Part shown: positions 1 to 43,230 of the stretch, piece after piece
How the letters are laid out: every line of letters begins with the position of its first letter
How positions within the stretch are numbered: the stretch's first letter is position 1
Assembly (NCBI GenBank): GCA_903877385.1
Contig: CAIRDP010000006.1
Coordinates: 1 to 43,230, forward strand
Source of the DNA: an uncultured Bacteroidales bacterium
GTDB lineage: Bacteria > Bacteroidota > Bacteroidia > Bacteroidales > FEN-979
Direction: 5' to 3'
Length of the DNA stretch: 43,230 nt
The notes under the pieces: generated by a model
Database searches by the model: none
The model's input: only the letters and a program-made list of their open reading frames with translations
Told to the model about the DNA's origin: nothing
Program-made: the position numbers and the translations under genes

Positions 1-38
1 GATATGGCCCCCCTCTGGGAGTTGGAAAAAGAAAACGA

Positions 39-89
39 TTCGAAGGCAGCGGATCATGATCCGCTGCCTTCGAACACTCCCCGGAGTGT
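39..89. repeat. 36-bp perfect palindrome followed by a second inverted repeat
   Basis: Bases 39-56 are the exact reverse complement of 57-74, so 39-74 is a perfect 36-bp palindrome with no spacer (outer arms TTCGAAGGCAGC, centre GATCATGATC). A second inverted repeat follows directly: ACACTCC (74-80), a CC spacer, GGAGTGT (83-89). The element is GC-rich compared with the AT-rich leader of the next gene. It may be a terminator for a gene left of the window, though no T-run follows on the plus strand, or an extragenic palindromic repeat. There is no gene in 1-210 apart from this element and the glnS leader. Confidence 0.75.
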
Positions 90-160
90 CAAACAGTTAA
101 CCGTGGCTTAATTATTTTACAGAAAAAAAGTTGCACATCTCCTGTTTTCCTAATTTTCAG

Positions 161-168
161 TAGCTTTG
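161..168 (+). promoter_or_regulatory. Putative -7 element for glnS
   Basis: TAGCTTTG fits the Bacteroidota -7 consensus TAnnTTTG and lies 42 nt before the glnS start codon. No convincing TTG -33 element sits at the usual spacing, so the call rests on the -7 box and position alone. Confidence 0.35.
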
Positions 169-210
169 CAGCCTTATTCGCAGCAGCGAACACAGTAATT
201 TCAATATACA

Positions 211-1896
211 ATGGAAGAGAATAATACCAAAGACGAAATTCCGGGAAGGTCGCTGAATTTTATTGAGGAAATCATCGAAGAGGATCTTCGTTCGGGGAAA
301 AACGGGAACAGGGTACACACCCGTTTTCCGCCTGAGCCAAACGGCTACCTTCATATAGGCCATGCAAAATCAATATGCCTTAATTTCGGACTTGGAAAGA
401 AATATAACGGAAAAACCAACCTGCGTTTCGACGATACCAATCCTGTTAAAGAGGATGTTGAATACGTTGATTCAATCAAGGAAGATGTAAAATGGCTGGG
501 CTTCGACTGGGAGGACCGCGAATTTTATGCTTCAGATTATTTTGAGCAGCTTTATGAATTCGCCCTGATCCTGATCCGCAAAGGCAAGGCTTATGTGTGC
601 GATATGAGCGCAGATGAGATAAGCGAAACCAGGGGCACTCCTACCCGGCCGGGCAAGGAAAGTCCGTTCAGGAACAGGACAGTGGATGAAAACATCGACT
701 TGTTTTCACACATGCGTGCCGGGGAATTTCCCGACGGGGCCAAAGTGCTGAGGGCAAAAATCGATATGTCATCCCCGAACATGCATATGAGGGATCCGAT
801 CATATACAGGATCATTCATACTTCACATCACCGCACAGGTGATACATGGTGCATTTACCCCATGTATGATTTTGCCCACGGACAATCAGATTCCATCGAA
901 AAAATCACACATTCCATATGTACCCTTGAATTCGAGGTTCACAGGCCTTTTTATGATTGGCTAATCCAGGAGATCGGCATTTATGCCCCCCGGCAAATAG
1001 AATTTGCCCGTTTGAACCTCAGCTATACCGTGATGAGCAAAAGAAAGCTTCTGGAGCTTGTACAGAATAAATTTGTGAGCGGATGGGACGATCCCCGTAT
1101 GCCTACGATATGCGGCCTGCGCAGGCGAGGCTATACCCCCGAAGCTATAAGAAACTTTGCCGATACCATAGGTGTGGCCAAAAGGGATAATGTCATTGAC
1201 ATAAACCTTCTGGAATTTTGCATACGGGAAGATCTCAACGCCAGGGCATCCCGCGTCATGGGAGTGCTTAATCCTTTAAAAATCGTGCTTGATAATTTTC
1301 CCGAGGACCTGGTGGAAGAAATGGAAGCCGTGAATAACCCCGAAAACCCTTCGGCAGGAATAAGAAAAGTTCCTTTTTCAAAAGAGTTATATATTGAAGA
1401 GGAAGATTTCATGGAAAATCCCCAGGGTAAATTTTTCAGGCTGTCGCCAGGGAAAGAAGTGAGGCTGCGTTCGGCTTATATTATTAAATGTGAGTCAGTT
1501 ATAAAAGATCCTATAAGTGGCAGGATCAGGGAAGTACATTGTACGTATGACCCCTTGACCAAAAGCGGTATGCCCGAGAGCAACAGGAAGGTTAAAGGAA
1601 CCCTACATTGGGTTTCGGTGAAACATGCCCTGAAAGCTGAGATCAGGCTTTATGACAGGCTTTTTACCGTTGAGAACCCTGATAATGCGGAGGAAGGAAA
1701 GACTTATATTGATTATCTGAATCCTGATTCCCTGCAGGTAAAGACAGGCTATATAGAACCTTCGGTTAAACAGGTCTTACCTCTCGACAAACTACAGTTT
1801 GAACGCCTGGGATACTTCAGCGTTGATTATGATTCAACAGCCGAAAACCTTGTTTTTAATTGCGTTGTTACTCTAAAAGATAAACGCCCGAAATAA
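211..1896 (+). CDS. glnS: Glutaminyl-tRNA synthetase
   Basis: A cytoplasmic class I aminoacyl-tRNA synthetase that charges tRNA-Gln with glutamine using ATP. The 561-residue product has the class I signature HIGH at residues 48-51 in the GlnRS/GluRS context [11 protein letters not shown], and a KMSKS-type loop VMSKRK near 274-279. The C-terminal third matches the anticodon-binding beta-barrel region (for example [12 protein letters not shown]). Length is normal for bacterial GlnRS. A tRNA-Gln gene lies 54 nt downstream, and glutamyl-tRNA synthetase is next on the opposite strand. Having GlnRS implies direct charging of tRNA-Gln; whether GatCAB is also present cannot be seen here. The AUG at 211 is the first in frame and gives a complete N-terminus. 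Confidence 0.97.
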
Positions 1897-1910
1897 AAAG
1901 CCAAATAAAT

Positions 1911-1941
1911 TTGAATTTTTGCTACAAGAGTAGTAATTTTG
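1911..1941 (+). promoter_or_regulatory. Promoter of the tRNA-Gln gene
   Basis: A TTG at 1911-1913 and TAATTTTG at 1934-1941 are separated by 20 nt, a near-ideal match to the Bacteroidota -33/-7 promoter (TTG, about 19-21 nt, TAnnTTTG). The tRNA starts 10 nt after the -7 box, consistent with a start site a few bases ahead of the mature 5' end. This is the clearest promoter in the window and supports assigning the phylum. Confidence 0.65.
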
Positions 1942-1950
1942 CACCCGCAT

Positions 1951-2023
1951 TGTCCGATGGTGTAATTGGCAACACGTCTGCCTCTGGAGCAGAAGAGTCT
2001 AGGTTCGATTCCTAGTCGGACAA
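1951..2023 (+). tRNA. tRNA-Gln (anticodon CUG)
   Basis: It folds as a full cloverleaf of 73 nt. The acceptor stem is 1951-1957 with 2016-2022 (7 bp); the D stem is GTGT/ACAC (1960-1963 with 1972-1975); the anticodon stem is TCTGC/GCAGA (1977-1981 with 1989-1993). The 7-nt loop CTCTGGA places anticodon CTG at 1984-1986, reading CAG glutamine codons. The T stem is CTAGG/CCTAG with a TTCGATT loop. The discriminator is A2023 and CCA is not encoded. It has a U1-A72 pair, like other glutamine tRNAs, but A73 where E. coli tRNA-Gln has G73. It lies between glnS and gltX. Confidence 0.95.
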
Positions 2024-2025
2024 CT

Positions 2026-2064
2026 AAAAGGCCTGAAAAATTGTGAAATTTTTCAGGCCTTTTT
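2026..2064 (+). terminator. Rho-independent terminator of tRNA-Gln
   Basis: A perfect 17-bp stem (2026-2042 with 2047-2063) closes on a 4-nt loop GTGA and ends in a T-run. It begins only 2 nt after the tRNA 3' end, so the tRNA is a monocistronic unit. The stem is symmetric with A and T flanks, so it could also act from the other side. Confidence 0.85.
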
Positions 2065-2512
2065 GCTTATACAGTATCCCGGGAACCTTCTTGCCAGAGC
2101 GAGTGACACTTAAAATACCGGTTTCCTGGCGGTCAAAATTTGATGGATATGCGGGGTTATAAAGCAGGTTTATCATCCGGGAATAACCCTGGCAGTTTAC
2201 CAGGTCGATCAGATGAACAACACTGGGAATAACTAAAGAATGAAGAAAAGAGAAAGTGCGGGATCAGAAGTGCAAGTACCCTATTTATGAACAAGGATTA
2301 TACGTTGTTTGCTTGCAGATTTCCATTCGCATCTTTGACCTCACATGTGATCAGGAATTTATCTGCATGGCAAACCGGCCATTAGTGCAAAAGCACAAAA
2401 TAAAATAAATATGTATTTCTTTATTTGTTTTTTTTAATTAGTCCCGGGAATCATGAACAAAAATAGGTTAACCGCTTACAAATAAGAAGTATAATTGACA
2501 GATGACGCAGGC
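2065..2512. other. 450-nt gap without a supported gene
   Basis: Stops interrupt all frames and I see no RNA fold I can support. One stretch near 2100-2145 (gtgacacttaaaatacc, then ggcggtcaaaattt) resembles in style the ends of IS21-family elements, but no transposase or second end is present, so at most it is a relic. A T-rich tract sits near 2420-2440, downstream of gltX stop on the other strand. Confidence 0.4.
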
Positions 2513-4036
2513 CTAGATATTTTTTAATCCTTTGGAAATTCTTTCAAGGAACTCATCCTTACCCAGTACAGCGGCGATATCCATCATGCCTGGTCCCTGG
2601 TTTGAACCGACAACCAGCAAACGAAGAGGATTCATGAGCTGGGCGGTTTTAATTTTTTTACCTGCAGTAAATTCTTCCACGAGAGCATGGAGGCTTTCTT
2701 TATTAAAAGGATCAAGGCCCTTGAGCATTGCTGAAAATTCTTCCAGGAAGGAGGAAGTCCCCTCCTGCCAGATCTTCAGTTTTACTTGAGGATCATAAGT
2801 GTCGGGCGCCCTGAAAAACAAGACGGAGTGTTTCCAGAGGTCGGGCAATAATTCCACTCTTTCCCTGATCAGGGAGATCACTTTCATAACATATTCAGGA
2901 TCTGCTGAAATTCCATTTGATCTCAATACAGGGTCCAGGTATGCATATAGTTCGGCCCCTGTTTTCAGCTGGATGAATTTATGATTGAACCAGCGTGCTT
3001 TTGCAGGGTCGAATTTAGCTCCTGCTTTGTTGATTTTATCAAGAGAAAAGCTACTGATAAGTTCATCTAAAGTGAAAATTTCCTGCTCAGTCCCGGGATT
3101 CCACCCAAGCAATGCCAGCATGTTGATGAAAGCTTCGGGAAGATACCCGTCTTCCTTATATCCATGGGAGACCTCACTTGCTGATGGATCTTTCCATTCA
3201 ATAGGAAAGACTGGAAACCCAAGCCGGTCGCCATCTCTCTTACTGAGTTTGCCATTGCCTTCGGGTTTCAGGATCAGCGGAAGATGGGCAAATTGCGGCA
3301 TGCTGTATTCCCAGCCAAAAAACCTGTATAAAAGCAGGTGCATTGGCGCCGAAGGGAGCCACTCCTCTCCCCTGATAACATGGGAGATCCGCATCAGGTA
3401 ATCATCAACTACATTCGCAAGGTGGTAGGTAGGCAGGCCATCGGATTTGAAAAGGACTTTATCGTCAAGCGAATCGGTAAGAACTTTAACCTCTCCCCTG
3501 ATCAGGTCATTGAAAATAACAGTGAGGTTTTCGGGAATAAGTATACGGATCACATATCGGTCGCCCCTGTCAATCCTCGACTTTACCTCATCCGCAGTCA
3601 TCGAAAGACTATTTTTCATTTGCAGTCTGGTTTTCATACCATACTGGAACTGCTCATGACCGTTTGAAAATTTATTCCGCGCATCTTCCAGCTCGGCAGC
3701 CGTGTCAAATGCAAGGTAAGCATGCCCCCGATCGAGTAAAATGCCGATGTATTCTTTATAAATTGCCGAGCGTTCCGACTGGCGGTACGGAGCATAAGGC
3801 CCGCCCTTGATCAAATCTTCGTCAAATTCAAGTCCGCACCATTGCAGGGATTTAATGATATAATCCTCCGCACCGGGAACGTACCTGTTTTGATCAGTAT
3901 CTTCGATCCTGAGAATAAATTTGCCATTATTTTGCCTGGCAAAAAGATAATTATACAATGCAGTCCTCACCCCTCCAAGGTGCAGGGGCCCGGTGGGGCT
4001 TGGGGCAAAGCGAACACGTATACCTGCTGTTTCCAT
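2513..4036 (-). CDS. gltX: Glutamyl-tRNA synthetase
   Basis: Charges tRNA-Glu with glutamate in the cytoplasm; class I synthetase. The product from the AUG at 4036 is 507 residues. It starts METAGIRVRFAPSPTG, the canonical GluRS opening, with HLGG at 19-22 replacing HIGH and the KMSKS loop KLSKR at 263-267. An in-frame start at 4093 would add 19 residues that do not fit the family, so the internal AUG is chosen; a purine-rich AGGA lies about 8 nt ahead of it. Convergent with glnS/tRNA-Gln and divergent from the DUF4175 gene with an 84-nt shared promoter region. Confidence 0.97.
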   Translation of the reverse strand: METAGIRVRFAPSPTGPLHLGGVRTALYNYLFARQNNGKFILRIEDTDQNRYVPGAEDYIIKSLQWCGLEFDEDLIKGGPYAPYRQSERSAIYKEYIGILLDRGHAYLAFDTAAELEDARNKFSNGHEQFQYGMKTRLQMKNSLSMTADEVKSRIDRGDRYVIRILIPENLTVIFNDLIRGEVKVLTDSLDDKVLFKSDGLPTYHLANVVDDYLMRISHVIRGEEWLPSAPMHLLLYRFFGWEYSMPQFAHLPLILKPEGNGKLSKRDGDRLGFPVFPIEWKDPSASEVSHGYKEDGYLPEAFINMLALLGWNPGTEQEIFTLDELISSFSLDKINKAGAKFDPAKARWFNHKFIQLKTGAELYAYLDPVLRSNGISADPEYVMKVISLIRERVELLPDLWKHSVLFFRAPDTYDPQVKLKIWQEGTSSFLEEFSAMLKGLDPFNKESLHALVEEFTAGKKIKTAQLMNPLRLLVVGSNQGPGMMDIAAVLGKDEFLERISKGLKNI

Positions 4037-4060
4037 GATAAATCCTCGAATTTTGGGAGG

Positions 4061-4093
4061 CAAAGGTAAGGTTATATCCTGTAAGCCCTGCAA
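4061..4093 (-). promoter_or_regulatory. Promoter of gltX
   Basis: On the minus strand TACCTTTG (4068 to 4061) matches TAnnTTTG, and a TTG (4093 to 4091) lies 22 nt upstream, slightly wider than the ideal spacing. The -7 box is 24 nt from the gltX AUG at 4036, which supports the shorter start because an AUG at 4093 would lie upstream of the promoter. Confidence 0.45.
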
Positions 4094-4098
4094 TTTCG

Positions 4099-4106
4099 TA
4101 ATTTTG
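4099..4106 (+). promoter_or_regulatory. Putative -7 element for the DUF4175 gene
   Basis: TAATTTTG matches TAnnTTTG 14 nt before the AUG at 4121. No good TTG is at -33. The implied leader is less than 10 nt, so translation would start near the 5' end of the mRNA. Confidence 0.35.
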
Positions 4107-4120
4107 CAGTTTTGATTCTG

Positions 4121-7100
4121 ATGGAAGGTGAAAACATCCTGATCAGTAAACTAAGTGAGTTTACCAGGAAATACTATAAGAATAAAATCATAAGAGGCAG
4201 TTTGATCAGCCTGGGTATACTTTTATCGCTATACCTAGCTGAGATATTGCTGGAGTACTTCAGTTACCTGCCATCCTTAACCCGGATTATCCTCGTTTAC
4301 TTTTATCTTGTTGTAAGTCTTGTTTGCGTGGGATTACAGATTATCAATCCCTTGCTGAAATACTTCAGTATAGCTAAAACGATAAGCAGGGAGCAGGCGG
4401 CTGCAATTGTCGGGGAGCATTTTAAAGAAATCGGGGATAAGCTTTTGAATACACTTCAGCTTATCGACCTGAAGAAAAATGCAGCTGAAAATATTGAGCT
4501 GCTTGTTGCTAGCATAAATCAGCGGATCAATGCCATCAGACCCCTTCCTTTTACAAAGAGTATCAACCTTAAAAACAACACAAAATATCTCAGTTACGTA
4601 ATTCCTCCACTGTTCGTTTTAATGCTATTGCTACTGGTAGCCCCTTCGATTGTGTCGGACCCCACACTCAGGCTTATTCGATACAACCGGAAGTTTACCC
4701 CCCCTGCCCTCTTCAGGATAATTATCTTGAATAAGGAACTCAAAGCTATGCAGCAGGAGGATTTTAATCTTCGGATCAGGATCGAAGGGACTGCGGTGCC
4801 CGAAGAAATATCTTTAAAAACTGGAAACTCGACCTTCGCCTTGAAGCGCGAAAGTGCAAGTTGTTATTCTTATTTATTCAAAGCCCTGCAGGCTGATACA
4901 AGATTTGTTTTTATTGCTGATGACAAGGAAACCGAGGAATATACAATTTCGGTTTATCCTACACCAATCATTTTAAACTTTGATGTCAGGCTGGATTATC
5001 CGGGGTATACAGGCAAGCAAAGTGAAACATTGAACAATATCGGAGATGTCGTTGTTCCTGAAGGAACACTGATAACCTGGAATGTTTATACCCGAGACGT
5101 TACTACAGTTAAATTCAGGATATCGGATGAAATCATAAACCTTGGGAAAACTGCTTCGAATGTGTTTACCTGTTCAAAGAAGGTTATGGAATCTTTGAGA
5201 TATTCAATTTTCCAGGAAAACCAGTATGCAAGAAACCCCGATTCGTTAAATTTCATGATAGGTGTCATTAAAGATGCGTTTCCTGAGATTTCGCTGAAAG
5301 AAAACAGGGATACCGGGATTAACAGTAAGCTGTTTTTTCAGGGAACAATAAAGGACGACTACGGCTTTACCAGGTTGAATTTTGTTCTTTCTCAAAAGAA
5401 ACAAAATGACAGCGTGAATAAAGTTATTCGTTCAGAGGAGATTGCTATTGAAAAAATGAATACTTCTCAGGTTTATTATGAGGCTCTCGACCTTTCTGCC
5501 TTAGATCTTTATCCTGGAGATAAGTTCAAGTATTATTTCGAAGTTTGGGACAATGATGGAATTAGAGGACCAAAATCGGCAAGGACGGAGTTTTTAAATT
5601 TTGAGATTCCTTCTTTGGAAAAAATTGCTGAAACAACTGATAAAAATGCTGAGAATCTGAAAAAAGGACTTGATGAAAGCCTTAAGGATGCAAAGGATAT
5701 TGGAAAATCGATTGATGAAATCAATAAACGGATGATCGAACAGAATGATGTTTCATGGAAAGAGAAAAAGAAAATTGAGGATGTCATTAAGGCAAACGAG
5801 AAGATAGTCAAACAGGTAGAGGATTTTAAGGAAAACAACTCAAAAAACATTAATTCTGAGAAACAGTATCTCGAGACGAGTGAGAGGATTCTTGAAAAGC
5901 AGAAACAGCTCAATGAACTTGCCAACCAGCTGCTTACCGAGGAAATGAAAAGAACGATACAGGAAATGAAAGATTTGTTAAATCAGATGGACAAGAATAA
6001 GTTAAATGACCTCCTGCCCAGGATGAAGCAAATGAGTAACGAGCTGGAAAAAGAACTTGATCGTAATCTGCAGTTGTTTAAGCAGCTGGAGTTTGAAAGA
6101 AAACTGGAGAATAATTCCAATGAGCTTCAGAAACTTTCGGAAGAGCAAAAGAATCTTGCAGACAAAACTGCCGAGAAAAAGGAAACTGATGATCAGCTTA
6201 AGAAACAACAGGAAAATATACAGCAAAAGTTTGATACAATCAAAATGGCCATCAACGAATTGCAAAAACAAGGCCAGGAGCTTGAAGAGCCTGTGGATTT
6301 GAAGAGTACCGAAGAAACAAGGGAATTAATCGTTAAGCAGTTGGGTGAAAACCAGGAAATGATGAAATCGGGAAAAATGAAGAATGCATCTAAAAACCAG
6401 AAAGAAACTGCAAAGGAGATGAAGGAACTGGCCCAAAAATTGGAAAACCTGGAAGAAAGTGCTGATGAGGAGGCTCAGTCTGAAGACGAGGGAGCTTTGA
6501 AATTGTTATTACAGGACCTGAATAAATTGTCATTTGAGCAGGAAGATTTGATCTACCGTACTATGAGTATTAACAGGAACGACCCCAGGTTTTTACAGCT
6601 TATTGACGACCAGAAGCAAATCAAAGATAAATTCAGGAGCATAGAAGATACGCTTTCGAAAATTGCCAGGAGGGAGATCTCGATGAAAGGGATTATTATG
6701 AAGGAGGTATCGGCAGTGAACGATAATCTTTTGTCTTCTGAGAAGGCTTTGGCTGACAGGGTAATACCAACAGCAACGGGCAGACAGCAATATGCGATGA
6801 CCAGTATGAATAACCTGTCTTTACTTCTGGATGAGGCTTTAAGGCAAATGAATGAACAGGCAGATAAAGGCAAGAACAGCAATTCGAGCAGTTCCTGCAA
6901 AAAGCCCGGGAAACCTGGAGGAAAAAAGAGCATGAGTTCTATGCGTCAGATACAGCAGGAAATGAGCAATAGCCTGGAAAAGTTACGACAGGGAATGAAT
7001 AAGTCTAAGTCAGGACAAAGTCAAAGCAGGAGTGAAGAAGATGCTGCAGACAAAGAAATTGCAAGAATGGCTGGGGAGCAGGAAGCAATACGAAAGGCTC

Positions 7101-7471
7101 TGCAGGAATATGAAAATGCCTTAAAAGAGCAGGGATCTAAAGATAACGGGAACCTGAAACCTATCCTTGACGATATGGAGAAGAACGAGAAGGATGTTTT
7201 GAATAAAAGAATAGGCCAGGAAACGATAAACCGGCAGCAAAGGATAGTAACCCGTATGCTTGAGTCGGAAAAAGCAGAGGAGCAAAGGGAAAAGGAAGAA
7301 AAAAGAGAATCAACTGAGGCAAAAAATCAGGTTTTAAGTAACCCTGCGGGAAATTTGGAGTATAAGAAGAGTACTGGTAAAGGAAAGGATATTATTAATT
7401 TTACACCTGCACCAGTCAATTTTTATTACAGGAGCAAGGCATCGGAGTATATTTTAAAAATAGGAAAATAG
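4121..7471 (+). CDS. DUF4175 family membrane-anchored coiled-coil protein
   Basis: A 1116-residue protein typical of Bacteroidota. The N-terminus has two hydrophobic segments (roughly 30-50 and 60-85) and a third near 160-180. A region of about 300 residues with beta-rich character follows, including a motif with DVRLDYPGYTGK. From about residue 500 to 1020 it is a long charged coiled coil full of Lys, Glu, Gln and Asn, with Met-rich helices (MKQMSNELEKELDR). The function of the family is not established; a membrane-anchored scaffold or envelope role is inference. AUG 4121 is preferred over the in-frame TTG at 4112. It leads an operon with the HATPase gene (1-nt gap) and ybeY. Confidence 0.8.
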   Translation: MEGENILISKLSEFTRKYYKNKIIRGSLISLGILLSLYLAEILLEYFSYLPSLTRIILVYFYLVVSLVCVGLQIINPLLKYFSIAKTISREQAAAIVGEHFKEIGDKLLNTLQLIDLKKNAAENIELLVASINQRINAIRPLPFTKSINLKNNTKYLSYVIPPLFVLMLLLLVAPSIVSDPTLRLIRYNRKFTPPALFRIIILNKELKAMQQEDFNLRIRIEGTAVPEEISLKTGNSTFALKRESASCYSYLFKALQADTRFVFIADDKETEEYTISVYPTPIILNFDVRLDYPGYTGKQSETLNNIGDVVVPEGTLITWNVYTRDVTTVKFRISDEIINLGKTASNVFTCSKKVMESLRYSIFQENQYARNPDSLNFMIGVIKDAFPEISLKENRDTGINSKLFFQGTIKDDYGFTRLNFVLSQKKQNDSVNKVIRSEEIAIEKMNTSQVYYEALDLSALDLYPGDKFKYYFEVWDNDGIRGPKSARTEFLNFEIPSLEKIAETTDKNAENLKKGLDESLKDAKDIGKSIDEINKRMIEQNDVSWKEKKKIEDVIKANEKIVKQVEDFKENNSKNINSEKQYLETSERILEKQKQLNELANQLLTEEMKRTIQEMKDLLNQMDKNKLNDLLPRMKQMSNELEKELDRNLQLFKQLEFERKLENNSNELQKLSEEQKNLADKTAEKKETDDQLKKQQENIQQKFDTIKMAINELQKQGQELEEPVDLKSTEETRELIVKQLGENQEMMKSGKMKNASKNQKETAKEMKELAQKLENLEESADEEAQSEDEGALKLLLQDLNKLSFEQEDLIYRTMSINRNDPRFLQLIDDQKQIKDKFRSIEDTLSKIARREISMKGIIMKEVSAVNDNLLSSEKALADRVIPTATGRQQYAMTSMNNLSLLLDEALRQMNEQADKGKNSNSSSSCKKPGKPGGKKSMSSMRQIQQEMSNSLEKLRQGMNKSKSGQSQSRSEEDAADKEIARMAGEQEAIRKALQEYENALKEQGSKDNGNLKPILDDMEKNEKDVLNKRIGQETINRQQRIVTRMLESEKAEEQREKEEKRESTEAKNQVLSNPAGNLEYKKSTGKGKDIINFTPAPVNFYYRSKASEYILKIGK

Positions 7472-7472
7472 T

Positions 7473-7961
7473 ATGAAAAGAGACTACAGGGAAATCTCTG
7501 TCAAGGGTAAAAAGGAACTATATAAACTGGAAAGGTTTATAGAAGAGATATGTGATTTTCATAATATTAACAATGAGTATTTTGGTAATATCTTGCTGGC
7601 ATCAACTGAAGCGGCGAACATTTTAATATCCGTTTCTAACAAGGAAACTGCCACAGGGCTGGCAGTAACGTTTGAAAAGACGATGAAGGGTTTTACTTTT
7701 AAGCTAAAATTTTTGGAGCAAAGTATTCTTATCGAGCAGGAAAACTATCTTGAACAGGAAATTAGAAAACATAAACTGGCAAAGGAAATTTATATTGTTA
7801 AAGCCCTTGCCGATGAAGTGACCATTTCAGTCAAAGGTGAGTCAATAACCCTGACTTTTTATGTCTCAAGCATGAATTATGAAAAATCTCTGCAAAGGAT
7901 AAACAGGTTAAAAGAGTACTGGGTACAGAAGACCAGCACGGTGAATAAAAGTGATGAGTAA
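7473..7961 (+). CDS. Small ATP-binding protein, RsbW-like histidine kinase fold (HATPase)
   Basis: A 162-residue soluble protein. In Bacteroidota a small HATPase_c/anti-sigma-factor-like protein often sits between the DUF4175 gene and ybeY, and this product fits in length and in the segment NEYFGNILLASTEAANI, which resembles the N-box helix of GHKL ATPases (an Asn/Glu followed by EAANI). The G1/G2 boxes are weak by eye. If the assignment holds it could bind an anti-anti-sigma partner, but none is seen here. The stop overlaps the ybeY start by 8 nt, so the two are probably translationally coupled. Confidence 0.6.
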   Translation: MKRDYREISVKGKKELYKLERFIEEICDFHNINNEYFGNILLASTEAANILISVSNKETATGLAVTFEKTMKGFTFKLKFLEQSILIEQENYLEQEIRKHKLAKEIYIVKALADEVTISVKGESITLTFYVSSMNYEKSLQRINRLKEYWVQKTSTVNKSDE

Positions 7962-8385
7962 AAGCATTCATTTTTTTGTAAACAGGGTTAAATATGCTGT
8001 TAAGAATAAGGGAGAACTTATATTGTGGCTTGATGATGTTATAAGCGATTTTGAAAAACAGTCAGGTGAGATAAACTTTATTGTAACGAACGACAAATCA
8101 ATTAATAAAATAAATATACAATATTTAAATACGGATACGTTTACTGACGTTATTACTTTTAATTTTTCAGAGGAGGATGCGGTTGTCAGCGGTGATGTAT
8201 ATATAAGCATTGAAAGAGTTGAGGAAAATGCAAAGAAATTCAGGGTTAGTGTGGAAGAAGAATTCAGGAGAATTTTAATTCATGGAATTTTGCATTTATT
8301 GGGTTATAATGACAGTGTAGCGAAAGACAAGAGAAGGATGACACGGCTTGAGAATAAATTTTTAAGAAGGTACAACCAGGAATAA
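7954..8385 (+). CDS. ybeY: Endoribonuclease YbeY (16S rRNA maturation, metalloprotein)
   Basis: A single-strand endoribonuclease needed for 16S rRNA 3' processing and ribosome quality control in bacteria. The 143-residue product has the family core TDVITFNF, then GDVYISIERV and HGILHLLGYND. In the zinc motif H-x3-H-x5-H, the first two His are present (H110, H114) but the third position is Asp120. Bacteroidota YbeY proteins commonly have D here, so this is probably a lineage feature, not a defect. AUG 7954 is preferred to GTG 7951. Overlaps the preceding gene by 8 nt. Confidence 0.93.
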   Translation: MSKSIHFFVNRVKYAVKNKGELILWLDDVISDFEKQSGEINFIVTNDKSINKINIQYLNTDTFTDVITFNFSEEDAVVSGDVYISIERVEENAKKFRVSVEEEFRRILIHGILHLLGYNDSVAKDKRRMTRLENKFLRRYNQE

Positions 8386-8400
8386 ACGTGTTGTATTGAA

Positions 8401-8439
8401 ATGGTCGCGTTGTAGTACTTAGTATATCAACGCGATCAT
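8401..8439. terminator. 12-bp inverted repeat between ybeY and mnmG
   Basis: ATGGTCGCGTTG (8401-8412) pairs with CAACGCGATCAT (8428-8439) over 12 bp with one G-U, around a 15-nt loop. Only a short TTTT follows at 8442-8445, so it may be a weak terminator for the ybeY operon or a protein-binding dyad. The rest of 8386-8621 holds only the parS site and the mnmG leader. Confidence 0.5.
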
Positions 8440-8562
8440 GTGTTTTAAGAGGTTTAGCAAAAGAACATTTTTCCTGCAATATCGTAAATTAGAAATCATA
8501 TGCATTGAAAAATTAAAGAACTTGAGTTGAATAGACGATGATAAAATTACAATGTATAATAA

Positions 8563-8578
8563 TGTTTCACGTGGAACC
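8563..8578. promoter_or_regulatory. parS-like ParB binding site upstream of mnmG
   Basis: TGTTTCACGTGGAACC matches the near-universal bacterial parS sequence (TGTTNCACGTGNAACA) at every specified position but the last. It lies 43 nt before the mnmG AUG. A second site of the same type follows mnmG. parS nucleates ParB-CTP spreading and origin segregation and is usually found near oriC. Confidence 0.8.
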
Positions 8579-8621
8579 AAATTGGGACGAAAAAGTTCAG
8601 GAGAAGAGGTATTGAGGACTT

Positions 8622-10502
8622 ATGAACAAGAAAGTAAGTAAATATGATGTCATTGTTGTAGGAGGAGGGCATGCTGGTTGTGAGGCTGCAGCTGCTGCGG
8701 CAAATATGGGTTCTAAGGTTTTATTGGTTACAATGAATATGACAAATTTGGCCCAGATGTCATGCAATCCTTCTGTAGGCGGTATTGCAAAGGGACAAAT
8801 AGTAAGGGAAATTGATGCGTTAGGAGGCTATACGGGGATTGTTGCAGATAATACAATGTTACAATTCAGGATGTTAAATTTGTCAAAGGGACCGGCAATG
8901 TGGAGCCCGAGGGCACAGAATGACCGGGTGTTGTATTCAGTCGAATGGAGAAACACTTTAGAAAGTCTTAGGAATCTTGATTTTTGGCAGGATACGGTAA
9001 CAGAGATCTTAGTTAGTGGTCAAAAAGCAATTGGCATTAGAACTCAATTAGGTTTGGATTTTTTTTCTAAAACCATTGTACTTTCAAACGGAACTTTTTT
9101 AAATGGAATCATACATATAGGACTAAAACAATTTTCGGGTGGCAGGATAGGGGAGAGACCTTCCAGAAACCTGACTGAAAATTTGAACGAGTTAGGGATT
9201 GTATCAAGCAGGATGAAAACAGGCACCCCAGTAAGAGCTGATGGACGCTCATTGAATTTTTCAAAGATGATTGAGCAAAAGGGTGATACAGCACCTGGAA
9301 AATTTTCTTTTACTGAAACAAAGAAGTTAGAAAAGCAAAAAAGTTGTTTTCTTACATATACAAATCCTGAAGTTCATGATATTTTGAAAGAAGGTTTTAC
9401 ACAGTCACCTCTTTTTACAGGTAGAATTAAAGGAAGGGGGCCAAGATACTGTCCCTCGATTGAAGATAAAATTGAAAGGTTTTCGGGAAAGGACACGCAT
9501 CAGTTATTTATAGAGCCGGAAGGTTGGAGTACTATAGAATATTATGTGAATGGGTTTTCTTCTTCATTACCAGAAGACATACAATTTAAAGCTTTGAGGA
9601 AAGTGGCAGGTTTTGAAAAAGCTAAATTTTTCAGGCCCGGCTATGCAATAGAATATGATTATTTTCCACCCTCACAGTTGAATTTTAACCTGGAAACAAA
9701 GCAGGTCGAGAACTTATTCCTAGCAGGGCAAATTAACGGAACAACGGGGTATGAGGAAGCTGCAGCGCAGGGCCTGATGGCTGGGATTAATGCACATTTA
9801 AAGGTTGAAGGAAAGCCCGGTTTTATTCTTAACAGGGCTGAGGCATATATAGGTGTTCTAATCGATGATTTGATCACAAAAGGTACAGACGAGCCCTATC
9901 GTATGTTTACATCAAGAGCTGAATACAGGATCCTGCTGAGACAGGATAATGCTGATTTCAGGCTAACCGAAAAATCGTATAAACTGGGATTGGCTAAAGA
10001 AGAGCGATTGGAGCATGTTCAAAAAAAATACATAATGATCAGAAAGATTGAAGGAATATTAAAAAAGCAATCAATTTCACCTGAGGAAATAAACCCATTT
10101 TTAAAAGCATATGATCTTCCGGGAATAAGGCAAAAGAATAAATTGGAAACTATTATTCAAAGACCGCAGGTGAAGCTTATGAATCTTTATAAGGAAGTGG
10201 AAAAGATCCGAAACCTGATCGATGCAGCAGGGGTAGCGTGTATGGAAGAAATTTGCGAGGCGGAACTGCTGGTTAAATATAGCTCATACATTGAGAAAGA
10301 AAGGGAGTTGGCCGATAAACTTGGAAAATTTGATGAATACATAATACCAAAAGAAATGAATTATAAGGCAATCTCCTCACTTTCATATGAGGCGAGGGAG
10401 AAATTGTCGAAAATAAGACCTGAAACAATTGGTCAGGCTTCAAGAATAAGCGGCGTGTCCCCATCTGATGTTTCTGTTCTTATCGTATTTTTGGGAAAAT
10501 AA
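8622..10502 (+). CDS. mnmG: tRNA uridine-5-carboxymethylaminomethyl modification enzyme MnmG (GidA)
   Basis: With MnmE it installs the cmnm5 group on U34 of certain tRNAs, using FAD and methylene-tetrahydrofolate. The 626-residue product has the FAD dinucleotide fold GGGHAG at 14-19, the family block MSCNPSVGGIAKG, the signature GPRYCPSIEDK, and a C-terminal helical domain ending with the ISGVSPSDVSVL MnmE/tRNA-binding tail. Length is normal. The AUG is preceded by GAGG about 8 nt upstream. It is flanked by two parS sites, and mnmG (gidA) is a classic origin-neighbour gene in many bacteria. Codon use looks more AT-rich than in genes after 25 kb. Confidence 0.97.
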   Translation: MNKKVSKYDVIVVGGGHAGCEAAAAAANMGSKVLLVTMNMTNLAQMSCNPSVGGIAKGQIVREIDALGGYTGIVADNTMLQFRMLNLSKGPAMWSPRAQNDRVLYSVEWRNTLESLRNLDFWQDTVTEILVSGQKAIGIRTQLGLDFFSKTIVLSNGTFLNGIIHIGLKQFSGGRIGERPSRNLTENLNELGIVSSRMKTGTPVRADGRSLNFSKMIEQKGDTAPGKFSFTETKKLEKQKSCFLTYTNPEVHDILKEGFTQSPLFTGRIKGRGPRYCPSIEDKIERFSGKDTHQLFIEPEGWSTIEYYVNGFSSSLPEDIQFKALRKVAGFEKAKFFRPGYAIEYDYFPPSQLNFNLETKQVENLFLAGQINGTTGYEEAAAQGLMAGINAHLKVEGKPGFILNRAEAYIGVLIDDLITKGTDEPYRMFTSRAEYRILLRQDNADFRLTEKSYKLGLAKEERLEHVQKKYIMIRKIEGILKKQSISPEEINPFLKAYDLPGIRQKNKLETIIQRPQVKLMNLYKEVEKIRNLIDAAGVACMEEICEAELLVKYSSYIEKERELADKLGKFDEYIIPKEMNYKAISSLSYEAREKLSKIRPETIGQASRISGVSPSDVSVLIVFLGK

Positions 10503-10506
10503 TAAT

Positions 10507-10522
10507 TGTTTCACGTGAAACT
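10507..10522. promoter_or_regulatory. parS-like ParB binding site downstream of mnmG
   Basis: TGTTTCACGTGAAACT carries a perfect 14-bp palindrome GTTTCACGTGAAAC (10508-10521) and matches the parS consensus except for the final base. It fills most of the 26-nt space between the mnmG stop and the next AUG (6 nt away), so bound ParB would sit on the leader of the methyltransferase gene. Confidence 0.85.
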
Positions 10523-10528
10523 ATATAA

Positions 10529-11419
10529 ATGGAGCTGCTTAATAATTGTCCGTCATGCAATTCAACTTCGTTCAATACCTGTTTAACAACCTTAGATTAT
10601 TTTCTCTCGAGAGAGGAATTTGAGATAGTTGAATGTATGGATTGCAAGTTAAAGTTTACGAACCCGAGACCAGGGTTTAATGATATAGTAAAATATTATG
10701 ATTCCCCGGAATATATTTCACATAATACAAGTTTGAAAGGACTGCTGACCCGTTTATACACACTGGCAAGGAATTTTATGCTGAAGAAGAAATTCAGCAT
10801 TGTTTCAGCTTATACAAAAGGTAATAGTATACTTGATGTGGGTTGCGGCACTGGAGAATTTTTAAATTTTTGCAAGTCAAAAGGATTCAGTGCATATGGG
10901 ATCGAATTAAATGAAAGACCCCGTGAATCGGCAAAAATGAATTTCAATCTTGATGTAAGGGAAAAGATCACAGACTTTATACAAACCGGTATTAAATTTG
11001 ACTGCATAAGCCTTTGGCATGTTCTAGAGCATATCCATGATTTGAAAATAACGATTGCTGAAATCAAAACACTGTTAAAACCAGGAGGGGTGTTGATCGT
11101 TGCCTTGCCAAATTGTAATTCCTGGGACGCATTGCATTATAAACAGTATTGGGCCGCTTATGATCTTCCACGTCATCTATACCATTTCAACGAAAGCTCA
11201 TTTACAAGGTTCGCAGAAATTAACAGCCTGAAGATAGTAAAGGTTCTTCCCCAGGTCCTCGATTCCTTTTATATTTCCCTGCTCAGTGAAAAATATCTTG
11301 GGAAGAAAAATAATTTGTTCAAAGCTTTTATTAATGGAAGCATTTCAAATTTTAATGCCGGAAAACCGGGTTCAGGGTATTCGAGTCTCATTTATATTCT
11401 TTACCCTGAAATTATTTAA
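10529..11419 (+). CDS. Class I SAM-dependent methyltransferase with N-terminal zinc-ribbon-like region
   Basis: A 296-residue protein. Two Cys pairs at C7/C10 and C36/C39 suggest a small zinc ribbon, followed by FTNPRP, typical of this methyltransferase group. The Rossmann SAM motif ILDVGCGTGEF is near 101-111, an acidic motif II (YGIELNE) follows, and LLKPGGVLIVALPN is the post-motif segment. LWHVLEHIHD matches small-molecule or glycan methyltransferases of the Methyltransf_11/23 type. The substrate is unknown; a lipid, polysaccharide or quinone target is possible. Starts 26 nt after mnmG with a parS site between, so it may be co-transcribed with mnmG. Confidence 0.8.
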   Translation: MELLNNCPSCNSTSFNTCLTTLDYFLSREEFEIVECMDCKLKFTNPRPGFNDIVKYYDSPEYISHNTSLKGLLTRLYTLARNFMLKKKFSIVSAYTKGNSILDVGCGTGEFLNFCKSKGFSAYGIELNERPRESAKMNFNLDVREKITDFIQTGIKFDCISLWHVLEHIHDLKITIAEIKTLLKPGGVLIVALPNCNSWDALHYKQYWAAYDLPRHLYHFNESSFTRFAEINSLKIVKVLPQVLDSFYISLLSEKYLGKKNNLFKAFINGSISNFNAGKPGSGYSSLIYILYPEII

Positions 11420-11499
11420 TTTTAAGCTAACAGACGAACGATTGTCATAGATGGGACTATCTCCCGTTTAGAGGAAAATACAGGTTTATACGCAGTCTA

Positions 11500-14400
11500 A
11501 TGAAGTTGTCTTCATCAATTAGAAAATCAATTGATTACGCCATTTTAGCATTCATTGCCGGAGTTTTTTTCCTGCTTTGTCTGATGGCAATGGAATTTTA
11601 TTTAAAAAGGACCAACAGGCCTGATAGAATATCTGAAAAAGTAGAAAAGGTACTTCGTGAAAAGGAAAAGCTGGCAAATGAAACATTAAATAAATCTATA
11701 TATATATTTATCACCGGACCGAAACAACCCGGAAACAATTTTTTTACGGCACTCTTACCCGTTATCAGGAAAGATGGCATGGCAATACAGTTTTATATAA
11801 ATGACAGCCTTGCATTCTGGTCCGACAATTCTGTCGCTGAATTAAAGGGTATTCAGATTGAAAAACCGGAAAGTGTTCAAAAATTGCCGAATGGCTGGTA
11901 CGATGTTATTGTTTTAGCAAAAGGTAATATTAAGGCAGTTTGCCTGATGCTTATAAAGCATGAATATTCTTTTGAAAATGAATTTCTGGAAAATTCATTC
12001 CAGGAAGATTTTAAGGTGCCTGAAGGTGTGGAAATTTCGGCAGGCCTCAATGGGAATGTTATCAGGTCCCTGGATGAGATTCCATTGTTTTCATTTGACT
12101 TTTCGGGATTTGTCTCTTCATATAACGGGCAGGCCGGTTTTCTTTTCATTCTCCTTCTGTTACCTTTTTTCTCATTTTGCATGGCATTGTATTTTGCTAA
12201 TTCAGCAATTGAATGGTTTAATGGAAAACCTTTTCTTTTCGTTGTGTTTTTTACCGCGGATGTTATCCTGCTTCGTTTAATCCAAGCGTGGTTTACCTTT
12301 CCTTTAACTCTTTACTCCACAGTTTTATTTTCACCCCTTTACTATTCCTCTTCTGTTTTTCTTCCATCTGCAGGAGACTACCTGTTCAATGGAATGATCA
12401 TGTTGTTAATCGCATTCATTGCATATAAAAAATTAGTCAGACCTGATAAACATAAAGTCAAGCTGACTTCAGTGAAAAGCCTTAAGGGCTGGGTAGCAGT
12501 TGCATTCATTTTATTAATCTATATATCCCTCTGTTTTGGATTGGATGATCTGCTGAGGAATTCTTCCTTTTCTCTTGATCTGAAAGACATTTCAAAAGTA
12601 GGGGCAAAAAGTGTTATCGGACTGCTGATCGTTTACTGTCTTGCCATGGCATTTTACCTGTTTTCAGGAACAGCAGGATTTTTTATACAAAAATTCAGCA
12701 AATTCAATAAAGGCCTTATCATTGCAGTTGGGACAACCTTTGTTTTTTTATTGGAACAGACATGGATGGACAGGTACACAGCAATGATACTTGCAGCATT
12801 ATTTACAGCCTATTTATCCCTTCTGTTTTTTTATTTCGACGGAAAAGCCAGGGGCAACCCTTTTGCCAATTTCATACTACCCATGGTTTGGATGGCAGTA
12901 CTTGTTACTGTGGTATTCAATAATGCCGGGTATTTAAGGGAAAAGGAAGAACGAAAACTGATAGCCATCCAGCTGGCAAATGAAAAAAATCCCGTTACGG
13001 AACTTCTTTATAATAAACTTGAGCATAAGTTGTTGAGTGATTCGGTCATTATTGCCATGACCAGGGATTTTAATGCCGGCAAAGAAGAATCTTTGATCAG
13101 GAGAATAAACTCCGGATATATCCGGGATTTCTGGAACAGGTTCACGGTGCAAATAACAGTTTGCCCCCCGGGAAAAATGCTAAAAATCCAGCCAAGGGGA
13201 TATGTTTATAATTGCGAGCAATATTTCCAGCAGGTTTGTGATAAAGTCGGGGAAAAAACCTCAAATCCAAATCTTTTTTATCTTGATTATGGTACAGGTA
13301 TCGAGACATACCTTGGAATACTTAAACCCCATGATTCTGTGAAAAATGTTAATGCAGGAGAAATTAAAATCTTTATAGAATTTACAGCCAAAACACCCTC
13401 AAAAGACATGGGATATCCTGAATTGCTTATCGACAGGAGGATCATGAATATACCTGACCTTGGCAATTATTCCTACGGATTGTATCAGAACGCCTACCTG
13501 GTTTATAAAACCGGGAAATATTCCTATCCCACGAATCTAAGCAACCTGATTCGGTTATCGGATTCTTCTTCTTTTTTTAATTTCGACGGAATGAACCACT
13601 ACAGGTACACCCTGGACAAGTCAAGGGAATTATTGGTCAGTAAAAAGAATGACAGTTTTCTTGGATTAATTTCTCCCGCCTCTTACCTTTTTATAATGTT
13701 TTCCCTCCTGACCCTGTTCCTGAATTTTGTATACAGGCCTTCGGCAATGAAGGAGTTCTCATTTATCACCCTGAAAAACAGGTTCCAGATTGCAAACGTT
13801 GGGATGATTGTGGTTTCCTTCCTGATCCTTGGGTGCCTTTTATTGTATTTTCTGATCCGGCTAAACAACCTGAAGAATATGGATTCCTTCAGTGAACGTA
13901 CCTTGTCGGTAATGTTGGAAATGCAGGAAAAATTTGGTGAAAAAGATAAGCTCGACAAACCCGATAACCCTGCTCTTGAGGAAGACCTTCAGCGGCTTTC
14001 GGGTATGTTTTATACGGATGTTAATGTATATTCAGTTTATGGGAAGCTGATACTGTCGAGCAGGCCGCAGGTTTTTGATGAAGGTTTGATCTCCGGAAGA
14101 ATGAATATCGGGGCATATACAGATTTGAAAAAGAATAAGCAATCAGCCTTTTTCCAGGATGAGAAAATAGGAGCATATGACTATATTTCGGCCTATTTCC
14201 CCCTGCTGAATGACCGGAATGAATTACTGGCTTATATAAACCTGCCCTTTTTCTCGCGTCAGGAGGATCTTAGAAAGGAGATCAATGATTTCCTTATAGC
14301 ATTTATGAACCTGTATATTTTATTTATCCTGATAAGTATTTTTATTTCATTTGCTATTTCCCGATATTTATCTGCTCCCCTTGGTATACTTGTAAGCCGC

Positions 14401-15219
14401 ATGGAAGGTTTCCAACTGGGCAAACGCAATGAAAAGATAAACTGGTATCATCAGGACGAGATAGGGCGCCTGGTTGAGGAATACAACCGTTTGATAGATG
14501 AACTTGCTTTCAGCGCCGACCAGCTTGCAAAATCCGAGAGGGAAACCGCCTGGAGGGAAATGGCACGTCAGGTTGCACATGAGATAAAAAATCCATTAAC
14601 CCCGATGAAACTCAGCGTTCAGCATTTAAGGAAAACCTGGGATGAACAATCCGGGGATTTTAACCAAAGGATACAGAGATTTACAAAAATAATGACCGAG
14701 CAGATTGATTCTCTTTCTTCAATAGCTACGGAGTTTTCGGATTTTGCAAAAATGCCGCTTCCTGTATCGGAAGAGCTTGATCTTATTGAGATCCTATCCT
14801 CTGTGGTTTCTATGTACCTGGGCCTGGAAAATATCGAGATCAGGCTTGAAACCTCCGAAAACCAGGCAAAGATCAAAGGCGACCGGCGGCAGATTGTAAG
14901 GGTTTTCACCAACCTTCTGAACAATGCTGCACAAGCCATCAGCAAGAAAGAAAAAGGATTGATTAAAATTTCTGTTTGCAAAAAAGGCAAAAATTATTCT
15001 GTTGATATTGAAGATAATGGGAATGGTATTCCTGATGAACTTTCTGAAAGGATATTCCTTCCCAATTTCACCACCAAATCAGGAGGGGCTGGACTGGGTC
15101 TTGCGATTGTAAAGGGAATCATCATCAACATGGGCGGAGATATTACTTTTGCCTCCTTAACGAACGGAACGGTTTTCACAATAAATATCCCTGTTTTTAA
15201 TGACAAAATATCCGCTTAA
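11500..15219 (+). CDS. Large membrane sensor histidine kinase, NtrY-like
   Basis: A 1239-residue two-component sensor. One membrane segment lies near the N-terminus (about 15-33). A polytopic region with several helices follows (roughly 210-480), then an extracytoplasmic stretch, further membrane segments (about 725-800 and 935-960) and a HAMP-like linker. The dimerisation helix is MARQVAHEIKNPLTP with phospho-acceptor His1027. The ATPase domain has N-box NLLNNAAQAI, G1 DNGNGIP and G2 GGAGLGLAI. The HEIKNPLTPMK form is typical of NtrY-type kinases. No partner response regulator is adjacent. Its signal is unknown. The 3' end overlaps the GldH-like gene by 20 nt. Confidence 0.88.
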   Translation: MKLSSSIRKSIDYAILAFIAGVFFLLCLMAMEFYLKRTNRPDRISEKVEKVLREKEKLANETLNKSIYIFITGPKQPGNNFFTALLPVIRKDGMAIQFYINDSLAFWSDNSVAELKGIQIEKPESVQKLPNGWYDVIVLAKGNIKAVCLMLIKHEYSFENEFLENSFQEDFKVPEGVEISAGLNGNVIRSLDEIPLFSFDFSGFVSSYNGQAGFLFILLLLPFFSFCMALYFANSAIEWFNGKPFLFVVFFTADVILLRLIQAWFTFPLTLYSTVLFSPLYYSSSVFLPSAGDYLFNGMIMLLIAFIAYKKLVRPDKHKVKLTSVKSLKGWVAVAFILLIYISLCFGLDDLLRNSSFSLDLKDISKVGAKSVIGLLIVYCLAMAFYLFSGTAGFFIQKFSKFNKGLIIAVGTTFVFLLEQTWMDRYTAMILAALFTAYLSLLFFYFDGKARGNPFANFILPMVWMAVLVTVVFNNAGYLREKEERKLIAIQLANEKNPVTELLYNKLEHKLLSDSVIIAMTRDFNAGKEESLIRRINSGYIRDFWNRFTVQITVCPPGKMLKIQPRGYVYNCEQYFQQVCDKVGEKTSNPNLFYLDYGTGIETYLGILKPHDSVKNVNAGEIKIFIEFTAKTPSKDMGYPELLIDRRIMNIPDLGNYSYGLYQNAYLVYKTGKYSYPTNLSNLIRLSDSSSFFNFDGMNHYRYTLDKSRELLVSKKNDSFLGLISPASYLFIMFSLLTLFLNFVYRPSAMKEFSFITLKNRFQIANVGMIVVSFLILGCLLLYFLIRLNNLKNMDSFSERTLSVMLEMQEKFGEKDKLDKPDNPALEEDLQRLSGMFYTDVNVYSVYGKLILSSRPQVFDEGLISGRMNIGAYTDLKKNKQSAFFQDEKIGAYDYISAYFPLLNDRNELLAYINLPFFSRQEDLRKEINDFLIAFMNLYILFILISIFISFAISRYLSAPLGILVSRMEGFQLGKRNEKINWYHQDEIGRLVEEYNRLIDELAFSADQLAKSERETAWREMARQVAHEIKNPLTPMKLSVQHLRKTWDEQSGDFNQRIQRFTKIMTEQIDSLSSIATEFSDFAKMPLPVSEELDLIEILSSVVSMYLGLENIEIRLETSENQAKIKGDRRQIVRVFTNLLNNAAQAISKKEKGLIKISVCKKGKNYSVDIEDNGNGIPDELSERIFLPNFTTKSGGAGLGLAIVKGIIINMGGDITFASLTNGTVFTINIPVFNDKISA

Positions 15220-15685
15220 CCAAAAAGGTATTCTCTCTTCAGCCCTGTTGATCCTGATGTTATTCCTGGCTTCCTGCGGTCACGACAAACCCTTGGAAAG
15301 GAATGTTGACTTTCCCACAGGATCATGGCAGAGGTATAATAAGCTGAAATTTGAATTACCCGTCAAAGAGAATGGAAAAACCCTTGATGTAATTTTTGAA
15401 CTTCGTTGTAAGAAATCTTTCGTTTATGACGAAATCCCTCTGAATATGATACTTGACACGCCTTCGGGGGAAGAAAGGATTAAGGAATATCTGATACAGA
15501 TCCGCGATAAAAACGGAAATTATTCAGGGACTCTGAATGGAGATACCTGCATAAGCAGGATTTTTCTAAAGAGAAAATTATATTGTTCTAAAAAAGGGAT
15601 TCTGAAAGTTGAAATCGAGAATCTTAACCCGAGAATGAAAACAGAAGGGGTAATTTCAGCCAGGCTGATCCTTATCGGGCATTGA
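15200..15685 (+). CDS. GldH-like lipoprotein (gliding-motility family)
   Basis: A 161-residue predicted lipoprotein: hydrophobic signal then LFLASC with the lipidated Cys26. After it, the pattern FPTGSWQRYNKLKFELPV, FELRCKKSFVYDEIPLNM, TPSGEE, and NPRMKTEGVISARLILIG resembles GldH, a Bacteroidota outer-membrane lipoprotein linked to gliding in Flavobacterium but widespread in non-gliders. The match is by pattern only, so the symbol is left empty. It overlaps the kinase by 20 nt and overlaps the convergent riboflavin kinase gene by 30 nt, so it probably is transcribed with the kinase. Confidence 0.6.
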   Translation: MTKYPLNQKGILSSALLILMLFLASCGHDKPLERNVDFPTGSWQRYNKLKFELPVKENGKTLDVIFELRCKKSFVYDEIPLNMILDTPSGEERIKEYLIQIRDKNGNYSGTLNGDTCISRIFLKRKLYCSKKGILKVEIENLNPRMKTEGVISARLILIGH

Positions 15686-16126
15686 AAGCAGCTTCAGTGC
15701 TTTAATCCTGTCGAGCCGGATCTGATTAACGAGCTGGTCAAGATTCTGAAATTTTTTCTCTTTTCTAATGATCCGGAGGACTGATACGGAGATTTCTTTT
15801 CCATAAATATCTTCAGAAAAATCAAGAATATTTACCTCGATTACCAGATGTTTTCCGCCTATAGTGGGACGCAGGCCAATATTACACAACCCGAAGAATT
15901 TTCTTTCCTGGAGCATAACACTCACAAGGTAAACTCCGTTTGGAATCATTTTCGGTTGAGCCGCCGGGGTTTGGATATTGGCAGTAGGAAAACCAAGAGT
16001 CCTCCCAAGGTGATTTCCATGAACAACCAGGCCCCTGATACAATAATTCTGAACGGCCTGCATTTCGGATAAATGTATGCCCGGGTGAACCGGTTTTGAG
16101 GCTTTATTTGAGGCAGCTTTGCTCAT
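15656..16126 (-). CDS. Stand-alone riboflavin kinase (flavokinase) domain protein
   Basis: Phosphorylates riboflavin to FMN. The 156-residue product contains only the flavokinase domain: VVHGNHLGRTLGFPTAN (nucleotide/metal-binding loop, residues 34-50), PNGVYLVSV, CNIGLRPTIGGK, IEVNILDF, YGKEISV and a closing LVNQIRLDRIKAL. Bacterial RibF is normally about 310 residues with an N-terminal FAD synthetase domain. No such domain is present upstream, since stops and an intergenic region follow, so this is a monofunctional enzyme or a paralogue of a full RibF elsewhere. It overlaps the GldH-like gene tail to tail by 30 nt. It precedes a redox gene block, which could be coincidental. Confidence 0.85.
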   Translation of the reverse strand: MSKAASNKASKPVHPGIHLSEMQAVQNYCIRGLVVHGNHLGRTLGFPTANIQTPAAQPKMIPNGVYLVSVMLQERKFFGLCNIGLRPTIGGKHLVIEVNILDFSEDIYGKEISVSVLRIIRKEKKFQNLDQLVNQIRLDRIKALKLLSMPDKDQPG

Positions 16127-16131
16127 GGGCC

Positions 16132-16139
16132 CAAAACTA
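16132..16139 (-). promoter_or_regulatory. Putative -7 element for the riboflavin kinase gene
   Basis: On the minus strand TAGTTTTG (16139 to 16132) ends 5 nt before the AUG at 16126. If active, the mRNA would start at or next to the AUG and be leaderless. The -33 region is weak. The alternative is a later start at Met22. Confidence 0.3.
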
Positions 16140-16179
16140 CGTAAAAAGAGGCTGGATTCAGAGCAGGGATTTATTTTTT

Positions 16180-16797
16180 TTAATGATACCCGTTAACAAT
16201 ACTCTTGAAGTTACTGATGGCAGTTTTCCCGAAGGTGCAAAAATAAACATGAATGCATAAAAAGAGAGTCACCATAAACCCGCAGAAAAGATGCAACAGA
16301 TCGGTATAATCGAGCCCGCTGATTCCAAGGAGGCTGTGGACCGTAATTTCGGGATATAATAACCCTAAGCCCGACAGTATGACCAGGGGTATAATAATAT
16401 ACATTACACCCACGTAAGAGATTTGCTGCAAAGGATTGAATTTTGAATCCGGTGTTACCGGGAAGGGAGCTTTTTCCTTCCTGAAAACACCTACAGTATA
16501 ATGGTGAAACTGGGTTTTCAAACGTTTAAAATAACCTTTGACTTCAATCACGTAATATGCGCCATTTTTTGTAAATAAATTGCCGATGAAAAATATGATA
16601 TAATTGATTGACAGGAGCACTCCTGCAATATTATGAATGACAACAGCAACATTAAACCTGACGGTTATCGTCGGGTTTGCAAACTGGATACTAAGTCCGG
16701 TTACAATAAGGGTCAGGCAAAGCAGGGCATTCAGTACATGCCATAATCTTATCCAGATGGGATAAAGGTACAGAGGTTCGTTAGTATGATCTTCCAT
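16180..16797 (-). CDS. Cytochrome b/b6-type membrane subunit
   Basis: A 205-residue integral membrane protein with four hydrophobic segments (about 14-37, 48-72, 123-146, 164-187). Histidines suited to two b-hemes sit at H20 and H55 in the first two helices and at H169 and H183 in the last, the arrangement of the HydC/FdnI/thiosulfate-reductase cytochrome b family. Such subunits exchange electrons between membrane quinones and a periplasmic redox partner. The neighbouring heptaheme cytochrome gene ends 2 nt upstream, so the two almost certainly form one complex. Whether it oxidises quinol or reduces quinone cannot be read from the sequence. Confidence 0.8.
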   Translation of the reverse strand: MEDHTNEPLYLYPIWIRLWHVLNALLCLTLIVTGLSIQFANPTITVRFNVAVVIHNIAGVLLSINYIIFFIGNLFTKNGAYYVIEVKGYFKRLKTQFHHYTVGVFRKEKAPFPVTPDSKFNPLQQISYVGVMYIIIPLVILSGLGLLYPEITVHSLLGISGLDYTDLLHLFCGFMVTLFLCIHVYFCTFGKTAISNFKSIVNGYH

Positions 16798-16799
16798 GT

Positions 16800-17822
16800 T
16801 TATTTTGAATTTCGGATACGAAGAAAAGCATGAATCAGAATAGCAGCTATTGTAAAAGTGAAAATTACAATGCTGATGATGTTCAGTGTGTTGTCCTGAT
16901 CGGGACCGATAGTGGCGGTTTCGCTCAGAATTAAACCTTTAACCCATCCTTTCCGTGAAATATTTTCCTGCACCTGGTATTTATACAGCGAAGCATAAAG
17001 GATTGAATTTTTTGCATGACAGGATTCACATTTTTTAACCGCCAGGTTTTTTGGAACTATCTGATGGGCAACGATCAGTGTATCTTTATTCTGTGTATGA
17101 CATTCAATGCAGCGGACATTTGTGAAATGTGAGGCCTGATTTGGGAGCCAGTCATGCTTGTCAAGAAGATTTGGTTTCCTCTTATCGGTAAGCAATTCAT
17201 ATTTCGTTATATCGCTATGACAGTTCAGGCAAATCAGGTTGTCATAAGTGATGGTTTCCTTCAGGTTCTCGTTGGTTCTGGCTTTAATCTTGTAAGTATG
17301 TGGATTGTGGCACATCCAGCAGGTGAAATCCTGGCTGTGTTTTTGTGAATGAACACTGGCCATAAAGTTAGTATCAATCTTTTCGAATTGGAATTTGGCG
17401 TATTTTTCATCCCCCCCATGACAATCCAGGCAATTGGGCTTGGATTCCATACGCAGGTTACCGGCATGAGGAAATGCGGCGTAATCTTCAGAATGGCAGT
17501 CGGTACACTTAAAACCCTTGTGGTTGGACACGTAGAATTCATTGCGGTTAATAATAAGTTCCGAGTACATTCTTTTATTCACCATCTTCTTAGTCTCGTC
17601 ATTTTCATACGTATATTTTGACTGACCGTGGCACTTCAGGCAATGTTCGTTATTCTCGCTGTTTTTAAACTTTGTCAGATCAATTTTTATAATATTTTCC
17701 TGCTTTTCAGTTTTGTCACCGGGAGAAGAATCTGTGGTTTTAGCCAGAGTAAAAGCAAGGGCAAAACAGAGTAAGAGGACGAGAACAACCCATGCAGGAC
17801 GGATATTTGCTCTGTAAATCAT
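16800..17822 (-). CDS. Heptaheme c-type cytochrome with two membrane anchors
   Basis: A 340-residue exported cytochrome with seven CxxCH heme-attachment motifs whose first Cys are at 61, 106, 131, 168, 198, 238 and 265. It has an N-terminal hydrophobic segment (about 10-27) and a second near the C-terminus (about 312-335), so the heme domain would be tethered to the inner membrane at both ends and face the periplasm. Several extra His (H100, H118, H158, H161, H229-type) could supply distal ligands. It is immediately followed by the cytochrome b gene. Together they resemble a split version of Geobacter CbcL-like quinol-cytochrome proteins; that comparison is inference. Confidence 0.85.
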   Translation of the reverse strand: MIYRANIRPAWVVLVLLLCFALAFTLAKTTDSSPGDKTEKQENIIKIDLTKFKNSENNEHCLKCHGQSKYTYENDETKKMVNKRMYSELIINRNEFYVSNHKGFKCTDCHSEDYAAFPHAGNLRMESKPNCLDCHGGDEKYAKFQFEKIDTNFMASVHSQKHSQDFTCWMCHNPHTYKIKARTNENLKETITYDNLICLNCHSDITKYELLTDKRKPNLLDKHDWLPNQASHFTNVRCIECHTQNKDTLIVAHQIVPKNLAVKKCESCHAKNSILYASLYKYQVQENISRKGWVKGLILSETATIGPDQDNTLNIISIVIFTFTIAAILIHAFLRIRNSK

Positions 17823-17868
17823 AGATAGGACTAGTTAATTACCGGTTAAAGATCAATAGAATAAAATA

Positions 17869-17905
17869 AATGGGTGTTTACTTTGAATGAAAGCAAACAC
17901 CCATT
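17869..17905 (-). terminator. Terminator after the monoheme cytochrome gene
   Basis: AATGGGTGTTT (17869-17879) pairs with AAACACCCATT (17895-17905), 11 bp, extended inside the loop by CTTT/AAAG. On the minus strand a T-rich tract follows. It separates the monoheme cytochrome from the heptaheme/cytochrome b unit, which therefore probably has its own promoter in the remaining space before 17822. Confidence 0.75.
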
Positions 17906-17929
17906 CGTATAGTGTTTTAATACACTGGA

Positions 17930-18349
17930 TTATTTTTTCAGTGTGCGCATGTAAGCAACCAAAGCCCAACGATCGTTAGCTTCAGGAATTTTCTTTTCGT
18001 AAGACGGCATTTCATCGCGGCCTTTGCTGGTTTCGAAGAAAATATCGCCGTCGGACTGACCCTGGAAAGCAGCGGCAGTGAAGTCACCGGGATTTGTTTT
18101 CAAAGAAGCGGCTTTTGGACCGTCGCCAAGGCCTTTACCACCGTGGCAGGATTTGCAATGCTTTGCCCAAAGATCTTTGCCATTGTTAACAACGCCTGCA
18201 TCTTTAAGATTTACCGGGCTTTTAACAGATTTTGCAGCAGCAGGGATATCCCATGCCTTTTTAGCCTGAGCAAAGGAGTTTCCTGTGATGAAGAAAATTG
18301 CGATCACCATGGTGATCAGAACTGTGATGATTCTCTGTGTTGTTTTCAT
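17930..18349 (-). CDS. Small periplasmic monoheme cytochrome c (class I)
   Basis: A 139-residue electron carrier with a signal peptide ending near SFAQA (about residue 29). One heme motif, CKSCH at 65-69, is followed by GGKGLGDGP and a probable axial Met115 in DEMPSYEKK. The closing helix is WALVAYMRTL, as in class I cytochromes of the cytochrome c6/CCA type. It would shuttle electrons between membrane complexes in the periplasm. It lies between the inner-membrane heptaheme/cytochrome b pair and the barrel gene, with its own terminator downstream. Confidence 0.9.
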   Translation of the reverse strand: MKTTQRIITVLITMVIAIFFITGNSFAQAKKAWDIPAAAKSVKSPVNLKDAGVVNNGKDLWAKHCKSCHGGKGLGDGPKAASLKTNPGDFTAAAFQGQSDGDIFFETSKGRDEMPSYEKKIPEANDRWALVAYMRTLKK

Positions 18350-18454
18350 AATCCAATTTGGTTTATTAAGGGTTTATATTTCATCTTTTGCCCGGAGTTC
18401 CGGATGGTATTACTTACAGGTCCGGGTTGTTTAAACGTTGTTCGTACAATTACA

Positions 18455-19390
18455 TTAGAAACTCCACAAACGGGTAATGTTAAAGCCGAAAAGTATGTAT
18501 CCGTTCCAGAAATCGTTGGTTTTATTCATAGCTGTGACGTACTGGGGCACAATGCCGTTTGCGACAGCACAAAAGATCTGGAAAGTATGCGTACTTGTTG
18601 AAATTTCCCAGCCAAGGCTGATGTTCTGGTAAGGAGCAACTCCGCTTTTAACCGAAAGCCAATGGTTTGGATATCTGACAACAAAAGCCGGGTCATAATT
18701 CACGACGATTGGCTGTTCAAAAGCCAGGATAAGGGATGACTGTGGACTAACCTTCAAACGGCCAAGCAGTGAAAAGGATGCAACATCGTTGGTGGAAACC
18801 GAATCGACTTTGTTAAAATGAGAGTAAGCCAGACCAAGCTGCATCGAGAACATTTTGCAGAAACGGCGGGCGAACATGAATTCATGGTACCAGGAAAACC
18901 TGTCGCTGAATTTGTAATTCATTCCGAAAACTTTACGATCGGAAGCGTCCAGCCCCAGGTTGCCATAATAAGCAATGGTGAGAGGGCATCCGCCTTTACG
19001 CTGATGCAAAAAAGTGTATTTCACCTGAAAATCCTGTACCATATGATTTTTAGTAGTACCAAGCCCGATAACAAGGTTTTTCACCGGGGTGAAGTTCAGT
19101 CCCAGGCGTATGTTGGAAGCGCCCCAAAGGCCAAAGATATCGGTCCATTTGTTTTGGATGGTTCCGAAACGGTGTTCAAGGACAAATTCAAGGGTATGTG
19201 CCGGGGGCTGATCCACGGTCTGGTAATCCATAAAAATTCCGCTCTCGAAAGCCCTTTTTTCAAGAGGCTTTTTTACAGGGACGGAAGCTGAATCCGTTGC
19301 TTCCTGTGCGAAAGACACAGCAAGGCCCGAGAAAACGAATATTATGCTGAAGATGATCTTTTTGATTGTCATGGTAATGGTTTTATTCAT
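18455..19390 (-). CDS. DUF5777-type outer-membrane beta-barrel protein
   Basis: A 311-residue exported protein with a signal peptide cut near VSFAQ. The rest alternates polar and hydrophobic residues, with repeated strands ending in aromatic residues and C-terminal Phe (FGFNITRLWSF), as for an outer-membrane barrel. The early segment ESGIFMDYQTVDQPPAHTLEFVLEHRFGTI matches what I know of the DUF5777 family (quoted in part: HTLEFVLEHRFG). Such genes in Bacteroidota occur beside cytochromes. Function is unknown; a porin for a small substrate, or a sleeve for a redox protein, are both guesses. The upstream lipoprotein gene ends 8 nt before it. Confidence 0.65.
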   Translation of the reverse strand: MNKTITMTIKKIIFSIIFVFSGLAVSFAQEATDSASVPVKKPLEKRAFESGIFMDYQTVDQPPAHTLEFVLEHRFGTIQNKWTDIFGLWGASNIRLGLNFTPVKNLVIGLGTTKNHMVQDFQVKYTFLHQRKGGCPLTIAYYGNLGLDASDRKVFGMNYKFSDRFSWYHEFMFARRFCKMFSMQLGLAYSHFNKVDSVSTNDVASFSLLGRLKVSPQSSLILAFEQPIVVNYDPAFVVRYPNHWLSVKSGVAPYQNISLGWEISTSTHTFQIFCAVANGIVPQYVTAMNKTNDFWNGYILFGFNITRLWSF

Positions 19391-19398
19391 GTTAATAC

Positions 19399-19758
19399 TT
19401 AATTGTTCAAAGCACCCTGGTTAATCCAGTTCTTGATCAGCCCGGCAGAAGTTGCGTCGCAGTATGCCGACATTGCTCCAGTAGTGATTTCCTGATAAAG
19501 TACACTGGATGAGGCATTCCCTGCAACAACCAGGCTATTGTCCATCAGACTTTTATATGAACTTCCTGCTGTGAGATTAGGAACAGGGCCGCCTGGTTTA
19601 TGACAAGTGCAGCCTGAATTAAAAATTGGCTGGATCTGGGTTGAATAAAGCACTGGAACATTGGGTGAGGGAACATCGGGTACTATTGTGGCATATTTAC
19701 AGGCCGAAAGAGAAGCAAGTACCAGAAAAACGGTTAAAAGGTTGACTAATTTTTTCAT
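19399..19758 (-). CDS. Small cytochrome-like lipoprotein with a CXCH motif
   Basis: A 119-residue lipoprotein: signal then lipobox LASLSAC with Cys20. The body follows the pattern of small Bacteroidota/Planctomycete-type cytochrome domains: STQIQPIFNSGC, PNLTAGSSYKSL, and a terminal LIKNWINQGALNN. Where these proteins carry CxxCH, this one has C50-T51-C52-H53, one residue short. The nucleotides (19600-19611) are unambiguous and in frame. Met96 could be a distal ligand. It may bind heme in an unusual way, bind another metal, or have lost heme. It is probably co-transcribed with the DUF5777 barrel gene. Confidence 0.7.
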   Translation of the reverse strand: MKKLVNLLTVFLVLASLSACKYATIVPDVPSPNVPVLYSTQIQPIFNSGCTCHKPGGPVPNLTAGSSYKSLMDNSLVVAGNASSSVLYQEITTGAMSAYCDATSAGLIKNWINQGALNN

Positions 19759-19812
19759 TTTTCAATGTTTAGTGTTAAAAATGACGATTCTGAAATCTTA
19801 ATTTTTTATGAA

Positions 19813-19847
19813 AAAAGGCTTCAGGATTGCTTTTCCTGAAGCCTTTT
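19813..19847 (-). terminator. Terminator after the hexaheme lipoprotein gene
   Basis: A perfect 14-bp stem AAAAGGCTTCAGGA (19813-19826) with TCCTGAAGCCTTTT (19834-19847) and a 7-nt loop, followed on the minus strand by a T-run. It lies 20 nt past the hexaheme stop and splits the island into separate transcripts. Confidence 0.85.
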
Positions 19848-19866
19848 CTGATAGATTATACCAGAA

Positions 19867-20952
19867 TTATTTTTTTAATCCGGTAAAATATTGGATGCCG
19901 TCAGTAAGCATATCAAGGGTATAAAGATGGTTGTGAACGCCCATACTGCGGTCAGCATAGACCATCGAGAAATTCCAGTAAATTGCCAATTGGATCTGGG
20001 GGCGTTTAAAGGGCTTGGTTGCACTTATCGAGCCTTTGAGAACCATGTTGACAGAGTCAAGAATATTGTTCTGTACAAGTAAAACTTTTAACTGGTTTAA
20101 TTTAGTGGTAATTTCAGTTTGGACTCCGTTATAATCAAAGGTGGTTCCGATTGAGGCATGGCAGGGTTTGCAAACCGCAACATTGTCGCCCGTGCTTAAA
20201 CTTGACATGGTAAGAGTGTGACCTCCAACAAAATTGCCTTGTGCAGTTCCGAGATGGCAGTCATGGCAGGTTGCCTTATCCTTGTGGGGTGATGTTCTGA
20301 AAGCAGCAGTACCCATTTCATAAGCACCTTTTGCAGCGAGCATGAGGAATTGTGGCCCGTGATGCGGTCCCCAGCGGTTGCTGGTGATTGCAATGGTATC
20401 TGTTCCCTTAGGATTGGTCAGAGGGGGAACTGCCGGCCTGGCCTGGTGGCATTTGCCGCAAAGGTTTGAGGTACCGTCTACTATTCCATTAGTAGTAACC
20501 GAAAGGTCAATGGAAGCAGTCGTATCAATATACGGATGAACCGGGGTAACGCTTCTCAAAGTCCAGTCGGCCGGGGTATAGGTGCTGTGAATTAAATGAC
20601 AGGTGCGGCAATTGATAGGAGCTGCATCTGCATAAGCCTGTGTTACTGTTGAACCTGTCTGAAGTTTTTCCAGGAAACCTTCATGACTGTGGCAGCCGGA
20701 ACAACCACTACGGGCAGCCTCAGCAATGGTACTTGCTGATGCATGTTTTGAAGCATCATACTGGAAAACTTTTACAACGATGGTATCACTAAAGGTATGG
20801 CAAAGGGTACAGGTTGCATTCGCATCCTTACCGTTTGATCCGTTGGCACCAGCGGGGCCCTGGGGGCCTTCCTTGGTACAACCGATAAAAATAAGACCGG
20901 AAACCGCCATAACCATGATCCCCGATAGTACTAACAAGAGTAATCTTTTCAT
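19867..20952 (-). CDS. Hexaheme c-type cytochrome lipoprotein with collagen-like stalk
   Basis: A 361-residue exported protein with signal peptide and lipidated Cys25 (FIGC). Next come five Gly-X-Y triplets, GPQGPAGANGSNGKD, a collagen-like spacer that would hold the cytochrome away from the membrane. Six CxxCH motifs start at C48, C84, C115, C165, C229 and C261. The last 90 residues are helical and heme-free. Multiheme c proteins of this kind act in outer-membrane or periplasmic electron transfer. Which membrane it sits in cannot be told: no clear sorting signal. It has its own promoter region and terminator. Confidence 0.85.
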   Translation of the reverse strand: MKRLLLLVLSGIMVMAVSGLIFIGCTKEGPQGPAGANGSNGKDANATCTLCHTFSDTIVVKVFQYDASKHASASTIAEAARSGCSGCHSHEGFLEKLQTGSTVTQAYADAAPINCRTCHLIHSTYTPADWTLRSVTPVHPYIDTTASIDLSVTTNGIVDGTSNLCGKCHQARPAVPPLTNPKGTDTIAITSNRWGPHHGPQFLMLAAKGAYEMGTAAFRTSPHKDKATCHDCHLGTAQGNFVGGHTLTMSSLSTGDNVAVCKPCHASIGTTFDYNGVQTEITTKLNQLKVLLVQNNILDSVNMVLKGSISATKPFKRPQIQLAIYWNFSMVYADRSMGVHNHLYTLDMLTDGIQYFTGLKK

Positions 20953-21000
20953 ATTCTTTCAAATTTTGTTAATAAATGCATTTATAGATAGCAGACAATG

Positions 21001-21027
21001 GTGCAAAATTCTTGCACGACAAAAATA
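21001..21027 (-). promoter_or_regulatory. Putative promoter and dyad of the hexaheme gene
   Basis: On the minus strand TATTTTTG (21027 to 21020) fits TAnnTTTG, and just downstream GTGCAA-N5-TTGCAC (21001-21017) is a 6+6 inverted repeat that would overlap the transcription start. The dyad may be an operator or the base of a leader hairpin. The -33 element is weak, as expected for an activated promoter. Confidence 0.4.
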
Positions 21028-21102
21028 TTAATTTTAGTTGTTAGAAATTTAACAGAAAGGTGAGATTTGTTTCTGAAAGAAATGATATGCCTCAATCCTT
21101 GA

Positions 21103-21116
21103 TTGATATATGTCAA
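21103..21116. promoter_or_regulatory. Putative FNR-type operator upstream of the hexaheme gene
   Basis: TTGATATATGTCAA has the symmetric form TTGA-N6-TCAA and differs from the FNR consensus TTGAT-N4-ATCAA by one base. It lies 43 bp past the stop of the FNR-type regulator gene and about 75 bp upstream of the putative -7 box of the hexaheme gene, a plausible activator position. Confidence 0.5.
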
Positions 21117-21158
21117 TGGTCAAACGTGCAGACATCATCTGAAACCGGGTTGTTTTTC

Positions 21159-21854
21159 TCAGCCGGTTTCGCTGATCTGTTTTAGTTGCTTGATATTTAA
21201 TATTTCAAAGATATTCCCGTCAACTGTGAGTATGCCTTCCTCCTTGAATTCCTTGAGGATCCTGATCGCACTTTCCTTCGACATTCCTGAAATATCAGCC
21301 AGGTCCTGTCGTGAGATAGTCATATTAAAAGGGTTGGTACAGTATATTTTCTCGGAAAGATAAAACAAGGCATCAGCAATGCGGCCATGCATCTGTTTCT
21401 GGGTAAGACTGATTACCTGTTCAAAATTAAACAGTGTTTGGGCGGAGGTGCGCTTTATAAAATCTTCGGCAAAATCAGGATTAGAACGGATCAGTTTTTT
21501 AAATATGGAAGTATCTACCAGGCAGGCAGTAGTGTCCTCGACTGCAGAGGCAGAGTAATAATGTTTATTGTCGAGATACACCCCGGGGCCAAAAATATAA
21601 TCTACAGGCTTTACCAATGCAAGAATAAGGTTCTTGCCGTATCCTTCGATATAGATTTTGGTTAAACCCGAAGTAACGCAAATGAAATGTGAGGATGGAG
21701 TTCCCTGTTTGAACATGATCTCACCGGCTTTATAAGCAACGTGAAACCTCCCTGTATTTATTTGTTCAAGCTCCTCATTTTTAAGACTTTTAAAAATAAA
21801 AGATTTGCAATTACAGTCAGCGCAGTTTAAAAAAAACATTGGTTTTCCGTTCAT
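21159..21854 (-). CDS. Crp/Fnr family transcriptional regulator, FNR-like with Cys set
   Basis: A 231-residue regulator: cyclic-nucleotide-type beta-roll (about 25-125), dimer helix, and winged helix-turn-helix (about 175-225). Cysteines C11, C14 and C16 stand before the beta-roll. C111 in AVEDTTACLVD aligns with Cys122 of E. coli FNR (ALETSMVCEIP), giving four candidate ligands for an oxygen-sensitive Fe-S cluster, although the N-terminal spacing C-x2-C-x1-C is shorter than in FNR. The recognition helix SKESAIRIL keeps the Glu194 and Arg198 that read TTGA in FNR. Next to cytochrome genes, it is a good candidate for their regulator. Confidence 0.85.
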   Translation of the reverse strand: MNGKPMFFLNCADCNCKSFIFKSLKNEELEQINTGRFHVAYKAGEIMFKQGTPSSHFICVTSGLTKIYIEGYGKNLILALVKPVDYIFGPGVYLDNKHYYSASAVEDTTACLVDTSIFKKLIRSNPDFAEDFIKRTSAQTLFNFEQVISLTQKQMHGRIADALFYLSEKIYCTNPFNMTISRQDLADISGMSKESAIRILKEFKEEGILTVDGNIFEILNIKQLKQISETG

Positions 21855-21983
21855 TCTTTCTCCGTCAAAGAAACCATTCCCGGACTAAGCTGTTTGTTTA
21901 ATTGATGAATCCCCGGGAAAAAGAAGTCAGTTCGTTATAAATCAACAAAATGCACTTTTGCGATAGCACAAAAATAACAAAAG

Positions 21984-22043
21984 AATTGATAAATAGCAAA
22001 AAATCAATGACTTTTTATCAATTACTATATTGAGTTAAATCAA
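21984..22043. promoter_or_regulatory. Cluster of TTGA/TCAA half-sites upstream of the FNR-like gene
   Basis: AATTGATAAA (21984-21993) and TTTATCAATT (22014-22023) form a 10-bp inverted repeat with another ATCAA between them. TTGAGTTAAATCAA (22030-22043), overlapping the asd stop codon, is TTGA-N6-TCAA and one base off the FNR consensus. The stretch may carry autoregulatory sites or act as an AT-rich terminator for asd. The AT-rich background makes chance matches likely. Confidence 0.35.
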
Positions 22044-23035
22044 TGCCCGGAGGGATGATCCCCAAAGAGGAATTCGGCGATCTGCACGGCATTGGTAGCT
22101 GCACCTTTTCTCAGGTTGTCGGCAACCACCCAAAGGTTTAAAGAATTTGCCTGGCTTTCATCACGTCTTATCCTACCAACAAATACTTCATCTTTGCCTT
22201 TTGAAAAAAGAGGCATGGGATAAAGATTTTCGGAAGGATTGTCCTGAACTACCACACCGCTTGTGTTTCCCAGCAAACCCGAAACGTCTTCCAGCACAAA
22301 GTCATTTTCGAATTCTATGTTAACAGCCTCGGAATGTCCGCCTATCACGGGTACCCTTGCAATGGTGGCTGTGATTCGTATAGAATAATCATTGAGGATT
22401 TTTTGGGTTTCTTTTATCAGCTTCTCCTCTTCGGTAGTATAGCCGTTTGGCAGGAAGCTGCCACCGTGTGGAAAAAGGTTAAGGTCAATGGGATGAGGGT
22501 AAGCCAGGGGACCACTGATCCCGGCACGTTCATTTTCAAGCTGCCGAACCGCACCGATACCTGTTCCTGTAACCGATTGATATGTGGCTACAACAATTCT
22601 TTTAATCCTGTATTTCAGGTGAAGGGGCGCAAGCACCATGACCAGCTGTATGGTAGAACAGTTTGGATTAGCAATAATTTTATCGGATTTTTTGATGATG
22701 CCGGCATTGATTTCCGGAACGATCAGGGGGACATCCTCATCCATCCTCCAGGCCGAAGAGTTATCAATCACAGTTATTCCGGCTTCGGCATACTTTGGGG
22801 CCCATTCCTTTGAAGTGCCCGCACCGGCACTGAATATGGCCACTTCAGGCTTCATGGAAATGAGCCCGGCATGATCCATCACTTTGTATGACTTGCCGGC
22901 AAATTCAATCAATGAACCAACAGATTTTAAGGAAGCTACAGGATAAAATTCTTCGGGCCGGATATGTCTTTCTTCCAGCACTTTGATTATCTCCCTTCCT
23001 ACCAAACCGGTCGCGCCAACTATAGCAAGTTTCAT
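22040..23035 (-). CDS. asd: Aspartate-semialdehyde dehydrogenase
   Basis: Reduces aspartyl phosphate to aspartate semialdehyde with NADPH, the branch-point step to lysine/diaminopimelate, methionine and threonine. The 331-residue product begins with the Rossmann motif GATGLVG (7-13), has the active-site Cys126 in NPNCSTIQ, and the conserved VIGGHSEAVN block with the catalytic His. Length is normal for the bacterial family. It has a putative -7 box TATCTTTG on the minus strand at 23059 to 23052, 16 nt before its AUG. Divergent from the lamin-tail protein. Confidence 0.97.
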   Translation of the reverse strand: MKLAIVGATGLVGREIIKVLEERHIRPEEFYPVASLKSVGSLIEFAGKSYKVMDHAGLISMKPEVAIFSAGAGTSKEWAPKYAEAGITVIDNSSAWRMDEDVPLIVPEINAGIIKKSDKIIANPNCSTIQLVMVLAPLHLKYRIKRIVVATYQSVTGTGIGAVRQLENERAGISGPLAYPHPIDLNLFPHGGSFLPNGYTTEEEKLIKETQKILNDYSIRITATIARVPVIGGHSEAVNIEFENDFVLEDVSGLLGNTSGVVVQDNPSENLYPMPLFSKGKDEVFVGRIRRDESQANSLNLWVVADNLRKGAATNAVQIAEFLFGDHPSGH

Positions 23036-23051
23036 GATTTGAAATTTTCAA

Positions 23052-23059
23052 CAAAGATA
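23052..23059 (-). promoter_or_regulatory. Putative -7 element for asd
   Basis: Minus-strand TATCTTTG matches TAnnTTTG; no clear TTG at -33. The mRNA leader would be about 10 nt. Confidence 0.35.
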
Positions 23060-23098
23060 ACGCAACAATTCCTGCCTTTGTATATCACTTTTCTGTTT

Positions 23099-23128
23099 TT
23101 GCCGGATTAAGTACATATAATATCTTTT
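23099..23128 (+). promoter_or_regulatory. Putative promoter of the lamin-tail protein gene
   Basis: TTG (23099-23101), a 19-nt spacer and TATCTTTT (23121-23128) match the phylum promoter with one change in the last -7 base. The AUG at 23133 is only 4 nt further, so the transcript would be nearly or fully leaderless, or the start is elsewhere. Confidence 0.3.
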
Positions 23129-23132
23129 CGAA

Positions 23133-24944
23133 ATGCAAAGGTTAAAATTGCGAGTATTGATTTTCCTGACTGTACTTATTCCCATGATGGCTTTTACCCA
23201 GGTGAGGGATGATTTCAGTGACGGAGATTTCAATTCCAAGCCTTCCTGGACCGGCGATACGTCGGCCTTTACGGTTAATTCACAGCATCAGCTGCAACTA
23301 TACTCATCGGGATCCGATACATCCTGCCTTTTTACTCCCGGCATCAGCCTGGCCGACATGGAATGGTCTTTCTGGATCAAAATGTCGTTTAACACTTCGT
23401 TGAATAATTACGCAAGAATATACCTCGGGTCAGATTCCCCGGATCTGAAAAGGTCAATAAACGCAGTGTATCTTCAAATGGGCGGATCGGGTGACAGCCT
23501 TGTTTTATTCAGAAAAAACGGGGCCATTAATACGCCAATCTTAAAGCTACCGGTCCTCAGGACCAATCATTCCATAAATATTTTCAGGATTAAGATCTGC
23601 AGGGATTCTGCAGGAACATGGGATTTTTATGCCGACAGTACAGGGGGCCATACATTCACTAGATTTGGCTGCTTTAACGATAAAGCGGCGGTCCCCTCAG
23701 CCTGCCTGGGTGTGTTTTGCAGGTATACCTCGAGCAATTCAAACAAATTCTGGTTTGATGATTTTTATATGGGCGGAATAATTCACGACACCATACCACC
23801 TGGGCTTATTTCAGTCGGTTTTTCGGACAGTTTGACAATCCGAATAAAATTCACTGAACCCATTGATTCAACATGTCTTGATAAGGATCTTGATTTCTCG
23901 CTAAAAAATAGCCCTGAAAAAATTCTAAAAGCCTATATAATAAAGGATGAACCTTCAATTATATATATAAGAATAAATGCAGGTGAAAATGACTTTTATT
24001 GTGACACCCTGGAAATTAAAAATATCAGCGATTATTCGGATAATATTCTTATGGATACTTCTGTTTATTTTTGCTATTATATTCCCGGGTCTGCCAAGCC
24101 CGGAGATCTTATTATCAATGAAGTTCTGTTTTATCCGGATGCAGCCGGTTCCAGGTTTATTGAATTTTTCAACCGTTCATTCAAAGTGGTTGATTTAAGT
24201 ACGTTATCGGTCGGGGCGGAAGGCGGCAGTCAAACTGCAAAGAAGTACGAAGCGCTTTGTAAGACTGAAAGGATGCTGTATCCCGGGGATTACTATGTTA
24301 TCACTGCCGATTCGGCCAAATTGTGTTCAAGGTATTATACGCCAGACCGGGGTAAAATAGAAGGGGATGAACATTTCCCTTCCATGGATTCAGATTCCGG
24401 TTCAGTATGCCTCATATCCAACGTAGATTCCTTGCTGCTGGATGAAATGAGGTATAACCAGAACATGCATTTACCCTTCCTGGCAAGTACAAAGGGCGTA
24501 TCGCTTGAGCGCCTGAACCCGCAGTTGCCTTCAAACAGCAGATCAAGCTGGCAGTCTGCATCTGAAACTTCGGGATTTGCCAGCCCCGGGTATGAAAATT
24601 CACATTATGCCGTCGAGCCTGGAAACGGGATTGATCTTCAGCTGAGCAGTTCTGTAATTTCACCCGATAATGACGGCAGGGAGGATCTTCTTTATATCAG
24701 GGTGAACGGTGTTGAGGCGGGAACTTTGCTTACATTAAGGATATTCGACATAAAAGGAAATATGGTTAAAACCATAGCTGGTCCTTCAACAGTATCAGAG
24801 GATACATTATTCATCTGGGACGGAACAGCCGATAATAACCTCAGGGTTCCGATGGGATATTATCTTGTTTTTTCGGAAAGCATAAGTTCTTCAGGCAAAC
24901 ACTCAAGGGTAAAGAAAGCCGTAGTTGTGGCTCAAAAACTGTAA
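23133..24944 (+). CDS. Secreted lamin-tail-domain protein with FlgD/CHU_C-like C-terminus
   Basis: A 603-residue exported protein. It has a signal peptide (cut near AFTQ, residue 23) and an N-terminal beta-sandwich-like region (about 25-215). A segment with PPGLISVGFSDSLTIRIKF resembles a Big-like domain. A lamin-tail domain follows (about 325-440: GDLIINEVLFYPD, FIEFFNRS, LYPGDYYVITAD). The final 95 residues (SPDNDGREDLLYIR, LRIFDIKGNMVKTI, IWDGTADNNLRVPMGYYLV) match the FlgD-type Ig fold seen at the C-terminus of Bacteroidota surface proteins. Likely displayed or secreted, with unknown binding role. It ends 6 nt before the convergent comF gene. Confidence 0.8.
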   Translation: MQRLKLRVLIFLTVLIPMMAFTQVRDDFSDGDFNSKPSWTGDTSAFTVNSQHQLQLYSSGSDTSCLFTPGISLADMEWSFWIKMSFNTSLNNYARIYLGSDSPDLKRSINAVYLQMGGSGDSLVLFRKNGAINTPILKLPVLRTNHSINIFRIKICRDSAGTWDFYADSTGGHTFTRFGCFNDKAAVPSACLGVFCRYTSSNSNKFWFDDFYMGGIIHDTIPPGLISVGFSDSLTIRIKFTEPIDSTCLDKDLDFSLKNSPEKILKAYIIKDEPSIIYIRINAGENDFYCDTLEIKNISDYSDNILMDTSVYFCYYIPGSAKPGDLIINEVLFYPDAAGSRFIEFFNRSFKVVDLSTLSVGAEGGSQTAKKYEALCKTERMLYPGDYYVITADSAKLCSRYYTPDRGKIEGDEHFPSMDSDSGSVCLISNVDSLLLDEMRYNQNMHLPFLASTKGVSLERLNPQLPSNSRSSWQSASETSGFASPGYENSHYAVEPGNGIDLQLSSSVISPDNDGREDLLYIRVNGVEAGTLLTLRIFDIKGNMVKTIAGPSTVSEDTLFIWDGTADNNLRVPMGYYLVFSESISSSGKHSRVKKAVVVAQKL

Positions 24945-24950
24945 TGGCAG

Positions 24951-25637
24951 TCATAACCTGGCATAGGCAATGGTTGCCACGCTTATGACAACGCCCGGAA
25001 TCATAGCTATGGCTGAGATGCACGACTCAAGTGTTGCTCCCGTGGTAACGACATCATCAACCAGGAGTATTTTCTGCCCGGCGATTTTATCCGGATCTTT
25101 TATGTAGAAAATGTCTTTCACGTTCTGCCAGCGTAAGAACCTTGATTTATGAGTCTGTGTTTCGCTTGAATTTTTCCTCAACAGGCATTGAGTGGTAAAA
25201 GGAATGTTCATGGCAGAGGAAAGCCCGATAGCAAATTGTTCGCTCTGGTTATAGCCCCTTTTAAGGTATTTTTTCCTGTGCAGGGGAACTGGTATAATGA
25301 TTTCCGACATGGAATAGGGATGGCAGGATCTGAGAATTTTTCCGAATTCTTCGCCCAGGAATACTCCAATATCTTTTCGCCCCTTGTACTTTAAAGCATG
25401 CATCATGTTCTGTACCTTGCTTCCCTTGTTAAACAGCAGGAAAGAAGTGGCCGAGAGAATATCCGCCCGGCCCCAGAAAATTCTGTTCACGGGATTATCG
25501 CCGAGGAGGTGAAAATTTGTACGCGGAAGATGGTAAAAACAGGCATCGCATAGAACAGTTTCATGTTTCCATAGGGAATTGCCGCAACCGCTGCAAATCC
25601 TTGGGAAGACCAAGCCGAGAAAATCATCAGTCCACAT
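24951..25637 (-). CDS. comF: ComF family phosphoribosyltransferase-like protein
   Basis: A 228-residue protein with an N-terminal zinc-ribbon (CSGCGNSLWKHETVLCDAC, residues about 15-33) and a C-terminal type I phosphoribosyltransferase fold with the PRPP loop ILLVDDVVTTGATLESC near 190-207. ComF is required for DNA uptake in naturally competent bacteria such as B. subtilis and H. influenzae. Its molecular role is unsettled, and it is near-universal even in bacteria not known to be competent. LKRGYNQSE is the other family hallmark. Divergent from the ABC ATPase gene. Confidence 0.9.
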   Translation of the reverse strand: MWTDDFLGLVFPRICSGCGNSLWKHETVLCDACFYHLPRTNFHLLGDNPVNRIFWGRADILSATSFLLFNKGSKVQNMMHALKYKGRKDIGVFLGEEFGKILRSCHPYSMSEIIIPVPLHRKKYLKRGYNQSEQFAIGLSSAMNIPFTTQCLLRKNSSETQTHKSRFLRWQNVKDIFYIKDPDKIAGQKILLVDDVVTTGATLESCISAIAMIPGVVISVATIAYARL

Positions 25638-25715
25638 TCTGCTTAATCCGCCTTCATCAAAAAAGTGATACGTAAAAGTTTATCAACACATGTAAGAATT
25701 CTACAAAAATTACCG

Positions 25716-25723
25716 TAGGTTTG
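25716..25723 (+). promoter_or_regulatory. Putative -7 element for the ABC ATPase operon
   Basis: TAGGTTTG matches TAnnTTTG 28 nt before the AUG at 25752. No good TTG at -33. Confidence 0.35.
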
Positions 25724-25751
25724 ATCAGGTTTTCTGACAAAACAATCCTTC

Positions 25752-27452
25752 ATGGATGAAGTATCACAGGAAAGACTCCTGGAAGTAAAAGGCCTTAAAG
25801 TGAGGTTCCGACGGGGAAAGGAATATACGTTGGCTGTTGACGGAATCGCCTTTGATATGTTCGCTTCCGAAACACTTGCGATTGTCGGAGAATCGGGATC
25901 GGGAAAATCAGTCACAGCCCTTTCGGTAATGAAACTGATTCCGGATCCACCGGGCAAGGCGGAAGCAGAGCAGATCAGTTTTCGGGCTAAAGGAGGGCAG
26001 CTGGTTGACATTCAAAGGGCATCCGAACATATGATGACCGGCATCAGGGGAAAAAGCATTGCAATGGTTTTCCAGGAACCAATGACCTCTTTGAATCCGG
26101 TATTTACCTGCGGGGACCAGGTTTGTGAGGGAATCCGTGCGCACAATGACATCCCGAAAGCCGGTGCAGTGGCGGCCACGCTTGAACTGTTCAAAGAAGT
26201 AATGCTTCCACAACCGGAGCGCATCTTCAGGGCTTATCCCCATCAGTTATCGGGGGGGCAGAAGCAGAGGATAATGATCGCAATGGCTATTTCCTGCAAC
26301 CCTTCACTCCTGATTGCAGACGAACCTACAACAGCGCTGGATGTAACAGTGCAAAGGAATATCCTGCAATTGCTGAAACAAATTCAGAAAAACAGGCAGA
26401 TGGGGATTTTGTTCATTACCCATGACCTGGGCCTGGTTTCAGGTTTTGCCGACAGGGTTATCGTTATGTATAAAGGCAAAATAGTAGAACAGGGAAGTGT
26501 TTCGCAGATTTTTACCCATCCTCAGCAAACGTATACACAGGGTTTGCTTGCCTGCAGGCCTCCCCTGGATGCCAGGTTGAAAAGGCTGCCGATGGTAGCC
26601 GACTTTATCAATGGGGCAAGACAAACAGGGCTGGAATTAATCGGCGCGGAAGAAAGGGAGAAAAAACATTCCCGAATGTACCGGCTTGAGCCGGTGCTCA
26701 AGGTCAAAGATCTTGTAAAGCATTTTCCAGGGACGAAAGCCGTTGATAATGTCAGCTTCAATGTATTCCCGGGCGAAACCCTGGGGATTGTAGGGGAGTC
26801 GGGAAGCGGTAAAACCACCTTGGCAAGGGCCGTTCTTGAGTTAATACCTCCCGATTCCGGCAGGATTCTTTTCAGGGACGAAGAGATCACCCTGATCTCA
26901 AAAGAAAAGCTGAAAGCACTGCGGAAACAGCTTCAGATCATTTTTCAGGATCCTTATTCATCGCTTAATCCAAGGCTTACAGCCGGAGCGGCAATTCTTG
27001 AGCCTATGAAAGTGCACTACCTTTTCGGCAACGACAAGGCAAGAAAAATCAAGGTTATGGAATTGCTTGAAAAAGTCGGCTTGCAGCCTGAACATTTTGA
27101 CAGGTACCCTCATGAATTTTCAGGTGGGCAGCGGCAGCGAATCTGTATAGCCAGGGCACTGGCCGTTGAACCTCAGCTCCTGATCTGTGACGAATCCGTT
27201 TCAGCGCTGGATGTTTCGGTGCAGGCGCAGGTCCTAAACCTGCTTAACGACCTTAAATCGGAATTCGGGCTTACCTACATCTTCATTTCACATGATCTCA
27301 GTGTTGTAAGGTACATGTCGGACAGGATCATCGTGATGAAAAACGGCAGCATAGTTGAAACGGGGGATGCCGACCGTATTTTTACAAATCCTCAGGATGC
27401 ATACACTAGTTCACTAATTGAAGCGATACCGCATCCGGAATTTCTTCAATAA
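25752..27452 (+). CDS. Fused double ABC ATPase, dipeptide/oligopeptide transporter type
   Basis: A 566-residue protein with two complete ABC ATPase domains. Walker A motifs GESGSGKS (46-53) and GESGSGKT (348-355) are accompanied by signature motifs LSGGQ (166-170) and FSGGQ (456-460), and by Walker B LLIADEP and LLICDES. Each half ends in the oligopeptide-transport C-terminal extension (HPQQTYTQGLLAC and NPQDAYTSSLIEA). This is the DppD-DppF fusion seen in GsiA/YejF. No permease or substrate-binding protein is encoded in the window, so the partners are elsewhere. Leads a run with rnr (21-nt gap) and the acyltransferase gene. Confidence 0.92.
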   Translation: MDEVSQERLLEVKGLKVRFRRGKEYTLAVDGIAFDMFASETLAIVGESGSGKSVTALSVMKLIPDPPGKAEAEQISFRAKGGQLVDIQRASEHMMTGIRGKSIAMVFQEPMTSLNPVFTCGDQVCEGIRAHNDIPKAGAVAATLELFKEVMLPQPERIFRAYPHQLSGGQKQRIMIAMAISCNPSLLIADEPTTALDVTVQRNILQLLKQIQKNRQMGILFITHDLGLVSGFADRVIVMYKGKIVEQGSVSQIFTHPQQTYTQGLLACRPPLDARLKRLPMVADFINGARQTGLELIGAEEREKKHSRMYRLEPVLKVKDLVKHFPGTKAVDNVSFNVFPGETLGIVGESGSGKTTLARAVLELIPPDSGRILFRDEEITLISKEKLKALRKQLQIIFQDPYSSLNPRLTAGAAILEPMKVHYLFGNDKARKIKVMELLEKVGLQPEHFDRYPHEFSGGQRQRICIARALAVEPQLLICDESVSALDVSVQAQVLNLLNDLKSEFGLTYIFISHDLSVVRYMSDRIIVMKNGSIVETGDADRIFTNPQDAYTSSLIEAIPHPEFLQ

Positions 27453-27473
27453 TTCAGTTTTAAAGTTATCGGC

Positions 27474-29630
27474 ATGAAAAAAAAAGCAAATAAGGGAATT
27501 ACCGGTGACGGAATCAACCTTGTGAGGTCAGTAAAGGAAGTGTTCCAGCAAAATCCTTTCAGCAGTTTCAATTACAAGCAGGTTTCGGCCCGTCTGGGCA
27601 TCGATGAACGGGCCGGCAGGGACAAGGTTAGACTGATCGTCGAACGCCTGCTCATGGGCAAAGAACTCGTAGAATCAAAGCGGGGGAAATACCAGATCAA
27701 TACCCAAAGCGAACGGTTTAAAAAGGAGATGAGCCGGGAAGTCACAGGAAGGGTCGATATGAAACAGACCGGCAAAGCCTATATCATTCCTGAGGACGGG
27801 TCGGAAGACATTTTTATTGCTGCCGAAAACACACATCATGCCCTTCACGGGGATACTGTAAGGGTGAGTTTGTTCCCGATCCGGAAAGGACATAAGAGGG
27901 AAGGGCAGGTTACCGAGGTCGTAAAAAGACATAAGCGTCAGTTTGTCGGGATAATCGAAGCAAGCAAAAATTTTGCCTTTCTGATTCCTGATAACCCGTC
28001 GGTACCCGTTGAAATACTGATACAAAAACCCGACCTGAACGGCGCCAGGAACGGAGAAAAAGTGGTTGCCGTGATCACTGAATGGCCGGAGCATGCCCAG
28101 AACCCCTTTGGCAAGGTAATCCAGATCCTGGGCAAGCCAGGCGACAATCAGGTGGAAATGCAGGCCATACTGGCCGAATACGATTTTCCTCTGTCATTTT
28201 CAGCAAAGACCGAAGCCGAGGCTGAGAGGATTTCTGAAATTATTCCCGAGGCTGAGATAAGCATAAGGAGGGACTTCAGGAAAGTATTTACGATTACTAT
28301 CGACCCTGAAGATGCAAAGGATTTCGACGATGCCGTTTCCCTGAAGAAGCTGCCGAACGGGAATTGGGAAGCTGGCGTTCATATTGCCGATGTATCGTAT
28401 TATGTTCAAAAGGGATCTGAGATCGACAAAGAGGCTTTTGAACGAGGAACTTCAATTTACATGGTGCATAAAACAATACCGATGCTTCCCGAACGCTTGT
28501 CGAACCAGCTTTGCTCACTTCAGCCCGACAAGGACAGGCTTTGTTTTTCGGCGGTATTTGAATTTGACGAACACGGGAAGATCTGCAGTGAATGGTTTGG
28601 TAAAACCGTTATTCATTCCTGCAGAAGGTTTGCTTATGAAGAGGTCCAGGCCATTATTGAATCGGGGAAAGGCGAATATGCCGAAGAAATTACCGTTCTG
28701 AACGGGATTGCATTAAAACTCAGGGAAGAACGCTTTAAAAAAGGTTCTTTTAATTTTGAGACACAGGAAGTCAGGTTCAGGCTGGATGAGAAAGGCCGCC
28801 CTTTAAGTATCTATATCAGGGAGATGAAAGATTCTAACAAGCTGATAGAAGACTTCATGCTGTTGGCAAACAGAAAAGTGGCCGAATGGGTTGGGAAGCA
28901 GAAACCGAACGTACAGCCTAAAACCTTTGTTTACCGGGTACATGATAAACCGAATCCCGAAAAGCTGGAGATCTTCACACAACTGGTCGAGCGTTTGGGG
29001 TTTTCACTGAAGCTATCCACAAAAAAATCAATGGCTCATTCCTTTAACCAGCTGTTTCATGACATCAAGGGCACAGGTGCTGAGAATATGGTTGAAAGCG
29101 TCGCCATAAGAACGATGGCCAAGGCCTTTTATACGACGAAAAACATAGGGCATTACGGCCTGGCATTTCCGTATTACACGCATTTCACTTCGCCTATACG
29201 CAGGTACCCCGACCTGATAGTCCACCGGCTTCTTCAGGAGTATCTGGGCAACAAGCCATCGGTACCTGCTGCTGAATATGAGCAACAGTGCGAACATGCA
29301 TCGGATATGGAAAAACGCGCTGCCGACGCCGAAAGGGCATCCGTAAAGTACAAACAGGCTGAATACATGCTGGATAAAATAGGACAGGAATTCGATGCAT
29401 TGATTTCGGGAGTAAGTAAATGGGGAATCTATGCCGAGATTATAGGGACGAAGTGCGAAGGGATGATCAAGTTAAGGGACCTGGACGACGACTATTACTA
29501 CCTTGATGAGGAGAATTTCAGGGTAACAGGGCAGAGGTACGGGAATGTTTACAAACTGGGCGACAAGGTAAGGATCAGGGTAAAGAAGATCGATCTCTCA
29601 AGAAAACAGATGGACTATATTATACTCTGA
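27474..29630 (+). CDS. rnr: Ribonuclease R
   Basis: A processive 3'-5' exoribonuclease that degrades structured RNA and takes part in rRNA quality control. The 718-residue product has an N-terminal winged-helix region (KEVFQQNPFSSFNYKQVSARL), two cold-shock domains and the RNB catalytic domain. DPEDAKDFDDA at 277-287 gives the metal-binding Asp residues, and FTSPIRRYPDLIVHR follows in the same domain. A C-terminal S1 domain ends at the last residue. The Lys-rich tail of enterobacterial RNase R is absent, as is common in this phylum. The next gene starts 1 nt after the stop. Confidence 0.95.
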   Translation: MKKKANKGITGDGINLVRSVKEVFQQNPFSSFNYKQVSARLGIDERAGRDKVRLIVERLLMGKELVESKRGKYQINTQSERFKKEMSREVTGRVDMKQTGKAYIIPEDGSEDIFIAAENTHHALHGDTVRVSLFPIRKGHKREGQVTEVVKRHKRQFVGIIEASKNFAFLIPDNPSVPVEILIQKPDLNGARNGEKVVAVITEWPEHAQNPFGKVIQILGKPGDNQVEMQAILAEYDFPLSFSAKTEAEAERISEIIPEAEISIRRDFRKVFTITIDPEDAKDFDDAVSLKKLPNGNWEAGVHIADVSYYVQKGSEIDKEAFERGTSIYMVHKTIPMLPERLSNQLCSLQPDKDRLCFSAVFEFDEHGKICSEWFGKTVIHSCRRFAYEEVQAIIESGKGEYAEEITVLNGIALKLREERFKKGSFNFETQEVRFRLDEKGRPLSIYIREMKDSNKLIEDFMLLANRKVAEWVGKQKPNVQPKTFVYRVHDKPNPEKLEIFTQLVERLGFSLKLSTKKSMAHSFNQLFHDIKGTGAENMVESVAIRTMAKAFYTTKNIGHYGLAFPYYTHFTSPIRRYPDLIVHRLLQEYLGNKPSVPAAEYEQQCEHASDMEKRAADAERASVKYKQAEYMLDKIGQEFDALISGVSKWGIYAEIIGTKCEGMIKLRDLDDDYYYLDEENFRVTGQRYGNVYKLGDKVRIRVKKIDLSRKQMDYIIL

Positions 29631-29631
29631 A

Positions 29632-31413
29632 ATGGACCTTATTTCTTCAAAAGACCTTGTCGGGGCCAGTAAAGCACTCCAGGTGTTCGGGGGCGAAAAG
29701 CTTGCAAAAATCATTTTCAGGCTTCTCAGGATGGACCTGGTCAATAAAACTTACAGCGATAATATTCACCTTCCACCGCCCGAATTCCTGGATAAGGTTT
29801 TGGAGGATATAATGATATCTTATACTGCCCCCATAGATGACCTTAAAAATATTCCCCCTGAGGGTAGTTTCATCACGATATCAAACCATGCGTATGGTGG
29901 AATTGACGGGCTGATACTGATCTCCCTGATCAATAAGCTGAGGCCCGACTATAAAGTGCTGGTGAATTTTTTGCTGACCCGGATCCTGCCGTTACAGACT
30001 TACTTTATTGGGGTAAACCCTTTTGAAACACATAAAGATGTAAAATCCAGTTTCGGGGGCTTAAAGGATGCCATCGTCCATCTTGCAAACGGTCACCCCA
30101 TGGGTTTTTTTCCTGCCGGGGAGGTCAGTAGTTATAAGCTTAAGCAACGCGGCATCACCGACAGGGAGTGGCAGCATTCCATGCTGAAGTTTATTAAAAA
30201 AGCAAGGGTCCCGATAGTCCCGGTATATTTCGAAGGCCATAACAGCATACAGTTCAATGTTCTTGGTTTCATACACCCTGTTCTGCGAACCCTTAAACTT
30301 CCGTCAGAGTTGTATAATAAGGAAAGGAAAAGCATCAGGGTCCGAATCGGAACTCCGGTTTTGGTTGACGAACAGGATGAATTTAAAGATATCAGCGACT
30401 TTGGCAGGTTTCTTCGAATGAAAACCTATATACTCGGTTTGAATGGAACGCCTGAGAACATCACTTACAGGCGCAGGCTGCACCCGGCTGAGCAAATTAT
30501 GGATGCGACCCCAGAGAACCGGATCCTTAAAGAAATTGAACAACTGAAAGATGAAAACCTTCTGTTCAGGGTCAAGGAAAACTTTGTTTTTTGCGCTCCC
30601 CCGGTAAAAATTCCAAACATCCTGAAGGAGCTTGGAAGGAGGAGGGAGATGACTTACAGGGAGGTTGGGGAGGGTACAAATAAGAATATGGATATTGACC
30701 AGTATGATTCCTATTTCGAGCAGCTTTTTATCTGGGATGAAACTGAAAAACAACTGGTTGGGGGGTATAGGGTAGGGAAGGGGAATCAGATACTCACTGA
30801 GTTCGGGATGAAAGGATTTTATATAACAAGCCTGTTTAAAATTAACAGGAAATTCGCTCCCATCCTCAATGTTTCACTGGAACTCGGCCGTTCGTTCATC
30901 ATCCGGGAATACCAGAAAAAACCGCTTCCTTTGTTCCTGCTCTGGAAAGGGATACTCTACCTTTTACTCAAAAACCCCAACTACAGATACCTGCTGGGGC
31001 CGGTAAGCATCAGCAATGAGTTCAAGCCAATTTCAAAAACACTTTGCGTGGAGTTCCTCAAGGCAAATTATTTCAATTCGGAATTTGCCGAATACATAAG
31101 AGCCAGGAATCCATATAAGCTAAATCCCCTGAGGATAATTGAAACTGACCTTTTCCATAAATATACCGAGAAAGATGTTGGCAGGCTTGACAGTTTTGTG
31201 CATGATTTTGACCCAATGTACAGAACTCCAGTACTTCTTAAGAAATACCTGAGTGTAAATGCAGAGGTCCTGGGATTCAACATAGACCCCTTGTTCAATA
31301 ACTGTCTGGATGCACTGATGATACTTGACCTGTTTGAGGTTCCGTTCCCGACCATTGAAGGCCTTGCAAAGGAATTCCATGACCAGTCACTGCTGGAACG
31401 GTTCAGAAAATAG
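29632..31413 (+). CDS. Bifunctional N-/O-acyltransferase, OlsF-like (aminolipid synthesis)
   Basis: A 593-residue fusion. The N-terminal PlsC-like O-acyltransferase half has NHAYGGID (H86 and D92, a spacing usual in this subgroup), FFPAGEVS and VPIVPVYFEGHNS. The C-terminal half is a GNAT/OlsB-like N-acyltransferase: YFEQLFIWDE, GGYRVGKG, LELGRSFI, LLWKGILYLLLKNP and GPVSISN. This order matches OlsF of Flavobacterium and Serratia, which makes ornithine lipids, and the separate GlsA/GlsB pair that makes glycine lipids in Bacteroides. The amino acid used here cannot be told. It starts 1 nt after rnr. Confidence 0.85.
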   Translation: MDLISSKDLVGASKALQVFGGEKLAKIIFRLLRMDLVNKTYSDNIHLPPPEFLDKVLEDIMISYTAPIDDLKNIPPEGSFITISNHAYGGIDGLILISLINKLRPDYKVLVNFLLTRILPLQTYFIGVNPFETHKDVKSSFGGLKDAIVHLANGHPMGFFPAGEVSSYKLKQRGITDREWQHSMLKFIKKARVPIVPVYFEGHNSIQFNVLGFIHPVLRTLKLPSELYNKERKSIRVRIGTPVLVDEQDEFKDISDFGRFLRMKTYILGLNGTPENITYRRRLHPAEQIMDATPENRILKEIEQLKDENLLFRVKENFVFCAPPVKIPNILKELGRRREMTYREVGEGTNKNMDIDQYDSYFEQLFIWDETEKQLVGGYRVGKGNQILTEFGMKGFYITSLFKINRKFAPILNVSLELGRSFIIREYQKKPLPLFLLWKGILYLLLKNPNYRYLLGPVSISNEFKPISKTLCVEFLKANYFNSEFAEYIRARNPYKLNPLRIIETDLFHKYTEKDVGRLDSFVHDFDPMYRTPVLLKKYLSVNAEVLGFNIDPLFNNCLDALMILDLFEVPFPTIEGLAKEFHDQSLLERFRK

Positions 31414-31414
31414 T

Positions 31415-32146
31415 TCAGGCAAGTTTGTTCTTCTCGATCAGGTCAAAAAAGTTCTTGCGGAAAGTTTCGCTTATAGGGATGTATTTATCGAGGATCTTGA
31501 TACGGTTCCTTTCAATGGATTCAATCTTGTCGAGGGCTACGAAAAACGACTTATGGACCCGGCAAAACAAAGGTTCATGAAGCACTTCTTCAAGTTTTTT
31601 AGAATTCATAAGGGTCATAATCCTTCTTGTTCTTGTAACTATTCTCCAGTAATCCCCCATGCCTTCAACATACAGAACATCAGGGCATTCTATCCTTTCC
31701 ATCCTGGTTTCTGTCTTGACAAAGAAATAGGAATGTATAGCGGCCCTGGGATCATTCGGAGCTGTTTTTTCGCGCAGGTTATTTTCTAGCTGCATGCGTT
31801 CATAAACCTTGTTAACCCCTTTTAAAAACCTTGCAAATGATATAGGTTTAAGCATATAATCAATGACATCCAGTTCAAATCCCTGGATGGCATAATTTTC
31901 ATAAGCAGTGGTGAAAATCACAAAGGGAGGGTTCTGAAGGGAGTTGAGAAGTTGAATGCCCGTAAGTTCTTCCATCTGTATATCCAGGAATATCAGGGCG
32001 ACCTTGCCTGAGCGGATAAATTCAATGGAATCCACCGCATTGTCAAACGTCTTTAAGAGATTGAGAAAAGACACTTTCGAGCAATAATCCCTTATGATAT
32101 CAAGAGCCAGGGGTTCATCATCTATTGCAATACAATCGATCTGCAT
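31415..32146 (-). CDS. LytTR-family response regulator
   Basis: A 243-residue regulator with a receiver domain (acidic pocket D9/D10, phospho-acceptor Asp55 in IFLDIQ, and KP near 100: YMLKPISF) and a C-terminal LytTR DNA-binding domain (about 145-240: YVEGMGDYWRIVT, RVHKSFFVALDKIESI). The AUG overlaps the stop of the kinase gene by one base (TGATG), so the pair is translationally coupled. LytTR regulators bind direct repeats upstream of target genes; none is evident nearby. It ends 1 nt from the convergent acyltransferase gene. Confidence 0.95.
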   Translation of the reverse strand: MQIDCIAIDDEPLALDIIRDYCSKVSFLNLLKTFDNAVDSIEFIRSGKVALIFLDIQMEELTGIQLLNSLQNPPFVIFTTAYENYAIQGFELDVIDYMLKPISFARFLKGVNKVYERMQLENNLREKTAPNDPRAAIHSYFFVKTETRMERIECPDVLYVEGMGDYWRIVTRTRRIMTLMNSKKLEEVLHEPLFCRVHKSFFVALDKIESIERNRIKILDKYIPISETFRKNFFDLIEKNKLA

Positions 32147-33159
32147 CAGTTTCGTATTATTAATTTGATGATAAATAATTCTTCAGAAGGTGTTATATCC
32201 AGGCTGAATTTCTGTGGATAAAGCAATTCGAGCCTCCGCTGGATATTGGTAAGCCCTATGCCTCCCTGCTGGTCTTTGGGTGAGTGCTGGTTTTTACGAA
32301 TGTAATTTTTCACTTCAAAAACAATTTCCTTAGCGCTGATATCCAGGCGGACCATGATACCCGGCGCTGCCACGGTACGGCTGGCATGCTTGAATGCATT
32401 CTCAACGAAAGGAATCAGTATCATCGGGGCTATGGTCAGCCCATCGGACTGCCCGTTGATGGTAAGCGAAACAAAGTCTTTATTCCTTAACCTCAGTTTC
32501 TCAAGTTCTATAAAACTTTTAAGGTATTCGATCTCTTTTTCAAGCAGTACTTTGTCGGTGGTGGCATCATACAGCATATACCTCATGATCGACGACAATT
32601 TCATAACTGCTTCAGGGGCGTCATCCGATTTCTGGTAAACGAGTGAATAGATATTATTGAGTGTGTTGAAGAAGAAATGAGGATTTACCTGTGACCGCAG
32701 CAGGGCAAGTTCGCTTTTCTGTTTCTGGTTGACGAAATCGGCCTGGAATTTCTGGTTTTCATACCAGTTGATTGCCAGCCGGATCAGGAGGCTGTATATA
32801 AAAAATATGACGATCAGGCGGATATCATTAAAGACCCACTCCCTGTTAAAGGGCATTTTCGACATGTCATAATGGACAATATATTTCCAGAACGGATACT
32901 CCATACCCACCCTTCCGGCCATTACTAGACATGCAAGTGCAAGACCGATGAGGATGCCGAGAAATTTGTTCTTAAGCCTGAAAAGATATTTGAACGAGAA
33001 GTAAAACACATAAAAAGAAAGCATTCCCGTGAGCATATGGATGATGAGGTCAGGGACCAGATAGGGGACTTCCTTATTTAAAAAATAAGGGAATGCCGCC
33101 TGGTTAAAAATGTATAACCAGAAGACCAGATGGATTAGTATTTTATATTTAAGCTTCAT
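32146..33159 (-). CDS. LytS/YehU-type sensor histidine kinase
   Basis: A 337-residue membrane kinase with four hydrophobic segments in the first 130 residues. The His_kinase (PF06580-type) motif is LRSQVNPHFFFNTLNNIYSL with phospho-acceptor His161. The ATPase part has PFVENAFKHA (N box) and GGIGLTNIQRRLELLY. No extracytoplasmic sensor domain is visible, so any signal is probably read in or at the membrane. It is the first gene of a two-gene operon with the LytTR regulator. Confidence 0.93.
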   Translation of the reverse strand: MKLKYKILIHLVFWLYIFNQAAFPYFLNKEVPYLVPDLIIHMLTGMLSFYVFYFSFKYLFRLKNKFLGILIGLALACLVMAGRVGMEYPFWKYIVHYDMSKMPFNREWVFNDIRLIVIFFIYSLLIRLAINWYENQKFQADFVNQKQKSELALLRSQVNPHFFFNTLNNIYSLVYQKSDDAPEAVMKLSSIMRYMLYDATTDKVLLEKEIEYLKSFIELEKLRLRNKDFVSLTINGQSDGLTIAPMILIPFVENAFKHASRTVAAPGIMVRLDISAKEIVFEVKNYIRKNQHSPKDQQGGIGLTNIQRRLELLYPQKFSLDITPSEELFIIKLIIRN

Positions 33160-33302
33160 CCGATACGATTGAAAATCAGCGCTAATATAGGGAAGAAATC
33201 AACCCCCTGTTAAGATATTCAGGCCTAATCTGCAATGGGGTTATTTCTGTCGATAAAGGAGCTTAAACCATCGCTGAAAATTCAGCTCAAAAGCAATAAA
33301 AA

Positions 33303-33337
33303 ATCCCCGGTATTGAATGAAATATCATACCGGGGAT
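33303..33337 (-). terminator. Terminator after the S46 peptidase gene
   Basis: An 11-bp stem ATCCCCGGTAT (33303-33313) with ATACCGGGGAT (33327-33337) and a 13-nt loop. On the minus strand it is followed by a run of T, 24 nt past the peptidase stop. The rest of 33160-33360 shows nothing supportable. Confidence 0.85.
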
Positions 33338-33360
33338 CTGAGAAAAAATAAAAGTTTGCT

Positions 33361-35553
33361 CTACTGAACCAGGGTCAGTTCATTGATCAGGTTAGTAGCT
33401 CCGGCGAATTTATCAATGATGAAAAGGACATAACGGATATCCACATTGATAGTTCTCTGAAGATCGGGTTCGAATGAAATATCACCGCTCATGGCTTCCC
33501 AGTTCCCGTCAAAAGCAAGACCGATAAGTTGTCCGTCGGCATTGATTACAGGGCTTCCCGAATTGCCTCCCGTAATATCATTGGTAGTAAGGAAGCAAAC
33601 CATCATTTCGCCGTTTTGCCCGTATTTCCCATAATCTTTAAGCTGGTACAGGTCTTTCAGCTTCTTTTCAACGATGAATTCTTCGTTTTCCGGATCTTCC
33701 TTCTGCATTACCCCGTAAAGAGTGGTATAATAGTCGTAATGAACTGCATCGGCAGGGTAGTAGTCAAGAACTTTCCCATAACTAAGGCGCATGGTTGAAT
33801 TGGCATCGGGATAATACTTCCTGTCGGGGTCCATTTCGCGAAGGCCGGCAACAAACATACGGTTCCCTGCTGCAACATTGTTTCTCAGGGCTGTCATGGC
33901 ATTCATATACTTAGCAGCGGTTTCACCAACAGACTTTGAAAGTTTCCATGCCGGGTCTTTTTCAAGTGTTTTGCGGTTTGGCTTGGCCAGGAACCTGTTC
34001 AGGCTTTCGGCGGAAGCGAAGATCGAAGTAGAATAAACATTTTCGGCATAAGCTTTATAATCCGTGCCGAATTCTTTCGTGATTTCTGCAAAGACCGAAG
34101 GCTGTTCGGCTGCCGAAACATTCTGGAAGTATAATTTCAGGATTTCGGCAAGCTTCTTTTTCTCGATAGCCTGGTCTTTATCCTTGAACATGGAAGGCAC
34201 TGTTGTTTGAAAGGCTTCAATAGCTTTAGTCAGGGCAGCTTTGTCCTTTTTCTGGTAAGCATCCTCGATAGCTGAAGCCCTGCCGGCAGTCTGGATTATG
34301 TCAAGTCCTGATGCACCCGCATTGGAGTAAAACATAGGAACGGAAACTTTTGCCAGAGCAGCATAAGCCTGTCTAAGGTCGCCCAGAACATGCCCGTATT
34401 TCTTTTGCCTGGCAGCATCTTTGCTGCACCAGGCAGTGAATGCGGTTTCAATTTCCTGTTTCTTTTCTTCGACATGGTTGCGTTTCAGCATTTTGACCTG
34501 GCCGATATAATTTTTCCAGGTATTGGCTATACCTGCATAATTGCCCGCATAAGCGATCTTCACGGCCTTGTCAACATCCATTCTTTCCTTCATGACTTCA
34601 AGGTTCTTGCCATAAATGGTAATCAGCGCGGGATACTGAACATTGAGGTTGAATTCGAGACCGTAGGAAGTGAGGTAACGTGAAGTTCTGGCCGGATAAC
34701 CCCAAATCATGGCAAAATCGTTTTTCTTGATCCCCTTCAGGCTGACAGGCAGGTGGTAGGCAGGTTTGAGGGGAACGTTCTTCTTAGAATATTTTGAGGG
34801 ATTTCCTGCCGAATCGGCATAAATACGGAAAATGGTAAAGTCCCCGGTATGCCTTGGCCACATCCAGTTGTCGGTATCCCCGCCGAACTTCCCTATGGAT
34901 GAGGGGGGAGCACCAACAAGACGAACATCACGGTAAGTCTTGTAAACGAAAAGATAGAATTCATTTCCAGAATAGAATGACTGGACCACTGCGTCATATT
35001 TGCCGTCTTCTTCAGCCCTTTTCCTGATCCTGTTGCTGATGCTCCGGATTTTCAGCTGCCGGTCAGCTTCTTTCAGGGTATCGGGAAGGAAAGGAATAAT
35101 GGAATCGGTTTCGTTCTCAACTCTTATAAGAAAAGAAGCGCACATTCTTTCATTCGGCAGTTCTTCACTTTTGTTCATTGCCCAGAACCCGTTGGTAAGA
35201 TAGTCATGTTCGACCGTGCTGTGGCTTTCAACTGCGTTAAAGCCGCAGTGGTGATTTGTGAAGATCAGGCCCTGGTCCGAAACCACTTCGGCAGTACAGA
35301 AAAAGCCTTGCCCCCCTCCGTTGGCCGAAAGACCAACGATTGCATCTTTCAGGCTTGAGTGATTAATGTTATACAGTTCATCGGCTGTGAGGTGAAGCCC
35401 CATTTTCTGCATATCAACATAATTAAGGCGGTTAAGCAGGAGAGGCAGCCACATTCCTTCGTCGGGAGGATTGTCGGCAAAGGATGGCTGTGAAACGATC
35501 ACAATAAGCAGGGCAGCCGCGGCCAGCAATAATTTTTTAAAGATGTATTTCAT
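33361..35553 (-). CDS. S46 family dipeptidyl-peptidase, DPP7-like
   Basis: A 730-residue exported serine exopeptidase that removes dipeptides from peptide N-termini. The signal peptide ends near PSFADN. The catalytic His lies in TNHHCGF (99-105), DNWMWPRHTGDF is the N-terminal-amine pocket and Asp region, and the nucleophile is Ser665 in GGNSGSPVI. The residue after the substrate-anchoring Asp682 is Gly683 (AFDGNWE). In this family Gly marks DPP7 (hydrophobic P1) while Arg marks DPP11 (acidic P1), so DPP7-type specificity is expected. A role in peptide use is typical for asaccharolytic Bacteroidota. Lies 28 nt after the LysE gene on the same strand. Confidence 0.93.
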   Translation of the reverse strand: MKYIFKKLLLAAAALLIVIVSQPSFADNPPDEGMWLPLLLNRLNYVDMQKMGLHLTADELYNINHSSLKDAIVGLSANGGGQGFFCTAEVVSDQGLIFTNHHCGFNAVESHSTVEHDYLTNGFWAMNKSEELPNERMCASFLIRVENETDSIIPFLPDTLKEADRQLKIRSISNRIRKRAEEDGKYDAVVQSFYSGNEFYLFVYKTYRDVRLVGAPPSSIGKFGGDTDNWMWPRHTGDFTIFRIYADSAGNPSKYSKKNVPLKPAYHLPVSLKGIKKNDFAMIWGYPARTSRYLTSYGLEFNLNVQYPALITIYGKNLEVMKERMDVDKAVKIAYAGNYAGIANTWKNYIGQVKMLKRNHVEEKKQEIETAFTAWCSKDAARQKKYGHVLGDLRQAYAALAKVSVPMFYSNAGASGLDIIQTAGRASAIEDAYQKKDKAALTKAIEAFQTTVPSMFKDKDQAIEKKKLAEILKLYFQNVSAAEQPSVFAEITKEFGTDYKAYAENVYSTSIFASAESLNRFLAKPNRKTLEKDPAWKLSKSVGETAAKYMNAMTALRNNVAAGNRMFVAGLREMDPDRKYYPDANSTMRLSYGKVLDYYPADAVHYDYYTTLYGVMQKEDPENEEFIVEKKLKDLYQLKDYGKYGQNGEMMVCFLTTNDITGGNSGSPVINADGQLIGLAFDGNWEAMSGDISFEPDLQRTINVDIRYVLFIIDKFAGATNLINELTLVQ

Positions 35554-35581
35554 AGAAAGAGATTAAATAGTGGATAATTAA

Positions 35582-36265
35582 TTAAGGCATATGTATTGAA
35601 AATCCTTTGTAATATTCGACCAGGGACCCGGCAATGATGAATGAGCCAATGATCATAAACAATAAACCTACAATGCGGTTCAGCCATAGCTTAACCTGTG
35701 GGTTCCCGAGTATTTTTATCTTGTTGGCGAGAATGCACTTCAGGATATCGGTTGTGAGAACCATGAATAATGTCCCGCTGAAGAAAAGAGCTACGGCTCT
35801 CTGGTCGCCACCGTATGTTGCATTGATGGCAAGCATGGAAGTGATCCAGAATACCCAGAGAAAAGGATTGGCTATGTTAAGTACAAATCCTTTGAAAAAA
35901 TATGGTATAAGACCGGGTTTCTTGACTTTTATTTCATTTATGGCCTCCACCTGCTCGGTCATCGGTACCCTTTTAAAGAAAGTGTAGATGCCGAAAATGG
36001 TCATAATAGCACCACCTATAATCCCAAGTACCAGGTGGTAAAACTTGTCATTGACGATCTGAGAAGCCCCAAAGTAAAAACCTATAACAAGGGCAAGGTC
36101 ACTGAAAAAAATTCCGAGGGCAAGAGAGATACCGGTTTTAATACCATGTTTTACGCTGGTCTGTAAAAGGGCAAAGAGCGCCGGGCCCAGGGTAATGGCA
36201 ATGGTAATACCCAGGATCATGCCCTCGAAAAGAGGGTGCAGAATAGTCAGGCTATTGACAACCAT
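35582..36265 (-). CDS. LysE family amino-acid exporter
   Basis: A 227-residue inner-membrane protein with about six hydrophobic segments. The N-terminal PLFEGMILGITIAITLGPALFALLQTS matches the LysE/RhtB signature with the conserved GP, and the centre carries NIANPFLWVFWITSML. It probably exports amino acids or small peptide derivatives. Its start overlaps the GH3 gene by 14 nt and the S46 peptidase gene follows after 28 nt. Export of amino acids next to a dipeptide-releasing peptidase is a possible functional link. Confidence 0.88.
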   Translation of the reverse strand: MVVNSLTILHPLFEGMILGITIAITLGPALFALLQTSVKHGIKTGISLALGIFFSDLALVIGFYFGASQIVNDKFYHLVLGIIGGAIMTIFGIYTFFKRVPMTEQVEAINEIKVKKPGLIPYFFKGFVLNIANPFLWVFWITSMLAINATYGGDQRAVALFFSGTLFMVLTTDILKCILANKIKILGNPQVKLWLNRIVGLLFMIIGSFIIAGSLVEYYKGFSIHMP

Positions 36266-37787
36266 AATTTCTAAGATGCTCTTCCCAGGATTTCAGCTGC
36301 TGATTTTTAAGAACGCGGGGAAATTTATGAGCCCCTCCTTCTTTTCCCTGAGCCTTCATCCAGTCATAAAAAGCCTGCAAAGGTATAATTTCCGCCTGAA
36401 TTTCCCTAATGGCTTCGAGTCTTTCCACGCGGTAATCGTCGTTCAGGGTTTTAAGGTAATCATCAAGCCTGCCGGCCAGGACCAGAGGGTCTGCAGGACT
36501 GTCGGTTCCCAGGTACCATTTGTGGCCAAACAGGCTTCCATGGCGAATGCCGCATACCGTAAACTCGCTGATCATAATATTCATCTCATCCTGCAGCATC
36601 TTTACAGCCCTGTTCATATTATCCTGGGAAAGATGTTCCCCGCAAAGGTTCAGGAAATGCTTGGTCCTCCCCGTTAGCTGGATCTCACAGGTTTTCGTAT
36701 TGGTAAATTTTAAAGTATCGCCGATAAGATACCTCCAGGCCCCGGCACAGGTTGAAAGAAGGAGGGCATAATTGCGGCCTTCCTCCACTTCCTTTAAGCT
36801 CAGGGATTCTGAATTTTCTTTAAGATTGCCTTCTTCATCGAAATTCCTGCCGGTATAGGGAATAAATTCATAGTATATTCCATTATCGGTAATCAGGACC
36901 ATGGAATTTTTATTATCGGGATACTGATAGGCAATATAACCTTCCGATGAAAGGTATGACTCATTGTAAACGATAGGCTTCCCTAAAAGTTGCTGAAAGC
37001 TGTTCACATATGGCTCAAACGAAACGCCGCTGTGCACATAAGCGCCGAAGTTCGGCCAGATCTCATGGATATGGCTTAGTTTATATTCCGAGATGATCCG
37101 TTCAAGGATGATCTGTATCCATGCGGGAACCCCTACAACAATCCCTATGTCCCATAACGGAGCATTACGCACGATCTCGTTAAGCTTGACCTGCCATTCC
37201 ACCTCCCTTGAAATGCTTTTCCCCGGTTTGTAGAAATGCTGAAACCAAAAGGGGATGTTTTTAGCCGTTATACCCGACACATCACCCTGGTAATACGTGC
37301 CGTTATACTGCAAATGGGTGCTTCCGCCGATCATAAGTATGCCTTTCTCGTAAAACTCATCGGGGAAGTCGTATTTAGTAGTGCTTACAAGAAGGCGAAT
37401 AGTTGCCTTCCTGATTGCCCATAGCATATCGCTGGTCACCGGGATCTGTTTTGAGGAAGCATCGGCAGTGCCGGAGGTCAGGGCAAAATATTTAACCCGG
37501 CCCGGCCATGTTACATAGGATTCACCGTTAAGGCTCCTGTACCACCAGGACCTGAACATGGAATTATAATCATGAATGGGGATGTTTGAGCGAAATGCAT
37601 CAATGATATCGGGTGATTCAAGCAGGTCGGAAAAGCGGTAGTGTTCGCCAAAGGCAGTTCCCTGGGCCTTTACCATCAGCTTTTTAAGGACTCTTTTTTG
37701 TTCGCCAACAGGGTCGGTTGTTTTAATATCGATAGGGAACCGTCTCAGCTCATATGCCTTTTTAATTATAGACCCAAGTAGCGGCAT
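36252..37787 (-). CDS. GH3-family acyl-adenylate-forming protein
   Basis: A 511-residue protein of the GH3 (auxin-responsive promoter) family, common in Bacteroidota. Plant members adenylate carboxylic acids and join them to amino acids; the bacterial substrate is unknown. Recognisable blocks are YFALTSGTADASSKQIPVT (the ATP/phosphate motif, SGT), YNESYLSSEGYIAYQ, WRYLIGDTLKF and ELTGRTKHFLN-like QLTGRTKHFLNLCGEHLS. The length matches the family. It heads a probable operon with lysE-like and S46 peptidase genes. Confidence 0.9.
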   Translation of the reverse strand: MPLLGSIIKKAYELRRFPIDIKTTDPVGEQKRVLKKLMVKAQGTAFGEHYRFSDLLESPDIIDAFRSNIPIHDYNSMFRSWWYRSLNGESYVTWPGRVKYFALTSGTADASSKQIPVTSDMLWAIRKATIRLLVSTTKYDFPDEFYEKGILMIGGSTHLQYNGTYYQGDVSGITAKNIPFWFQHFYKPGKSISREVEWQVKLNEIVRNAPLWDIGIVVGVPAWIQIILERIISEYKLSHIHEIWPNFGAYVHSGVSFEPYVNSFQQLLGKPIVYNESYLSSEGYIAYQYPDNKNSMVLITDNGIYYEFIPYTGRNFDEEGNLKENSESLSLKEVEEGRNYALLLSTCAGAWRYLIGDTLKFTNTKTCEIQLTGRTKHFLNLCGEHLSQDNMNRAVKMLQDEMNIMISEFTVCGIRHGSLFGHKWYLGTDSPADPLVLAGRLDDYLKTLNDDYRVERLEAIREIQAEIIPLQAFYDWMKAQGKEGGAHKFPRVLKNQQLKSWEEHLRNYGCQ

Positions 37788-37874
37788 CCCTTAAATATTA
37801 TTAGAATCGTGTAAAATTACTAAAAAAAGATACTTACTTTCGAATCAGATTTAATCACTCCCGGTAAATTCCCA

Positions 37875-37919
37875 GCCCCTTTGGGGCGGAACCCGGGTCC
37901 AGGGCTCTGCCCTGGGGTT
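37875..37919. repeat. GC-rich double-hairpin element (REP-like)
   Basis: GCCCC-TTT-GGGGC (37875-37887) is followed by AACC, CCAGGGC-TCT-GCCCTGG and GGTT (37890-37919), two hairpins with very GC-rich stems in an AT-leaning intergenic region. The form resembles extragenic palindromic elements that occur in many copies in some genomes. Only one copy is in this window, so repetition is not shown. It lies between the divergent GH3 and EEP genes, 50 nt before the EEP start. Confidence 0.55.
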
Positions 37920-37970
37920 AATACCGGTTTATCAAGCAGCAACAAAGGGAATCAGCAAAACAAACAACCC

Positions 37971-39056
37971 ATGAAGAAGAAAATCCTTTATACGGTGTTA
38001 ACAGTAGCGGGACTATTGTTATTTGCAGCATGCGGGATTTTAGGTTATTTGCAGTTCACCGAGTACAAGCCTGCACCTGTTGAACAGGTCCAGGCATTCG
38101 GGAAAGGATCACCGCTCGCTGCAGATAAAACAGAGTTCTCGGTTATGACATGGAATATTGGTTATGCAGGTCTGGGCAGGGAAACAGACTATTTTTACGA
38201 TGGAGGGACCATGGTGCAGCCCGAAAAAAAGGATATGGAATCTTTTTTGAAAGGAATATATTCGGAACTGAAATCAACTGACAGCCTTGACTTTGTTTTT
38301 TTGCAGGAAGTTGACATCAACAGCAAACGTTCATACCACGAAAATCAGCTTGAGGAGCTGAAGAAGGCGTTACCAGAGCACTGTTATGCCTTTGCCCTGA
38401 ACTACAAGGTAGCTTACATCCCGATTCCTGTTTTGGAACCCATAGGACAGGTTAACGCAGGCATCTGCACTTTTTCAAAGAACCCTTCGGAGAGCAACGA
38501 ACGGCATGCCTATGATGCTTTCTTTTCCTGGCCCAAGAGGCTGGCCTTCCTCAAAAGGTGTTTCCTTGCCTCATCTTTTGAAGTCTGTGGGGGGAAGCAG
38601 CTGATTATGGTTAACCTCCACAATTCAGCATATGATGTTACGGGGGAACTTCGCAGCAAAGAACTTGCCCAGCTCCAGGCATACCTTCAGATGGAATATC
38701 AGGAAGGAAGCTTTATTGTTGTAGGAGGCGACTGGAATATGAACCCCCGGGGGTTCCTTCCGCAAGGAATAAGTTCAGGAGACAAGGCATATTCAATAAA
38801 GCCTGCCATGGACAGTACATTCATGCCCGGCTGGCAGGTTGTTTATGACCCTGCATTACCTACCAACCGTAATACCGACGCACCTTATAAAAAAGGTGTA
38901 ACAGGTACAACCGCGATTGATTTTTTCCTCGTTTCTCCCAATGTTACTGTATTAAAATGTTTTACCCTGGACAAGGGTTTCGAAAATACCGACCATAATC
39001 CTGTTTTTTTAAAATTCAGGCTTCAGGCTGAAGTCCCGGGTTTTTCTTTTTTATAA
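37971..39056 (+). CDS. Membrane-anchored endonuclease/exonuclease/phosphatase (EEP) family protein
   Basis: A 361-residue protein with a hydrophobic N-terminus (MKKKILYTVLTVAGLLLFAACG), either a membrane anchor or a lipobox with Cys near 22. The EEP fold motifs are present: MTWNIGYAG, FLQEVDINSKRSYHENQ, MVNLHNSAYD, VGGDWNMNP, TAIDFFLVS and the terminal TDHNPVFLKF catalytic His. It may cleave a phosphodiester in nucleic acid, lipid or inositol phosphate outside the cytoplasm. The AUG at 37971 is preferred over one 90 nt upstream, which would code through the palindromic element. RluA follows by 11 nt. Confidence 0.82.
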   Translation: MKKKILYTVLTVAGLLLFAACGILGYLQFTEYKPAPVEQVQAFGKGSPLAADKTEFSVMTWNIGYAGLGRETDYFYDGGTMVQPEKKDMESFLKGIYSELKSTDSLDFVFLQEVDINSKRSYHENQLEELKKALPEHCYAFALNYKVAYIPIPVLEPIGQVNAGICTFSKNPSESNERHAYDAFFSWPKRLAFLKRCFLASSFEVCGGKQLIMVNLHNSAYDVTGELRSKELAQLQAYLQMEYQEGSFIVVGGDWNMNPRGFLPQGISSGDKAYSIKPAMDSTFMPGWQVVYDPALPTNRNTDAPYKKGVTGTTAIDFFLVSPNVTVLKCFTLDKGFENTDHNPVFLKFRLQAEVPGFSFL

Positions 39057-39067
39057 ATTGTGCATTC

Positions 39068-39955
39068 ATGCTGAACAAGCCCGAAAAACATACCGTACGT
39101 GAAGAAAGCCCGCTGCTTGATTTTCTGGCAGGACAATATCCGCAGTCATCGAAAACAAGCCTTAAAAAGATAATAAGCCATGGCAGTATCACGGTCAACG
39201 GGAGGACCGTTAAAAATCCTGCGGCTGTAATTAAGCCCGGTGATGAGATCGGTTACATTAAGCATACGGTGGTGGTAAGAGCGTATGCCCCGTTCAGGAT
39301 CATTTTTGAAGACGAGCAGATAATTGTTATCGATAAACCTGCCGGGATGCTGACTTACGGTGAAAAAGGCAGCAGCGGAACTTCTGTCTATAAAGAACTT
39401 AAAGAATACCTGAGTGCGGCCTCAAAAAGCAGGGCGGAATTGTTCGTGGTTCATCGTCTCGACAGGGAAGTATCAGGTTTGCTGCTGTTTTCCAAAACCG
39501 AGAAAGTCCAGGAAAAGCTGAAGGAAAACTGGCATGAGTTTACCAAAAAATACCGTTCCATGGTTGAAGGCGTTCTGGAAGAAAAATCAGGAGTAGCAAA
39601 AAGCTGGTTATCTGATGGCCCGGAATTCAAAGTTCATTCAGGAAAGGAGAGGGAAGGGGCCAGGTATGCCGAGACAAACTGGCAGGTGCTGAAAGTGATG
39701 GAAAATCATACTCTTCTGGAATTACAGCTTGTAACCGGGCGAAAAAACCAGATCAGGGTCCAGCTTTCCGACATGGGTCATCCTGTTGTTGGCGACAGGA
39801 AATACGGGGCCGATGCATCATTTGAGAGAAGAATCAGGCTTCATGGTTGTTATTTGCACATCCGGCATCCTAAAACCGATGAATGGCTTGAATTCCACAG
39901 TGATCTGCCCAGGGGATTCCTGGTTTTAAAGCCTGAAAATGAGAAATACAAATAG
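39068..39955 (+). CDS. RluA-family pseudouridine synthase
   Basis: A 295-residue rRNA/tRNA pseudouridine synthase. An S4-like RNA-binding domain is at 12-65 (LKKIISHGSITVNGRTVKNP). The catalytic motif is HRLDREVSGLLLFSKT with Asp132, and the C-terminal block is VTGRKNQIRVQLSDMGHPVVGDRKYG. The target base cannot be told. The stop is 4 nt from the convergent TrmH gene. Confidence 0.93.
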   Translation: MLNKPEKHTVREESPLLDFLAGQYPQSSKTSLKKIISHGSITVNGRTVKNPAAVIKPGDEIGYIKHTVVVRAYAPFRIIFEDEQIIVIDKPAGMLTYGEKGSSGTSVYKELKEYLSAASKSRAELFVVHRLDREVSGLLLFSKTEKVQEKLKENWHEFTKKYRSMVEGVLEEKSGVAKSWLSDGPEFKVHSGKEREGARYAETNWQVLKVMENHTLLELQLVTGRKNQIRVQLSDMGHPVVGDRKYGADASFERRIRLHGCYLHIRHPKTDEWLEFHSDLPRGFLVLKPENEKYK

Positions 39956-39959
39956 CTGA

Positions 39960-40760
39960 TCAGTTCCCGAAATTCCGCTGTCGCCTTGCCTCAAAAACCA
40001 CGATGGCTGCGGATACAGACACATTCATTGAATCGATTTTGCCACTCATTGGAATTTTAATTGCCTGGTCTGCCATTGTAAGCCATTGTTCGCTGAGGCC
40101 TGTGGATTCAGTTCCCATTACAAAAGCGGCAGGACTGCGGAAGTCACAGTTGTGATAAAACAGATCGGCTCCAAGCGAAGTTGCATACGAGCTGATTTTT
40201 TTTGAACGAAGCCATTCCAGGGTTTCCCGGGTGGAACTGACCGCTACGGGAACAGTGAAGATGCAGCCTACGCTGGAACGTACGGCATTTGGGTTATAAA
40301 TATCGGTGAGCGGATCGCAGATTATGACGGCATCAAGCCTGGCCGCATCCGCCGTGCGAAGCAAAGCCCCCAGGTTCCCCGGCTTTTCAACAGCCTCAAG
40401 TACCAGGATAAGGGGGTTGGAACTAAGGGTCAGATCACTTAATCCCTGGTGTTTCGGCCGTGCAAGTGCAATTATACCTTCGGCATCATTCCTGTACGCC
40501 ATACGGTTATATACCTGAAGTGAAACCTCGACAAGCCCGGCCTTAAATGAAGTGCTGATGTTTGTTACTTCTTCAGGCAAGAGTAATTCGGGGCAGATGA
40601 ATACCGATTGTATTGAGAATTTGCCCGAAACGGCCAGTTTGAATTCACGCAGGCCTTCAATTATAAACAGATCCTGTTTTTTCCGCTCCCGCGATTTCTC
40701 GCTGAGCAATAATACATTTTTTATTAGTGGATTTTGAAGGCTTGTGATTTGTTGTATCAT
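39960..40760 (-). CDS. TrmH/SpoU-family RNA methyltransferase
   Basis: A 266-residue 2'-O-methyltransferase of the SPOUT class. Its N-terminal substrate-binding part starts MIQQITSLQNPLIKNV. The SPOUT trefoil-knot motifs are LVLEAVEKPGNLGALLRTADAARLDAVII (motif 1, N-x-G-x-x-x-R), AFVMGTESTGLS (motif 2) and SMNVSVSAAIVVFEARRQ (motif 3). AUG 40760 is used instead of 40775 because the shorter start fits the family. The RNA target is unknown. It is divergent from the Rrf2 gene across 121 nt. Confidence 0.92.
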   Translation of the reverse strand: MIQQITSLQNPLIKNVLLLSEKSRERKKQDLFIIEGLREFKLAVSGKFSIQSVFICPELLLPEEVTNISTSFKAGLVEVSLQVYNRMAYRNDAEGIIALARPKHQGLSDLTLSSNPLILVLEAVEKPGNLGALLRTADAARLDAVIICDPLTDIYNPNAVRSSVGCIFTVPVAVSSTRETLEWLRSKKISSYATSLGADLFYHNCDFRSPAAFVMGTESTGLSEQWLTMADQAIKIPMSGKIDSMNVSVSAAIVVFEARRQRNFGN

Positions 40761-40848
40761 AGGCCGAAGGTACAAAGAAATCAGAAATGATTTTTTTCGG
40801 CAGCTTTGAAAAAATCCTGATCAGTTCATGTGAGAAGGGAAATTTTTG

Positions 40849-40856
40849 TAAATTTG
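40849..40856 (+). promoter_or_regulatory. Putative -7 element for the rrf2-like gene
   Basis: TAAATTTG matches TAnnTTTG, and a TTC at 40825-40827 is in the -33 position (one base off TTG). The AUG at 40882 is 25 nt further. Confidence 0.4.
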
Positions 40857-40881
40857 CGTATTCAAGTACCACAAATATTTT

Positions 40882-41280
40882 ATGTCGAAAATTTTTGCAT
40901 TATCAGAAGCTGCCTCGATTGCAATTCACAGTGTGGTTTTAATCGCACGTACCGAAGAAGGCATCAATGCCGTAAAAATCGCTGAATTTACAGGGTTTTC
41001 CAAAAATCATATTGCTAAAGTGCTGCAACGGCTTGTGAAGAGTGATTTGTTGAAATCGGTAAGAGGACCAGCAGGCGGGTTTACCATGAAAAGAAATCCG
41101 AAAGATCTCAGTTTGCTGGATATTTATCAGGCTATCGAAGGCCCGATAGAAATGACCGATTGCCCCCTGGCTTATGAGATTTGCAACTTCGACCGTTGTT
41201 TGATGGGTAATGTTATTAACAAATTAACTTCTGAATTCAGAAAATTTCTTGAAGACCAGACCCTGAGTGCATACTTGTAG
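40882..41280 (+). CDS. Rrf2-family transcriptional regulator with a three-Cys cluster
   Basis: A 132-residue Rrf2 regulator: winged-helix start FALSEAASIAIHSVVLIA, wing motif VRGPAGGF, and three Cys at C94, C101 and C106 (C-x6-C-x4-C), the kind of set that binds an Fe-S cluster in IscR and NsrR. It is therefore likely redox-, NO- or iron-sulfur-responsive. The AUG gives a full family N-terminus. A ferredoxin-like gene follows 57 nt later, a probable target or operon partner; the spacer holds two TAAATG repeats 12 nt apart (41306 and 41318). Confidence 0.92.
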   Translation: MSKIFALSEAASIAIHSVVLIARTEEGINAVKIAEFTGFSKNHIAKVLQRLVKSDLLKSVRGPAGGFTMKRNPKDLSLLDIYQAIEGPIEMTDCPLAYEICNFDRCLMGNVINKLTSEFRKFLEDQTLSAYL

Positions 41281-41337
41281 CTAATTTTTTTTAAGCAAAA
41301 AAACGTAAATGAATACCTAAATGCATATATAAAGTTT

Positions 41338-41994
41338 ATGTCAAGAAAGATCATACAGATAGATGATGAAAAATGCAATGGTTGCGGGTTATGTATCACA
41401 AACTGTCATGAAGGCGCGCTCAGGGTCATTGACGGTAAAGCTCGCCTGATCAGTGAGCTGTTCTGCGACGGGCTGGGAGCATGCATAGGGCATTGTCCTG
41501 AGGGAGCGATTGAAATCATTGAGCGGGAAGCTGAAGAATCGGCCATTACAGATCATTTCCCGCTTGTTGCCGGACTGGCAGAAGCCAGCTCGGAGCTGAG
41601 GCAGTGGCCTGTTCAGATGCATCTGCTGAACCCTTCCGCTTCTTATTTCAGGAACGCCGATTTAGTGCTGGCAGCAGATTGTGCAGCATTTGCAATGGGC
41701 AATTTCCATTCACGTTTTTTAAAAGGAAAATCACTGGCAATTGCCTGTCCGAAGTTAGACAGCAACAAGGAATCCTATATTGAGAAACTCAGTTCGATGA
41801 TAGGCCAGGCGAAGATCAATTCATTGACTGTTGTTATGATGGAAGTTCCCTGCTGCGGAGGCTTGCTTCAATTTGCAAGGATTGCTGCTGAAAAAGCCGG
41901 GAGGAGCATCCCTGTAAAAAAAGCAATTATCAGCATACAGGGGGAAGTGCTTTCGGTGGAATCTGTATGGTTTCAGCATGAAAATAAGCAATGA
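41338..41994 (+). CDS. Ferredoxin-like 4Fe-4S protein with C-terminal Cys-containing domain
   Basis: A 218-residue cytoplasmic protein. The first cluster motif is C13-x2-C16-x2-C19-x3-C23. The second, C43-x5-C49-x3-C53, has Leu46 where the usual second Cys would be, and the CDGLGACIGHCPEGA form is typical of this Bacteroidota family. The remaining 150 residues hold LAADCAAFAMG, SLAIACPKLD and MEVPCCGGL, so more Cys may bind metal or take part in redox chemistry. It is encoded downstream of an Rrf2 regulator. The reaction is unknown. Confidence 0.85.
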   Translation: MSRKIIQIDDEKCNGCGLCITNCHEGALRVIDGKARLISELFCDGLGACIGHCPEGAIEIIEREAEESAITDHFPLVAGLAEASSELRQWPVQMHLLNPSASYFRNADLVLAADCAAFAMGNFHSRFLKGKSLAIACPKLDSNKESYIEKLSSMIGQAKINSLTVVMMEVPCCGGLLQFARIAAEKAGRSIPVKKAIISIQGEVLSVESVWFQHENKQ

Positions 41995-42170
41995 CATGAT
42001 TTATCCGGACAACCTTATTGCAAGGATAATGTCTCTTTTAACCGGCAGGCTTGATAATAAAATGAACTTCTTTCATCTATGTAGTGTTTTTTCCCTAACA
42101 TTTTTCATTATTTTTGCTAACTATTTTTCCAGAAAATTTTATTGTAGTATTAATTAATCAGGTAATCAGC
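41995..42170. other. Intergenic region before the last gene
   Basis: No gene seen. TATTTTTG at 42109-42116 fits the -7 consensus about 55 nt before the GTG start at 42171, but no -33 element stands out. Confidence 0.3.
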
Positions 42171-43230
42171 GTGAAAAGATTTAAACTTATCAGTGCTCTG
42201 GCTATTATTGTCCTTATATCAGGATCGGTTTCGGGGCAGGAAATTACCACCAAATTAACCCGGATTCAGTGTCCTGATGGTGTTGAGACATATGTTTGCA
42301 AGGCCATGTACTTCGATGTTTCCCCTCCTTTGACTGAAATGGCCAAAACCGGAATTGCCCGGGTGAGGAAGAAGGAAAACGAAGAAATAAAAAATCCCAG
42401 GAACCCCATGTATGAGATTTACGGTCATCACCCGTTTTTACTTTCTGAAGACCCGGTATGGCAAAAACATGAAGGGACATATCAACCTCAGACATCAGGC
42501 CCCATTCAGAATTTTGAAGGCACCGGGAATCTTGACGGGGTTTTGCCTCCCGACACTCAGGGGGATGTTGGTCTTGACAAATATATTCAGGTGGTTAATT
42601 CGAGATATTCCATCTGGACTAAAACAGGAACGCCAATACTTTCGGGTATACAACTGGGTACAATCTGGGCCGGGATTCCGGCTCCATGGAGTACTCACCT
42701 GAACGACGGTGATCCGGTCGTGTTGTATGATAAGGTTGCACAACGCTGGCTGATTTCACAGTTTTCCCTGCCCAGTGCCAGCCAGAATGCTGAACTTGTT
42801 GCAATTTCAGCAACTTCAGACCCGACGGGTACATGGTACCGTTATGTATTCTCTTTTGGGAACCAGATGCCCGATTACCCAAAAATCGGGGTATGGCCCG
42901 ATGCATATTATTTGTCGTTTAACCAGTTTGCAAACCAGGCCAATTTCAGCGGAACAGGAGCATGTGCATTGCAGCGCGATAAAATGCTTACAGGAGATCA
43001 ATCGGCTGCTATGGTATATAAATCGCAGGGAACTGCCAGTTCCGACCCCTGGGCCATGCTGCCTTCGGACTGGGACGGCACTGTTACCCCGCCAACCGGA
43101 GAACCCAATTATTTTATGTATTATGATGACTGGAGTTCCACTACTACACAATATTTGAAAATATGGTCATTCCATGTTGACTGGACGACAACTTCAAACA
43201 GTACGTTTGTCAATACATACAGCCCTGCGA
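42171..43230 (+). CDS. Secreted Bacteroidota protein, 5' part only (runs off the window)
   Basis: An open frame of 353 codons from the GTG at 42171 to the window end with no stop. The start is chosen because it is followed at once by a signal peptide (MKRFKLISALAIIVLISGS, cut near VSGQ). No ATG gives a comparable N-terminus; the first in-frame one is well inside. Readable blocks are DGVLPPDTQGDVGLDKYIQ (found in many large secreted bacterial proteins), NDGDPVVLYDKVAQRWLISQF and ATSDPTGTWYRYVF. The rest suggests a beta-propeller-like fold. A type IX secretion C-terminal domain would be expected past the edge; this cannot be seen. Confidence 0.8.
   Translation, partial: MKRFKLISALAIIVLISGSVSGQEITTKLTRIQCPDGVETYVCKAMYFDVSPPLTEMAKTGIARVRKKENEEIKNPRNPMYEIYGHHPFLLSEDPVWQKHEGTYQPQTSGPIQNFEGTGNLDGVLPPDTQGDVGLDKYIQVVNSRYSIWTKTGTPILSGIQLGTIWAGIPAPWSTHLNDGDPVVLYDKVAQRWLISQFSLPSASQNAELVAISATSDPTGTWYRYVFSFGNQMPDYPKIGVWPDAYYLSFNQFANQANFSGTGACALQRDKMLTGDQSAAMVYKSQGTASSDPWAMLPSDWDGTVTPPTGEPNYFMYYDDWSSTTTQYLKIWSFHVDWTTTSNSTFVNTYSPA

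What the first reader, a model, noticed from the sequence alone, without database searches (positions are those of the whole stretch)
16180..21854. A compact redox island with an FNR-type regulator: possible undescribed electron-transfer module
Seven minus-strand genes in a row encode a cytochrome b, a heptaheme cytochrome with two membrane anchors, a monoheme cytochrome c, a DUF5777 barrel, a lipoprotein with CXCH, a hexaheme lipoprotein and an FNR-like regulator. Seen directly: 14 CxxCH motifs plus one CXCH, signal peptides, a barrel, two terminators. Inference: electrons move from quinol through the cytochrome b/heptaheme pair and periplasmic cytochrome c to heme proteins at the outer membrane. 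No terminal reductase or oxidase is in the block, so the acceptor is unknown.
Basis: partly seen in the sequence, partly recalled or inferred. Interest (0 to 1): 0.72.

Follow-up and report, generated by a model that had tools for sequence, protein, structure and literature searches.

The report
Bacteroidales electron-export gene cluster
A conserved set of heme protein genes with its own FNR-like regulator, found in uncultured Bacteroidales, looks like a wire that carries respiratory electrons from the inner membrane to the cell surface; what it delivers them to is not known.

Summary
In detail: seven minus-strand genes, 14 CxxCH plus one CXCH, two strong terminators. The block is a conserved unit: in the 80 best relatives kept, the fetched stretch holds cytochrome b in 79, DUF5777 in 77, the monoheme lipoprotein in 74, the hexaheme lipoprotein and an FNR gene in 60 each.

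New: (1) most near relatives at the same site carry three more genes (ferredoxin, NrfD, Ig-like protein); the window lacks them. (2) A TTGA-N6-TCAA box lies before the regulator gene (30 of 32) and hexaheme gene (27 of 34), about 0.6 expected each. (3) Terminators recur at the same two junctions (29 of 29, 25 of 34). (4) The hexaheme lipoprotein resembles OcwA, a cell-surface terminal reductase, so the block holds a candidate reductase. (5) CXCH is shared by the window's five closest relatives, in a family whose spacing varies from 1 to 4.

Best reading: FNR-controlled quinol-to-surface electron export, a new variant of known systems. Acceptor, direction and localisation are inferred.

The parts
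22030..22043 (-). FNR-like box TTGATTTAACTCAA upstream of the regulator gene, overlapping the end of asd
   Evidence: a box within 200 bp upstream in 30 of 32 loci
21969..21976 (-). TATTTTTG, Bacteroidota-type -7 element (TAnnTTTG, recalled) of the regulator gene, 67 bases after the box start
   Evidence: spacing 65-67 in 27 of 31 box/element pairs
21159..21854 (-). Crp/FNR-family regulator; conserved C11, C14, C111
21103..21116 (-). FNR-like box TTGACATATATCAA upstream of the hexaheme gene; one of three TTGAYWWWWRTCAA places in the genome
21020..21027 (-). TATTTTTG -7-like element of the hexaheme gene, 89 bases after the box start
   Evidence: spacing 89-91 in 23 of 27 pairs
19867..20952 (-). 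hexaheme lipoprotein (CTKEGP at the lipid cysteine, collagen-like linker), OcwA/NrfA/octaheme nitrite reductase superfamily
19811..19849 (-). intrinsic terminator between hexaheme and monoheme lipoprotein genes
   Evidence: stem plus T tract at this junction in 29 of 29 measured near loci
19399..19758 (-). monoheme-type lipoprotein with CXCH motif
19600..19611 (-). codons of the CTCH motif (residues 50-53)
18455..19390 (-). DUF5777 outer-membrane beta barrel, 12 predicted strands
17930..18349 (-). periplasmic class I monoheme cytochrome c (His69/Met114)
17868..17906 (-). intrinsic terminator between cytochrome c and heptaheme genes
   Evidence: stem plus T tract in 25 of 34 measured near loci
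16800..17822 (-). heptaheme cytochrome with C-terminal membrane helix (invariant H331, R335)
16180..16797 (-). cytochrome b with four conserved His for two hemes (H20, H55, H169, H183)
16127..16179 (-). 53-base junction where near relatives carry the ferredoxin-NrfD-Ig-like trio
15656..16126 (-). riboflavin-kinase-domain-only protein that follows the cluster in many relatives; neighbour, membership uncertain

Best explanation
The block encodes an electron export route of Bacteroidales, probably switched on when oxygen is short. Menaquinol is oxidised by the cytochrome b and its partner heptaheme cytochrome (in most near relatives together with a ferredoxin/NrfD/Ig-like membrane module). Electrons pass to the periplasmic monoheme cytochrome c, cross the outer membrane with the help of the DUF5777 barrel and its monoheme-type lipoprotein, and reach the hexaheme, OcwA-like lipoprotein, probably on the cell surface, which reduces an external acceptor such as ferric iron or humic matter. 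A Crp/FNR regulator with three conserved cysteines acts at TTGA-N6-TCAA before its own gene and before the hexaheme gene; two conserved terminators with partial read-through grade the dose: most hexaheme protein, less barrel set, least inner-membrane complex. Shown: gene set, conservation, conserved possible ligand residues, boxes, terminators. Inferred: oxygen control, binding of the regulator, read-through, direction, localisation, acceptor, heme on CXCH, order of carriers.
For: Conserved block in Bacteroidota genomes. Conserved residues: four His in cytochrome b, seven motif plus seven further His in the heptaheme protein, Met114 in cytochrome c, six motif plus six further His in the hexaheme protein. 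Hexaheme profile best PDB match OcwA 6i5b E 6.5e-12 and top Foldseek match of its model (8.6e-4, TM 0.41); OcwA is described as a cell-surface terminal reductase (PMC6703420, passages). CTKEGP after the lipid cysteine (38 of 75 rows) partly fits the Capnocytophaga surface signal C-X-K-(D/E)2-X (PMC5080379, passages). Boxes far above chance. Relatives place NapC/NirT-type, NrfD/ferredoxin or 19-heme/cytochrome b fusion genes beside the core, quinol-side modules by their families.
Against: No acceptor, cell fraction, expression or binding was tested. OcwA similarity covers mostly the C-terminal third and is shared with nitrite reductases (E 4e-10 to 2e-7); the hexaheme model is of middling quality (pLDDT 70). 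OcwA itself shows that ligand state cannot be read from His counts. The surface signal lacks the second acidic residue, and half of the rows lack CTKEGP. The window lacks the ferredoxin/NrfD trio. The barrel is too small to sheath a multiheme cytochrome. The regulator lacks the third N-terminal Cys of FNR as a conserved residue, and another FNR paralogue could use the same box. The genome also has genes read as aa3- and cbb3-type oxidases, NrfHA and a qNOR-like protein, so other acceptors are open to it.
Confidence: 0.58

Rival explanations
1. Periplasmic or surface reductase chain for a soluble acceptor: the hexaheme lipoprotein is a nitrogen or sulfur oxyanion reductase fed by the cytochrome b/heptaheme complex.
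For: Profile matches to octaheme nitrite reductase and NrfA at 4e-10 to 2e-7; Pfam Cytochrom_C552 just over cut-off (24.8 against 24.1 bits); FNR-type regulator.
Against: No Lys-ligated CxxCK heme; six conserved further His for six hemes; an NrfHA pair lies about 26 kb away.
Confidence: 0.17
2. Electron uptake: the same chain runs inward, from external reduced iron or a partner cell to quinone or to the cytochrome c pool and the oxidases of the genome.
For: Monoheme lipoprotein plus small barrel recalls Cyc2 (recalled); PF00115 oxidase-family genes are present.
Against: Heptaheme protein of c3/c7 type and a b-type quinol dehydrogenase-like partner; OcwA-like surface protein. Carbon fixation was not looked for.
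Confidence: 0.12
3. Redox balancing or ferric assimilation under oxygen limitation rather than respiration that supports growth.
For: The genome keeps several respiratory options; the trio is absent in four lineages (my reading), which suits a minor role.
Against: Elaborate 14-15 heme set, conserved control and terminator elements.
Confidence: 0.1
4. Several unrelated operons that happen to be neighbours.
For: Two internal terminators split the block; the FNR gene is often divergent and the hexaheme or cytochrome c gene is missing from some loci.
Against: The order is conserved in dozens of genomes at different chromosomal sites, and the terminators themselves are conserved.
Confidence: 0.03

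Closest known systems
Geobacter Cbc complexes (CbcBA, CbcSTU, CbcL) and Shewanella SirCD
   Same: cytochrome b plus multiheme c, or ferredoxin plus NrfD, as quinol:cytochrome c oxidoreductases for external electron transfer (PMC11434368, passages; CbcL also PMC9012536, passages)
   Different: separate heptaheme partner with its own membrane helix; Bacteroidales; company of DUF5777 and lipoproteins; homology to Geobacter proteins not tested
Mco of ANME archaea
   Same: cytochrome b followed by a multiheme cytochrome of 7 to 11 hemes (PMC9012536, passages)
   Different: archaeal, cytochrome b related to a hydrogenase subunit, no outer membrane
OcwA of Thermincola
   Same: C-terminal multiheme region; surface electron transfer in OcwA
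   Different: six hemes not nine; lipoprotein with collagen-like linker; Gram-negative host
Porin-cytochrome conduits (MtrAB, PCC) and Cyc2 (recalled)
   Same: outer-membrane barrel encoded with cytochromes
   Different: 12-strand barrel, partner is a monoheme-type lipoprotein, no decaheme periplasmic cytochrome in the block
Alternative complex III
   Same: NrfD of a relative (L085) is nearest ActC (6f0k, E 1.7e-53)
   Different: short ferredoxin without the large ActB part; no ActF or ActA recognised in the block; trio absent from the window block
E. coli FNR
   Same: Crp fold, TTGA-N6-TCAA box, N-terminal CxxC and a central Cys
   Different: third N-terminal Cys not conserved

Membership tests
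FNR (E. coli type) | cNMP-like domain plus Crp-type HTH | tested here: met
   PF00027 and PF13545 over cut-off
FNR (E. coli type) | four cluster cysteines CX2CX5C plus a central Cys (recalled) | tested here: not met
   only C11, C14 and C111 conserved (99-100% of 82 rows)
FNR (E. coli type) | TTGAT-N4-ATCAA-like site at promoters of the block | tested here: met
   TTGA-N6-TCAA in 30 of 32 and 27 of 34 upstream regions; 18 of 34 in distant loci. Binding not tested; an FNR paralogue exists
Porin-cytochrome complex (MtrAB/PCC) | large barrel that sheaths a periplasmic multiheme cytochrome (recalled) | tested here: not met
   12 strands predicted; nearest folds FapF, NanC, OmpG
Quinol dehydrogenase of the Cbc/CbcL/Mco kind | diheme cytochrome b with a multiheme c partner | tested here: met
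   four conserved His; genes 2 bp apart; partner with membrane helix. Quinol activity itself not testable here
Quinol dehydrogenase of the Cbc/CbcL/Mco kind | sequence homology to Geobacter CbcA/CbcB/CbcL | not tested
   no Geobacter sequence was compared
OcwA-like terminal reductase | shared fold and sequence | tested here: met
   E 6.5e-12 by profile, 8.6e-4 by Foldseek; partial coverage, model pLDDT 70
OcwA-like terminal reductase | cell-surface location | not testable with these tools
   only a partial surface-export signal, CTKEGP
NrfA/octaheme nitrite reductase | Lys-ligated catalytic heme (CxxCK, recalled) | tested here: not met
   all six motifs CxxCH in the 20-row alignment
c-type cytochrome (monoheme lipoprotein) | CxxCH | tested here: not met
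   CXCH in the window and 5 close relatives; CX2CH in 72, CX4CH in 18, CX3CH in 1 of 97 rows
c-type cytochrome (monoheme lipoprotein) | covalent heme | not testable with these tools
   needs heme stain or mass spectrometry
Alternative complex III | ActA-F set | tested here: not met
   only an ActC-like NrfD and a short ferredoxin, in relatives

The most novel reading that the evidence does not exclude
A distinct outer-membrane conduit: a 12-strand DUF5777 barrel paired with a lipoprotein that carries a single heme, like a split Cyc2, handing electrons to a surface hexaheme protein; and within it a natural c-type heme on a CXCH motif, in a family that tolerates one to four residues between the cysteines.
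Probability: 0.25. Interest if true: 0.8.

Novelty: new variant of a known kind. Interest (0 to 1): 0.6.

Why it matters
If right, a lineage of uncultured Bacteroidales, many from lake metagenomes, could respire external acceptors by a route with its own barrel, lipoproteins and regulator, giving a searchable marker set for electron export in a phylum usually seen as fermenters and polymer degraders (recalled). The variable heme-motif spacing would test what cytochrome c maturation machines accept in nature.

Tried and rejected
Considered and rejected: (a) CXCH as a sequencing error: five other genomes share it and group with the window (96/99 support). (b) The C11 ferredoxin/NrfD locus as the moved trio: its ferredoxin falls outside the group of the cluster copies (92/82, long branch), so I read it as an older paralogue. 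(c) MtrB-type conduit: barrel too small. (d) Heme biosynthesis genes as the flanking trio, guessed from lengths: Pfam shows NrfD and 4Fe-4S proteins instead, and no family for the third. (e) The C67:43599 box lies inside an ORF and was dropped as a promoter site. (f) System II cytochrome maturation for the window genome: no ResB match in a genome rated 98% complete, though some relatives have CcsBA or ResB beside the block; a system I search was not run.

Led nowhere: papers on DUF5777 (0) and on CXCH heme motifs (0); passages of PMC8112865 held nothing on cysteine spacing; PDB search with cytochrome b (0). The phylum-wide profile search matched 56 of 395 genomes, but besides the window only one match was strong and near full length; the others are weaker or partial (seven in ~500-aa frames at 1e-45 to 4e-51, the rest at 1e-12 or weaker in each genome's best match) and were not used as evidence. 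In one search, 32 of 149 genomes matched, the window's own included; two only at E 3e-4 and 9e-4, and one gene (G056) is in two pieces with a stop. The treekit label test for trio loss ignores unlabelled rows and was not used; four lineages is my reading of the tree. The plain hairpin-energy measure also rang in the regulator-hexaheme gap (23 of 27), so it was replaced by a stem-plus-T-tract count with shuffles.
Full report
WHAT IS THERE. Seven genes lie in a row on the minus strand between an aspartate-semialdehyde dehydrogenase gene (asd, 22040-23035) and a riboflavin-kinase-like gene (15656-16126). In transcription order they are: a Crp/FNR regulator, a hexaheme lipoprotein, a small lipoprotein with CXCH, a DUF5777 barrel, a monoheme cytochrome c, a heptaheme cytochrome with a C-terminal membrane helix, and a cytochrome b of family PF01292. 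The motif count is 14 CxxCH and one CXCH; 24 other ORFs that I picked as likely genes have none in 11,102 aa. The two terminators fold well below shuffles (z -6.5 and -7.7).

CONSERVATION. With the heptaheme protein, 32 of 149 genomes drawn from the order match, the window's own included (two matches are marginal). A scan of one genome per species gave 456 relatives, of which the tool kept the best 80. In those 80 stretches, some cut by contig ends, a match (phmmer, E up to 1e-3, anywhere in the stretch) is found for cytochrome b in 79, DUF5777 in 77, the small lipoprotein in 74, cytochrome c in 65, the FNR gene and the hexaheme gene in 60 each. Of 7 other genomes of the genus 5, and of 29 of the rest of the family 25, have a strong match (E 1e-107 or better, counted by eye). 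Of 395 genomes drawn from the phylum only one besides the window had a strong near-full-length match. The block is patchy within the order and rare outside it.

THE MISSING TRIO. In 28 of 32 loci that hold both cytochrome b and the kinase gene, three more genes lie between them (gap 3.2-3.4 kb in 25, about 5 kb in 3): a 4Fe-4S ferredoxin with a Tat-like signal (my reading), an NrfD protein (L085 copy nearest ActC of alternative complex III, E 1.7e-53) and a 300-aa protein without a Pfam match, with a C-terminal hydrophobic helix. The window has 53 bases there; L071, L072, L088 and L098 also lack the trio. On the heptaheme tree (52 rows) these rows and the window sit in four places among trio-bearing rows, so I read four losses. 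The window genome keeps a paralogous ferredoxin, NrfD-Ig fusion and cytochrome c elsewhere (contig C11), next to an FNR paralogue, with the box TTGATATATATCAA between the two.

CONTROL. For this and the next paragraph I used 35 of the 80 loci (L065-L095, L098, L106, L112, L114), those most like the window's site, less those without the gene or enough DNA. TTGA-N6-TCAA occurs within 200 bp upstream of the regulator gene in 30 of 32 and of the hexaheme gene in 27 of 34 (window included); Markov shuffles give 0.6 and 0.55; the starts of the small lipoprotein, cytochrome c and heptaheme genes give 0 of 35, 1 of 36 and 0 of 36. The distance to a TAnnTTTG element is 65-67 in 27 of 31 and 89-91 in 23 of 27 box/element pairs. 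TAnnTTTG as the Bacteroidota -7 element is recalled. Of the other loci (L033-L062 and L096-L144), 34 have a divergent FNR gene near the block, and 18 of these have the box within 300 bp upstream or the first 60 bases of the gene (0.7 expected; 17 of 33 without the duplicate L144). In the whole genome the stricter TTGAYWWWWRTCAA occurs at three places only: before the hexaheme gene, at the C11 paralogue, and inside an unrelated ORF; the reversed control pattern has as many sites, so the number itself is no evidence, the places are. The regulator keeps C11, C14 and C111 in 99-100% of 82 rows, but not the third N-terminal cysteine of E. coli FNR (recalled).

DOSAGE. A stem of at least 7 pairs with a T tract lies between the hexaheme and small lipoprotein genes in 29 of 29 (1.4 expected from shuffles) and between the cytochrome c and heptaheme genes in 25 of 34 (1.8 expected) of the near loci with a gap of 15-600 bases; at the lipoprotein-barrel, barrel-cytochrome c and heptaheme-cytochrome b junctions in 0 of 23, 0 of 32 and 0 of 2 (most of these gaps are short); in the regulator-hexaheme gap in 7 of 27 (3.0 expected). 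TAnnTTTG elements before the later segments are few and not shared. I infer read-through from the hexaheme promoter with graded dose.

LIGANDS. Rows here are one per locus, filtered by length. Cytochrome b: H20, H55, H169, H183 in 98-100% of 106 rows, fit for two b hemes. Heptaheme: seven motifs and seven further His (H101, H119, H158, H175, H223, H232, H253), plus H331 and R335 in the membrane helix, at 100% of 110 rows. Cytochrome c: Met114 at 100% of 85 rows. Hexaheme: six motifs and six further His (H70, H122, H197, H223, H245, H340) at 99-100% of 78 rows. OcwA warns against reading ligation from counts: it too has enough His for all hemes, yet shows Met-ligated and high-spin hemes (PMC6703420, passages).

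THE HEXAHEME LIPOPROTEIN. A profile of 20 rows (of 78) finds OcwA first (6.5e-12), then octaheme nitrite reductase (4.1e-10) and NrfA; the AlphaFold model (pLDDT 70, pTM 0.67) also finds OcwA first. The alignments cover the C-terminal hemes and the GVHN motif best. No CxxCK is present. Its lipid cysteine is followed by CTKEGP in 38 of 75 rows with a recognisable lipobox, near the surface-export signal C-X-K-(D/E)2-X (PMC5080379, passages), with one acidic residue fewer, and by a collagen-like linker.

THE BARREL AND THE CXCH LIPOPROTEIN. The DUF5777 model (39 rows, pLDDT 81) has 12 strands and resembles FapF, NanC and OmpG. The small lipoprotein has CX2CH in 72, CX4CH in 18, CXCH in 6 and CX3CH in 1 of 97 rows; alignment position 96 is Met in 53 and His in 20, a possible sixth ligand. 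The six CXCH rows are the window and its five closest relatives. A second DUF5777 gene of the genome lies beside two other lipoprotein-like proteins with CxxCH and a YceI gene, so barrel plus monoheme lipoprotein may be a reusable unit. PMC3601427 (passages) says heme attachment by system I goes wrong at non-physiological cysteine spacing.

SETTING. The genome has three PF00115 genes, which I read as an aa3-type oxidase next to a ferredoxin/NrfD pair, a cbb3-type oxidase and a qNOR-like protein, and an NrfH-NrfA pair. By eye, 27 of the 80 record titles carry CAI/CAJ accessions, several with lake names that occur in the stratified-lake dataset PMC8121793 (listing and abstract start only), and 8 carry LacPavin; that Lake Pavin is iron-rich is recalled.

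HOW IT MOST LIKELY WORKS. Quinol to cytochrome b/heptaheme (with ferredoxin/NrfD where present), to cytochrome c, to barrel plus small lipoprotein, to the hexaheme protein at the surface, to an external acceptor, switched by the FNR-like regulator. Recurrent flanking genes of relatives are of the quinol side or of cytochrome maturation: NapC/NirT-type hexahemes, NrfD/ferredoxin, a 19-heme cytochrome b fusion, CcsBA. The inner-membrane parts work like Cbc, SirCD and Mco complexes (PMC11434368 and PMC9012536, passages).

NOVELTY. No paper in the library names DUF5777; searches for Bacteroidota electron export (listings, and passages of one paper) gave one near case, the bioanode Bacteroidetes cluster of PMC8258643 (passages and section 2.4 seen), called uncharacterised there; whether it is the same block was not tested. 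I rate it a new variant of a known kind.

Noticed in passing
15656-16126: Riboflavin-kinase domain without the FAD synthetase part, matched in 33 of 80 loci, at the end of the cluster where I looked; a second flavokinase match in a 313-aa frame lies on contig C63.
   Followed up: partly
L158 (G000 C67:144082-149637): Ferredoxin, NrfD and a p300-like protein with one heme directly before cytochrome oxidase genes: a short ferredoxin/NrfD module that may feed an aa3-type oxidase.
   Followed up: partly
L155 (G000 C11:142650-147256): FNR paralogue divergent from ferredoxin, an NrfD-Ig fusion of 751 aa and a cytochrome c, with an FNR-like box between.
   Followed up: yes
L157 (G000 C6:46623-48775): NrfH-NrfA pair about 3.4 kb beyond the window end.
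   Followed up: no
L063 (G000 C19:76500-96400): Second DUF5777 gene with two lipoprotein-like proteins with CxxCH, a tRNA_anti-like protein and YceI.
   Followed up: partly
L038:11119-13923, also L036, L048, L059: About 930-aa proteins with 19 heme motifs next to the core; the L038 copy is fused to a cytochrome b561 domain, CbcL-like in layout.
   Followed up: no
L084: Record titled Alphaproteobacteria carries a near-copy of the Bacteroidales block of L087; probably a mislabelled genome bin.
   Followed up: no
16800-17822, residue H331: Invariant His and Arg in the C-terminal membrane helix of the heptaheme protein; possible extra heme or quinone contact.
   Followed up: no
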